Shown here piece after piece: positions 1 to 45,282 of a DNA stretch of 45,282 bases. The stretch covers positions 1-45,282 of the forward strand of contig PWWP01000140.1 of the NCBI GenBank assembly GCA_003562075.1, read 5' to 3'. Each line of letters begins with the position of its first letter. Within the stretch, counting starts at the first letter, position 1. Made by a program: the position numbers and the translations under genes. This DNA comes from Gemmatimonadota bacterium. Its GTDB lineage: Bacteria > Gemmatimonadota > Gemmatimonadetes > Longimicrobiales > Gaopeijiaceae. The notes beneath the pieces were generated by a model. It saw nothing but the letters and a program-made list of their open reading frames with translations. It was not told where the DNA came from and did not search any database.

Positions 1-1
1 G

Positions 2-577
2 ACCCGGGAGGAACCCTTCCACCTCCTGGATGGATCCAGCGAGCCGGCCGAGTTCATGATCCGGGACGACACCCTCCGCTACTACAGCGCCGACCGGTAC
101 GCCGCCGTGGACCTCCCCTACGCAGGCCAGGCCTTCTCCATGACGGTGGTGGTCCCCCACGAGGGGGAGCGAATCCACGACCTGGTCCAGGAGCTGGACC
201 CCCAGGAGTGGGACGAGATCATCCAGGGCTTGACCACCACCCGGGTACAGCTCTGGCTCCCCCGCTTCGAGGTGGAGTGGGAGAGTTCCCTCAACGATCC
301 CCTCTCCGCCATGGGGATGGGAGAGGCCTTCCAACCCGGCGCCAATTTCTCCCGGATGTTCCAGGATGCGTCGCCCTGGATCGACGAGGTGAAGCAAAAG
401 AGCTTCATCCGGGTGGACGAGGAAGGGACCGAGGCCGCCGCCGTTACCTCGGTAGTCATGGCCACCTCCATGCCCCCCCAGCTCCGGGCCGACCGGCCCT
501 TCCTCTTCGCCATCCGGGAACGGCTGACCGGAACGATCCTCTTCATGGGATTGGTGGTGGAGATGCCGCGGCTCTGA
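2..577 (+). CDS. Serpin (serine protease inhibitor), C-terminal part
   Basis: The reading frame is open from the window edge, so the 5' end is missing. The residues before the first Met (EEPFHLLDG, then PAEFM) already match the serpin fold, so Met at 56 is internal. Serpins are suicide inhibitors that trap proteases when the reactive-centre loop is cleaved. The hinge EEGTEAAAVTS is intact with small residues, as expected for an inhibitory member. The loop continues VVMATSMPP, placing P1 at about Thr/Ser, and the RPFLFAIRE strand plus FMGLVV close the fold. A Ser/Thr-like P1 would fit elastase- or subtilisin-like targets rather than trypsin; that is inference. Location (secreted or periplasmic) cannot be judged without the N terminus. 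The family call is firm, the target is unknown. Confidence 0.93.
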   Translation, partial: TREEPFHLLDGSSEPAEFMIRDDTLRYYSADRYAAVDLPYAGQAFSMTVVVPHEGERIHDLVQELDPQEWDEIIQGLTTTRVQLWLPRFEVEWESSLNDPLSAMGMGEAFQPGANFSRMFQDASPWIDEVKQKSFIRVDEEGTEAAAVTSVVMATSMPPQLRADRPFLFAIRERLTGTILFMGLVVEMPRL

Positions 578-578
578 G

Positions 579-834
579 AGGCTGCTGAAGAAACAAGAGG
601 GCCGCCGCTGGGTCCAAGGCGGCTCGCGGCAGGCATAGCGGACGAGCTATGTCCAGGCGAGCCAACGCCGGAGGCGGCGACCTACCGCCCCAACCCGAAG
701 GGCGCCAGGGGGTTGTGTCCCTGGGTCGTCGTTGGAGCCCTTTGCCGATGCGCTGCGGCATCGCCTTCAAGGATCCGCCTCGCCCAGGGCCGCAAGACCC
801 CGACGCGGCGGTCGCTCCTGTACTTCAACAGCCT
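579..834. repeat. 256-bp structured repeat with imperfect terminal inverted repeats
   Basis: Starts 2 bases after the serpin stop. The ends AGGCTGCTGAAG (579-590) and CTTCAACAGCCT (823-834) are inverted copies of each other at 11 of 12 positions. Inside is a nested stem: GGCTCGC (621-627) with GCGAGCC (657-663), enclosing CATAGC (634-639) with GCTATG (646-651). No convincing gene is present. The right end resembles short repeats at 9247-9283 and 25220-25250. It could be a MITE-like non-autonomous element or a REP-like intergenic repeat; no target-site duplication was established. Confidence 0.5.
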
Positions 835-869
835 TCTAATCCGGGCAGGGAGTCAGAGAGGGAGCTCAA

Positions 870-987
870 ATTATAATGAAATCACATATTTTGAGGCTGA
901 CCCACCCGGTCCGGCCGCTGAAACCAGTGGATTCGCGGGCTGGATAGCCCGTGAGACCAGAAGATTATAATAAAATCACATACTTCA
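870..987. repeat. Pair of AT-rich 22-bp direct repeats
   Basis: Copies at 870-891 and 966-987 share ATTATAAT(G/A)AAATCACATA and differ at only two positions. Start-to-start spacing is 96 bases. Each contains the palindrome ATTATAAT, which can read as a -10 element on either strand. They stand out as AT-rich islands in GC-rich DNA, between the 256-bp repeat and the end of the M14 gene. No ORF worth calling lies between or around them, so the rest of 835-1053 holds nothing else I can name. Confidence 0.55.
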
Positions 988-1053
988 GGGCCGGGAGGTG
1001 CGCCTGACGGGCACCCTCCCCGAGGTCGTGGACCGAACATCCCCACCCCGAGG

Positions 1054-3855
1054 CTACAGCCGGTCCCAGTGCAGGATCGAGTTCCAGACCAGGGAGAACA
1101 TCCCGTGGGTCTGGTAGCGGTGCAGGGGGTTGAACCCGAAGAGGACCACGTTGCCCTCGCCCACCGGTGCTGAGATGACGGCGGGCCGGCCTGCCAGCCC
1201 CTCTCCATTGATGACGAGCCCGCTCAGGAAGAGCTCGTCAGCCTCCCCGTAGCGGAGGACGACCCGGTCCGCCATGGACCCGGACACATTGAAGTAGGGA
1301 CCGAACCGGTTGATGAGGGGCACGTCCTCAGGATAGCCCCAGGCCACTGGATGACCGTCGTTCACCACCTTCCCCTGGACGATGGAGCCAGGCACGAAGA
1401 GGTCTGCCGGGTCAGCCAGCGAGACCCCGCGCACCAGGCCGAAGTCCACCGGAAGGGTGGAGGCCGAGCCCAGGGTGATGAAGGTGCCGCCGGCCCGGAC
1501 GAACCGCTCCAGTTCGGCCAGCCCATCGTATCCCATCCCCCCGGTCATGTCATCCGTCTCCGAGTACATGCCCAGCGAGGGGTAGTCGGGGTGGGGGCGC
1601 CAGGGGAGGGGTGAGAGCTCCGGGTCCACCCCGCCGAAGATCTGCTGGGCGTTGGAGCCTCGGCCCTGCTCGGGGAAGAGGATCACGTCGAAGCGGTCGC
1701 GGAGGCCCCCGTCCCGGAGCCGGTCCTCGGGGAGGTACTCGTAGGGGATCCCCATCCGATCCAGGTTGTAGCGGGCCCACCCGTCGTCCTGGGTGTTCCG
1801 CCAGCTGTGCAGGAGGGCGATGCGGGGCAGGGTCGTGGAAGCCCGCTCCACTCCCTCCACCTCACCGGCCGAGAGCCCCACCAGGTGGAAACCGTGGCTC
1901 CGGGCCCACCCCTCCAGCTGCCCCCGATCGGTCCCGTCGGCGGCGAAGAGCCAGGCACCTGCCTCCAGTGAGCGGTCCCCGGCATCGATGGCCTCGTGGG
2001 CCACCTCCATCTCCAGATCAGACAGCTCCCACCGGGCCTCCAGGGCGTAGCCCGAGGCGGCCGGATGGACGGCGTACCAGGCCGAGCCCGAGGGGATGTC
2101 CACCGCACCGGGGATCTCCACCGTCTGAACCTGACTGGCGGCCAGCTCCTGGACGCCTGGCTCCTCGATCCCGTGGACCTCCACGTTGTAGAGATACCCG
2201 AAAGTCCACCCCACATCGTCATATGGGCGGGGTGCATCTTCAGGGAAGTGCTGGATCCCCATGAGGGTTTCCACGTAGTCCCGGTACGGCTGGTCCATGC
2301 GGATGAGGAAGTCCCCCTCCTGGACCTGGACCTGGCCGAAATTCCCGGGGGCCTGGGCCCGATGCACCTCGATCCCCTGATCCACCAGATTGTTCAGGAG
2401 GTGGGCCACATTCCCTTTTCGGAGCTGGTCCGCCGGGAGGTGGTAGGCGAAGGGAGCGTCCGTCCGGCCCCGGTCCAGGGAGCGATTCGACTTGATCCAG
2501 AACTGCTCCAGGATCCGCTCCCGGTTCTCAGCATACAGGAAGAGGGAGTGGAGGACCCCGGTCTGGGCATAGTTCACATTGTTTCGGAGCGACCAGATGG
2601 TCTCGGAGCGAGGGGGGTTGGGCCGATACCACCGGACCTCAGTGGAGCCGGAACCCAGCTCCCGGGTCACGGTGTTGGGGACCGAGTTCCCGAAGGTCTC
2701 GTAGAAGCGCCCGATGGCGTTCCGGTTGTTGGCGTGCCAGAAGAGATAGCTGGGATTCCACCCGTCATAGAACCCGTGGGTCCAGACCCCTGGATGTCCC
2801 AGACTGGTGAGGGCCGTCACCTCGTAGTTGGCGATCCACTGCCACTCACTCACCGTGATGGGGTCCACATTCGGGTTGTAGGGGCCCGTCCCGGTGGAGA
2901 CGTAGAGGTAGGGCACCGACTCGTGGAGATCCAGGGTGATGGGGGGCTTCCACTCCAGGAAGAGATCCATGGTCTCCTGGGTGAGGCGGGCGATCCGCTG
3001 GAGCCCGTCCCGGTTGTTGTCGTGGCGGATGTACTTCCCCCAGAAGGGAGGACCGGGGATCCGGTCGCTCCAGTCGGCCAGCTCCGGGTCGGCGTGCTTC
3101 CGGTACCAATCCACCACCCGGTTCCGCCCGTCCGGCTCCACCACCGGCACGATGAACACCAGAACGTTCTCCCGGATGGCCTGGATCATGGGGTCCTCGG
3201 AGGCCGCCAGCCGGTACGCCAGCTCCAGCGTCACCTCCGGGTGCCCGGTCTCCGGAGAATGGAGCCCGGAATAGATGAGGTGGATGACCGGGAGCTCCTC
3301 CATGAGTGCCCGGGCCTCCTCCTCCGAAGTGCCCCGGGGATCGGCCAACTGGTTCATCCCCTCCCGGACCCGCTGGAGGCGCGCCAGGTTCTGGGTGGAG
3401 CCGATCTGGACCAGGGCCAGGTTGTTCCCGTCCTCCGTCTCTCCCAGGAGTTGGAAATTCACCCGGTCCGAGCTGCCTGCCAGCGCCTCGTGGTAGCCGT
3501 AGATCTCGTCCACCCGGTGGAGGTAGCCCGGCTTTCCAATGGGATATCCGAAGTGATCCATGGGCGACACCACACCCTCGGCCACCGGTAGGTGGTCCAC
3601 CACGGGGTTGGTGTACTCGGGCATGGTGGTCCAGGAGCGCATGAGCTCCGTGGCCTCCACGTCCACGGCCTGCCCCCAGGGCGTGGTCTCGGAAATGGGC
3701 TCCGACTCCCACCAGTCGTACGTCTGGGGGACAGGCCCCGGAGCGTCGCTCCCCCCGGTTTCCTGGGCCGCCAGGGGTGGGGTCAGAAGGAGTGCCCCGG
3801 CGACGAGGATCGCCGGAAGGGGGAAACGGCAACGACGTGACCGGACCATGTTCAT
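1054..3855 (-). CDS. Exported M14-family zinc carboxypeptidase with C-terminal amidotransferase-like domain
   Basis: A 933-residue exported protein. The N terminus (basic RSRRCR, hydrophobic LPAILVAGALLL, then APLAAQ-like cleavage region) is a Sec signal peptide; the start could be the ATG at 3855 or the one two codons later. M14 enzymes remove C-terminal residues from peptides using one zinc. The ligands are seen as HSPE in SGLHSPETGHPE (about residue 200) and the later His in LDLHES; RELGSGSTEV supplies the likely catalytic Glu. The last third (from IALLHSWRNTQ, with ILFPEQGRG) resembles the class I glutamine-amidotransferase/ThuA-like flavodoxin fold found appended to M14 enzymes; no catalytic Cys triad is obvious there. 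Probably a periplasmic or secreted nutrient peptidase, in line with the M28, M30 and M23 enzymes nearby. Substrate unknown. Confidence 0.9.
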   Translation of the reverse strand: MNMVRSRRCRFPLPAILVAGALLLTPPLAAQETGGSDAPGPVPQTYDWWESEPISETTPWGQAVDVEATELMRSWTTMPEYTNPVVDHLPVAEGVVSPMDHFGYPIGKPGYLHRVDEIYGYHEALAGSSDRVNFQLLGETEDGNNLALVQIGSTQNLARLQRVREGMNQLADPRGTSEEEARALMEELPVIHLIYSGLHSPETGHPEVTLELAYRLAASEDPMIQAIRENVLVFIVPVVEPDGRNRVVDWYRKHADPELADWSDRIPGPPFWGKYIRHDNNRDGLQRIARLTQETMDLFLEWKPPITLDLHESVPYLYVSTGTGPYNPNVDPITVSEWQWIANYEVTALTSLGHPGVWTHGFYDGWNPSYLFWHANNRNAIGRFYETFGNSVPNTVTRELGSGSTEVRWYRPNPPRSETIWSLRNNVNYAQTGVLHSLFLYAENRERILEQFWIKSNRSLDRGRTDAPFAYHLPADQLRKGNVAHLLNNLVDQGIEVHRAQAPGNFGQVQVQEGDFLIRMDQPYRDYVETLMGIQHFPEDAPRPYDDVGWTFGYLYNVEVHGIEEPGVQELAASQVQTVEIPGAVDIPSGSAWYAVHPAASGYALEARWELSDLEMEVAHEAIDAGDRSLEAGAWLFAADGTDRGQLEGWARSHGFHLVGLSAGEVEGVERASTTLPRIALLHSWRNTQDDGWARYNLDRMGIPYEYLPEDRLRDGGLRDRFDVILFPEQGRGSNAQQIFGGVDPELSPLPWRPHPDYPSLGMYSETDDMTGGMGYDGLAELERFVRAGGTFITLGSASTLPVDFGLVRGVSLADPADLFVPGSIVQGKVVNDGHPVAWGYPEDVPLINRFGPYFNVSGSMADRVVLRYGEADELFLSGLVINGEGLAGRPAVISAPVGEGNVVLFGFNPLHRYQTHGMFSLVWNSILHWDRL

Positions 3856-3963
3856 GAATCAGTTGGGGCTTGAGGGACCCATCCCCGGAGACCTGGCTCC
3901 AGGGTCCGAAGAATTTTCCAGACCAGCAAGACAGTAGGCATGTAAGGGGTGAGGGTCCAGCAG

Positions 3964-3991
3964 AGGAGGACGGACTCCCCCGTGTCCTCCT
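3964..3991 (-). terminator. Hairpin downstream of argG (possible terminator)
   Basis: Perfect 8-bp stem AGGAGGAC/GTCCTCCT with a 12-base loop, about 80 bases past the argG stop and before the M14 start. There is no T-run on the minus strand, so termination is only a suggestion. A second small stem (GCTCCC/GGGAGC) follows in the same gap. Confidence 0.35.
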
Positions 3992-4073
3992 GCTCCCCCG
4001 ATCCCCTCGAGGGAGCAGGGCAGCGGGCTCCATCCCCCCATCCAGGACCGTCCTCCCCCGGCCCGGCCCCGAA

Positions 4074-5324
4074 TCACTCCGCCCCGTCCTCCTCCGATTC
4101 CACCTGCCCCAGAATCAGCTTGTGGGCCCGAAGGCGGAGGGAGCTGATCCGGATGAAGCCCCAGGCATCCTCCTGGTCGTACCCGCCGGAGACGTCCATG
4201 GAGGAGAGCTCCTGGTCGTAGAGGAGGCTGGAGGACTGGCGTCCCATGGGCACCACGTTCCCCTTGTAGAGCTGCACCCGGACCCGGCCGTCGATGAGCT
4301 GCTCCGACTGACGGAAGGCGGCCTGGATGAAGTCCATTTCAGGAGAGAACCAGAAGCCGTTGTAGATGATCTCGGCGAAGCGGGGAGAGAGCATGTCCCG
4401 GAGACGGAGCACCTCCCGGTCCATGGCCACCCCTTCCAGGTCCCGCAGGGCATGGTGGAGGATGGTCCCTCCCGGCGTCTCGTAGATCCCCCGGGACTTG
4501 ATCCCCACGAAGCGGTTCTCCACCATGTCCACCCGTCCAATCCCGTGGATGCCGGCTTGTTCGTTCAGGTAGGTGAAGAGGGCCACCGGATCCTCGTGGA
4601 CCGTCCCGTCACTCAGGTTTTCCACCTGCACCGGTACCGAATCCTTGAAGTGGATGGCCAGCTCCGTGGGGGTGTCGGGAGCGTCCTGGAGGGACCGGGT
4701 GAGTTTGAACATCTCCGCAGGCGGAGATATGTCCGGATCCTCCAGCAAGCCGGCCTCATAGGACCGGTGCATGAGGTTCTCATCCGAGGAGTACGGCTTC
4801 TCAGCCGAGGCTTCCACCTCGATCCCGTGCTCCTGGGCATAGGCCAGGAGGTCGGGCCGACCCTGGAAGCGCTCCAGGAACTCCCGCTCTTTCCAGGGGG
4901 CGATGACCTCCAGTTGGGGGGCAAGGGCGGCAAAGGCCAGTTCGAAGCGGACCTGGTCGTTCCCCTTCCCCGTGGCCCCATGGGCCACCGCTGTGGCCCC
5001 TTCCCGGATGGCGATCTCCACCTGGCGTCGAGCAATGACCGGCCGGGCCAGGGCCGTCCCCAGGAGGTAGCGGTTCTCGTAGATGGCGTTTCCCGCGATG
5101 GCCGGGAAGATGAAGTCGGTGACGAACTCCTCCTTCAGGTCCTCCACGAAGGCCTTGGAGGCACCCGTCCGGAGGGCCCCCTCCCGGATCGCATCGAAAT
5201 CCTCGATCTGACCCACGTCGGCAATGTAGGCGATGACCTCATAGCCTCGCTGGAGCAGGACCTTCAGGATGCAGGCCGTATCCAGCCCGCCGCTGTATGC
5301 CAGTACCACCTTCTTCTCTGCCAC
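4074..5324 (-). CDS. argG: Argininosuccinate synthase
   Basis: A 416-residue cytoplasmic enzyme that joins citrulline and aspartate with ATP to give argininosuccinate, the penultimate step of arginine synthesis. The N-type ATP pyrophosphatase loop AYSGGLDT is at residues 9-16, followed by the family motifs [11 protein letters not shown]-like [10 protein letters not shown] and YSSDENL. Length is normal for the family. The start is GTG, chosen because GAGGAG lies 6-9 bases upstream and the next Met is far inside the fold. It is not next to other arg genes here; the neighbours are a transporter and a peptidase, so it is probably a single-gene unit. About 250 bases upstream hold no recognised element. 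Confidence 0.97.
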
Positions 5325-5574
5325 TGCCTCTCCTCTTCACTTGATCAGGGCCGGTCGTGGTCGGAGCAGGACCGGAATCGCAAGGTTTGCCGGGAGCCAC
5401 CGTCATCGTCCCGGGGGGCTCGAATAGAAGGTGGAATCCGCTCCTTCAGCAAGGGCCTTCTCGACGATCGGGCCCGCCCCGGCCTCTCCGGACCGGGGAT
5501 TGGGTCGGGAACTGGCCTCTGGGAGACCCCGCTCCCTGGGCAGGACTCCGCCGAACCCCCGGGCCCCCCTCCAC

Positions 5575-7467
5575 TCAGAGGGGCCAGAAGGTCAGGATCA
5601 GGGGAATCCCCACCAGGACCGTCAGCACCTCCAGGGGCAGTCCCATCCGCCAGTAGTCACCGAATCGGTACCCCCCCGCATTCATGACCAGGACGTTGGA
5701 CTGGTGGCCAATGGGGGTCAGGAAGGCCGAGGATCCCCCCACCGCCACCGCCATGAGGAAGGGATCGGCGGACACGCCCAACCCCAGGGAGACGGTAATG
5801 GCGATGGGGGCCATGAGGACCACGGCCGCCGCATTGTTCACCAGGTCCGAGAGAAACATGGTCCCCACCATGACCACAGCCAGCGTCCCCGCCGCCGGGA
5901 GTTGGTCCCCCAGCATGAGGATGTAGCCTGCGATCCGGTCCGCTCCTCCCGTGGTCTCCAGGGCCTCCCCCACCGGGATCATGGCCCCCAGGAGGACAAT
6001 GACGGGCCAGTCCACACTGGTATAGAGCTCCCTCAGGGGCACCAGGTTGAAGAGAACCATGGCCAGGGCGGCTCCGGTGAAGGCCACCGTCACCGGGAGT
6101 TGCCCCGTCGCTGTGAGAATCATCGCAATCCCGAAAAGCCCTACACCCAGGATGAGACGCCGGGGACGGCCCACCTTCAGGTCTCGCTCGGCAAGGGGAA
6201 GGCATCCCATGGCCGAAAGGGTCTCCTGAACCCGTTCCGACCGGACCTGCAGGAGGAGCACGTCTCCCGCCTCCAACTTCACGTGGCCGAGCCGACGGGT
6301 CAGCCGTTCCCCTCTTCGGGCCAGGGCCAGGAGATTGGCGCCGTGGCGCCATCGCAGGTTCGTGGACGCTGCGGAGCGCCCCACCAGCGGCGAATCAGGG
6401 CGGACCACTACCTCCAGGAGGCTCACCTCCTCCGACTTCAGGGCCTCCTGGTCCAGCTCTCGCTCACCTTCCAGGGCGAAGCGACTTCCGTCGGCCAGCT
6501 CCTCCAGCGCCTCGGACCCGGCCTCCACCAGGAGGATGTCGCCGGCCTGCAGGACCTCCCAGGGAGACGGCGCCGGTAGCTTCCGGCCGTTCCGGATCAG
6601 GGCCACCACCAGGAAGCCGCCCTCCACCTCCTCTTCCACCTTGCGAAGGGTGTCCCCTTCCACGGAAGAGTCCTCCGGCACCCGGATCTCGGTCAGGTAC
6701 TCCTGGATCTGGAAGAGATCCTCCTCCGCTCCTCCCCCTGTCCGCTCGGGGAGGAGCCGCCATCCCACCAGGGAGATGAAGAGGATGCCCGCCACCGTGA
6801 CTCCTACGCCCACGGGGGCGAAGTCGAACATCTGAAACGCCATGGCGCCGTCCTCGGCCCGAAAGCTGGCGATGATGATGTTGGGTGGCGTTCCGATGAG
6901 GGTGGTCATCCCTCCCAGCAAGGAAGCGAAGGCCAGAGGCATGAGGAGGACGGAGGGGGGTTGGCCGCACTTTCGGGCCAGCCGGACCGCCACGGGGAGG
7001 AAGATGGCCAGAGCCCCCACATTGTTCATGAAGGCCGAGCACACGGCCACCATGAGGGAGAGAGCAGCCACCTGCAGAGTTGTTCGATCTCCGATCCGGA
7101 CCACCCACCCGGATATGATCTGGACCAGGCCCGAGGCCTGGAGCCCCCGGCTTACCACCAGCACCGCGGCCACGGTGATCACGGCCGGGTGGGCAAATCC
7201 GGTGAAGAGGCGATCCGCAGGGATCACCCCCACCAAAGCCAGCATCAGTGCCACTCCCAACGCCACAAGGTCATAACGCCAGGGACCGGCCACGAAGAGG
7301 GCCAGAGCCAGGATGAGGACGCCGAATACGGCCAGCTCCGCCACAGGGTCCGCCAGGCTGATCATGGCCCCAAGCTGCCAGCCCCCGCTCATCACCACAA
7401 GATCACCCCAGGACCGAGGGGAGGCCTCTCCGGCGCTCCGGTCCGGGACCAAGCTCACCTGAGACAC
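5575..7467 (-). CDS. SLC13/DASS-type permease with two RCK_C domains
   Basis: A 630-residue inner-membrane protein with two hydrophobic halves separated by a soluble centre. Each half carries the pseudo-repeat motif of the family: LIGTPPNIIIA in the first and TPIGHQSNVLV in the second. Members move anions such as dicarboxylates, sulfate or citrate with sodium or protons. The central roughly 180 residues contain two TrkA-C/RCK_C-like folds (AGDILLVEA and AGDVLLLQV mark their ends), which usually bind a regulatory ligand. The start is ambiguous: GTG at 7467, or ATG at 7392 or 7359; none has a clear Shine-Dalgarno sequence and all precede the first membrane segment. Divergent from the M28 peptidase. 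Substrate cannot be told from sequence. Confidence 0.9.
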   Translation of the reverse strand: MSQVSLVPDRSAGEASPRSWGDLVVMSGGWQLGAMISLADPVAELAVFGVLILALALFVAGPWRYDLVALGVALMLALVGVIPADRLFTGFAHPAVITVAAVLVVSRGLQASGLVQIISGWVVRIGDRTTLQVAALSLMVAVCSAFMNNVGALAIFLPVAVRLARKCGQPPSVLLMPLAFASLLGGMTTLIGTPPNIIIASFRAEDGAMAFQMFDFAPVGVGVTVAGILFISLVGWRLLPERTGGGAEEDLFQIQEYLTEIRVPEDSSVEGDTLRKVEEEVEGGFLVVALIRNGRKLPAPSPWEVLQAGDILLVEAGSEALEELADGSRFALEGERELDQEALKSEEVSLLEVVVRPDSPLVGRSAASTNLRWRHGANLLALARRGERLTRRLGHVKLEAGDVLLLQVRSERVQETLSAMGCLPLAERDLKVGRPRRLILGVGLFGIAMILTATGQLPVTVAFTGAALAMVLFNLVPLRELYTSVDWPVIVLLGAMIPVGEALETTGGADRIAGYILMLGDQLPAAGTLAVVMVGTMFLSDLVNNAAAVVLMAPIAITVSLGLGVSADPFLMAVAVGGSSAFLTPIGHQSNVLVMNAGGYRFGDYWRMGLPLEVLTVLVGIPLILTFWPL

Positions 7468-7604
7468 TCCGTCCCAGGGATGGTCCCCCCAGAGCCTGTC
7501 TTCTACCTTTGCAGGAATGGTTCGACGGATGGGAGGGCTGGCCCCATGGTGGTCTCCAGGCCTTCCATCCCCACGAATGTGCCGCTCTCACGGAGAGACA
7601 CGTC

Positions 7605-9185
7605 ATGCGCGCTCTGAGTTTGACCCTTCTGCTGTCTATCGCTTTGGTGGGTCTGCCTGCCGGACACGCCCACGGCCAGACCTTCAGTGTGGACGACCCG
7701 GTCCTGGAGGGAATCTGGGACCAGGCCATGAACAACTCCCAGATCGAGGACCTGGCCCAGGCCCTGATGGATTCCATTGGACCCCGCCTCACCGGTGCTC
7801 CCGGGATCGACCGGGGGCATGACTGGCTCGTTCACATGTACGAGCAGTGGGGTGTGGAGGCTGACAATCGCCAGTACGGCACCTGGGTCGGGTGGGACCG
7901 GGGGATCAGTCATATCGACCTCCTGGAGCCCCGGGTCCGTTCCCTGGACGGGATGAACCTGGCCTGGAGCCCGGGGACCAACGGCCCCGTCACCGGCGAG
8001 GTGGTGGTGCCTCCTGAGTTCTCCAACCAGGCCGACTTCGAGGCATGGCTCCCATCGGTGGATGGAAAGTTCGTCATGGCCTCCCTGGCACCCTTCACCT
8101 GCCGTCCCGAGTCCAACTGGGAGGAGCACGCCACCTCAGAATCATTGGAGCGGATGAGGGAACGGCGGTCCGCTGAGGCCGAGGCCTGGAGCGCCAACCT
8201 GCAGCGTACCGGCCTCTCTCCTCAGGAGATGCCCCTTCGCCTGGAGGAAGCCGGAGCTGCCGGCGTGGTGACCATGAACTGGTCCGGCGGGTGGGGAGCC
8301 AACCGGATCTTCAATGCCCGGACCCGGGAGATCCCCACCTTCGAACTCTCCTGCGAGGACTACGGCCTGGTCTTCCGCTTGGCCGAGCGGGAGCAGGGGC
8401 CCGTGCTCCGGGTGAACTTTGAAGCCGAGTTCCTTGGTGACGTCCCGGTCTACAACACCATCGCTACCATTCCAGGGACCGAGCGCCCTGACGAATACGT
8501 CATGCTGTCGGCCCACTTCGACTCCTGGGATGGTTCTTCCGGTGCCACCGACAATGGAACCGGCACCGTCCTCATGATGGAGACCATCCGGATCCTGACC
8601 GAGGTCTACCCCGAGCCCAAGCGGACCATCCTGGTGGGGCACTGGGGTGGCGAGGAACAGGGCCTGAACGGGTCCCGGGCCTTTGCGGCGGACCACCCGG
8701 AGGTAGTGGACGGCATGCAGGTCCTTCTGAATCAGGACAACGGCACAGGCCGCGTGGTGAACATCTCCATGCAGGGACTGGTGGACGCCTCGGACCACAT
8801 GTCCCGCTGGCTGGCCCGTGTCCCCTCCGAGGTGAACCAGCACGTCAATCTCGGCCTTCCCGGAACCCCGTCCTCCGGAGGGACGGACCATGCGTCCTTC
8901 ATCTGCGCCGGAGCGCCGGCCTTCAGCCTGTCGGCTCACCACTGGGACTACTTCACCTATACCTGGCACACGAACCGGGACACCTTCGACAAGCTGGTCC
9001 TGGATGACCTGAAGAACAACTCGGTCCTGGTGGCCTCTCTGGCGTATCTGGCCTCTGAGGACCCGGAGACCGTGTCCCGGGAGCGACGGACCGTCATGCC
9101 GGTGAGCCCTCAGACGGGTGAGCCCATGGAGTGGCCTGAGTGTCAGACGCCGGACCGGAGCGCGGAAACCAGCCCACGGATGTGA
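7605..9185 (+). CDS. Exported M28-family zinc aminopeptidase
   Basis: A 526-residue peptidase with a Sec signal (MRALSLTLLLSIALVGLPAG, cut near GHAHGQ). The ATG at 7605 is preferred because it begins the signal peptide and has GGAGAG 8 bases upstream; the frame is open further upstream but without a better start. M28 enzymes are two-zinc aminopeptidases or carboxypeptidases. Ligands appear in order: His and Asp in SAHFDSWDGSSGATDN, the catalytic Glu pair in GHWGGEEQG, Asp in LNQDNGTG, and the last His in SAHHWDY. An inserted PA-like domain (about residues 120-270) precedes the catalytic domain. Likely periplasmic or extracellular, using peptides as nutrients. It is transcribed alone and followed by a hairpin terminator. 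Confidence 0.93.
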   Translation: MRALSLTLLLSIALVGLPAGHAHGQTFSVDDPVLEGIWDQAMNNSQIEDLAQALMDSIGPRLTGAPGIDRGHDWLVHMYEQWGVEADNRQYGTWVGWDRGISHIDLLEPRVRSLDGMNLAWSPGTNGPVTGEVVVPPEFSNQADFEAWLPSVDGKFVMASLAPFTCRPESNWEEHATSESLERMRERRSAEAEAWSANLQRTGLSPQEMPLRLEEAGAAGVVTMNWSGGWGANRIFNARTREIPTFELSCEDYGLVFRLAEREQGPVLRVNFEAEFLGDVPVYNTIATIPGTERPDEYVMLSAHFDSWDGSSGATDNGTGTVLMMETIRILTEVYPEPKRTILVGHWGGEEQGLNGSRAFAADHPEVVDGMQVLLNQDNGTGRVVNISMQGLVDASDHMSRWLARVPSEVNQHVNLGLPGTPSSGGTDHASFICAGAPAFSLSAHHWDYFTYTWHTNRDTFDKLVLDDLKNNSVLVASLAYLASEDPETVSRERRTVMPVSPQTGEPMEWPECQTPDRSAETSPRM

Positions 9186-9206
9186 TCGCTTCAGTCATCG
9201 TACACG

Positions 9207-9238
9207 AGGGGCCCGGGCGAAGGATTGCCCGGGCCCCT
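9207..9238. terminator. Hairpin terminator between convergent genes
   Basis: Perfect 12-bp stem AGGGGCCCGGGC/GCCCGGGCCCCT with loop GAAGGATT, 21 bases after the M28 stop. Its GC-rich symmetrical stem could serve both the M28 gene and the oppositely directed maleylacetate reductase operon. There is no T-tract. Confidence 0.65.
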
Positions 9239-9246
9239 GACGTTCG

Positions 9247-9283
9247 CAACGGTGGCGCCCTGTACTACTTCAACGGCCTTCTA
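9247..9283. repeat. Short dispersed repeat overlapping a gene end
   Basis: Bases 9247-9266 (CAACGGTGGCGCCCTGTACT) are identical to 25220-25239. The following CTTCAACGGCCTTCTA matches the right end of the 256-bp repeat at 823-836. The last three bases are the TAG stop codon (minus strand) of the maleylacetate reductase, so the repeat supplies or replaces the gene's natural end. Confidence 0.6.
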
Positions 9284-10531
9284 CGGGAGCGCTCCCTCCC
9301 AGGCCGCCTTCAGGAGCGCTGAAATCTCAGGACCGGTCGCGGAAAGATGGTAGCCGCCATCGCTCCCCAGCGCCTCCTCCGTCACCTGAGCCATGAGCTC
9401 CCGGGGATAGGGAATGGCCCCTCCCTGTTGGATTCCCGAGACAGGGGCAGCCGCGGCCGTTGACCTCTGACCCACCCCGCCTTTCCCCTCCTCATCGTGG
9501 GATGCCTCGACCTGAGGTACCATCTCGGAACTCCCTTCGGCCATCATCTCAGAGAGTGCGATCGGGAGGCCCAGCCGCTGGTTCAGCTCCAGGAAAGCAC
9601 GGGCGACCTCTTTTCCTCCTGTCCTCCCACCCCCGGACTCCGTCGCCCTCCCACCCTGGCGCGCCCAGCCACGGTTCAGGACATCCAGGATCGTCGCTTG
9701 GCCCTGCGGCATGCGCTCAAGAGTGACGAGCGTGGTGAAGGGAAGGAGGACTGCGTGGGTCACCGCGTGAGGAAGATCCAGCCGTCCTCCCAGGATATGA
9801 CAAAGCCGGTGGTGGAGACCCATGGTGCTCATGTCCAGAGCTCGGCCGGAGAGGTGAGCGCCCCAGAAGGCGTCGCGGCGGGCCCTGGCAACTCCATCCA
9901 TGACCCCGGGCAACGCGCCCATGAGGGTCTCCAGGCCCTCCCGGGCCAGCAACCGGGCCAGCAGATGGGAGGAGTGAGAAGTGAGGGCACCCACGGAATG
10001 GGCAACCGCGTTCATCCCACTGGCCGCAGCCACGCGCGGCGGGAGCGCAGCCAGCAGGTCGGGATCGTAGATGATCACCCGGGGAGCGACCTCCGTGGCC
10101 CGCCCGGTGGACTTTCCCTCATCCCCCCGGACCCCCCAGATGGCCGTGTTCTCTGAACCGGAGAAGGTGGTGGGGATGGCCACCACGGGCAGCCCGGTCT
10201 CCAGCGCCACGGCCTTGGCCATTCCCGTGGCCGATCCCCCACCAAAGGCCACCAGCCCGTCAGCCTCCACCTTCCTGGCCAGTGCCATGGCCTCATCGAC
10301 CCGCTCCTGGGGTATGTGGACCCGGGCCCTGGAGAAGACCCCGGCCCACGCCACCTCCTCTCCTCGAAGTCCGGGAGGGAGCGCCTTCCAACGGCCTGGC
10401 GTCGTCACCAGGAGGGGCCGACTGATCCCCTCCTCCTCCAGCTCCTGGGCCACCCTTCCCACCGCCCCTGAAGCCAGGAGCACCCGAAGGGGACGGAGCC
10501 GGTAGCCCAGGTCCTCCGCCAGTTCGCTCAT
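9281..10531 (-). CDS. Maleylacetate reductase-like iron-ADH superfamily enzyme
   Basis: A 416-residue cytoplasmic enzyme of the group III (iron-containing) alcohol dehydrogenase superfamily. The NAD(P)-binding motif GGGSATG is at 97-103 and PTTFSGSE at 120-127, the pattern typical of maleylacetate reductase, which reduces maleylacetate to 3-oxoadipate. The canonical metal ligand Asp of the superfamily is replaced (SGMNAVAH, Asn174), as in metal-free maleylacetate reductases; LHHRLCHILGG and LPHAVTH follow. It is about 60 residues longer than usual because of two Gly/Ala/Ser-rich inserts after about residues 295 and 345. It is the last gene of the operon, 10 bases behind the alpha/beta hydrolase. 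The context with a VOC ring-cleaving dioxygenase supports the assignment. The stop codon sits in a dispersed repeat. Confidence 0.82.
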   Translation of the reverse strand: MSELAEDLGYRLRPLRVLLASGAVGRVAQELEEEGISRPLLVTTPGRWKALPPGLRGEEVAWAGVFSRARVHIPQERVDEAMALARKVEADGLVAFGGGSATGMAKAVALETGLPVVAIPTTFSGSENTAIWGVRGDEGKSTGRATEVAPRVIIYDPDLLAALPPRVAAASGMNAVAHSVGALTSHSSHLLARLLAREGLETLMGALPGVMDGVARARRDAFWGAHLSGRALDMSTMGLHHRLCHILGGRLDLPHAVTHAVLLPFTTLVTLERMPQGQATILDVLNRGWARQGGRATESGGGRTGGKEVARAFLELNQRLGLPIALSEMMAEGSSEMVPQVEASHDEEGKGGVGQRSTAAAAPVSGIQQGGAIPYPRELMAQVTEEALGSDGGYHLSATGPEISALLKAAWEGALP

Positions 10532-10541
10532 CCGTGCTCCG

Positions 10542-11180
10542 TCACGAAGCCGGCACGCTGCTCAGGAGCTCCTGGGTGTAGGCGATCTCGTCCCGGTTCA
10601 CCAGGTGCCCCATCCCCGGATAGATCCGCTTCTCCACCTGGGCACCCATGGCCTGGAATACCTCCTCGGTTTCGTGGACCCGGCTCACCGGGATGTGGGC
10701 GTCCACGTCACTGCACCCCAGGAAGACAGGCGTCCCCTCCATCTCGCCCACAGGGTCCCAGGTTGAGCCCTCAGGCCCGATGAGACCTCCGCTGTAGGCA
10801 ATCAGCCCTCCATATCTCCCTGGGTTTCGCATGACGAACTCCGAGGCCAGGCAGGCTCCCTGGGAGAACCCCAGGATGAAGGTCCGCTCTCGGGGAATCC
10901 CTGCCGACACCACCTGGTCCAGCATCCGCGCCAGGAGCTCCAGCGCCGAACTCAGATGGGGTTCATTCGCGTCCTGGGGCGCCATGAAGCTATTGGGATA
11001 CCAGGTATGGTTGGCTGCGGACGGGGCCAGGTAGGACACTCCGGGATGCCCGAAGACCCGGGCCAACTCCAGGATACTCGGGGCCGAGGCGCCTCGGCCG
11101 TGGACCATGATCATGGCTGCCGTCCCCTCGCCAAGGGCTGGGCCGGCGGTGCCCACAGGTTCTCCGGTATGAACAGTCAC
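10542..11180 (-). CDS. Phospholipase/carboxylesterase-family alpha/beta hydrolase (MhqD-like)
   Basis: A 212-residue cytoplasmic hydrolase. The nucleophile elbow GFSQGA gives the catalytic Ser; Asp in GCSDVDAHIP and His in PGMGHLV complete the triad, and HGRGA is the oxyanion region. The start is GTG at 11180, overlapping the TGA of the upstream dioxygenase gene by 4 bases (GTGA), so translation is probably coupled. In Bacillus subtilis a member of this family (MhqD) is encoded beside the ring-cleaving dioxygenase MhqO and helps resist quinones. Here the pairing is the same with a maleylacetate reductase added. It may hydrolyse the ring-cleavage product, or an acyl adduct; this is inference from position. 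Confidence 0.85.
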   Translation of the reverse strand: MTVHTGEPVGTAGPALGEGTAAMIMVHGRGASAPSILELARVFGHPGVSYLAPSAANHTWYPNSFMAPQDANEPHLSSALELLARMLDQVVSAGIPRERTFILGFSQGACLASEFVMRNPGRYGGLIAYSGGLIGPEGSTWDPVGEMEGTPVFLGCSDVDAHIPVSRVHETEEVFQAMGAQVEKRIYPGMGHLVNRDEIAYTQELLSSVPAS

Positions 11181-12127
11181 TTCAGTGCCTCCAGGGTGAT
11201 CTTGGGTAGTCTGGCTTCGATCCGGGGCCGTCGTTCCTCCTCCCAGGGCGGAAGCTTCAGGGCCTGGCCCAGTTCCTCGGTAGACTCATCCACCGTGAAG
11301 CCTGGCCCCCGGGTGGCCACCTCGTAGAGGACCCCACCGGGCTCCCGGAAATAGATGGACCGGAAGTACTGTCGATCCCGGACCTGGGTGACATCCACGC
11401 CTCGCTCCACCAGGTGAGCCCGGACTCGGGCCTGGGCGTCTTCGTCCTTCACTGCCAGGGCCACATGGTGCACGGTGCCCAACCCGTTCACCCCTGGCGG
11501 AGCATCCGGATCCACCTCCAGCTCCAGGAGCGCACCCGGGCCTCCCTCCCCGGCTGTGACCTGGATGCGGTCGCCTTCCCGTCTCACCTCATTCATGCCC
11601 AGCATCTGGGCCAGGAAGCTGAGTGAAGGCTCGGCCTGGTGGAGGCGGAGGGTCACGCTGTGGATCCCCCGGATGGACAGCTCCTCTCCCAGCCCCCCTC
11701 CTTTCCAGGGGACCCGGTCGTCGCCAGGGGCTTCCCGGAGTTCGATGCGGAGTCCCGAGGGATCCTGGAACTCCAGGGCCTCCTGACCGAAGCGCCGACC
11801 ATGCCAGAGAATGCCCACGCCTGCCTCGCCCAGGCGGCTCACCCACCGCTCCAGGGCGCCTTCCGGTATGGAGAAGGTGGTGACGCTGATCTGTCCTGCT
11901 CCATGGCGGCCCTGGCCCACGCCCTGGCCGGCATAGGGGAAGGTGGTCATGAGTGTAGAGGGTGAACCGACCTCGTCCCCGTAGTAGAAATGGTAGACCC
12001 CCGTATTGTCGAAATTCACCGTCTTCTTGACCAACCGGAGCCCCAGGAGTCCCGCAAAGAAGTCCACGTCGGCCTGGGCCTGGGCAACCGTAGCTGTCAC
12101 ATGGTGCAAACCGAGGATCGAGGTCAT
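11177..12127 (-). CDS. VOC-superfamily ring-cleaving dioxygenase (MhqO/PcpA-like)
   Basis: A 316-residue protein built from two vicinal-oxygen-chelate modules. Fe(II) ligands expected for the PcpA/LinE/MhqO group are visible: His in LGLHHVTA (residue 8 or 9), His in TVHHVALAV, and Glu in GGVLYEVAT. These enzymes open hydroquinones between a hydroxyl-bearing carbon and its neighbour. ATG at 12127 is chosen because AGGGAGGG lies upstream and the VOC fold starts at once; an in-frame extension to 12214 lacks domain character. It is the first gene of a three-gene operon ending in maleylacetate reductase, which fits cleavage of hydroquinone or a chlorohydroquinone toward 3-oxoadipate. Substrate is inferred from context. 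Confidence 0.88.
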   Translation of the reverse strand: MTSILGLHHVTATVAQAQADVDFFAGLLGLRLVKKTVNFDNTGVYHFYYGDEVGSPSTLMTTFPYAGQGVGQGRHGAGQISVTTFSIPEGALERWVSRLGEAGVGILWHGRRFGQEALEFQDPSGLRIELREAPGDDRVPWKGGGLGEELSIRGIHSVTLRLHQAEPSLSFLAQMLGMNEVRREGDRIQVTAGEGGPGALLELEVDPDAPPGVNGLGTVHHVALAVKDEDAQARVRAHLVERGVDVTQVRDRQYFRSIYFREPGGVLYEVATRGPGFTVDESTEELGQALKLPPWEEERRPRIEARLPKITLEALK

Positions 12128-12206
12128 GATCCCACCCTCCCTTGAGGTCCTTGTCACCCGCTTCACCATGCCCCCGGACGCTCCGGGGAGTCTGGGCGAC
12201 AGCATA

Positions 12207-12252
12207 TGTTTCAAGTATGAACAATCATCGCGTTAGTGACCCTGCTCGTCAA
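12207..12252 (-). promoter_or_regulatory. Candidate promoter and operator of the dioxygenase operon
   Basis: On the minus strand TTGACG (12247-12252) and GATGAT (12224-12229) are separated by 17 bases, a plausible sigma-70 promoter. The transcription start would fall near 12217, inside the imperfect palindrome TGTTTCAAGTATGAACA (12207-12223). A MarR- or TetR-type repressor binding there would block initiation. No regulator gene adjoins. Confidence 0.4.
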
Positions 12253-12286
12253 CCGGCCGACCATTCCGGCTCAGACTCCATACGTC

Positions 12287-12303
12287 GTTACCTACCCGTT
12301 ACC
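12287..12303 (+). promoter_or_regulatory. Candidate Pho box: GTTACC direct repeat, 11-bp period
   Basis: GTTACC occurs at 12287-12292 and 12298-12303, exactly 11 bases apart, upstream of a PhoB-like regulator. PhoB binds direct repeats with an 11-bp period. The same motif in the same period lies upstream of pstS (19760-19809). Confidence 0.45.
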
Positions 12304-12420
12304 TCTCCCGCGGCCGGGTCGTGACCTTCCAGCCATACAATCAGGACACGGAGGGCGGGGATGCAGGCCCTGACGGGGTGGACATCTGCGCCGGCACGTA
12401 ACCCCAATTGTGGGACGACC

Positions 12421-13173
12421 ATGAGCACGAACCTGAATGGAGAACCTTCGTCCAGGGTGTTGGTGGTAGAAGATGAGCCGGACATTGCGGCCCTCATCGC
12501 ATACCAGCTCACCCGAGCCGGCTTCCGGGTCGAGACTGCGTCCAGCGGCACCGAGGCCATGACGGCCATCAGTCGGACGATCCCGGACCTTCTCGTTCTG
12601 GATCGAATGGTCCCGGAGGTCTCGGGAGATGAAGTCCTCCGTCGTCTTCGAAAGGAAGCGGCAACCCGAACGGTCCCCGTCCTCATGCTCACGGCCAAGC
12701 GCGAGCAGGACGACCGGATCGAAGGGTTGGAGATGGGTGCGGACGACTATCTCACCAAGCCCTTCAGCCCTCGCGAACTGGTCCTGCGAGTGAAGGCCAT
12801 CCTTCGACGGGTGGACCGGGGCACCACCGAAGGAGGGGGGAAGATCCTCCGAGCCGGTCCCCTGGTCCTGGACCTGACGGCCCACCTGGCCACTCTGGGA
12901 GGCGCAGAACTCCAGCTCACCCCCACCGAGTTCCGACTACTCCAGACCCTCATGGAACGGAAGGGGCGGACCCAGAGCAGAAAGCAGCTCCTGGAGCGGG
13001 CCTGGGAGGTCGACGCCAATGTGGCCGAACGCATCCAGACCCGAACCGTGGACATGCATGTCCGACGCCTGCGGGCAAAGCTGGGAGACTGCGGGGAATG
13101 GGTTGAGACGGTCCGGGGATTCGGCTACCGCTTCCGAGTCCCTGACCAGGAACACGCCGCTGGCGAAGATTGA
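12421..13173 (+). CDS. PhoB/OmpR-family response regulator (orphan paralogue)
   Basis: A two-domain regulator of about 250 residues. The receiver (VLVVEDEP acidic pocket, phosphoacceptor Asp at about 61 in LLVLDRMVP, and Lys in YLTKPFSP) is complete. The C-terminal OmpR-type winged helix ends RTVDMHVRRLRAKLG...GFGYRF. It is closely similar to the regulator at 23.0-23.7 kb, which has its own kinase; this copy has none next to it. ATG 12421 gives the normal family N terminus, but ATG 12361 has a strong GGAGGG 6 bases upstream and would add 20 residues. Two GTTACC repeats 120 bases upstream suggest autoregulation or control by the PhoB paralogue. It probably serves the phosphate regulon. Confidence 0.88.
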   Translation: MSTNLNGEPSSRVLVVEDEPDIAALIAYQLTRAGFRVETASSGTEAMTAISRTIPDLLVLDRMVPEVSGDEVLRRLRKEAATRTVPVLMLTAKREQDDRIEGLEMGADDYLTKPFSPRELVLRVKAILRRVDRGTTEGGGKILRAGPLVLDLTAHLATLGGAELQLTPTEFRLLQTLMERKGRTQSRKQLLERAWEVDANVAERIQTRTVDMHVRRLRAKLGDCGEWVETVRGFGYRFRVPDQEHAAGED

Positions 13174-13264
13174 GGCGCAGACGGCCTCAATACGGATCTG
13201 AACACGGCAAAGGGATGCCAGGTCCGGTCCCGCACCTCCCCCCCACTCCACCACACCTCCCCCC

Positions 13265-14905
13265 TCAGGGCAGTACGACTCGCCCATCCAGGTCGTTGGG
13301 CGTCGGGATCCCCATGAGATGCGCCACCGTCGGTGCCAGATCCACGATGGACACCCGCTCTTCGCTCATCCCGGAAGGAACTCCAGGAGCCATGAGGATG
13401 AAGGGAACGTGCCGATCAAAGTAGTAGGGCGAGCCGTGACCTGTGCCGGCAGGATATCGTCCTGAGTACGCTCCCTCCACCGTCCGAATCGCCACTCCCA
13501 GGTGACCCAGAGGCCCCAGAGCCCGATCCGGGTGGTAGGAATGGAGGAAGAGGGCCTGGAGGGAGTCAGCCGGCTGCCCTGACAGCAGGTCCTCCCAGGC
13601 GAAGGCATCCTCGATCCAGTCCTGGGTCAGGGCCGCTTGCGCTGCCGCCCTGGCTCGAGCCAGGGGATCGTCCCCTGCCGCGCCCGCGGCCGCTTCGGCG
13701 CTCTGGAGGAGCTCCTCACTCTCCGCTGGAGTGATGCGACGTCCGTCGAGGCCGGCTTCGGCCCGGGCTTCAGGGAGATCGATGACCCCGTGGTCACCAG
13801 TCAACGCCATCATCCACCGTCCCTCTCCCACCTCTCGGTCCAGGAAATCCATGAACTCCCCCAGACCTCGATCCAGTCGGATCAGGTTGTCCAACTGCTC
13901 CCGGGAACGGGGTCCGTAGTCGTGCCCCACCCGATCCACCTGGGAGAGAGCCAGAGCCAGGTAGTCAGGCGCATTTCTCATCCCCAACTCCAACTCCTGG
14001 ACCGCTATCCGGGCCAATGCGAGTGTGGCTTTGTCCGGATAGGGTCCCCGCTCCCTCCATGCTCCCAGTTCGGCTTCAGAGGAAAGATCCTCGACTTCAT
14101 TTTTGGCCCAGTGGGGGAAATAGGTGTTGATGCCGTCACCCTCGTAGGGAAAGGTGTCGGGCCTGGAAAGCCCCGCGGCCCAGTCGGGCACCTGGCTGTG
14201 CCAGACCGTGTCCGACCAGATGCGGGGAAACTCATCGCGGTGGAAGCGGTCCACCCATTCAGGGTACTCGCTGCGGTAATACTCGCTGGTGAGGAAGTGG
14301 GCCACCTCACCGTCCAACCAATAGACATGACCCGGAACGTGCCCAGCCATGGCGATGGCGGCCCGGTCCTTCCCGGAAAGCGAAACCACCCTGGATCCGG
14401 CATTGGCCTCCGTGAGCCAGTCGGCAAAGCCCTTTCGATCCAGATTGGCCGGCCCTCTGCCCTCCAGCTCTGGAAACCCAACGACAGGGCTTCCCAGGTC
14501 TCGGAGCGCATAGACCGACTCCCATCCGTTCTCCGTCCTCTCCATCCACGAGTTGCCCACCAGTCCATGTCTGTGGGGGTGGACCCCGTTGGTGGCGGTG
14601 GCGTGGCCAGGAGAGGTGGAGGTCTGGGCATGGTCGTAGGTGGCATTCACCCAGCGGTGGCCTTCAGCCCGGAGTCGAGCGAATCCGCCCGTGAAGACCG
14701 GGTCGTAGCGGTCCAGGAGATCGGCTCGGAGTTGATCCACAACCACATACGCCACAAGGTCGATCGACCCCTGGGAATTCCTGGGAGAAGGATCTTCCCC
14801 AGATGGCGTGACGCACCCCGGCAGAAGGAGGAGACCCAGGAAGATGGTGGGAACAAGGAAGAAAATCAGTGGCCGGGACAGCCCGGCGATTTGAACACGT
14901 GGCAT
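13265..14905 (-). CDS. PafA-like alkaline phosphatase lipoprotein
   Basis: A 546-residue member of the alkaline phosphatase/nucleotide pyrophosphatase superfamily that would release phosphate from monoesters outside the inner membrane. The ATG at 14905 gives a lipoprotein signal with lipobox LLPGC (Cys31); an upstream GTG at 14977 would bury that signal. The Thr nucleophile is in QTSTSPGHA, followed by HPHRHGLVGN. Zinc ligands are in VVDQLRAD, SQVDRVGHDYG, TGDHGV and GTGHGS. It sits between the orphan PhoB-like gene and phoU, which supports a phosphate-scavenging job. No Shine-Dalgarno sequence is obvious. Phosphodiesterase rather than monoesterase specificity cannot be excluded. Confidence 0.88.
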   Translation of the reverse strand: MPRVQIAGLSRPLIFFLVPTIFLGLLLLPGCVTPSGEDPSPRNSQGSIDLVAYVVVDQLRADLLDRYDPVFTGGFARLRAEGHRWVNATYDHAQTSTSPGHATATNGVHPHRHGLVGNSWMERTENGWESVYALRDLGSPVVGFPELEGRGPANLDRKGFADWLTEANAGSRVVSLSGKDRAAIAMAGHVPGHVYWLDGEVAHFLTSEYYRSEYPEWVDRFHRDEFPRIWSDTVWHSQVPDWAAGLSRPDTFPYEGDGINTYFPHWAKNEVEDLSSEAELGAWRERGPYPDKATLALARIAVQELELGMRNAPDYLALALSQVDRVGHDYGPRSREQLDNLIRLDRGLGEFMDFLDREVGEGRWMMALTGDHGVIDLPEARAEAGLDGRRITPAESEELLQSAEAAAGAAGDDPLARARAAAQAALTQDWIEDAFAWEDLLSGQPADSLQALFLHSYHPDRALGPLGHLGVAIRTVEGAYSGRYPAGTGHGSPYYFDRHVPFILMAPGVPSGMSEERVSIVDLAPTVAHLMGIPTPNDLDGRVVLP

Positions 14906-15051
14906 AGGTGGTTCGAGGCCGTAGGTCGGAGGCGGAGAACAGGTGGGGGCGACGGCGAGTTCGACGCCGTTTCCCACGCCGATCCAGGTACTTGGAATCT
15001 ACCTGCTACGGCACCCTGATTGACCACTGCTCAGGGGTTTTGGGCGCTTTG

Positions 15052-15089
15052 TGACTGGCCCTTTACGGGGCTGATGACCGCTCGTGACC
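15052..15089. promoter_or_regulatory. Weak phased GTGAC repeats upstream of the phosphatase gene
   Basis: Plus-strand GTGAC at 15052-15056 and 15085-15089 are 33 bases (three 11-bp turns) apart, with TTTAC at 15063-15067 in the same register; the fourth register (15074) is degenerate. Reading the minus strand, GGTCAT and GTCAC resemble PHO half-sites. The match is partial and may be chance. Confidence 0.25.
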
Positions 15090-15190
15090 CACCACCCGAT
15101 AAGGTTGGACTGCCCCCGATACCGAGCCCCAACCTGCAACCCCCGACCCCTTGTACCTCCCCACTCCGGCACCCCAGGCGAACGACGGGC

Positions 15191-15871
15191 TCAGACCGCT
15201 TCCCCTCCGCCATGCTTGATGCTCCGGCCCTCCACCAGGAAGACCACGTCCTCGGCCACATTGGTGGCCAGGTCCGCCACCCGCTCCAGATTGCGGCTCA
15301 CCAGGATGAGTGACATGGCGATCCCGATCCTTCGGGGGTCCTCCATCATGTGGGTCAGGAGGCTCCGGAAGCTGGATTCGTGGAGAGCATCCACCCGATC
15401 ATCTCTTCGGCAAACAGCTCTGGCACCTTCCGAATCCCCGCGGACGAAGCTGTCCAGAGCATCGGACAACATCTCTCGAGCGATCCGGGCCGTCTCCTCC
15501 AGCTGCGGAAAGCGATCCATGGGAGGGACCGAATCCAGATGGTGGACCGTCTCGGCAATATTCACCGAGTGATCCCCCACCCGCTCCAGATCGTTTGAGA
15601 TCCGCATAGTCGTCATGATGAGCCGGAGATCCCGGGCAAATGGCTGGTGCCGCGCCAGGAGGTTGATGCAGGACTCATCCATCTCCACCTCCATGGCGTC
15701 CAGTTCCCGGTCTCCCAGGATCACCGAATCGGCCTTGGCCGCATCCCCTTCCATCAGTGCTTCCATGGCGATCCGGAGGAGGTCCTCGGCCATGGCAGCC
15801 ATCTCCAGGAGCTGGACCCGGAGGGAAGCGAGCTCCTCGTGGAACTGGCGGACTTCACGTGCCTTCGTCAT
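15191..15871 (-). CDS. phoU: Phosphate-specific transport system accessory protein PhoU
   Basis: A 226-residue cytoplasmic protein made of two three-helix repeats. The metal-binding PhoU motifs are present in both: [21 protein letters not shown] in the first repeat (with Asp/Glu side chains that bind Fe or Zn clusters) and [18 protein letters not shown] in the second. PhoU links the Pst transporter to the PhoR kinase so that the regulon is off when phosphate is plentiful. The ATG overlaps the pstB stop by 4 bases (ATGA), marking it as the last gene of the pst operon. Confidence 0.96.
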
Positions 15872-16626
15872 CCGAACCGTCCCGTGATATAGGCCTCGGT
15901 CTGCTCTTCCCTGGGGTTGGTGAAGATCCCGTCCGTCTCGCCGAACTCCACCAGGTCGCCCATGTAGAAGAAGGCGGTATGGTCCGATACCCGGGCGGCC
16001 TGCTGCATGTTGTGGGTCACAATGACGATGGTGTAGTCCTTCTTCAGCTCGAATATCAGATCTTCGATCCGCTGGGTGGCGGTGGGATCCAGCGCACTGG
16101 CCGGCTCATCCATGAGAAGAACCTCAGGCTTGACGGCCAGGGCCCGGGCAATGCAGAGGCGCTGCTGCTGGCCACCCGAGAGGCCGGTGGCAGGGTCATC
16201 CAGTCGATCCTTCACCTCGTCCCACAGGGCAGCCTGCCGGAGGACCTGCTCCACCAGTTCCTGGAGTGCCAAGCCTCGGGCCAGACCATGCCGCTTGGGA
16301 GCAAAGGTGATGTTGTCCCGAATGCTCATGGTGGGGAAGGGATTGGGTCGCTGGAAGACCATCCCCACCCGGGTCCGGAGTTCCACCGGACTCATGGCTT
16401 CGGAATAAATATCCCGGTCTCCCAGGCGGACCGTCCCGCTGACCCGTGCGTTCCGGGAATAGTCGTGCATCCGGTTCAACGCCCGGAGAAACGTCGTCTT
16501 CCCGCATCCACTGGGACCGATGATGGCGGTGACGCTCTGGGCCTGGATATCCATATCCACACCCTTCACCGCCTCCGTCTTTCCGAAGGAGACCCTCAGG
16601 TCGCGGGTACTCATATGTGCAGCCAT
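15868..16626 (-). CDS. pstB: Phosphate ABC transporter ATP-binding protein
   Basis: A 252-residue ABC ATPase. Walker A GPSGCGKT at 37-44, family-specific [10 protein letters not shown] directly after it, signature LSGGQQQR, Walker B VLLMDEP and the switch His in VTHNMQQA are all present. It energises phosphate import through PstCA. Start is ATG 16626; Met5 is an alternative. It follows pstA after 49 bases, the only real gap in the operon, and overlaps phoU by 4 bases. The gap contains a small stem (CGGTC-GAGA-GACCG near 16640-16655). Confidence 0.97.
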
Positions 16627-16675
16627 TCAATCTCCCTTGACCGGTCGAGAGACCGGGTCGGAGGCACAGAGGTGT

Positions 16676-17551
16676 TCATCCGCCGGCCATGAAACGGGCT
16701 CGGCGAGCCCAGAGGGTTCGGGCCGCCACATTCAGGATGAGGACCACGGACACCAGAACCAGCGCTCCCGCCCAGGCCTGACTGTGCCAGTGCTCGAACG
16801 GGCTGATGGCGTAGGCATAGATGTTCACTGGAACAGTGGCGGTGGGTTGGTCGATGCCTTCCATCCAGTACCGGCTGTTGAAGGCAGTGAAGAGAAGAGG
16901 CGCCGTTTCACCGGCCACCCGGGCCGTGGCGATCATGATCCCAGTGAGCACGTTCCCCATGGCCGCCGGGAGGATGACCCGAAGGGTGGTGGGTGCTTCC
17001 GCGACGCCCAGGGCCATGGAGGCCTCCCGCTGATGGCGGGGCACCATCTTCAGCGCCTCCTGGGCGGTGATGGCCACGATGGGCACGAAGAGGGCACTGA
17101 GGGCCACCCCACCGGCCAGCGCACTGAATCTCCCCATGGTCACCACGATGAGACTGTACGCCACGATTCCGGCTACAATGGACGGAAGCCCGGCCATGAC
17201 CTCACAGAGGAATCGAACGCCCCTGCCCAGGACATTCTCCCCGTACTCGCTCATGTAGATCCCCGTCCCCACGCCCACCGGGATGCCGATGGCCACGGCG
17301 ATACCCACCACCACCAGGGACCCGACGATGGCATTGGCCCATCCGCCTCCTCCCCGGGTCGGTGGTTCCGGAAGAGCAGTCAGGAACTCCAGCGAGAGGT
17401 GTCCCCCGCCCACCTTCGCCACCTCCCAGAGAACCCAGACCAGGGGGATGATGGCCAGGGCCAGGGCCAGGACGCATAGTCCAACCAACACTCGATCCCG
17501 GGCCAGTCGGAGGCGGAGTCGCAGGGGCGCTTGAACGCTCGAGGTGCTCAT
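16676..17551 (-). CDS. pstA: Phosphate ABC transporter permease PstA
   Basis: A 291-residue inner-membrane permease with about six hydrophobic segments. The EAA-loop that contacts PstB is at EASMALGVAEAPTTLRVILP. GTGIYMSEYG and AGLPSIVAGI are typical of PstA. The ATG overlaps the pstC stop by 4 bases. With PstC it forms the membrane channel for phosphate. Confidence 0.95.
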   Translation of the reverse strand: MSTSSVQAPLRLRLRLARDRVLVGLCVLALALAIIPLVWVLWEVAKVGGGHLSLEFLTALPEPPTRGGGGWANAIVGSLVVVGIAVAIGIPVGVGTGIYMSEYGENVLGRGVRFLCEVMAGLPSIVAGIVAYSLIVVTMGRFSALAGGVALSALFVPIVAITAQEALKMVPRHQREASMALGVAEAPTTLRVILPAAMGNVLTGIMIATARVAGETAPLLFTAFNSRYWMEGIDQPTATVPVNIYAYAISPFEHWHSQAWAGALVLVSVVLILNVAARTLWARRARFMAGG

Positions 17552-18594
17552 GTCTCCCTCGTGTGGACCTGCATGATGACGAGCCTTCCTGCCGTGTTCA
17601 GAACAAACGAGAGCAGGAACAGGATGAGTCCGATGGCCACCAGAGAACTCACATGGATCTCGCTCACCGCTTCTCGCATCTCGTTGGCAATGATGGCCGT
17701 CATGGAATTACCGGCCTCGAAATAGTCCAGGGTGAGGCCCAGACGATTCCCGATGGTCATCGTGGTTGCCATGGTTTCTCCCAGCGCCCGACCCAGCCCC
17801 AGAACGGCAGCGCTGAAGATTCCCGGGCGGGCGTAGGAGAGGACCACGTGGCGCATGGCCTCCCACCGGGTCGCCCCCAGCGCCAGAGCACCCTCCTTCT
17901 GATCCCGGGGCACCGCCATGAGGACCTCCCGACTCAGGGTGGCGATGATGGGGATGATCATGATGGCCAGGATGAGACTGGCCGTGAACAGGGTGTAACC
18001 GGGCCCAGGTTCTCCGAAGATGGGGAGGAGGCCCAACGGACTTCCGGCAATGAAGGGCATGACCTGGTTCTGCACGACGGGGGCCAGGACGAAGATCCCC
18101 CAGAGTCCAAAGACCACCGAGGGAACCGCAGCCAGGAGCTCCACCACGAAGATGAGGGGATCCCGAAGAAACCGGGGCGCATACTCAGTGAGGAGGATGG
18201 CGATCCCCAGACTGATGGGCAGAGCGATGGCCAGCGCCATCCCACTGGTCAGGAGTGTGCCCGCAATGAATGGGAGGGCACCGAACTCCCCTCGAACCGG
18301 ATCCCATTCCGTCCGCCAGATGAAGCTCAACCCCCACTCCTGCCACGCCGGCCGGGAACCCAACCAGAGCTCCATGAAGATCAGGGTCGCCATGGCCACG
18401 ACCAGGAGTGCGATCCCTCCCGTCAGATATCGGAACCAGCGCCGCCGTATGGCGTCACCCCACTGCTCCCTCCGACTCCGACGTGGAGGAGGCGGCCGCC
18501 TGACGGAGGAGGTGCCGCCCACACCGGTCCTCAATTTTCCGGATTCTGGCCGAGTCCGTCTGGCCTGATCCGTTCCCACCTCAACAGGATTCAC
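17548..18594 (-). CDS. pstC: Phosphate ABC transporter permease PstC
   Basis: A 348-residue inner-membrane permease. The EAA-type loop is EGALALGATRWEAMRHVV, and VELLAAVPSVVFGLWG is diagnostic for PstC. The first 50 residues form an unusually long Pro/Arg-rich cytoplasmic tail (PPPPRRSRREQ) before the first membrane helix. The start is GTG at 18594, overlapping the pstS TGA by 4 bases, which implies coupled translation; a later start would remove the tail but lose the overlap. Confidence 0.94.
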   Translation of the reverse strand: MNPVEVGTDQARRTRPESGKLRTGVGGTSSVRRPPPPRRSRREQWGDAIRRRWFRYLTGGIALLVVAMATLIFMELWLGSRPAWQEWGLSFIWRTEWDPVRGEFGALPFIAGTLLTSGMALAIALPISLGIAILLTEYAPRFLRDPLIFVVELLAAVPSVVFGLWGIFVLAPVVQNQVMPFIAGSPLGLLPIFGEPGPGYTLFTASLILAIMIIPIIATLSREVLMAVPRDQKEGALALGATRWEAMRHVVLSYARPGIFSAAVLGLGRALGETMATTMTIGNRLGLTLDYFEAGNSMTAIIANEMREAVSEIHVSSLVAIGLILFLLSFVLNTAGRLVIMQVHTRET

Positions 18595-19709
18595 CAGGTC
18601 CTCACCGGCTCACCGTTGAAACGCACTCGATCCAGGGTCTCCAGGTTGAGGCGCTGAACTCCCTCGGGGATCGCGGCGTTGTTCACATCAGGGTTGAAGG
18701 CTTGTCCCTCGGTCACCGTCCACTCGATCCAACGAACAATGTCCTGGGCCCGCTCCATGGTCATCTGGCTGCCCAGTCGATCCAGCTCCTCGTAGATGAA
18801 GAAGTAGGAGAAGGAGGAGATGGGATAGGAGCCCTGGCCGGGAGCATCGGTGAAGCTGACTGTGTGCCAGGCCTCGTGACCGGCAGGGAGATCATCCACC
18901 ACCATGGCCGCCGCAGCCGTTCCGCCCTCCAGGCTGGGCTGTATGAACACCCCCTCCCTGTTGAGCATCGCTGCAGTCGGCAGACCCAGGCTTTCCACAT
19001 ACGACAACTCGACGTAGCCAAGGGACCCGGTATTGTTGCGGATGGCTCCGGCCACCCCCTCGTTGCCATTTCCTCCGATGCCCAGGGGCCACGAGACAGA
19101 AGTGGAGAACCCCACGTTCTCGGCCCACGCCTCGCTCATCTTGGTCAGGTATTCGGTGAAGACATAGGTCGTGCCCGATCCGTCCGAACGATGAACCACC
19201 ACGATGGATCGGTCCGGCAGCTCAGCTCCCGGGTTCAGCTCCTCCAGCGCTGGATCATTCCATCGGCTGATCCTCCCGTCATAGATGCGGGCAAGCATCT
19301 CTCCTGAAAGACGAAGATCGTCCACACCTTGAAGGTTGTAGGCCACGGCCACCGTTCCGATGGTGAAGGGGAGAGTCAGGGTCCCCTCGGCATTCCGAGC
19401 CTGCTCCTGACTGAGCGGTGCCTCCGAGGCGGCAAAATCCACCGTCAGGTCCGTGTGGGCTCGAATGCCGCCACCGGAGCCGATGGAGTTGTAGTTCACC
19501 CGTCCTCCAGTCGCTGCCTGGTATTCGCTGCTCCAGACGCTGATGAGGGGCATGGCGAACGTGGCTCCGGCACCGGTCAGGGTCTGGCCCCGGGTCGTGC
19601 CTGTACCGTCTCCTCCGCAGGCTGCCACAGTCGCCATCGCCAGGGAAATAGCCAGCGCTGGGACGACGCGGGAACGCCGACTGGCCTGGCGGTGATGCTT
19701 CTCTTTCAT
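18591..19709 (-). CDS. pstS: Phosphate-binding lipoprotein PstS
   Basis: A 372-residue periplasmic binding protein anchored as a lipoprotein (lipobox VAAC, Cys31, after a basic n-region). The phosphate site is recognised in GAGATFAMPL near the mature N terminus, GSGGGIRAH and the RSDGSGTTY loop. It delivers phosphate to PstCA. GGAGG lies 7 bases before the ATG. It is the first gene of pstSCAB-phoU. Four GTTAC/GTGAC-like units with an 11-bp period lie upstream, so PhoB control is likely. Confidence 0.96.
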   Translation of the reverse strand: MKEKHHRQASRRSRVVPALAISLAMATVAACGGDGTGTTRGQTLTGAGATFAMPLISVWSSEYQAATGGRVNYNSIGSGGGIRAHTDLTVDFAASEAPLSQEQARNAEGTLTLPFTIGTVAVAYNLQGVDDLRLSGEMLARIYDGRISRWNDPALEELNPGAELPDRSIVVVHRSDGSGTTYVFTEYLTKMSEAWAENVGFSTSVSWPLGIGGNGNEGVAGAIRNNTGSLGYVELSYVESLGLPTAAMLNREGVFIQPSLEGGTAAAAMVVDDLPAGHEAWHTVSFTDAPGQGSYPISSFSYFFIYEELDRLGSQMTMERAQDIVRWIEWTVTEGQAFNPDVNNAAIPEGVQRLNLETLDRVRFNGEPVRTW

Positions 19710-19759
19710 CAGGGACCTCCGTCCGAGGGACCGACGTAACAGAACCTTCAGCGAGAAGC

Positions 19760-19809
19760 TGACGGTTGCATGTCACAGCCCTGTAACGAAGGGGGTTCGC
19801 CGAGGTAAC
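19760..19809 (-). promoter_or_regulatory. Candidate Pho-box array upstream of pstS
   Basis: On the minus strand GTTACC (19804-19809), GTTACA (19782-19787), GTGACA (19771-19776) and CCGTCA (19760-19765) start at multiples of 11 bases; only the register starting at 19798 is degenerate. The array ends 50 bases before the pstS start codon, the right distance for an activator just upstream of a promoter. Confidence 0.55.
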
Positions 19810-19925
19810 GGTGCGGCGAGGGAGGGACCGGACCCCATCAGAGATCCAGGTTCCTACACCCGGGATGGGTGGACCTGGAGCCTCGGAATGGTTCAGAAGA
19901 AAGGGGGCCTCTGGGGCAGGTGGGC

Positions 19926-21044
19926 TCAGAGGGCCAGGTTGAACTGGACCCGGAATTCCTGATTGTCATCGCCCGTGGCCTTCATCCGAATATTCCGAAC
20001 ATCGGCCTGGATTTTCGCACTGTTTCCACGAAAGTAGTAGCTATACCCAAGACCGGATTCGGTGGCAGATTCTTCTTGGTCCAGCCCTGAATCCACGACT
20101 GCCCATCGAGCGGCTACCTCATGGCGGGAACTGGGGAGCAGGTACCCCAACTGAGCGTACCACCCGTCGGACACGTCCGTGGGGCTACCCGTCTCCCGAG
20201 CCCACTCCCGGTAGACCTCCCCGGTGGCACTCCAACCGCCAACCCGGTAGACCAGTTCTCCGTTCATCCGGGAGATCTCCACAGGACCCGTTTCCTCCTC
20301 CACCGTATTGTTCATCCCCGCCACACCCACCGCCAGGTGCTGCTCCGGTGAGCGGACGCGGCCACTCTCCAGGAGGGGAAGAGACCCAAAGGGAGTGAGG
20401 ACAACCCGCCCCACCGACATCACTCTCCCGCCGGGATTCGAACTCTGATTGATCCCGTTGCCGTTGTAGATTCCTGTGGCGTACTCCACCCTGTCGCCCC
20501 CCAGCTGGCCACCAAGGGAGAGTCCCTGCTGGCGGCCCACGGAGAAGCGGCCATCCACAATACTGCGGTCCACGAAGTGGAGGGCGCCTGACGACACGAG
20601 CTGTTGGCGACCGAAGGGGGCCTTGCCCTGGCCCGCCCACAACACCAGCTCAGGTCGGAGGGCATAGCGAACGTTGGCATCGAAGAGGCGGACCTGCGAT
20701 CCGGCCAGCTCCAACTGGATGAAATAGTCAAAGCGTTCGTATGCCTCGCCTCCCAGGCTCAGCCTCCCCCGTCGGATCTGGAGGGTGTTGGAGTCCTCCT
20801 CCGTCTCAAAGGTATGGCGAACCTGTACGCGGGCACCGATCCGCATGGTGAAGGGAGGAGCTTCATCCAGGACGCCTACGCCTTGTCCTTGCCACTGGGA
20901 TGGAGACGGGAGAGAGTCTGCGGGCAGCCATGGGACACCAACCTCCTCTCCAGCCGCCGTCAGTCCGGCAGGTGTAGCGGCCCCCAGGAGGAAGCCACCC
21001 ACGAGGACCTTGCACCAACTCCTGAAATGAAACCGGCCGGCCAT
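19926..21044 (-). CDS. Phosphate-selective porin O/P family protein
   Basis: A 372-residue outer-membrane beta-barrel with a signal peptide (CKVLVGGFLLGAATPAGL). The start of the barrel, MRIGARVQVRHTFE followed by LQIRRGRLSLGG and FDYFIQLELAG, is the OprP/OprO pattern, and GQGKAPFGRQ with FVDRSIVDG is characteristic. Strands alternate to a C-terminal aromatic-poor FNLAL end. Such trimeric porins pass phosphate or polyphosphate when phosphate is scarce. Position between pstS and phoR supports that use, though many family members are general porins. Confidence 0.87.
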   Translation of the reverse strand: MAGRFHFRSWCKVLVGGFLLGAATPAGLTAAGEEVGVPWLPADSLPSPSQWQGQGVGVLDEAPPFTMRIGARVQVRHTFETEEDSNTLQIRRGRLSLGGEAYERFDYFIQLELAGSQVRLFDANVRYALRPELVLWAGQGKAPFGRQQLVSSGALHFVDRSIVDGRFSVGRQQGLSLGGQLGGDRVEYATGIYNGNGINQSSNPGGRVMSVGRVVLTPFGSLPLLESGRVRSPEQHLAVGVAGMNNTVEEETGPVEISRMNGELVYRVGGWSATGEVYREWARETGSPTDVSDGWYAQLGYLLPSSRHEVAARWAVVDSGLDQEESATESGLGYSYYFRGNSAKIQADVRNIRMKATGDDNQEFRVQFNLAL

Positions 21045-21226
21045 CCGCCCACCTCGTTATGGGTTCTTCCCCCACGAACTCGCTTCGAGGCCCGAATGTG
21101 ATGAAGGGAGAGGGGATTGGCCACCCCTTCAGCGGAGTCCGCGAAGGGTAGAGTGGGGACCATCTCCGGGTGATGGTCACCGCAGGGCTCCTCGCGCTGG
21201 AAAGCCCAGGGGCTGCTCGGGGACGT

Positions 21227-23002
21227 TCATTCCCTGACGGAGGACTCCGGCGCACTCGGGAGCCTGCCTACCACAGGGACCTCCATGGGAAGGATGACCC
21301 GGATGGTGGTCCCCTCTCCGAGCTCGCTCTCTGCCTCCACCCTGCCACCATGCTGCTCCACCAGGTGGCGGACGATGGCCAAGCCCAGGCCGGTGCCACC
21401 ATCGGCACGAGAACGGGCCGGGTCTGCACGGTAGAAGCGCTCGAAGATCCGTCCCAGATGGCGAGTCGGGATCCCACTTCCGGTGTCCTCCACCTCCAAT
21501 GCCATCTCACCCCCGGCCAGGACTCGACCTCGAAGACATATCCGCCCCCCCGACGGGGTATGCCGGAGGGCGTTGCTGAACAGGTTGGTCAGGACCTGGC
21601 GGAGCCCGCCCGGATCCGCCAGCACCTCCTGAGCTCCACGATCAACATCCAACTCGAAGACCACTCCCTTCTCCTGGGCAGGGGCGCGGAAGGGCTCCCA
21701 CGCTTCCCCAGCCAGTTCTGAGACCTGGATGGGGACGATTTCGGGCTGCCATCCCCCGGACTCGATCTTGGACAGGTCGAGGAGATCCTCCAGAATAGCC
21801 TGGAGGCGGTCAGCGTTGGCCTGCAGGCGCTGGGCGAAACGCCGGCGCAGCTCCGGCGGAAGCTCTTCATCCAGAAGGGTTTCGGCGTGCCCGCGGATCA
21901 CGGTCAGGGGCGTCTTCAGCTCATGGGACGCATTGGCCACGAAGTCCCTCCGCACGCCTTCCAGACGTCGAAGTTCGGTGATGTCCAGGAACACCAGGAC
22001 CGCCCCTCCCCTGGGCAGGGGTTCGGCCGTGGCCAGCAGGTGGAGGTCGCCGTGCGTGAGTTCAGTCGGGGGCACGGCCAATCCGTCCAGCACCTGGCTC
22101 ACCATTTCCAGGAACCCTCGATGCCGTGCCACCACCTGCGGGGCACTTCCTTCCACTTCGGAGTTCAATCCGAAGATGGCACGGGCTGCAGGATTGGCAC
22201 GCCGGACCTGGCCCCTGGCATCCAGGGCCAGAACTCCTTCGGCCATGGAATCGATGAGCACGGCCATCTCCTCCCGCTCTGCCTCCAACTGCCCCAGTCG
22301 CCTCTGCAACTGGTCGGCCAGGGTGTCCAGGGCTGAAGCCAGCTCTCCCAGCTCGTCATGCCGGCCCATGCGAAGCCGGGGACCCAGATCCCCGCGAGCC
22401 ATGGTCAGAGCGACTCGTCTCATCTCCCGAAGGGGCCGGGTCACCGCCAGGCTCACCGCCAGTGACAGGAGAAGAGCCAACAGCAGGGCCACACCGCCAA
22501 CCTGGAGGATCTGCCGGCGCACGCTGGCGATGGCGGCGTCAATGGCCCCCACATCCATGGCAAAGCGGATGACCCGCCCCCCGGATGCCTCCACGGCGGC
22601 GTAGACCAGATCCGCATCCACCGACGTGCTGTATCGGATCGAGGTCCCCTGCCCGCTACTCCAGGCGGCCTGGATCTCCGGACGATCCGAGTGATCATCC
22701 ATGGCGTCGATGGCGCCCCTGGGCACTCCCGATTCTCCCAGAACCTCCCCCCCAGCCCCGACGATGGTGACCCGATGGCCCGTAAGGTCAGCCATTCGCC
22801 GAGCCAACCCATCCGGATCCTCATCCCCTTCCAACTCCAACAGCTCTCGGCCCAGGGCGAGCTCTCGGAGAAGTTCATCCCCGGCCTGATCCAGGAGGGG
22901 CTGCCGCAAGGTGGTCTCCACCCCCCAGACCAGAGCAAGCACCACGCCCACGACCAGGACCAGGTAGCTGAGGAAGAGCCTGGTGTGGGCGCGGAGGGTC
23001 AT
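21227..23002 (-). CDS. phoR: Sensor histidine kinase PhoR-like
   Basis: An inner-membrane kinase of about 590 residues. Membrane helices at about 10-30 and 168-190 enclose a periplasmic sensor of about 135 residues, followed by HAMP (TRPLREMRRVA), a PAS domain (about 245-345) and the kinase core. The phospho-acceptor His is in NASHELKTPLT (about residue 360). ATP-binding N, G1 and G2 boxes are NLFSNALRH, DTGSGIP and GTGLGLA. It follows the PhoB gene by 30 bases, so the pair is co-transcribed. GTG at 23005 lies directly before the chosen ATG. Escherichia coli PhoR has almost no periplasmic part, so the large one here is more like Gram-positive PhoR. Confidence 0.9.
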   Translation of the reverse strand: MTLRAHTRLFLSYLVLVVGVVLALVWGVETTLRQPLLDQAGDELLRELALGRELLELEGDEDPDGLARRMADLTGHRVTIVGAGGEVLGESGVPRGAIDAMDDHSDRPEIQAAWSSGQGTSIRYSTSVDADLVYAAVEASGGRVIRFAMDVGAIDAAIASVRRQILQVGGVALLLALLLSLAVSLAVTRPLREMRRVALTMARGDLGPRLRMGRHDELGELASALDTLADQLQRRLGQLEAEREEMAVLIDSMAEGVLALDARGQVRRANPAARAIFGLNSEVEGSAPQVVARHRGFLEMVSQVLDGLAVPPTELTHGDLHLLATAEPLPRGGAVLVFLDITELRRLEGVRRDFVANASHELKTPLTVIRGHAETLLDEELPPELRRRFAQRLQANADRLQAILEDLLDLSKIESGGWQPEIVPIQVSELAGEAWEPFRAPAQEKGVVFELDVDRGAQEVLADPGGLRQVLTNLFSNALRHTPSGGRICLRGRVLAGGEMALEVEDTGSGIPTRHLGRIFERFYRADPARSRADGGTGLGLAIVRHLVEQHGGRVEAESELGEGTTIRVILPMEVPVVGRLPSAPESSVRE

Positions 23003-23035
23003 CACAGTGAAGGCCTTGGAATGAGCCGGAGTTAT

Positions 23036-23737
23036 TCAACTGGGTGGGTCGGTCCGAAAACGGTATCCGAACCCCCGAACCGTTTCGAGCCACCCTGCGG
23101 CCTCGCCCAGCTTTGCCCGGAGTCGTTGAACGTGCATGTCCACGGTTCGGGTGGTGATCCGGGCCGTCGTGTCCCAGACGGTCTCCAGGAGTTGCCTACG
23201 ATCCTGCACCCGGCCCCGGCGTTCCACCAGGACCTCAAGCAGTCTGTACTCCGTGGGCGTCAGCTGCAGTGGCTGACCATTCACCTCCGCCTGGGCAGCT
23301 CCCGTGTCGATGGTGACCGGCCCGGCCCGGAGGATCCTTCCTCCGCTGGAGATAGGCGGCTCCTGCCGGACTCGACGAAGAACTGCCCTGACCCGGAGCA
23401 CGAGCTCCTGGGGTGAAAAGGGTTTGGAAACGTAGTCATCCGCCCCCAACTCCAGCCCCTCCACCCGGTCCCGCTCCTCTTTCCGGGCCGTCAGGAGGAT
23501 CACTGGAATGCCGGCCAGCTCCGGACGGCCCCTCAGCTCCCTGAGGACCTCCAGTCCCGACATCTCAGGGAGCATGAGGTCCAGAATGACCAGGTCGGGA
23601 ACCTCCCGCTCCACGGCCACCAGTGCCTCGGGACCGGTGGTGGCCGTCCGGACCCGGTACGACTCGCGAGCCAGATGATAGGCCACCAGAGCGGCGATGT
23701 CCGGCTCATCGTCCACTACCAGGATGTGTGCGTCCAT
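23036..23737 (-). CDS. phoB: Phosphate regulon response regulator PhoB
   Basis: A 233-residue OmpR-family regulator. Receiver: acidic pair in VVDDEP, phosphoacceptor Asp53 in VILDLMLPEMSG, Thr in LLTARK and Lys in YVSKPFSP. The winged helix ends TVDMHVQRLRAKLG and GFGYRFR. The ATG at 23737 is preceded by GGAAAGGGGAAGGGG; a GTG at 23758 would add seven residues. It is the partner of the kinase 30 bases downstream, and the regulon (pst, porin, phosphatase) lies alongside. It is a close paralogue of the orphan regulator at 12.4 kb. Confidence 0.9.
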   Translation of the reverse strand: MDAHILVVDDEPDIAALVAYHLARESYRVRTATTGPEALVAVEREVPDLVILDLMLPEMSGLEVLRELRGRPELAGIPVILLTARKEERDRVEGLELGADDYVSKPFSPQELVLRVRAVLRRVRQEPPISSGGRILRAGPVTIDTGAAQAEVNGQPLQLTPTEYRLLEVLVERRGRVQDRRQLLETVWDTTARITTRTVDMHVQRLRAKLGEAAGWLETVRGFGYRFRTDPPS

Positions 23738-23985
23738 CCCCTTCCCCTTTCCGGCCACCCCTCACGGAACAAGAACCTGGCGCCTCCGGGCCCCTACCCT
23801 TCAAAGGGGTGGGCGGTGCCCGCACTTCAAGCACCCTGCCTTCGGATGGCGGTCCCTCCTGGCCACTCGCGTCCTCACCGGATCCGGCAGGCCCGCCTCG
23901 GGTATTTCCAGTCGCTCAACCTTTTCGAGATTCGGGTCCGCCTCGAAGGTGGCCCCAAGAATCACTGTCCCTTCTTGGACCTGCC

Positions 23986-24576
23986 ATGTCCGTGATTTCC
24001 ACCACCGGTCGTCCCACCCTGCCCGTTACCCGCGGGTCCGGCTCCTCTTCGACTTCCCTTCTGGCCAGGCTCGGCGGCGCTCTTCTCCTCCTGCCACTGA
24101 TCGTGGCGGGGGGCAGCGACACACCCACGGGCCAGAATCTCCCAGGCCCCGGCGAGGGGGCTGGGACCATCACCTTCGCCGAAAACGCATGGGAATTCGA
24201 CGTGGGTCTCTGCATTGTGGAGGGCGACTCCAATGCCCCTACTGGCTACATCTACTACCTGGAGGGCCACTATCCGCCGGAAGAAGCACTCATCGTAATG
24301 CGCCGAAAGCTCCTCCCCGGCGGAGGCAATGTAGGGGACCCGGGCCACGACCCCGAACATCTGTCGGACCTGGTGCACATCTTCTTTGGTGACGAAGAGG
24401 CCCCTGACTCCATATACCAGGGCGGGTATCAGCCGGAAATTGGGCACGAAACCATGATCGAGCCCTTCTTGAACGTCCAGGGCCGGTCGGTCTCGGCCGT
24501 AGGTGTCCGCCTGATCCCCGAAGGGATCGTCGACCCGGCACGAGCCTGGGAAGTGGACCTGGAAGCCTACTGCTGA
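23986..24576 (+). CDS. Small exported protein of unknown function
   Basis: Not recognised. A 196-residue protein whose first 45 residues are Ser/Thr/Arg-rich, then a hydrophobic stretch (LLARLGGALLLLPLIVAG) typical of a signal sequence. The segment after it, VAGGSDTPTG, looks like a lipoprotein junction except that Gly (GGC) replaces the invariant Cys (TGC). The mature part is acidic, with a single Cys near LCIVEG and a C-terminal Tyr-Cys. No enzyme motif is visible. It is divergent from phoB and its end overlaps the convergent cyclo-ligase gene by 10 bases. ATG 23986 is the last start before the hydrophobic segment; no clear ribosome site. Confidence 0.6.
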   Translation: MSVISTTGRPTLPVTRGSGSSSTSLLARLGGALLLLPLIVAGGSDTPTGQNLPGPGEGAGTITFAENAWEFDVGLCIVEGDSNAPTGYIYYLEGHYPPEEALIVMRRKLLPGGGNVGDPGHDPEHLSDLVHIFFGDEEAPDSIYQGGYQPEIGHETMIEPFLNVQGRSVSAVGVRLIPEGIVDPARAWEVDLEAYC

Positions 24577-25199
24577 CCCCCGCTCCTTGAATACACCACA
24601 CCTTCGCCGGGCGTGCACACTGCATCGATGAATTGGTCCCGGGCGTCCATGGGAACCCGCCGCACCAACTGCAGATCAAACCCGATCCCCACCGTGACGG
24701 GACCCGGAGACGCCCTCCCTCGAATGTCGGCCAGGAGACGGTCGTAGAACCCTCCACCCTGCCCCAGTCGTCCCCCAAGCCGGTCGAAGGCCAGTCCCGG
24801 GAGGATGAGGAGGCGACAATGGGCTGGAGAAGCTTTGGAGAGGTTCCCGGGAGGAGTGGGGATCCCCATCCTGTCCCGGGGCAACTCAGCGCTGGCCACC
24901 TCCAGGGGGAGGCGACGGAACATGAGGGTTCTCCCCTCCACAGAAGGAAGTATCCGTTGGATGCCAAGTCCCTGGAGCATTTCATCCAGGGGAGAGGTGG
25001 CGATCTCGAAGGGGAGATTTGCGAAGAAGGCTACAGTTCCCCCTTCCTCTCCCAGCTCTTGATCCCTCAAGAAGTTGGCCAGGTGCCGGGCGATGGCCTG
25101 CCCGGCCTCAACTCGCTCTTTGTCCGAGAGTTCCTGGAGACGAGCACGCATCTCCGTCCGGAGTAGGGCCTTTCCCTTCCCTTCGGCTCTGATGGACAT
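24567..25199 (-). CDS. 5-formyltetrahydrofolate cyclo-ligase
   Basis: A 210-residue cytoplasmic enzyme that converts 5-formyl-THF to 5,10-methenyl-THF with ATP. The family signature GGRLGQGGGFYDRLL and the preceding LILPGLAFD are present, with FFANLPFE near the N terminus. ATG 25199 begins the usual N terminus (basic, MSIRAEGKGKALLR); the frame is open to 25253, but that stretch is a dispersed repeat. In many bacteria the gene neighbours the 6S RNA or zapA; neither is seen here. Confidence 0.9.
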   Translation of the reverse strand: MSIRAEGKGKALLRTEMRARLQELSDKERVEAGQAIARHLANFLRDQELGEEGGTVAFFANLPFEIATSPLDEMLQGLGIQRILPSVEGRTLMFRRLPLEVASAELPRDRMGIPTPPGNLSKASPAHCRLLILPGLAFDRLGGRLGQGGGFYDRLLADIRGRASPGPVTVGIGFDLQLVRRVPMDARDQFIDAVCTPGEGVVYSRSGGQQ

Positions 25200-25219
25200 G
25201 GGGCTCCCTGGCGCGCTCC

Positions 25220-25250
25220 CAACGGTGGCGCCCTGTACTTCTTTGACGGC
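25220..25250. repeat. Short dispersed repeat, third copy
   Basis: Bases 25220-25239 are identical to 9247-9266 and are followed by TCTTTGACGGCC, a variant of the CTTCAACGGCC of the other copies. It lies just upstream of the cyclo-ligase start and before two hairpins. Confidence 0.55.
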
Positions 25251-25256
25251 CAAAGG

Positions 25257-25335
25257 CCATCCGCATCACTTCGCGGATGGTCGTCTTTCCAACACCGGGC
25301 CCGCCGGTGACTACCAACCGACGGGCCCGGTGTTG
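25257..25335. terminator. Two consecutive hairpins, the second a strong terminator
   Basis: CCATCCGC (25257-25264) pairs with GCGGATGG (25273-25280). A second, perfect 14-bp stem begins CAACACCGGGCCCG (25290-25303) and pairs with CGGGCCCGGTGTTG (25322-25335), followed by TTCTCT on the plus strand. It lies between the cyclo-ligase start and the end of the next minus-strand gene, so it would end that gene's transcript before it enters the cyclo-ligase gene. Confidence 0.6.
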
Positions 25336-25400
25336 TTCTCTGGATTCATGTGCGTGCATCCGGGGGACTGTTGCCCTTCCCGGACGGTGATCAGTCCCGT

Positions 25401-26375
25401 CTACAGATGATCCAGGGCTGACTTCCGCAGTGTGGTCCATATGAAGTCATGCACGTCCAGGAGGTCGGCAGGCTCATGGTCCATGGACTCCAGCCGCTTT
25501 CTCACTCCCACCGCAACTCGCCGGTAGCTTCGATAGGACGCCGCCTTGGGCTTCCGGGTATAGGTACCGGTCGGGGCGATGGTCCCTGCCTGTCGGAGGA
25601 ACGCGGACCGACGCACGGCTACATGCTCCTGCGGGTAGATCAGCGCCAGAAGAGCGGTGGATATCCGCCAGGACGGTCGTCCGCCCAGCAGGTCCTCCAG
25701 CGCCGTCAGGTACTCTTCGAACCTGTCGTCGAAGTTACCGCTTCCATGGAGAAGCCCGAAGATGGCCTCAGCATAGCGTTCACTTTCCTCTTCGTCGAAG
25801 CGACGCAGGCTCTTCACATGCGAGAGGGGAACCAGATTGGTGTCCGCCAGCAGGTCGCAGATGGACTCGGTTATCTCGACCTGACGCCCCTCCTCCATCA
25901 GCGGTCCAGCGCGCTCCAGGGCAAGAGCCTCTTTGGCTGCCCTCAACACGGGCTCTCGGTGGCGCTTCAGGGCAGACGCTCCATCACTGGCATCGCCTCG
26001 CTTGTCCTCAATCCACTTGGGGTCATCAAACCCTTTGGGATAGAGCTTGGTGAAAAGCGTCACCTGCTGTTCGAAGGTGCAGACAGCCTTCCGGACCTTC
26101 TGCTCTCCCCCGCTCTTCAGAGCTTTGATGGCTGCCTGCAGGTTGGCCCGAACGGCGTCTATGGGACCATCCGAGTCTTCGACTGGATCCAGGAGGTCGT
26201 AGTACCCTTCCTGGATTTTCCGAAGCTTTCCATCTTCGAACTGATAGGCCCTTCGGCCGCTCTTCTCCCAGGCCAGGAGGGCCATCCCCCATTCAGGCCG
26301 CTGCGAATGTCGATACAGCTGCTCGGGGAGTTCTTCCTGTTCCCTATCGGGCACGTTCAATGTCTGGGTAGCCAA
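25401..26375 (-). CDS. Unrecognised 324-residue soluble protein
   Basis: I do not recognise this family. It is soluble and charged, with no signal or membrane segment. Residues about 26-65 (PEWGMALLAW...YQFEDGKLRKIQEGYYDLL) look like a small beta-barrel of the kind used for nucleic-acid or protein contact. The middle is helical and rich in Glu/Arg. The C-terminal part (LLALIYPQEHVAVR, then ADLLDVHDFIWTTLR) resembles tails I associate with restriction-type proteins, but this is recollection only. The start is uncertain: TTG 26375 has AAGGAA upstream; no ATG exists before Met31. It stands alone, ended by the hairpin pair at 25257-25335, next to a decayed region. Confidence 0.65.
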   Translation of the reverse strand: MATQTLNVPDREQEELPEQLYRHSQRPEWGMALLAWEKSGRRAYQFEDGKLRKIQEGYYDLLDPVEDSDGPIDAVRANLQAAIKALKSGGEQKVRKAVCTFEQQVTLFTKLYPKGFDDPKWIEDKRGDASDGASALKRHREPVLRAAKEALALERAGPLMEEGRQVEITESICDLLADTNLVPLSHVKSLRRFDEEESERYAEAIFGLLHGSGNFDDRFEEYLTALEDLLGGRPSWRISTALLALIYPQEHVAVRRSAFLRQAGTIAPTGTYTRKPKAASYRSYRRVAVGVRKRLESMDHEPADLLDVHDFIWTTLRKSALDHL

Positions 26376-26887
26376 TCCGATTCCTTGGTTTCGGGTTTTG
26401 GAGAAGTGACTCGGGGCTCACCACAATGCGCTGAACAAGGGTGAAGCAGAGCAGATCGATCCTGCTCGGGCCTGCATGGTTCCTCGCAACATTCAGCGCC
26501 GTGGACCGGCCAGCGCCGGGCCGCACGCCCTGTCAAGTGTATGCATTTTAAGGGCTTGTGTTCCGCATTGACAACGTCGGCAGGAAATAATCCTGCTGGG
26601 ACCGGCTGAAAATCTCCCACCTCTCTGGTGCCAGAGGGACTGTGGGGGCTCATCCAAGCATTCAAATACCTCATTGGGACGCAGGGACCCGGATCCCCCG
26701 GCCGGAATGCAATCCACATCGACGGTCGCCTGGGCGACGAGGCCTGGGGCCCCCTGGTGGCAGTGGGGTTGGCACAGCGCCGAGGTTTCTGGCGACCACG
26801 CTTGGCGTGTTCCCCACGACCGCCAGAACGAAGCCAGGCTCCGCCGGGGTCAAGAAAGCTGCACTCGCCTCGCGCAGTTTCTCTCCT
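26376..26887. other. Gene-poor stretch
   Basis: About 510 bases without an intact gene. It holds TTGACA-like sequences on both strands (TGTCAA near 26535 and TTGACA near 26570) without matching -10 elements, and the coding remnant listed at 26706-26777. Nothing else was recognised. Confidence 0.5.
26706..26777 (+). pseudogene. Remnant resembling the N-terminal part of a DUF5916/CBM9-type protein
   Basis: The plus frame reads NAIHIDGRLGDEAW followed by GPLVAVGLAQ. This matches the opening motif of the DUF5916 family (I-x-I-DGRLDE-x-AW, then a V-A-x-x-F-x-Q stretch), exported proteins common in Gemmatimonadota and Bacteroidota. The frame loses family character within 25 codons and there is no start, signal peptide or continuation. 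A fragment of a later part of the same kind of protein lies at 33675-33775. The family match is from memory. Confidence 0.35.
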
Positions 26888-27457
26888 CTACACCAACCGG
26901 ACCGTGTATACGAAGGCGAAGCCGACAAAAAGCCCGAGAAGGACAAGGGTCGCAGCTGCGTGGTAGCGGAGGTTCTTCGTCCAGGCGAGGGAAACGAAAA
27001 GGATGAAGGCGATCACCTGGAACAGGCGCGCGGGTTGAAGCAGGGGTTGCGCCAGGAGGAGCTCGCTCACGACCTGCACCACGATGCCCAGGGAGACGAG
27101 GCCGAAGAGCCAGCCGTGTTCCCGCAGATAATAGGCCTTCAGGTCGATGGGGCTTCCGTCATCGGATTCCCGGTCCGGCAGAACCCAGCAGGCGATGAGA
27201 AAAAGGAGGACCGGCACCAGAAGAAAGAAGACGTACGCGAAGTAGCTCCTCCACACCTCGGCCTGCAGGACGTAGAAGTAGATCCACCAGAGCTGGATAA
27301 GCTGGAGGAAGATGAGGCTGGCCCACACCATGGGGAGCCAATGAAAGCGGACCCGTTCCCGAGCCCGCACCAGGTGATGGAAGCTCGTCAAAAGGTCCGC
27401 GATGGCGAGACCGATGATAATCGAGACCAGGATGATCAGATGTTCCGCTGGGTTCAT
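26888..27457 (-). CDS. Small multi-pass membrane protein of unknown function
   Basis: A 189-residue protein with about five or six hydrophobic helices, beginning MNPAEHLIILVSIIIGLAIADLL. Conserved-looking polar positions inside the helices are few (HH near 27, RER after it, WW near 57). The shape resembles small uncharacterised membrane proteins with no assigned role. It is followed after 122 bases upstream (in its own direction) by the DoxX-like gene on the same strand, so the two may be co-transcribed. No clear ribosome site. Confidence 0.7.
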   Translation of the reverse strand: MNPAEHLIILVSIIIGLAIADLLTSFHHLVRARERVRFHWLPMVWASLIFLQLIQLWWIYFYVLQAEVWRSYFAYVFFLLVPVLLFLIACWVLPDRESDDGSPIDLKAYYLREHGWLFGLVSLGIVVQVVSELLLAQPLLQPARLFQVIAFILFVSLAWTKNLRYHAAATLVLLGLFVGFAFVYTVRLV

Positions 27458-27579
27458 GGCCCGGGCCGGTCGGAGGAAGGCTCAGCAGCGGTGCCGAGAA
27501 TACGGCGCGTCCGAAAGTCCAGCAACTACAAGCCGGCGACACCTTGCCAGGCCCCACCCAGACCGTACGGCCGATGGGC

Positions 27580-28080
27580 TCACCCGCGCGCCAAACCACT
27601 CCTGCCTCTTCGGCCGGCTCGGCCCACGGTCTCACCGCCCCCCTTCTGGCGCACCGTGCCTCCCACCACCAGAGCCGCCGAGATGATCAGGAGGTTCTTG
27701 ATGATGTACTGCCCCTCGATGGTTGGGGCGAAGGGGTAGCGTCCCGACTGGAAGGTCACCTCTGGGAGGAGCACCAGAGGAAGGAGGGTCCCCACCATCT
27801 GCATGGCCAGGAGCGCGATGGCGAGCCGGGCCGTCTTCCGGAAGAGGAAGGCCACGCCGATGGCCACTTCCCACCACCCGATAACGGCCAACCACTGCGA
27901 TGGAGAGAGCCCCGGCATCCAGCCGACCGTGGCCTCGACGAGGGGTCCCGCCGGCGAGATGCCGAAGGGTTTCAGTATCCCGAACCAGATGAATATGAGG
28001 CCGAGGGACACCCGGAGCGCCAAGATGCCCCACCGCGCCATGAAGGCGGCGATCGTGTGATCCAACTCATCAAGAGTCAT
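27580..28080 (-). CDS. DoxX/DUF417-like membrane protein
   Basis: A 166-residue inner-membrane protein with four hydrophobic segments. RVSLGLIFIWFGILKP near the N terminus and the later PTIEGQYIIKNLLII are typical of the DoxX-like/YkgB (DUF417) group. Members are linked to quinone or thiosulfate metabolism or to stress, but most have no proven role. The C terminus is a basic, Gly/Arg-rich tail (GRAGRRGRSGLARG). Upstream lies the M23 lipoprotein gene on the same strand, 67 bases away. Confidence 0.75.
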   Translation of the reverse strand: MTLDELDHTIAAFMARWGILALRVSLGLIFIWFGILKPFGISPAGPLVEATVGWMPGLSPSQWLAVIGWWEVAIGVAFLFRKTARLAIALLAMQMVGTLLPLVLLPEVTFQSGRYPFAPTIEGQYIIKNLLIISAALVVGGTVRQKGGGETVGRAGRRGRSGLARG

Positions 28081-28147
28081 GGGCCAGGCCAGGGTTCGAA
28101 GTGGAGGGGCCGGATCGTTTCGGGCACTGATCTACCCGATATCCAAG

Positions 28148-29026
28148 TCAACGAGAAAGATCCGCAATCGTATCTCCGAAGATATCGGTAATGGTCACCC
28201 GGTCCGGAATGAAGGTGGTGGGCCTGAGGCGCAACTCGAACCAGCCCGCGTCGGGACGACCGGCGTCGATATGGACGCCGTTCTGCATCTGGTCGTCGCG
28301 GGGCTGGGCTCCCCTGACCACGATGTCATAGTAGTCGAGCGTCCGCGAATCACCTGATCCGGAAAGCGCGATCGAGCGAATCGTCATCGCCTGGAGTGGA
28401 ACGCTCAGAAGCACCTGGGTCTCGGTAAACTCGCCGGTTGGCGCATCGGGATCATCGTGGGCAAGCAGTTCGAGGGGATTTCGGCTCAGGCGTTCGTCTC
28501 GCACCCGGGTGTCGCGGGGGAGGCCGACGAAGTACCCCAGATGCAAGTGCGGAGTCGACGCCCCCGTCTGCCCAACGGTGCCCAACCGCTCCCCCACTTG
28601 CAGGGAATCACCCTCCTGGACCTCGATTTGGCGCAGATGGAGATAGGAGGTCGAGCGGTCACCCGAGTGAGCGACCAGGACCGCGTTGCCAGGCCCGGTG
28701 CTCGAACCATCCCAGTTCGAGACCAGAACCACCCGCCCCGGAAGAACCGAATACACGGGAGTGCCCGGCGAAGCGGGAAGATCGATGCCCGCATGAAAAT
28801 CGTACCGGCTCGGCAGTGCCCGCGGTCCATACGGGAAACTGATCGAGTCTGCGTCGGGCTCGTCCACATTGGCAAGCGGCCAGACCAGTTGCGCACCGTC
28901 AGGAGGACCCCAAGGAGGTGGATCATTGGGGTCCGGAGGGGTGACGGAGGTGTCGGATCCACACGCCGCCGCAAGAAGCAGGAGGGTGAGGAGAAGCGGG
29001 ATGCGGCGAAACTGAGGTCGGGTCAT
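28148..29026 (-). CDS. M23/LytM-domain lipoprotein peptidase
   Basis: A 292-residue lipoprotein. The ATG at 29026 gives a compact signal with lipobox AAAC (Cys22); a GTG at 29074 would add 16 residues before it. A Pro-rich linker precedes the LytM domain (about 60-180). Zinc ligands are in FHAGIDLPA (HxxxD) and PHLHLGY (HxH), so the site is complete and the protein may cut peptidoglycan cross-links. The last 100 residues form a beta-rich domain of unknown type. It lies 180 bases beyond the terminator that ends the tRNA cluster. Confidence 0.9.
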   Translation of the reverse strand: MTRPQFRRIPLLLTLLLLAAACGSDTSVTPPDPNDPPPWGPPDGAQLVWPLANVDEPDADSISFPYGPRALPSRYDFHAGIDLPASPGTPVYSVLPGRVVLVSNWDGSSTGPGNAVLVAHSGDRSTSYLHLRQIEVQEGDSLQVGERLGTVGQTGASTPHLHLGYFVGLPRDTRVRDERLSRNPLELLAHDDPDAPTGEFTETQVLLSVPLQAMTIRSIALSGSGDSRTLDYYDIVVRGAQPRDDQMQNGVHIDAGRPDAGWFELRLRPTTFIPDRVTITDIFGDTIADLSR

Positions 29027-29207
29027 CGGCGGTCTCGCCTTGCGGGTCGAGGGATCGGGAAGGGAGTCACCCACTTCCTGTAAACTACGACCCCTGAGTC
29101 ACACCGGAAGCCAACAGCGTGCCATCAGGGATTGGCCTCGCTCGCTCAGCACTCAAGAACCAGACCCATCCAACAGGCCCCAGATGACACACCCCACGCC
29201 ACACCAT

Positions 29208-29241
29208 AAAAAAAGCGCCACAACGCAAAGCGTTGCAGCGC
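29208..29241 (-). terminator. Intrinsic terminator of the tRNA cluster
   Basis: On the minus strand GCGCTGCAACGC (29230-29241) pairs with GCGTTGTGGCGC (29215-29226) across a 3-base loop, with two G-T pairs, followed by a run of seven T (29208-29214). It lies 28 bases past the last tRNA gene, tRNA-Ser(CGA). Confidence 0.9.
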
Positions 29242-29268
29242 GTGGTTCTAGCAGCCCCTTCGGGCCAG

Positions 29269-29354
29269 CGGAGGCGGAGGGACTCGAACCCCCAAGGGCG
29301 ATGAAGCCCGCCGCATTTCGAGTGCGGTGCCTTACCAATTAGGACTACGCCTCC
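29269..29354 (-). tRNA. tRNA-Ser(CGA)
   Basis: Acceptor GGAGGCG/CGCCTCC with discriminator G; anticodon loop CTCGAAA; a long variable arm marks it as class II serine. CCA is not encoded. Last gene of the array. Confidence 0.95.
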
Positions 29355-29410
29355 AGAAAACCTGGTCTTCTGGTTGAAGAGCCATGAGGGGCACCCCATG
29401 ACTATTCTCA

Positions 29411-29623
29411 GGTCGCTCTCTCCGGCTCGAACCTCCGGTTCTCATCCGGGCTCGTCCGAGAAGTCGGGCAACCTCCTTCAGTCGGGGCGCCCGGATTACC
29501 TCGCTCTTCGCTCGGTGGTCTCCGCTCGCTCCCTTCGGTCGCTCTCTCCGGCTCGAACCTCCGGTTCTCATCCGGGCTCGTCCGAGAAGTCGGGCAACCT
29601 CCTTCAGTCGGGGCGCCCGGATT
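29411..29623. repeat. 87-bp perfect direct repeat that includes the 3' end of tRNA-Pro
   Basis: Bases 29411-29497 and 29537-29623 are identical, offset by 126 bases. Each copy ends with the acceptor and part of the T-arm of tRNA-Pro(CGG); only the second continues into the intact gene. The first is therefore a tRNA 3'-end fragment with 70 bases of downstream flank. Confidence 0.9.
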
Positions 29624-29681
29624 CGAACCGGGGACCTCTGCGACCCGAACGCAGCGCTCTACCGGACTGAGCCACGCCCCG
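29608..29681 (-). tRNA. tRNA-Pro(CGG)
   Basis: Acceptor CGGGGCG/CGCCCCG with discriminator A; anticodon loop TTCGGGT in stem CTGCG/CGCAG. CCA not encoded. Its 3' end is duplicated downstream. Confidence 0.95.
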
Positions 29682-29763
29682 ATGGTTCTTGCTTCTCTGG
29701 AGGGGGAAGTCCAACGAGTCCGGACCGGCGTCCAAGCACCAATCCGGATCTCTTCGAACCAAA

Positions 29764-29847
29764 CGGACGGGGTGGGATTCGAACCCACGCGGGCGTAAAC
29801 CCACACGATTTCCAATCGTGCGCCTTAAGCCACTCGGCCACCCGTCC
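29764..29847 (-). tRNA. tRNA-Ser(GGA)
   Basis: Acceptor GGACGGG/CCCGTCC, discriminator G; anticodon loop TTGGAAA in stem CACGA/TCGTG; long variable arm (class II). Confidence 0.94.
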
Positions 29848-29859
29848 TAACACAGTAAA

Positions 29860-29945
29860 CGGAGGGGGTGGGATTCGAACCCACGAGGGCCTTTCGGCCC
29901 AACGCCTTAGCAGGGCGCCGCCTTAAGCCACTCGGCCACCCCTCC
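29860..29945 (-). tRNA. tRNA-Ser(GCT)
   Basis: Acceptor GGAGGGG/CCCCTCC, discriminator G; anticodon loop CTGCTAA; long variable arm. D-arm region GGCCGAGTGGCTTAAGGC is shared with the serine gene just downstream. Confidence 0.94.
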
Positions 29946-29959
29946 CGAAAATCGTTCAG

Positions 29960-30032
29960 TTGCCCCTCCTGGGCTCGAACCAGGACTCTCCTGTTCCAGA
30001 GACAGGCGTGTTGCCAATTACACCAAGGGGCA
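29960..30032 (-). tRNA. tRNA-Gln(CTG)
   Basis: Acceptor TGCCCCT/AGGGGCA, discriminator A; anticodon loop CTCTGGA in stem CCTGT/ACAGG. Confidence 0.95.
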
Positions 30033-30152
30033 ATGAGTCGCGCTTGATCAATCTCGAAGAAGCGCACCGGATGGTCAAATTCTCCCCATCCGCCCATCCG
30101 CTCACTTGCTCGGTTCCCATACTCCCCTTCGGGAGCGGGCGGCCGGGGCCAG

Positions 30153-30224
30153 AGCCACCAGTCGGATTTGAACCGACGACCCCGTCATTACGAATGACGT
30201 GCTCTACCCCTGAGCTATGGTGGC
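30153..30224 (-). tRNA. tRNA-Thr(CGT)
   Basis: Acceptor GCCACCA/TGGTGGC, discriminator T; anticodon loop TTCGTAA in stem CGTCA/TGACG. Confidence 0.94.
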
Positions 30225-30240
30225 GGCGACAATGGTCGAG

Positions 30241-30313
<73 letters not shown>

Positions 30314-30347
30314 TCACACCGCAGTGGACCGATCTCCGACACGTCAG

Positions 30348-30421
30348 TGGGCGCGAGAGGATTCGAACCTCTGACCTCTACGATGTCAACGTAGCGCTCT
30401 AACCAACTGAGCTACGCGCCC
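30348..30421 (-). tRNA. tRNA-Val(GAC)
   Basis: Acceptor GGGCGCG/CGCGCCC, discriminator A; anticodon loop TTGACAT in stem CTACG/CGTAG. Confidence 0.95.
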
Positions 30422-30486
30422 CTCTTCTCAACTTCGTGCCAGCCAGCGTCATATCAGACCCTGGGATCGGGATCCGGTCATCACAA

Positions 30487-30560
30487 TGCGCCCGGGAGGA
30501 CTCGAACCCCCAACCTCTTGATCCGTAGTCAAGCGCTCTATCCAATTGAGCTACGGGCGC
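30487..30560 (-). tRNA. tRNA-Arg(ACG)
   Basis: Acceptor GCGCCCG/CGGGCGC, discriminator A; anticodon loop CTACGGA in stem CTTGA/TCAAG. A34 is normally deaminated to inosine by TadA. Confidence 0.95.
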
Positions 30561-30588
30561 CCGCTTCCAATCTCAGGAGCTTCGTGAA

Positions 30589-30672
30589 TGCCCACGACAG
30601 GACTCGAACCTGTACGCCGTTTCCGGCACTGGTCCCTCAAACCAGCCTGTCTACCAATTCCAGCACGTGGGC
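30589..30672 (-). tRNA. tRNA-Leu(GAG)
   Basis: Acceptor GCCCACG/CGTGGGC, discriminator A; anticodon loop TTGAGGG in stem CTGGT/ACCAG; long variable arm (class II). Confidence 0.95.
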
Positions 30673-30750
30673 ATACCGCACTGATGCGCCCAAGTCTTAT
30701 CCGCTACGTATGTAGCAAGCGAAAAGAGCTGCTGGGCAATGGACCCACCA

Positions 30751-30834
30751 TGCTCGGGGAGGGATTCGAACCCTCACAGGGTTTCCCCCACAGGATCCTG
30801 AATCCTGCGCGTCTACCAGTTCCGCCACCCGAGC
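30751..30834 (-). tRNA. tRNA-Leu(CAG)
   Basis: Acceptor GCTCGGG/CCCGAGC, discriminator A; anticodon loop TTCAGGA in stem CAGGA/TCCTG; long variable arm. Confidence 0.95.
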
Positions 30835-30851
30835 TTCAGGGCCTACTGAAG

Positions 30852-30924
30852 TGGAGCCGAGGGGAATCGAACCCCTGACCTCCTGAATGCCATTCAGGCG
30901 CTCTCCCAACTGAGCTACGGCCCC
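30852..30924 (-). tRNA. tRNA-Ala(GGC)
   Basis: Acceptor GGGGCCG/CGGCTCC with G3-T70; anticodon loop ATGGCAT in stem CCTGA/TCAGG. Nearly the same body as tRNA-Ala(CGC) in this array. Confidence 0.95.
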
Positions 30925-30962
30925 AACTTCCAACCAGAAAACCTGGACTTTCAAAAAGCTTA

Positions 30963-31036
30963 CGGGGCTGACGGGACTCGAACCCGCGACCTCCGGTGTG
31001 ACAGACCGGCACTCTAACCAACTGAGCTACAGCCCC
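30963..31036 (-). tRNA. tRNA-Asp(GTC)
   Basis: Acceptor GGGGCTG/CAGCCCC, discriminator G; anticodon loop CTGTCAC in stem CCGGT/ACCGG. Confidence 0.95.
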
Positions 31037-31069
31037 CTACCTGCATTGTTTTTCCAACACCCTCTCCTA

Positions 31070-31141
31070 CGCCCTCACGGGGAATCGAACCCCGACCGCC
31101 ACCTTGAAAGAGTGGAGTCCTAGCCGTTAGACGATGAGGGC
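31070..31141 (-). tRNA. tRNA-Glu(TTC)
   Basis: Acceptor GCCCTCA/TGAGGGC, discriminator G; anticodon loop CTTTCAA in stem CCACT/GGTGG. The only T34 anticodon of the array. Confidence 0.95.
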
Positions 31142-31206
31142 CAATCAGCTCAAGTTCCGTGCCTGAGTCGCAGGCCGCTTCACTGGTGGCACCCGCCTGA
31201 TCTCTA

Positions 31207-31279
31207 CAGGCCCGGAGGGACTCGAACCCCCAACCGCCGGTTTTGGAGACCGGTGCTCTACCAGTTGAGCTACGGACCT
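31207..31279 (-). tRNA. tRNA-Trp(CCA)
   Basis: Acceptor AGGTCCG/CGGGCCT with one T-G pair, discriminator G; anticodon loop CTCCAAA in stem CCGGT/ACCGG. Confidence 0.95.
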
Positions 31280-31327
31280 TCGTTTGGCCTCGTGGCCGGT
31301 CCACTTCGACCCGCCATTCTCGGTTCA

Positions 31328-31400
31328 TGGCCAGGGGCGGAATCGAACCGCCGACACCACGATTTTCAGTCGTGTGCTCTACCAACTGAGCTACCTGGCC
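31328..31400 (-). tRNA. tRNA-Phe(GAA)
   Basis: Acceptor GGCCAGG/CCTGGCC, discriminator A; anticodon loop CTGAAAA in stem CACGA/TCGTG. A terminator-like hairpin ends only a few bases before its 5' end. Confidence 0.95.
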
Positions 31401-31404
31401 CAAG

Positions 31405-31438
31405 AAAAACCGCCTGGCCCCTTGCGGAGCGCAGGCGG
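31405..31438 (-). terminator. Terminator-like hairpin between initiator tRNA-Met and tRNA-Phe
   Basis: On the minus strand CCGCCTG (31432-31438) pairs with CAGGCGG (31410-31416), then TTTTT (31405-31409). Mature tRNA-Phe starts at 31400. It could end the tRNA-Met transcript or attenuate read-through into the 16-gene array. Confidence 0.55.
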
Positions 31439-31700
31439 GATGTTGTGTCCCGGCGGAGCGTCGTCTCCTCTACCGGTTCATCCCGCCCTTCAGGACAGCC
31501 TGGCTAGACCAGGTATCAGCTTGCAGCCAGATCGGCACTCGAGAACGGCTGGCAATCCCTTTCACTTCGCCTCCTCTCAGCGCGATCAACGAACGTGTCT
31601 GCGATCCCTGGGTCGCCGAGTCGACCTTCTCCTCGAGTCAACTCTTCCCTAAATGAGCAAGCGCCGCCGTCGGCGACGCTCAGTCCGGCTCTCAAACTAA
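31439..31700. other. Gap inside the tRNA cluster
   Basis: About 260 bases between the hairpin and the initiator tRNA gene. A lone TTGACT on the minus strand (31638-31643) has no matching -10 at the right distance, and no gene or tRNA was found. Confidence 0.5.
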
Positions 31701-31774
<74 letters not shown>

Positions 31775-31786
31775 ACAAGGACACCA

Positions 31787-31815
31787 ACTATACCCCTGCC
31801 TGAGAGGGGTGTCAA
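31787..31815 (-). promoter_or_regulatory. Sigma-70-type promoter of the tRNA cluster
   Basis: On the minus strand a perfect TTGACA (31810-31815), a 17-base spacer and TATAGT (31787-31792). Transcription would start about 6 bases before mature tRNA-fMet. It is the best promoter match in the window. Confidence 0.9.
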
Positions 31816-32062
31816 CCCTCTCCAAGCAACTTTTCGAATCAACCCGCCAGCCCATGCTCAACGCCTACCCGCCAATGGCTGCACCGGGTCCGCCCGGGCC
31901 CTCGCAGAGGTTGAGTCAAGGGTGCAGTAGCGTTGACCGGCTTGAGGGGGAATCCGTCCGAATCTCAGGCCTCCAAGCGGGGCAGTGGCGCCGGACTCCA
32001 TCTCGCGTCCCCATGATCAGGACAACCGACCGGTCCGTCCAAGTTATTGTGATACCAGATCT

Positions 32063-32328
32063 TATAATGTTTTCGTAGGCCAGCTGATCAAGCGTTCTGG
32101 AAGAAATGTTGTCCAGCCACGCAACATTCACCGGCTTTCGATAGTCTCATATCATGTAAACCAAAGTCAGAAGGGAAGGGCGATCGACGGAGCCCGGAAC
32201 GAAGCAACTCGCTCCGGGTCCGTCGACAAAGCTGGACTACCCATCCTCCTGGCTCGAAAAACTCAGAATCTGATCGGCGAGTCCACCTCGCGTCCGCGAG
32301 TTGTGGAATTGCCTTTTTCGAAGGAGAT
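32063..32328 (+). promoter_or_regulatory. -10 element and structured leader of the atypical regulator gene
   Basis: TATAAT at 32063-32068 has only a poor -35. The following 260 bases are less GC-rich and contain two stems: AATGTTG (32105-32111) with CAACATT (32122-32128), and a long stem TCGACGGA-G-CCCGGA (32184-32198) with TCCGGG-T-CCGTCGA (32213-32226) broken by one bulge and a mismatch. The leader ends with AAGGAG about 10 bases before the ATG at 32335. No known riboswitch class is recognised; it may also hide an independent small RNA. The stretch 31816-32062 before it holds nothing I can name. Confidence 0.4.
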
Positions 32329-32334
32329 ACCTGG

Positions 32335-33123
32335 ATGATCGCGGCAACCGGAACGGCAGAGGCGTTCAAGGAGCGAGCAACTCCGAACCTGACAGAGCGC
32401 TCGCCGACCGCAGGGCATGAGAACTCGATGCTTCTGGTCGGTCTTGAACGTCTGGCCCCCCCGCTCATCGCCGGATTCGAGGCCGAAGGTGTCCGGACCC
32501 TGGCCACCGATAGTGACGAAGAAGCCCTTCTGGTGAGCCAGCGTCACCGGCCCCGGCTCATACTCGTGGGGCAGGAGTCACTGGCTGACCCCCTGGCGGT
32601 GGTCCATGATATCCGGGCAGTTCATCCAGGCGCGTGCATCCTCTTCCTGGCCTCGAGCACGGACCCTGAGCCCGCGCTGGAAGCCATGGCACAGGGCGCC
32701 GACGACATCGTACCGCCCCCGCACTCCGTCTCCTCCGTCCTCCTTCGCGCCAGAATTCTCCAACGCCGAGAACAAGGGGTGGGAGGAGGGCGACAAGGTA
32801 GCCGGCAACCGGCATCGAACCGGCTCGTCATCGACCGCCTCTCCCGAACCGTGTTGGATGGAAAGGGCCCCGTGGCCCTGACTGGCCGGGAGTTCGAACT
32901 CCTGGAGCGTCTTCTGGAAGCCAATGGGCAGGTCGTACCTCGGGGCCAGATCCTGGCGGATATCTGGGGGCAGGATCAAGATAATGAGGCGGTTCTTGAC
33001 GCCACGGTCCACAGGCTTCGGCGTAAGCTGGAGGACGACCCTGGACAACCTACAATCCTCACCACCGTCCGAGGGGTAGGTTATCGGTTGGCGGTTCAGC
33101 ACATCCGCTTGACCGGGAGCTGA
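32335..33123 (+). CDS. Atypical OmpR-family regulator with a degenerate receiver
   Basis: A 262-residue protein with a receiver-like fold (about 31-145) and an OmpR-type winged helix (about 160-255: LTGREFELLERLLEANGQVV, then TVHRLRRKLEDDP and GVGYRL). The receiver keeps the shape and the GADD stretch, but every residue needed for phosphorylation is gone: the acidic pair is Gly36-Leu37, the phosphoacceptor position is Gly79 (LILVGQES), and the Lys of KPF is Pro (PPPH). It therefore probably acts without phosphate transfer, perhaps by ligand or dimerisation. AAGGAG upstream decides the start. There is no kinase nearby, and tRNA-Pro(GGG) follows after 46 bases with one shared terminator. Targets unknown. 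Confidence 0.88.
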   Translation: MIAATGTAEAFKERATPNLTERSPTAGHENSMLLVGLERLAPPLIAGFEAEGVRTLATDSDEEALLVSQRHRPRLILVGQESLADPLAVVHDIRAVHPGACILFLASSTDPEPALEAMAQGADDIVPPPHSVSSVLLRARILQRREQGVGGGRQGSRQPASNRLVIDRLSRTVLDGKGPVALTGREFELLERLLEANGQVVPRGQILADIWGQDQDNEAVLDATVHRLRRKLEDDPGQPTILTTVRGVGYRLAVQHIRLTGS

Positions 33124-33169
33124 AACGCATCTTGAGGACGCGCTCCTCCGACGTTACCTTCTTCCGTCT

Positions 33170-33243
33170 CGGGACGTGGCGCAGTCCGGTAGCGCACTGC
33201 AATGGGGTTGCAGGGGTCGCCGGTTCGAATCCGGCCGTCCCGA
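33170..33243 (+). tRNA. tRNA-Pro(GGG)
   Basis: Acceptor CGGGACG/CGTCCCG, discriminator A; anticodon loop ATGGGGT in stem CTGCA/TGCAG. The only plus-strand tRNA here; likely in one transcript with the regulator upstream. Confidence 0.95.
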
Positions 33244-33291
33244 CTCTTCAAGGTACTCAGTATGAGAACCGCGAAACCCCGGAAGATCAAT

Positions 33292-33338
33292 AATGAGAAG
33301 GCCCGGCAAGGCATTTCGCCTTGCCGGGCCTTCTCATT
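33292..33338 (+). terminator. Strong intrinsic terminator after tRNA-Pro(GGG)
   Basis: A perfect stem of 21 bp (core GAGAAGGCCCGGCAAGGC, 33295-33312, with its complement at 33318-33335, extended by AAT/ATT) around loop ATTTC, followed by TT. It can work in both directions. Confidence 0.9.
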
Positions 33339-33958
33339 TTGAGAGCGGAGACAACCTGAAAGTCTCGCTTTGAAAGAGGATCTTGTCGCAGTCTGTCACA
33401 GTGTGGAGACCGCCTCCCCCTCAGACGGGGCCCGGGGGGAATCGATGCGGTTCATCGATGATCGCCGGGACGTCTGCGGGGTCGAGCCGATCTGCCGGGT
33501 CATCCCGATCGCCTGGTTGACTTACTGCGCAGAGAAGGCATTGCAGCGGGACCCGGGCCGTCGATCAGCCCGTGCGGGATGGGATTCTGGCCCCCAACTC
33601 CAGACCCAACCGCTCCTGGGACGGGATGGAGGAGAACCCAGAGCTTCACACGGCCCATCCACGCTGAACTGAGCACCCGCCGCAGGATCGAGCCCTCCGC
33701 CGGACTGGACCTTCAGTACAATATCACCCCGAGCCTGCGAACGGCCGTAACGATGAATACCGGGTTCCACTGGCTGACCATGAGCTGGCCTCTCATACTT
33801 CCTTCAGGCTACCCTCCACCGATCAGCCTACGCTTCCCGTCGGGAGGCGGCTGGCCGGCAACACGAACCACGATGACTCTTCCCTTCCGGTAAGGATGCC
33901 CGGTGTCATGCTCGCCTCCCCCCCTTCCATCCACCTTCGTGTTCCCAGGCTCCAGCTC
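33339..33958. other. Gene-poor stretch before the S12 hydrolase
   Basis: About 620 bases without an intact gene. Apart from the remnant at 33675-33775, it contains no stem-loop, repeat or convincing promoter that I can identify. The hydrolase frame is open from 33896, but its signal peptide starts at 33959. Confidence 0.5.
33675..33775 (+). pseudogene. Remnant resembling the middle of a DUF5916-type protein
   Basis: The plus frame reads RIEPSAGLDLQYNITPSL followed by RTAVTMNTGF. It resembles the DUF5916 stretch in which a short beta-segment (AG-x-DLKYG-x-T-x-x-LT) leads to a T-x-N-x-DF motif. Family character stops after about 32 codons and no start or end can be assigned. It lies on the same strand as the N-terminal-type remnant 7 kb upstream. 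The match is from memory. Confidence 0.35.
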
Positions 33959-35578
33959 ATGAACCGCCTCGGAGTGCCCACTCTCCGCCAGCTCTTCCGA
34001 TCCGTTCTCCTGGGATTCGCAGCACTCCTCTGGACCACCGGATCAATAAGCGCCCAGCCCGCTCCCCTGGCCGGCCTGGACGCATACGTGGAACAGGCAT
34101 TGCACGATTGGGAGATTCCGGGATTGGCCCTGGCCGTGGTTCAGGGGGACTCCCTCCTGCATGCCCGGGGCTATGGTGTTACCCGCCTGGACGGGGACGA
34201 GGAGGTGGACGAGCATACCCTCTTCGCCATCGCTTCCACCACCAAGGCCATGACGGTTGCGGCACTGGGCATCCTGGTGGATGAGGGGCAATTGAGCTGG
34301 GACGACCCGGTCTCCCGGCACCTTCCAGGGTTCCAGGTCTCAGATCCCTACGTGACCCAGGAGCTCAAGGTCCGGGACCTCCTGACCCATCGGGCCGGCG
34401 TCGCCCGAATGGACAACCTCTGGATCGCCTCCCCCTTCCATCGGGCGGAGATCCTGGACCGTGCCCGCCACCTGCCTCAGGTCCAAAGCTTCCGGGAGGA
34501 ATACGGCTACAACAACATTCTCTACATTGCCGCAGGCGAGATCGTGGAGTCCATCACCGGCACGAGTTGGGACGCTTTCCTGGAGAGCCGGATCTTCCAG
34601 CCCCTGGAGATGCATCGGAGTACGACCCGGGCCGCCGTGGTGGAAGAGCGAGAGAATGTAGCCCACTCCCACACCCGGGTGGACGGGCAGATTCAGGCCA
34701 TCCCTCGCCGAGACTATGACGCCATCGGAGGTGCAGGCGCCGCCTGGTCATCTGCATCCGAACTGGCTCGGTGGGTGAAGCTCCACCTGGGACAGGGGGA
34801 GTTCGAAGCCGAGTCCCTGGTCTCCGCACAACGGCTGGAGGAGATGTACACTCCCCACACTCCCATTCCCATCGACTCGGTCGGTGCCCGACTCCATCCC
34901 ACCAATCACTTCCTGTCGTACGCCCTGGGATGGCGTGTCCAGGACCTCCACGGAACCCGACTCGTCCACCACTCCGGATCCATCAACTACACGCGAACTC
35001 AGATTACCATGGTCCCGGATGAGGGGATCGGCATCGTCGCCATGGCCAACCTGAGCTCCAGCAACCTCCAACTTGCCCTCACCCACTGGATTCTGGATGC
35101 TCTGCAGGACCGAGAGCAGCAGGACTGGAGCAGCCTCTACCTGGAACTCCTCCATCGAAACCAGGAGCAAGGAGATCAGGCCGAGGAGGAGTTGGTGGCC
35201 AGCCGACTCCCGGACACCGGCCCATCCCTGACACCGGAAGCCTACGTCGGGCGCTACGAGGATGACCTGTTCGGGACGGTCACCATCGAACTCCAGGGAG
35301 ACGCCGAGAGTTGGCGGGAGGACGCAGGGGAATCAGAGGGAGCCGAAGGGCAGCTCTCAGAAGCCCACGAGTCCTCTCCCGGCTTCGTGGGGCTCGTCCT
35401 TCACTACTCCGACGAATACGTGGCTGACCTGGTTCACTGGCACCAGGATCTATTCAGGGCCGAGTGGCGTCGACCAGGAGCTGGACGGACCTTCGCCCAC
35501 TTCACACTTGACCCACAGGGGCGGCTGACTGAGGTGAAGCTGGATGGATTCGCCACCTTCTCTCGCGTGGACCCCTGA
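33959..35578 (+). CDS. Exported S12-family serine hydrolase (class C beta-lactamase fold)
   Basis: A 539-residue exported protein with a signal peptide (FRSVLLGFAALLWTTGSISAQ). The catalytic motifs of the penicillin-recognising fold are complete: SxxK as STTK, YxN as YNN in EEYGYNN, and HxG as HSG in LVHHSGS. After the catalytic domain comes a roughly 150-residue tail starting TPEAYVGRYEDDLFG, a DUF3471-like lipocalin-type domain. Family members include esterases, D-aminopeptidases and carboxypeptidases, and few are true beta-lactamases; the substrate here is unknown. ATG 33959 begins the signal peptide; two earlier in-frame ATGs (33896, 33908) exist. No clear operon partner. Confidence 0.9.
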   Translation: MNRLGVPTLRQLFRSVLLGFAALLWTTGSISAQPAPLAGLDAYVEQALHDWEIPGLALAVVQGDSLLHARGYGVTRLDGDEEVDEHTLFAIASTTKAMTVAALGILVDEGQLSWDDPVSRHLPGFQVSDPYVTQELKVRDLLTHRAGVARMDNLWIASPFHRAEILDRARHLPQVQSFREEYGYNNILYIAAGEIVESITGTSWDAFLESRIFQPLEMHRSTTRAAVVEERENVAHSHTRVDGQIQAIPRRDYDAIGGAGAAWSSASELARWVKLHLGQGEFEAESLVSAQRLEEMYTPHTPIPIDSVGARLHPTNHFLSYALGWRVQDLHGTRLVHHSGSINYTRTQITMVPDEGIGIVAMANLSSSNLQLALTHWILDALQDREQQDWSSLYLELLHRNQEQGDQAEEELVASRLPDTGPSLTPEAYVGRYEDDLFGTVTIELQGDAESWREDAGESEGAEGQLSEAHESSPGFVGLVLHYSDEYVADLVHWHQDLFRAEWRRPGAGRTFAHFTLDPQGRLTEVKLDGFATFSRVDP

Positions 35579-35672
35579 CCCGGGAGACAGGAGTTCCCCC
35601 GGGATCCTGTAGTCCGCAGCCAGGGTAGAGGCGGTGTCCTGTGGCTTTTGAGACGTCCGACCCGCATCGTCC

Positions 35673-37427
35673 ATGAAACCCGCCCACCTCCTCCTCATCG
35701 GATCCGTTCTGGCCCTGCAGGCTTGCGATTCTTCGCCTGCGGCTCCGGAGCGTGGGCAGATTCCCCAGGACTGCTCCGAGGCCCTGGACCTCCCCCAACT
35801 GTCCCTGGGCCAGGCAATCCGTTTGACGGGAACCGAACTGTCTCTCCTCTGCCTCCCGGAGTCGACCGAGGGACCGGTCGAATACCTCCTGGTTCTCCAC
35901 CACGGCGCAGAGGAACCATCCGACTCCCTTCACGTGTCGATTCGGGGGGAGGGCATCTCACCTCCCGACTTCCGCCCCCCGACTACACCAACGGAGCCAA
36001 TGGCCCGCTCGGGCCGGGGTGACCTTGGAGCCCCCTGGCCACCTGATCCCTTCCGCAACGAAGTCCAACACCATGACCTCCGACAGGTCGAGGAGCGGGA
36101 ACTGCCCTCCCTGATCAAGTCCCTTGCCCCTGGTCCCCCAGCTCTGTCCTCCCTCGGGCCAAGCCCCACTCCCGAGGTTGGCGACCATCTGGAATTCAAC
36201 GCCGGGGCCCGCGCCCCCGCCTGCACCGAACCCACCCTCCGGACCGGTCGGGTGGAAGCCATTTCGAATCGGGCCATCGTGGTAGCGGATACGCTGAATC
36301 CGGCCGGCGGATTCAACCGACGGCACTACGCACATTACGCTGCCACCTTCGATACCCTCATTGCCCCCTTGGCTGAGGGCGCCTTCGGCACCCCGTCGGA
36401 TATCGATGGCAATGGCCGCGTCATCCTCTTCTTCACCCAGGAGGTGAATCGCCTGAGCTCTCCGGGGTCGGAGAGCTTCGTAGGCGGCTTCTTCTTCTCT
36501 CGAGATCTCTTTCCAGCAGAAGGATCCCCCAACCTCTCCGCCTGTCCAGCCAGCAACGAAGCCGAGATCCTCTATCTTCTGGTCCCCGATCCATGGGGGC
36601 AGGTGAACCAGAACCCTCGCTCGCTGGATTTCGTCCAGCGGATGACCGACGCAACCCTGGTCCACGAGTACCAGCACCTCATCAATGCTGCTCGGCGCTT
36701 GCATATCAATCGATCCGCAGGGTTCCCGGAAGCCACCTGGTTGAACGAAGGTCTTTCCCACATTGCAGAAGAACTCCTCTTCTACCGGAGTTCAGATCTG
36801 TCACCTCGCTCCAATCTGGATGTGGAGACCCTCCTTCAGGGAGACGGACGGCGGGTGGATGCACTCAACCGGCATCAACTCGCAAATGCCCAGCGGTTCC
36901 GTACCTTCCTCCGGGCGCCGGCCGTGAACTCTCCTCTGAACAACACCGATCGGCTGGCCACCCGTGGTGCATCGTGGCACTTCCTGCGATACGTGGCGGA
37001 TCGGAGGGAAGGGAGCGATGCCGCCTTTCTCCGGTCGCTGGTCAATGGATCCGTCACTGGTCGGGATAATCTGGCCGCAGCCGTAGGCGGGAACGGCGAA
37101 CTCCAGCGGCTCCTGGCCGATTGGAGTGTGGCCCTCTACACCGACTCCAGGATTCCCGGGGTCAACACCCGATTCAGGGACCTGAGCTGGAATCACGCCT
37201 CCATCTTCAAGGCCCTGGACCAACAGAGCGGCCATTCCAACCCGGCGTACCCCCTGGCCACCATCCCCCTCTCATCAGGAGAAGAGAAGACCCTGCGGGC
37301 AATGGGAGGGGGGAGCCTCTTCCTTCGGTTTGCGGCCCACGCTGATCAGGAATCCACCCTCAGGGTCCAGAGAGACGGGCTGGCGCCGCCGTCCCACCTC
37401 CAGGGAACCCTGGTACGCGTCTTCTGA
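35673..37427 (+). CDS. M30-like (hyicolysin-type) metallopeptidase lipoprotein
   Basis: A 584-residue lipoprotein (lipobox LQAC, Cys18). A Pro-rich region of about 140 residues precedes the catalytic part. The zinc site is HEYQH in DATLVHEYQHLI followed by the downstream Glu in TWLNEGLSH, the arrangement of M30 peptidases. DIDGNGRVILFF and GGFFFSRDLFP before it also belong to this type. The C-terminal region is beta-rich (TLRVQRDG). Probably anchored in the outer membrane or facing the periplasm. The start is set by the signal peptide; no Shine-Dalgarno sequence is apparent. Confidence 0.85.
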   Translation: MKPAHLLLIGSVLALQACDSSPAAPERGQIPQDCSEALDLPQLSLGQAIRLTGTELSLLCLPESTEGPVEYLLVLHHGAEEPSDSLHVSIRGEGISPPDFRPPTTPTEPMARSGRGDLGAPWPPDPFRNEVQHHDLRQVEERELPSLIKSLAPGPPALSSLGPSPTPEVGDHLEFNAGARAPACTEPTLRTGRVEAISNRAIVVADTLNPAGGFNRRHYAHYAATFDTLIAPLAEGAFGTPSDIDGNGRVILFFTQEVNRLSSPGSESFVGGFFFSRDLFPAEGSPNLSACPASNEAEILYLLVPDPWGQVNQNPRSLDFVQRMTDATLVHEYQHLINAARRLHINRSAGFPEATWLNEGLSHIAEELLFYRSSDLSPRSNLDVETLLQGDGRRVDALNRHQLANAQRFRTFLRAPAVNSPLNNTDRLATRGASWHFLRYVADRREGSDAAFLRSLVNGSVTGRDNLAAAVGGNGELQRLLADWSVALYTDSRIPGVNTRFRDLSWNHASIFKALDQQSGHSNPAYPLATIPLSSGEEKTLRAMGGGSLFLRFAAHADQESTLRVQRDGLAPPSHLQGTLVRVF

Positions 37428-37517
37428 CCGACCTCGCTCCCTTCACGGGAAAGCTCTATCTTCCCAGCGGTTCCGGTCTGCCCATTTCATTTGATATCAG
37501 GCTCCCCAAAACCGTCC

Positions 37518-38126
37518 ATGGTGCCTTCGCTCTTCCGAGCTGCCGTCCTCCTGGGTCTCTTCCTGTCCCTTCCCACGGCCCATGTCCTGGCTCAGGAATC
37601 GCCTGGACTCGGTTCAGACGCATCAGTAGGGGCCATCGTCTCGGTCCGACCAACAGCGTCACAGGTGGCTGATCATTTCATGCCCCTGCTGGGTCTCGGC
37701 TTCGCCCTTCGGCTCACGCCCAACGTGGAGATCGGAGGCGATGGCTTCTTCAGTCTCCGTTCCGTCAGGGTGTCGCCGGATAATTCACCGGACCGCTCTG
37801 AATTGGCCCTTGGATACGGTGGAGTCTTCCTCCGCTACGGCCCCGGATCTGAATCAGGCAACCGAGGCTGGAACGCCGGGATCCTGGCCGGAACAGGCAC
37901 GGCGCGAATCGAGTCAGCGCTGGTGGATGCGGAGTTGGACGCCGACAACTTCTTCGTGATCGAACCCTCGCTGGAGTACCGCCTTCCTCTCACACCCCGG
38001 ATTGGTGTAGCCGCCGGTTTGTCCTACCGGCTCACTGGAGGAGCCGATCCGCTGCCCGGGGTGGAAGCCAGTGCGATCCAGGGTCCCTCCCTCTCGGTGG
38101 CCATCCAGTTCGTCCGGGATCCCTGA
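37518..38126 (+). CDS. Small outer-membrane beta-barrel protein
   Basis: A 202-residue protein with a signal peptide (FRAAVLLGLFLSLPTAHVLAQ). The mature part alternates polar and apolar residues in about eight strands (for example GLGFALRLTPNVEIGG, GYGGVFLRYG, GIGVAAGLSYRL-like) and ends SLSVAIQFVRDP, consistent with an OmpW/OmpA-type or opacity-like barrel. There is no binding or enzymatic motif. ATG 37518 is chosen over an upstream TTG at 37491 because it starts the signal. It lies 90 bases after the M30 gene on the same strand and may be co-transcribed. Role unknown. Confidence 0.75.
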   Translation: MVPSLFRAAVLLGLFLSLPTAHVLAQESPGLGSDASVGAIVSVRPTASQVADHFMPLLGLGFALRLTPNVEIGGDGFFSLRSVRVSPDNSPDRSELALGYGGVFLRYGPGSESGNRGWNAGILAGTGTARIESALVDAELDADNFFVIEPSLEYRLPLTPRIGVAAGLSYRLTGGADPLPGVEASAIQGPSLSVAIQFVRDP

Positions 38127-38155
38127 TCCTGAGACACTCCCTCGACTGAATCTGA

Positions 38156-38194
38156 TTGACTTACCTCGAATATGCAGGTTTATTGTGCATATTC
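38156..38194 (+). promoter_or_regulatory. Promoter with a perfect 9-bp inverted repeat (operator)
   Basis: TTGACT (38156-38161), a 17-base spacer and TTTATT (38179-38184) form a good sigma-70 promoter. Over the spacer and -10 lies GAATATGCA (38168-38176), 9 bases, then TGCATATTC (38186-38194), an exact inverted repeat. A third GAATAT follows at 38197. A bound repressor would occlude the -10. It leads to the small basic protein at 38254. Confidence 0.6.
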
Positions 38195-38253
38195 CCGAAT
38201 ATCCAGATCAGTGGACGACACGCAACGTCCAATCCATCCCATGGGAGCCTGGA

Positions 38254-38634
38254 ATGGCCAAGAACGAAGAGAAGGTCATGCAGTTCGTCGAGAAGTCGTT
38301 GGCGGACACTCCGGACATTACCACGTCCGAGCTGTATGAAGCAGCCAAGAAGGTGGACTCGGGTGTGGAGCAGTTGTCTCTACGGCAGTTCAACGCCCGC
38401 TTCCCCCTTCAGGTGAAGCGCCGTCAGAGCCGGGCCAAGCCAGGCAGGAAGCGACTCCGAACCCGCCGTCGCACGGCTCGGGAGATCTCCGGTCGACAGC
38501 GGGATGAGGTCCGGAACATCTTCCTTCAATTCGCTTCCGATCTGAGCGCTGCCGAAGAGCGGAAGGAACTGGTGAAGGTCATCGCCCAGGTGGACCGTTA
38601 TGTGGACGGGGCCATCAAGGCAACCAAAGATTGA
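38254..38634 (+). CDS. Small basic protein of unknown function
   Basis: Not recognised. A 126-residue cytoplasmic protein in three parts: a helical N terminus (MAKNEEKVMQFVEKSL, then TTSELYEAAKKVDSG) that resembles a small winged-helix or helix-turn-helix fold, a very basic centre (KRRQSRAKPGRKRLRTRRRT), and a charged helical C terminus (AEERKELVKVIAQVDRY). The composition suggests nucleic-acid binding. ATG 38254 has GGGAG 6 bases upstream. A promoter with a perfect palindrome precedes it, so the protein may control its own gene. Nothing links it to the convergent dehydrogenase. Confidence 0.7.
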   Translation: MAKNEEKVMQFVEKSLADTPDITTSELYEAAKKVDSGVEQLSLRQFNARFPLQVKRRQSRAKPGRKRLRTRRRTAREISGRQRDEVRNIFLQFASDLSAAEERKELVKVIAQVDRYVDGAIKATKD

Positions 38635-38718
38635 CTCGACCTCTCGTCCTTGTGAAAGCCACTTGGACAGGCCCCCCCCAGCTGGCGCAGCGATCTCCCC
38701 GGCGAAGCCCCAGCGAGC

Positions 38719-41700
38719 TCACCCCTTCGGCACGCCTTCGGCCTGAAATCGCTCCGCCAAGGCGACGAGTTCGCGGACTGCCACGGTGAGGGCCGGAAGT
38801 CCCGTTCGACCCTCGGATTCGATCTCCTCCACCAGATCCTGGTAGCGCTTCAATGGCTCCTGGTGCTCCGCCGACAGGGTGTCCACAGCCGCATCCACCG
38901 AGTCAGTCGCGGCCCGAACCCGCATGGTGGCGGCGACCAGTCGCTGGTGGGTCCAGGTCAGGTCATCATTGAGGGCGTGGGCCGCCCGCTGCTCCCAGCG
39001 GTCATCTCCGGCAGCATCGAAGATGCTCTGGCGGAGCCAGGGGATCCAGCACAGATCCGAGATCCGATAGAAGGTTCGGGCCACCTCCAGCGGATCGATG
39101 TCGGTTCGCCGATGGACCCGGAGGATCTCCAGTAGATGGTCCAGGAAGCGAAGGCTGATGAGACTCCGGGCAAACGCCTCGTCCGTTCCGTCTCCCTTCA
39201 GCTCCTCCACAAGCTCCTCGAAGAGTTCCCGGTCCCGTCCCGATACGATCTCCGGGAATGCCTCCCTGAGACGAGCCAGGCCGTTCAGGTTCTCCTCCAC
39301 CATCTCCATGGTGTCCCGCTCTTCCGTCTGGCTCGTGAGAATCCAGCGGGTGGTTCGCTCCAGCACTCGTCCCAATCCCTGGAGCCAGCGGTATCCCGAA
39401 GCCAATGACATGGCCGATTCCCGAAGGCTCAGGCGAGCCCGGAGTTCACGATGCCCGATGAGCCGGGAAGCCACGAGCCAGGCCTGGGCGACCTGGGCCG
39501 GCGTCCTTCCCGTTCCGCGGGTCATCCGGTGGATGAACCCCGCCCCCATCATGTCCACCAGGTCATTGGTCAGCTGGCTTGCCACGATCTCTCGACGGAG
39601 TCGGTGGCTCTGGAGGGCGTCCTCACCGGCTTCTGAGAGGGCCGCCGGAGGAAAGTAATCCCGAAGGTACTGGTCCGCCGCACGATCATCCGCAAGATCA
39701 CTCCGGAGGATATGGCCGGCCAGGTGTAGCTTCGCATACCCGAGAAGGATGGAGAGTTCGGGGCGGGTGAACGGATCCTTCCCTTCCTCCTGGCGCTCCA
39801 GGAGTGTTTCCCAGGTAGGAAGGTGCTCGCTGGCACGATCCAGGAGGCCGGCCCGCTCCAATCCGGACATCAGATCCCGAAGGTCATCGATGGCTTCCCT
39901 GGCACGAAGTTCGTCCAGGGAGATGGCGAGACTCTGAGACTCGTTGTCCTGAAGAACCAGCCGGGACACAGGCTCAGCCAGCTCCTTCAGAAGGGCGTTC
40001 CTCCGCTCCAGTTTGAGCCGTCCATCCTCTACCGCCCGGGCCAGGAGAATCTTCAGGTTCACTTCCCGGTCCGACAGGTCCACGCCCCCGGAGTTGTCGA
40101 TGGCGTCCGTATTGATCCGCCCTCCGGAAAGGGCGTACTCGACCCGGGCCGGCTGAGTGAAGCCCAGGTTGCCCCCTTCCCCGACCACGGTGCACCGGAG
40201 ATCTGAAGCATTCACTCGAACGGAGTCGTTGGAGGCGTCCCCTGCGTCCAGATGGCTCTCGCCAGTGGCTTTCACATAGGTCCCGATCCCCCCGTTCCAT
40301 AGCAGCTCCACCGGCGCACTCAGAACATTCCGGATCAACGTCTCCCCATCCATGGGACCTTGATCATCGGATATGCCCAGGGCCTCCCGGGCCTCCGGTG
40401 TGAGTTCCACCGACTTGGAGCCCCTGGGGATGATCATCCCCCCCTCCGAAAGCACCTCCCTGTTGTAGTCCTGCCACGTGGAACGCCCCATCTCGAAGAG
40501 CCGTTTCCGCTCCTGGAAGGAGGTCTCCGGATCGGGATCGGGGTCGATGAAGATGTCCCGGTGATCGAAGGCGGCCACAAGGCGGATCTTCCGGGAAAGC
40601 AGCATCCCATTTCCGAAAACATCTCCGGACATGTCCCCGATTCCCACAACGGTGAAGGGCTCCTTCTGAATATCCTTGCCCATCTCCAGGAAGTGGCGCT
40701 TCACGCACTCCCAGGCGCCCCGGGCCGTGATTCCCACCTCCTTGTGGTCATAGCCGATGGACCCTCCGGAGGCGAAGGCGTCGCCGAGCCAGAAGTCATA
40801 CTCGGCCGCCACCTCGTTGGCCATGTCCGAGAAGGTGGCCGTTCCCTTATCCGCAGCCACCACCAGGTACGCGTCCGGTTCGTCGTAACAGATGACGCTC
40901 TCCGGAGGAACGAACTTTCCACCCTTCAAATTGTCGGTGATATCCAGCAGGCCCCGGATCAGGGTCTTGTACTGTTCCTGGACCTCCTCCCCCATCTCAG
41001 CCTGAGGAAGCTGTCGGAGGGTCACGAAGCCCCCCTTCGATCCACCGGGAACGATGACCGCATTCTTCACCACCTGCGTCCGCACCAGCCCCAGGACCTC
41101 GGTCCTGAAATCGTCGTGCCGGTCTGAGTGGCGAATTCCTCCGCGAGCCACCTGGGCTCCTCGGTGATGAACACCCTCCATCCGGGAGGATCGAACCCAG
41201 ACCTCGTATCGGAGTCGGGTTCGGGCCGGCCCCTCCAGGGCCTGACAGTCGAACTTGAAGGAGATGTAGGGCACGCCCCCTGAACGCTTGGTGGGAGCCC
41301 GTCCCCCATGCCGATAGAAGTTGGTCCGGAGCGTACCCTCGATCAGGTTCACCAGGCGCCGGAGCGCCCTGTCATCACTCAGGCTGGAGACCTGGGACAG
41401 CTGGTCGTGGATGGCCTCCTGCACCTCTCCCGCCAACGCCTCCCGCTCCGTCCGGGAGGCTGGCCCTTCCGGATCGAACCGGGCTTCGAAGAACTGGAAG
41501 AGAAGCCGACCCAACTCCGGGTGCTTGGCCAGAGCCACAGGTAGGGAGAGGCGGCTGGGAACGGCGCCAACCTGGAAGCCGAAGGAGGCATAGGCTCGGA
41601 GGACCTCAACCTCCCTCCAGGACAGTCCCGACGTGACCACCAGGGCGTTGAGCTGATCATTGGTCGCGTCTCCACTGCGGACGGCCAGAATCATCTCCGA

Positions 41701-43644
41701 CAGCCGGGTACCCACCTCGTCCACTTCCAGCGGGCGATGGTCCGGCCCCTGGACCACGAAGGAATAGATGATGGCCTCGGTAGCCTGCCGACCCCGAATC
41801 TCGAAGGGCGTCACCGCCACGACCCGCAGGCCACAGTTCTCCAGGATCGGCATGAAATCCGAAAGAATCAGACGCGTGCCTCTCAAGTACAACTTGAGTT
41901 CGGTGACCGCTTCATCGCCCCCCACCACTCTCGTGTCGCCCGCATTGCTCAGACGGGTCGAGGCGGAGCGACCATCAGCCTCCATGGCCTCCAGCTCCAG
42001 GATGTCCCACACCGCCGTGTCGGGCTCGGTAGCCGCCTGGTACTCCGGGCTCAGCGCTTCCCCGTACACCCGGGCCAACCTGCGAGCCTCTTCAGCTGGA
42101 CGGACCCGCTCGAGCCCCTCCTTCAGCCGATCCTGCCAGCTGCGGATGAGTTCCCGAACCACGGTTTCCAGTTCATGCGTGGTCACCTCGTCCAGACGAT
42201 CTGACTGGGCTGCAAGGAAGAAGTGGAGCCGGGCCTGGTCACCCTCCCCGAGAGCCAGGTGGTAGTTCAGCACCTCGGCATCCAGAGTCTCCACAAACGC
42301 CTGCTCGATGCGCTTTCGGACCTCACCCGAGAACTTCTCCTTGGCCAGGATCACCATGACCGACACGCCCCGGAGAAGCGGGTCCCGCCGGAGTGTGACA
42401 CGGACATCATCCGAGTCGAAGGTTGTGAGCACCGTGCGAACGTCGGAGCCAATCTCCTCGGAGGAGGTCAGGAAGAGCTCCTCCTTCGGGAGGCTGTTGA
42501 AGATCGTGTGGATCTCCTTGTAGTCGTGGGACCCGGCCTGGACTCCCGACTCCTCCAGAATCCGTTCCAGCTTCTGCCGGAGAATCGGGATTCGCTCAGC
42601 CTTCTCCGAGAAGGCCTCCGAAGTGAAGAGGCCGATGAAGCGACGTTCGCCCACCACCTCTCCCGACTCATCCACCTTCTTCACCCCGATGTAGTCCATC
42701 CGGGCCCGACGGTGGACCGTCGCGGTAGCGTTCGTCTTGGAGATGATCAGGAGTGGACCGCTCTCGGCCATCTCCCGCATGTTCGGAGACAGGGCTGAGA
42801 CCGGGACCGGGGTGGAGAAGGATGATTCCTCCTCACTCCGGAGCACACCGAGCCCCGAGCCCCGCTCCACCAGGACACACTGCTCCCCCTCATGCTCCAC
42901 CAGGTCATATCCGCGGTAGCCGAGAAAGACGAATCCACCCTCCTTCAACCACTCCAGGAAGGCCTGGATCTCCTCAACCTCATCGGTGAGGTCCGGATGA
43001 AGCTGAGCCGCCTCCTCCAGCCCCTGAATGGTGCGATCCACCTCTCCCAGCATGCGCTCGAAGTCCTGGGTGGCGTTGACAACGTCCTGGAGCCGATCGG
43101 TGATGTCCCGCTGCAGGCGCTCCATCCGGGAGGGATCGTTCACCCGGGTGATCTCACAGTGAACCAGGGACTCCCGGCTTCCATCGTCCCCTGAAGGCCC
43201 CAGCTCCGTGATCCTTCCATCCTGAGACCGGGTGACCTGCAGGACCGGATAGATGTAGACCTCGATGGCCAGATCCTGGGAGTGCAGGTATTCCCGGATC
43301 GTATCGACGATGAACGGTCGCTCGGAAACATTGGTCCGAATGACCGTCACCGGGGCGAACCACCCCTCCGTGTCCACGTCCGGGTTCACGACCTCCACAT
43401 CCACCCGATCCGGGTAGCTGCGCTGGAGGAACCGGAAGGCGGACAGGGTCATCCGGGCCAACGCCTGGGTGCTCCTCTCCTCCAAGAACCCGGGGGGCGC
43501 CTTCGCGAAGAAGAGCTCGCCGAAGCGGAGGACGAGGTCGGTCTCCTCCGGCTCAGCCATCCGCTTGAGCTCGCGGCTCAAGTCCCGGAAGGTTGGGTGA
43601 TCAGACTCAAGACGTTTTGCCGCCAACGGATGGGAGTCACTCAT
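38719..43644 (-). CDS. NAD-specific glutamate dehydrogenase, large (180-kDa) type
   Basis: A cytoplasmic enzyme of about 1641 residues that deaminates glutamate to 2-oxoglutarate and ammonia with NAD. The ATG at 43644 gives the normal family N terminus; the frame is open for another 110 codons of low-complexity Pro/Gly/Arg sequence without family character. The first 600 residues contain ACT-like regulatory repeats (EGWFAPVTVIRTNVSERPFI). The catalytic core carries ARGGIRHSDR, VPGGSKGGFVTLRQ and GDMSGDVFGNGMLL, and the last 400 residues are helical. Such enzymes feed amino-acid carbon into the TCA cycle, which suits the many peptidases nearby. No Shine-Dalgarno sequence is evident. The 290 bases upstream, shared with a divergent gene, hold no element I recognise. 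Confidence 0.96.
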   Translation of the reverse strand: MSDSHPLAAKRLESDHPTFRDLSRELKRMAEPEETDLVLRFGELFFAKAPPGFLEERSTQALARMTLSAFRFLQRSYPDRVDVEVVNPDVDTEGWFAPVTVIRTNVSERPFIVDTIREYLHSQDLAIEVYIYPVLQVTRSQDGRITELGPSGDDGSRESLVHCEITRVNDPSRMERLQRDITDRLQDVVNATQDFERMLGEVDRTIQGLEEAAQLHPDLTDEVEEIQAFLEWLKEGGFVFLGYRGYDLVEHEGEQCVLVERGSGLGVLRSEEESSFSTPVPVSALSPNMREMAESGPLLIISKTNATATVHRRARMDYIGVKKVDESGEVVGERRFIGLFTSEAFSEKAERIPILRQKLERILEESGVQAGSHDYKEIHTIFNSLPKEELFLTSSEEIGSDVRTVLTTFDSDDVRVTLRRDPLLRGVSVMVILAKEKFSGEVRKRIEQAFVETLDAEVLNYHLALGEGDQARLHFFLAAQSDRLDEVTTHELETVVRELIRSWQDRLKEGLERVRPAEEARRLARVYGEALSPEYQAATEPDTAVWDILELEAMEADGRSASTRLSNAGDTRVVGGDEAVTELKLYLRGTRLILSDFMPILENCGLRVVAVTPFEIRGRQATEAIIYSFVVQGPDHRPLEVDEVGTRLSEMILAVRSGDATNDQLNALVVTSGLSWREVEVLRAYASFGFQVGAVPSRLSLPVALAKHPELGRLLFQFFEARFDPEGPASRTEREALAGEVQEAIHDQLSQVSSLSDDRALRRLVNLIEGTLRTNFYRHGGRAPTKRSGGVPYISFKFDCQALEGPARTRLRYEVWVRSSRMEGVHHRGAQVARGGIRHSDRHDDFRTEVLGLVRTQVVKNAVIVPGGSKGGFVTLRQLPQAEMGEEVQEQYKTLIRGLLDITDNLKGGKFVPPESVICYDEPDAYLVVAADKGTATFSDMANEVAAEYDFWLGDAFASGGSIGYDHKEVGITARGAWECVKRHFLEMGKDIQKEPFTVVGIGDMSGDVFGNGMLLSRKIRLVAAFDHRDIFIDPDPDPETSFQERKRLFEMGRSTWQDYNREVLSEGGMIIPRGSKSVELTPEAREALGISDDQGPMDGETLIRNVLSAPVELLWNGGIGTYVKATGESHLDAGDASNDSVRVNASDLRCTVVGEGGNLGFTQPARVEYALSGGRINTDAIDNSGGVDLSDREVNLKILLARAVEDGRLKLERRNALLKELAEPVSRLVLQDNESQSLAISLDELRAREAIDDLRDLMSGLERAGLLDRASEHLPTWETLLERQEEGKDPFTRPELSILLGYAKLHLAGHILRSDLADDRAADQYLRDYFPPAALSEAGEDALQSHRLRREIVASQLTNDLVDMMGAGFIHRMTRGTGRTPAQVAQAWLVASRLIGHRELRARLSLRESAMSLASGYRWLQGLGRVLERTTRWILTSQTEERDTMEMVEENLNGLARLREAFPEIVSGRDRELFEELVEELKGDGTDEAFARSLISLRFLDHLLEILRVHRRTDIDPLEVARTFYRISDLCWIPWLRQSIFDAAGDDRWEQRAAHALNDDLTWTHQRLVAATMRVRAATDSVDAAVDTLSAEHQEPLKRYQDLVEEIESEGRTGLPALTVAVRELVALAERFQAEGVPKG

Positions 43645-43934
43645 GCCATACGGAGAGAAGGAGAAGGGGCGCTCCGGAGCGCCGTCCACGTCGGAGAAGG
43701 GACGCGGTTCGCCACCGAGCGGATCCTGTCGGCCTGGAGCCAACGGCCTCGCGGTGGAAGGGGAGAGCAAGTGCTCATGGGAAGGTATCGTACACCCGTC
43801 CCATCCCTTCGTAAAGAGCCGAGGCCTTGGCCTCCCGCCGGACCGCCTCCTACCTTCAGATCCGTAGGTTGGCAACCCGGTCTCTCCCGGAAGCCCGCGC
43901 CCTCCAGCACCCCTCTCCTCGAGCCGCACAATCC

Positions 43935-45185
43935 ATGCGATTCCTGCACCTGGCTGACCTCCACCTGGACACTCCATTCACCACTCGGAGCGATGCAGTA
44001 CGGCGGGAGTTGAAAGAGGCTGGGCGCATCGCATTGGAACGGGCAGTGGAGCTGGCACTGTCCGAGAGGGTCGATGTCCTCCTCATCGCCGGGGACCTCT
44101 TCGATGGCGAGCAGCTCTCTTTCCATACGGAACGGTTTCTGCATCAGTCCATGGCTCGGCTCAGCAGCGCAGGGGTCCAGGTCGTCTACGCCACGGGCAA
44201 TCATGATCCGGGAGGAGCGGGAGGCCACGCCCGGCGAATGGAATGGCCGGAAGGCGTCACCCTCCTCCTGGATCCGAAACCGCGCGTGGTTCCCATCCAC
44301 AGGGAAGGAGAGCTGGTAGGTCGGGTCACGGGAGCAGGCCACGGCTCAGCTCGGGAGGAACGGGACCTGGCATCCACCTTCCCCCGACCCCAGGGGGAAG
44401 TGCCGGAGATCGCCCTCCTTCACACTCAGGTCCTCGGAACCCCGGGTGAGGCCCATCACGACCGCTATGCCCCATCCCACCTGGCCCAACTGAAGGCTTC
44501 CGGCTACGACTACTGGGCCCTTGGTCATATCCCCCTTCGCCAGGAGCTGGCAGAGACGCCCCCCATCCACTATCCCGGCAACCTCCAGGGCCGACACCCT
44601 GGCGAATCAGGTCCCAAGGGCGGACTCCTGGTCCAGGTGGCCCAGAACCGGACTCAAGTGGACTTCGTGGAGCTGGCTCCCATTCGGTGGGAGGTCCTGG
44701 TGATGGACGAGCTGGACCATGCCCACTCTCTGGCTGACTTGGCCAGACTGGTGGAGAACCGATGGACACAGGCCCGGGAGTCGGATCCTGGAACGCCTGA
44801 GGCCAAATGGATTCTACGCCTCAACCTCGCAGGTCGCTCCCCCCTCCACCGGGAGCTGTCTGATCCGGAAGAACAGCTGCAATTGAGCCAGGAGCTGGCC
44901 ATCCGACTTGACCTTCTGGACGTGGAGATCCGAGCTGAGGCCACCCGCCCCCCTCTCGCGCCGGCAGACCATCGGGACCGGATGGACGTGCTGGGCGAAG
45001 CCCTGCGGATCCTTGAAGAACTCACCACCGAAGACGGTCCTTCCCCATCCCGGACGCTTGGACTGTCGGAGGGAGAGATGGCGGCCTTGGGGCGTGCCAA
45101 ACTGGATCCCTACCTCCGGGAGCTCCTTCAAAGTGAGGAGCCGGAGCTTCTTCAGGCGCTCCTGGTCGAAGGAGAAACGTCGTGA
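43935..45185 (+). CDS. SbcD/Mre11-type DNA exonuclease (YhaO-like)
   Basis: A 416-residue calcineurin-like metallophosphoesterase. The metal-binding motifs appear in order: DLHLDTPF (8-15), GDLFDG, GNHDPGG, LLHTQ and GHIPLR. With an SMC-like ATPase partner it would trim DNA ends during repair. The DxHLDTPF form and overall length fit the YhaO subgroup better than E. coli SbcD. ATG 43935 starts the fold. The TGA overlaps the next gene's GTG by 4 bases, so the two subunits are translationally coupled. Confidence 0.92.
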   Translation: MRFLHLADLHLDTPFTTRSDAVRRELKEAGRIALERAVELALSERVDVLLIAGDLFDGEQLSFHTERFLHQSMARLSSAGVQVVYATGNHDPGGAGGHARRMEWPEGVTLLLDPKPRVVPIHREGELVGRVTGAGHGSAREERDLASTFPRPQGEVPEIALLHTQVLGTPGEAHHDRYAPSHLAQLKASGYDYWALGHIPLRQELAETPPIHYPGNLQGRHPGESGPKGGLLVQVAQNRTQVDFVELAPIRWEVLVMDELDHAHSLADLARLVENRWTQARESDPGTPEAKWILRLNLAGRSPLHRELSDPEEQLQLSQELAIRLDLLDVEIRAEATRPPLAPADHRDRMDVLGEALRILEELTTEDGPSPSRTLGLSEGEMAALGRAKLDPYLRELLQSEEPELLQALLVEGETS

Positions 45186-45282
45186 GGCTCCTCAGACTGC
45201 AGATCCAACACTTTGGACCCCTGACCCACTTCGACACTGGAGAGTCCAGGCGTCTCCCTTCACTCGTGGCGGTTCTGGGACC
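45182..45282 (+). CDS. SbcC/YhaN-like ATPase, N-terminal fragment cut by window end
   Basis: Starts with GTG in the overlap GTGA with the SbcD-like gene. The visible 33 residues (RLLRLQIQHFGPLTHF, then PSLVAVLG) match the first strands of the RecN/SbcC/YhaN ATPase head, just before the Walker A loop, which lies past the window edge. It is the expected partner of the exonuclease. Confidence 0.8.
   Translation, partial: MRLLRLQIQHFGPLTHFDTGESRRLPSLVAVLG

Follow-up and report, generated by a model that had tools for sequence, protein, structure and literature searches.

The analysed stretch of DNA, hereafter the window, covers 45,282 nucleotides of a Gemmatimonadota genome, whose 3.6-Mb assembly is fragmented into 351 contigs. 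An open reading frame at 32335-33123 of the + strand, preceded by an AAGGAG Shine-Dalgarno sequence, codes for a protein of 262 residues. Based on the reading frame, Pfam, alignment with its orthologs, AlphaFold2 and Foldseek, this protein is assigned as an aspartate-less (pseudo-receiver) OmpR/PhoB-type transcription regulator. No kinase gene is seen adjoining it. A tRNA-Pro(GGG) gene starts 46 bases past the regulator stop codon, at 33170-33244 (+ strand; ARAGORN, Rfam tRNA score of 62.3 bits), as was reported in the initial annotation of this locus. The latter also described correctly the 17 tRNA genes present on the opposite strand (29268-31775) and their promoter at 31787-31815. The first gene of this array, at 31700-31775, is a tRNA-Met(CAT), of the initiator type (fMet) according to its 5' sequence, and the remaining 16 (29268-31400) are Phe, Trp, Glu, Asp, Ala, Leu, Leu, Arg, Val, Ala, Thr, Gln, Ser, Ser, Pro(CGG) and Ser. 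The array also carries an exact 87-bp duplication (29411-29497 and 29537-29623, 126 bp apart), which includes the 3'-terminal 17 nt of tRNA-Pro(CGG) (29607-29681, - strand) and about 70 nt beyond.

The regulator is composed of a receiver domain (residues ~31-148), a linker (~149-161) and a winged helix (~163-255). The C-terminal domain is recognized by Pfam as an intact winged helix of the OmpR/PhoB type (Trans_reg_C, PF00486, E=1.4e-23, 83 bits against a cut-off of 26). The N-terminal match to Response_reg (E=0.055) remains under the Pfam gathering score, and the receiver fold is recovered by structure prediction and comparison. Indeed, the AlphaFold2 model, generated with six orthologs as input (mean pLDDT of 78.7), displays a complete (beta-alpha)5 pattern, with pLDDT of about 86-93 in the receiver, as well as the secondary structure of a winged helix. 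The top Foldseek matches to this model are RpaA, KdpE, MtrA and PrrA, and the atypical regulators CosR, RitR and HP1043 are also among the matches. The alignments with RpaA and KdpE extend over the full length of the model. For the Foldseek matches as a whole, the full-length TM-scores are low (0.3-0.5).

Within the Gemmatimonadota family of the window, for which 121 genomes were screened with a sequence profile, eight orthologs of the regulator were retrieved at 238-396 bits, the next match being at 142 bits. Extension of the search to the order level (154 genomes) did not provide any further ortholog, and a phylum-wide sample of 395 genomes gave seven, every one inside this single family, with none outside it at E 1e-45. 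Those close relatives of the genome that carry a name are metagenome-assembled Gemmatimonadota genomes, two of them from the sample series CSSed16-2cmA. The weaker matches within the family were considered as possible tRNA-less orthologs and were ruled out, being canonical OmpR proteins that carry the Asp and the Lys. In three genomes of the same genus (G001, G003 and G004), both the fMet and the Pro(GGG) tRNA genes are missing at the threshold used, so the absence of the regulator there may reflect an assembly gap rather than a loss.

To assign the receiver residues, we used two canonical OmpR paralogs from the same window as reference. The resulting alignment places G36-L37 at the acidic pair, G79 at the phospho-acceptor Asp and P128 at the conserved Lys, in full agreement with the substitutions listed in the initial annotation. 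The protein consequently has a receiver fold without phospho-acceptor Asp. Replacement of the first acidic residue by Gly and of the Lys by Pro is common to all eight orthologs, the phospho-Asp position is occupied by Gly in seven and by Leu in one, and none of them retains the residues of a phosphorylatable regulator. The earlier proposal of a phosphorylation-dead regulator, judged by sequence, therefore holds for 8/8 orthologs. In addition, the Pro-Pro-His motif (P128, P129, H130), G36, D124 and R138 are invariant.

In all eight genomes, the ortholog is flanked on one side by a divergent tRNA array led by fMet and on the other by tRNA-Pro(GGG), which lies downstream on the same strand as the regulator after a gap of 33-128 bp. 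Relatives with the regulator and no tRNA gene beside it, initially put forward as the observation that would speak against the pairing, do not occur among these eight. Since the same gene, residue losses and neighbours are found in seven other genomes, the association noticed in the window is not due to chance. For the converse comparison, family genomes were searched for both the fMet and the Pro(GGG) tRNA genes. In 22 genomes lacking the regulator, these two genes lie head to head, 108-320 bp apart, a distance too short to accommodate the regulator. Longer spacers without regulator ortholog exist in a few further genomes, and those examined contain unrelated genes, for instance, for MgtC/DUF4010 proteins, glutamate dehydrogenase or fatty acid desaturase. 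These head-to-head pairs and other spacer genes indicate that the tRNA pair is kept more widely than the regulator, which is one among several occupants of the spacer. Each ortholog keeps its tRNA-Pro, but the tRNA without the regulator is common, and the orthologs belong to one family only.

MgtC/DUF4010-type genes recur in G127, G125 and G089 (L134, L135 and L138), which belong to another branch, and are truncated in two of them; from this recurrence, the fMet-Pro spacer looks like a site of gene gain and loss. G016 is the sole ortholog locus with an additional gene in the spacer, where an amidase gene broken by a run of N (L136:1568-2761) separates the regulator from the fMet array. At the ortholog locus of G019 (L008:2364-2531), two additional copies of the 3'-terminal ~17 nt of tRNA-Pro(GGG) (AATCCGGCCGTCCCGA) follow the gene, with a spacing of 68 and 72 bp, and resemble the repeats by tRNA-Pro(CGG) in the window.

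Collectively, these data lead us to a main reading to which we attribute a probability of roughly 0.7: the regulator is an orphan transcription factor of the OmpR/PhoB family that works independently of phosphorylation and has a (pseudo-)receiver lacking the aspartate, and its placement is due to the tRNA locus. In this family, tRNA-Pro(GGG) and the fMet array are kept as divergent neighbours, each behind a promoter of its own as judged by sequence, and in the eight known species the regulator lies in the spacer that separates them.

The history of the gene was addressed with an rpoB tree of 29 genomes, in which the regulator-positive genomes are found in both halves of the family. The regulator tree is compatible with it: as in the rpoB tree, G000 is grouped with G002 as well as with G025 and G112, and G008 with G096. 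An old, clade-restricted gene that has been lost several times fits these data best, and the regulator was lost, or never present, in many of the family members lacking it. Horizontal transfer, with recombination through the flanking tRNA genes, could instead have spread the regulator. The patchy distribution, which requires at least five changes on the rpoB tree, would be explained in this way, as would the presence of unrelated genes (MgtC/DUF4010, glutamate dehydrogenase, desaturase, amidase) in the same spacer of other lineages. Nevertheless, the groupings shared by the two trees and the deep divergence of the regulator argue against it, and neither integrase nor terminal repeats were seen at 31776-33345, so that we regard transfer as unlikely, while still deserving some weight beside inheritance with repeated loss.

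The initial annotation assigned the regulator and tRNA-Pro(GGG) to one unit. A sigma70-like promoter, overlooked at that time, is predicted at 33132-33160 (+ strand), entirely between the regulator stop codon and the tRNA: the -35 box TTGAGG (33132-33137) is separated by a 17-nt spacer from the -10 box TACCTT (33155-33160), which ends about 10 nt ahead of the tRNA. The form TTGAGN-N16-18-TANNTT occurs at this fixed position in 7/8 loci with the regulator and in the majority of those without it. When scored at >=7/12 matches, with 9-14 nt separating the -10 element from the tRNA, it was detected in 25/41 family loci versus 4/1271 control windows, taken from the 200 bp upstream; the copy in the window is only moderate, with 7/12 matches. 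The distance from the -35 box to the regulator stop codon is no more than a few bases in several of the loci with the regulator. At the G016 locus, where the gap reaches 128 bp, no promoter was seen at the fixed position. The occurrence of a position-fixed promoter suggests that the tRNA-Pro transcript is most likely its own and that this gene is most likely an independent transcription unit.

Downstream of the tRNA, the hairpin scan revealed a 20-bp hairpin followed by TTTTG on the + strand (about 33293-33337), likely a terminator shared by tRNA-Pro and regulator read-through. This hairpin is symmetric and the terminator scan scored it on the - strand only; an equivalent is present at the G002 ortholog locus. 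The single strong terminator proposed earlier for both genes is thereby supported, with no terminator-like site called between them in the scan. Consequently, read-through from the regulator into tRNA-Pro is likely: regulator transcripts would probably run into the tRNA and stop at its terminator, while tRNA-Pro would be independent of them. Such read-through transcripts are expected to be cut by RNase P at the 5' end of the tRNA. Hence, the idea of a single unit stands as far as the gene order, kept in 8/8 genomes, and the likely read-through are concerned, but not for tRNA-Pro itself, which has its own promoter. An obligate operon, with a promoterless tRNA never found without the regulator, does not correspond to this promoter, identified by sequence, nor to the 22 regulator-less pairs.

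The array on the other side of the spacer is preceded by a near-consensus promoter, TTGACA-N17-TATAGT (31787-31815, - strand; promoter scan), with the same architecture in relatives. TTGACA with a C-rich spacer is found in all eight regulator genomes, and the promoter has the same form in the regulator-less G027, G113 and G031. Nothing at the tRNA array thus points to an operator found in regulator genomes only, and this candidate was ruled out. In the window and in relatives, the spacer between -35 and -10 often contains a C-run and then a G-run (ACCCC...GGGGT), which occurs with and without the regulator and is possibly a site for another factor.

Could the regulator and tRNA-Pro(GGG) nonetheless form a functional unit, in which the regulator tunes its own transcript and the supply of tRNA-Pro, or controls the fMet array, negatively or positively, from the other side of the spacer? 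The preserved order of fMet array, regulator and tRNA-Pro in 8/8 genomes, always with the regulator and tRNA-Pro on the same strand, leaves room for such a link, and the missing terminator between the two genes and the common form of the fMet promoter in the regulator genomes point in the same direction. On the other hand, the same tRNA pair exists without the regulator in 22 relatives, tRNA-Pro has a promoter of its own, the fMet promoter is unchanged where the regulator is missing, and tRNA synteny alone accounts for the conserved place. We therefore hold a functional unit to be improbable, and the earlier suggestion that the regulator is tied to tRNA supply is not sustained. The link is most likely only a matter of neighbourhood, and a conserved tRNA locus, whose genes possess their own promoters, accounts for the adjacency as well as for the common strand and terminator.

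The region upstream of the regulator gave few indications on its own control. A weak candidate promoter, TTCACC-N17-TATCAT, was detected by promoter scan at 32127-32155 (+ strand), 179 nt ahead of the ATG; it is not conserved, and comparison of the ortholog upstream regions did not reveal any conserved regulator promoter. The sequence AATGTTG-N10-CAACATT (32105-32128), which abuts the candidate -35 and is the sole copy in the genome assembly, could be an autoregulatory site. CAACATT also precedes the orthologs of G002 and G025. In G025, it is part of a tandem repeat of 36 bp that is itself unique in that genome, and its CAACATT-N9-TCAAGC match is found nowhere else there. An operator common to all eight orthologs was ruled out, the shared upstream k-mers not exceeding those of shuffles. 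Since CAACATT is found upstream of 3/8 orthologs and is absent in the other five, and the k-mers show no such excess, the candidate site is a lead only. A search of eight genomes with the two composite motifs yielded no further site, so no regulon can be proposed.

The degenerate receiver might also be that of a canonical response regulator in decay and heading for loss. The missing catalytic residues, the poor conservation of the N-terminal 30 residues and of the linker, and the patchy presence of the gene would agree with this, but the reading frame is intact in 8/8 orthologs, identical replacements (G36, P128, P129, H130) are fixed over deep divergences, and pairwise dN/dS is well under 1 for both domains (the receiver gives ~0.19-0.42 and the DNA-binding domain ~0.06-0.18, rough values with dS near saturation), which makes decay very improbable. 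The conserved residue losses, together with these ratios, indicate instead a conserved regulator whose predicted lack of phosphorylation is a fixed trait of the whole small family under purifying selection.

As for the working of this phosphorylation-independent factor, the regulator would most likely dimerize via its receiver and bind DNA without a phosphoryl signal. Constitutive dimerization is plausible because no kinase gene is seen adjacent and R138 and D124 belong to the dimerization region of OmpR-type receivers. Activity would be set by the amount of the regulator, probably via autoregulation, or by a ligand or a partner. We give hardly any credence to a more elaborate scheme, in which a ligand would bind in a pocket made up of the Gly-rich loop standing in for the acidic pair (VGLGR/VGLER) and of the invariant Pro-Pro-His loop, and the regulator would respond to a metabolite or to the state of the cell by tuning the fMet-led array or its own transcript reading into tRNA-Pro(GGG); if true, it would mean control of translation capacity by a pseudo-receiver.

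Many atypical regulators dimerize and bind DNA without phosphate, being controlled by their amount, partners, redox or ligands (PMC12632262; PMC4395418). Aspartate-less receiver regulators (ALRs) account for ~2% of REC-OmpR proteins (PMC4395418), and Glu is their commonest residue at the phospho-Asp position (PMC12632262). HP1043 of H. pylori, CosR of C. jejuni, ChxR of C. trachomatis and RitR of S. pneumoniae share with our regulator the two-domain OmpR/PhoB layout, a degenerate phosphorylation site and the lack of a cognate kinase nearby. The regulator is not orthologous to these ALRs (21-26% identity by Foldseek), is confined to one Gemmatimonadota family, and differs from them by Gly at the phospho-Asp position, the Gly-Leu acidic pair, Pro in place of Lys and the invariant Pro-Pro-His. 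Orthology to HP1043/CosR, in particular, was ruled out, with 21-23% identity (Foldseek) and higher scores for canonical regulators. The canonical OmpR/PhoB proteins (RpaA, KdpE, MtrA, PrrA, RegX3), which have an equally intact winged helix, are its nearest solved structures by fold and sequence profile, whereas every catalytic residue of its receiver is replaced and Response_reg falls below the Pfam cut-off. The locus also resembles coding genes that read into a downstream tRNA, with both genes on the same strand, no terminator between them and a hairpin after both, except that, in this case, the tRNA is served by a separate promoter and is retained by relatives that lack the upstream gene. 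We found no literature on a pseudo-receiver regulator together with a tRNA gene.

The regulator thus joins a known class, the aspartate-less OmpR regulators, as a new member with a signature of its own. It represents an undescribed, deeply diverged ALR clade with fixed features, namely, Gly for Asp, Pro for Lys and the invariant Pro-Pro-His, and this clade is useful for asking how pseudo-receivers get switched. Furthermore, an adjacency of regulator and tRNA that is conserved in every ortholog can arise from tRNA synteny, and the informative test is the converse comparison, with the same tRNA pair and the regulator missing.

Follow-up and report, generated by a model that had tools for sequence, protein, structure and literature searches.

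Does a perfect palindrome lying over a bacterial promoter mark an operator at which the downstream gene product represses its own synthesis? We asked this of a small gene of a Gemmatimonadota bacterium, contained in a 45,282-nt stretch of DNA that was analysed as a whole (the window), for which a preliminary description had proposed a self-repressing regulator. The exact 9-bp inverted repeat with its 9-base spacer is present as that description claimed (Table 1). Its right arm begins 2 nt past the final T of TTTATT, and the two arms flank this -10-like box. The repeat had been placed across both the promoter spacer and the -10 element; the left arm does lie in the -35/-10 spacer, but the -10 itself sits between the arms. 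Together with a third box, the right arm also forms a second, overlapping dyad, ATATTC-CC-GAATAT, at 38189–38202.

Table 1. Coordinates of the promoter, palindrome and coding features in the window.
Feature	Position	Strand	Remark
-35 box TTGACT	38156..38161	+	TTGAC conserved ahead of the gene in 5/5 genus genomes
Perfect palindrome GAATATGCA-GGTTTATTG-TGCATATTC	38168-38194		9-bp arms, 9-base spacer; exact match
Palindrome left arm GAATATGCA	38168..38176	+	In the -35/-10 spacer; exact match
Palindrome spacer GGTTTATTG	38177-38185		Contains the -10-like box
-10-like box TTTATT	38179..38184	+	Inside the palindrome spacer; 17 nt after TTGACT
Palindrome right arm TGCATATTC	38186..38194	+	Overlaps the putative start region
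Third half-site-like box TGGATATTC	38197..38205	-	1-mismatch match to arm
Gene P0001, 126-aa protein	38254..38634	+	Predicted HTH-like domain and helical C-terminal part, joined by a basic linker
Convergent large ORF	38719..43977	-	True start may be internal

With as many as 3 mismatches allowed, the palindrome has a single match in the window and, in the genome-wide search that had been suggested as a check, a single match in the 3.59-Mb genome (351 contigs, 95% complete), at this locus. A looser form, GAATAT-N9..20-ATATTC, occurs at one other place in the source genome and at three in the other four genomes of the genus, and its reversed-pattern control gives 0 matches. When the 127-bp gap is shuffled, an inverted repeat whose arms reach 9 or more, with a spacer of 20 or less, appears in 223 of 20,000 shuffles, and within 80 bp around TTGAC an arm length of 9 is reached in 2 of 400. 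By the same arm and spacer limits the whole window holds 13 inverted repeats, and 20 first-order Markov shuffles hold 2–12 (mean 6.25). The palindrome is thus unusual for its spot, yet its rarity is modest once the whole window is read, and it is not compelling. Elsewhere in the window, at 33292–33338, a perfect stem of 21 bp closes a 5-nt loop. TTGAG and only a short T-run follow, and by eye this may be an intrinsic terminator; it is preceded by GGTTCGAATCC, which resembles the 3′ end of a tRNA.

The promoter beneath the palindrome had been called good, and this holds for its conservation but not for a strict sigma-70 scan, which finds 0 promoter sites in 37900–38800. The arrangement TTGAC-N18-TTTATT stands upstream of the gene in all five genus genomes. 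Scanning these genomes for TTGACA-N17-TTTATT with at most 1 mismatch yields 8 matches, 1–3 per genome, of which 5 are this promoter, 1 is an identical copy in G004 and 2 lie elsewhere in G000; the reversed-pattern control gives 1 match over the five genomes. The core of the right arm, ATAT(T/C)C, starts 4–5 nt past TTTATT in every genus genome, as exact ATATTC in four and as ATATCC in the fifth. When the two boxes are required together with ATATTC within 6 nt, the pattern matches this promoter alone in four of the five genomes, with 0 matches for the control. In G004 the extra copy of the boxes found at the orthologue's promoter is on another contig (G004:C307:4586-4614) and may be a contig-end overlap or a duplication.

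Parts of this promoter reach beyond the genus. Of 28 family loci, the window among them, 21 have a TTGAC 70–140 nt ahead of the gene start, as do 16 of the 23 that lie outside the genus; L029, L035 and L037, being partial, broken or masked, had been excluded beforehand. In L016 and L006 the counted TTGAC lies at 70/71 nt and another, at 98/99 nt, precedes TTTCTTTG; that of L038 may be chance; and for L013 the locus translation begins at an internal ATG, 24 nt into the frame used for the promoter comparisons. T-rich -10-like boxes with TTTG are present in at least 6 of the 23 non-genus family promoters (for example TTTCTTTG, TTTATTTG and ATTCTTTG) and are possibly a -10 typical of the phylum. 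Our literature search found no publication title naming Gemmatimonadota promoters or start sites, or nucleoid-type or H1-like proteins.

The operator proposal had looked to conservation of the palindrome upstream of orthologues, and it is here that the proposal gives way: searched at its own spacing by its core, AATATGC-N11-GCATATT, with no more than 2 mismatches, the palindrome lies upstream of the orthologue in none of the other four genus genomes; at 2 mismatches the core has one match in each of three of these genomes, on other contigs. The left arm retains between 1 and 5 of its 9 bases (4, 1, 5 and 3 in G001–G004, anchored on TTTATT). The right arm matches in 4, 1, 2 and 2 of 9 bases when held in register, and in 5, 6, 7 and 7 of 9 when shifted by 1 nt. 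Because the five promoters in this arm comparison were chosen by their boxes, the conservation of the boxes themselves rests on the genome scans. Among the other family promoters no common inverted repeat was found at the 22 loci with TTGAC (24 of the 28 loci entered this comparison), the compared stretch starting 15 nt before TTGAC, so that the left arm of a dyad in G002 is lost from it. Within the genus, conservation covers the promoter and the half of the dyad at the putative start region, and on the best reading the full palindrome is species-specific. Two relatives, L006 and L016 (L008 and L016 being one record), share another inverted repeat, ATGAAGG-N5-CCTTCAT and GATGAA-N9-TTCATC, in their 5′ leaders just upstream of the start codon; it is not the palindrome of the window.

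The gene itself encodes a protein with a computed pI of 10.2, and its start codon is supported by orthologues beginning MAKNE. The very basic centre that had been described is there, residues 55–76 holding 13 K/R and 0 D/E, and it follows a slightly acidic stretch (residues 1–54; 7 K/R, 9 D/E). AF2 predicts a five-helix N-terminal domain for residues 1–64 (pLDDT 88, pTM 0.71), and its full-length model is poorer (pLDDT 79, pTM 0.42). The fold neighbours of the N-terminal domain are mostly HTH and homeodomain chains among the 50 best matches, and the best neighbour has Z 5.1 with an rmsd of 2.5 Å over 47 aligned residues, a Z level that is common according to the search tool. The weak neighbours include TetR-type N-terminal domains and FapR, Lrp/AsnC-type and EthR chains. 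With Foldseek the domain has no match at E ≤ 0.001 (best E 3.1). An HTH-like start is plausible from the kind of neighbour that the model attracts, at Z 5.1 or below and a Foldseek E of 3.1 at best, and we regard an HTH-like DNA-binding N-terminal domain as likely.

Sequence searches give the protein no name. With 17 family members (an alignment of 17 rows in which L002 and L011 are one locus, leaving 16 distinct rows), Pfam returned weak, scattered matches, with a best E of 0.0042 (OrfB_IS605, in 2 members) and HTH_24 at E 0.078 in 1 member; NCBIfam and PHROGs were weak as well, with best E values of 0.0084 and 0.012. PADLOC gave no match for P0001 alone, PDB sequences gave 4 matches at E ≤ 10 (best 0.054), Rfam gave none over 37900–38700, and viral contigs, plasmids and phages gave no match. 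An assignment to TetR was considered and rejected on sequence grounds: no TetR_N match at E ≤ 1 is among the Pfam families listed for the 17 members, a single TetR_C_20 match has E 0.011, and profile–profile comparison with 36 TetR domains reaches a probability of 0.3% (local) or 0.1% (global), a 6-domain comparison being negative too. With no convincing match, we assign the 126-aa protein to no named family.

The family was detected in at least 66 of 395 Gemmatimonadota genomes, a lower bound since at most 10 candidates were scored per genome, and orthologues are present in 30 of 57 relatives, the genome of the window included. Its members share a conserved N-terminal domain, a variable linker and a conserved C-terminal part, the linker being long and A/K/P-rich in some. 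The computed pI is at least 10.0 in 27 of 28 members; the basic linker is not universal, because L030 has a pI of 5.5. The HTH-like domain occurs twice before one C-terminal part in L030 (1246–1722, minus strand), and many pairs of places in the survey of the 395 genomes show it twice as well. In the window the gene converges with a large ORF that we take to be a large NAD-specific glutamate dehydrogenase. Of the 34 other genomes whose loci were examined, 16 have a homologue of this ORF beside the gene in the same convergent arrangement; these 16 all belong to the same family and include all four other genus members, and many of the remaining loci have short flanks. Homologues of the two upstream ORFs are kept at several loci.

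Taken together, we favour, with a probability only slightly above one half, the reading that a conserved promoter drives the expression of a DNA-binding, perhaps nucleoid-type protein and that the palindrome is species-specific rather than a conserved operator. The gene product would then be a small protein, present in some of the Gemmatimonadota, that probably binds DNA. It would combine a predicted HTH-like N-terminal domain, a basic linker that is probably flexible, and a helical C-terminal region through which it may dimerise. Its role would most likely be architectural, of the nucleoid type, or broadly regulatory, the architectural role being suggested by the domain layout with its basic linker together with the conserved promoter. 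Expression would proceed from TTGAC(A/T)-N17-TTTATT, a promoter of primary-sigma type to judge from its boxes, with the conserved ATAT(T/C)C at the putative transcription start. The right arm of the palindrome would be this conserved start-region element, and the left arm a lineage-specific, possibly chance, complement to it. For the Gemmatimonadota the locus offers a promoter that is conserved and open to experiment, and a family of proteins that are likely to bind DNA. It also suggests that a perfect palindrome at a promoter can be species-specific, so conservation should be checked before such a palindrome is called an operator.

The strongest alternative is autorepression, in which the HTH-like protein would bind ATATTC/GAATAT boxes in its own promoter and block RNA polymerase at the -10 and start region, through the two arms and the third box here and through boxes arranged otherwise in sister species. 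The self-repressor that had been proposed for this locus gains partial support from the probable DNA-binding fold, the basic centre and the conserved promoter; the palindrome, at its own spacing, lies upstream of none of the four other genus orthologues. A conserved self-repression switch is possible. The predicted HTH-like fold and basic linker suit such a protein, and a perfect 9+9 dyad around the -10 is where a repressor site would sit. Because the closest relative, G002, has a related dyad, GGATATGT-N13-ACATATCC, over its -35, with other spacing and position, an operator role retains some likelihood; a pattern covering both dyads, fitted post hoc, occurs in at least one of four shuffled upstream regions in 5 of 20,000 trials. 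The boxes are also found at the promoter in all five genus members, and in sum are more frequent than shuffles or stretches of similar GC would predict. Motif matches number 14 at 12 sites, two sites being counted twice, compared with 1.2 expected, for a motif selected after the data were seen. Exact arm 6-mers occupy 5 sites in four genus orthologues compared with 0.86 in shuffles, as many being reached in 0.14% of 5,000. Their background at similar GC is about 0.18 per 170 bp, drawn from overlapping stretches (158 in the 0.46–0.56 band) at loci of which some were fetched by similar patterns; for the G004 upstream region, with a GC of 0.60, its own band gives 0.11.

Other observations weigh against this alternative. 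Outside the genus the arm 6-mers likewise exceed first-order shuffles (12 compared with 4.3, over 23 loci), so part of the excess reflects the general AT-richness of promoters, and the half-site excess, once considered as proof of an operator, is weakened to that extent. In most genus genomes one of the sites is the conserved start-region box itself. The position and spacing of the dyad and its left arm are all unconserved, and the centres of the arms stand 18 bp apart, which is not a whole number of turns at the DNA helical pitch of 10.5 bp. We therefore hold autorepression to be a tentative alternative, clearly less probable than the preferred reading. A further version we find more doubtful still. 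In it the protein would typify an unnamed Gemmatimonadota family of architectural DNA-binding proteins, with an HTH-like head that is often duplicated, an H1-like basic linker and a helical C-terminal part, and would regulate its own abundance by way of ATATTC boxes whose clustering at an unchanging promoter shifts rapidly; were it true, operator layout would turn over between sister species as the protein and the promoter stay.

The palindrome could instead be the operator of another dimeric regulator, one that controls the promoter in this species alone. Repressor sites typically show a perfect dyad within a promoter, and the genome encodes other HTH regulators (6 TetR_N matches, for example), but no regulon is visible, because the genome holds no second copy of the palindrome even with 3 mismatches allowed, and its looser form recurs at just one other place; we judge this unlikely. 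That the repeat serves as an RNA hairpin, or as a terminator of the upstream ORF ending at 38126, is very improbable, and a terminator or attenuator we reject: the arms as RNA would fold at -11.5 kcal/mol (z -3.69), with none of 200 shuffles equally stable, but no T-run lies 3′ of the palindrome, no terminator-like site was found in 37900–38800, the arms are unconserved, and transcripts from the gene's own promoter would probably start inside the right arm.

The locus resembles three known systems in part. Autoregulated HTH repressors bind dyad operators on their own promoters, and the locus shares with them a predicted HTH-like N-terminus and a dyad that covers the -10 and the putative start of the gene encoding it. 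It differs from them in its basic linker, its short helical C-terminal part and a dyad that is unconserved in relatives, and neither family-library nor profile searches returned a convincing sequence relation to them. Promoters of the Bacteroidetes type carry a TAnnTTTG box, and the T-rich TTTG boxes of the non-genus promoters recall it; unlike that type, the -35 is here a clear TTGAC, and the genus has TTTATTG or TTTATTC at its putative -10. Nucleoid-associated and histone H1-like proteins with basic, low-complexity linkers include HC1, Lsr2 and H-NS. Unlike these, the protein described here has a slightly acidic, HTH-like N-terminal domain and is without a family match, the one match to a StpA model (E 0.046, in 1 of 17 members) not being significant. 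Like them, to judge from general descriptions, it is small and basic and has a K/R-rich linker, which in some members, such as L032, also contains A and P.
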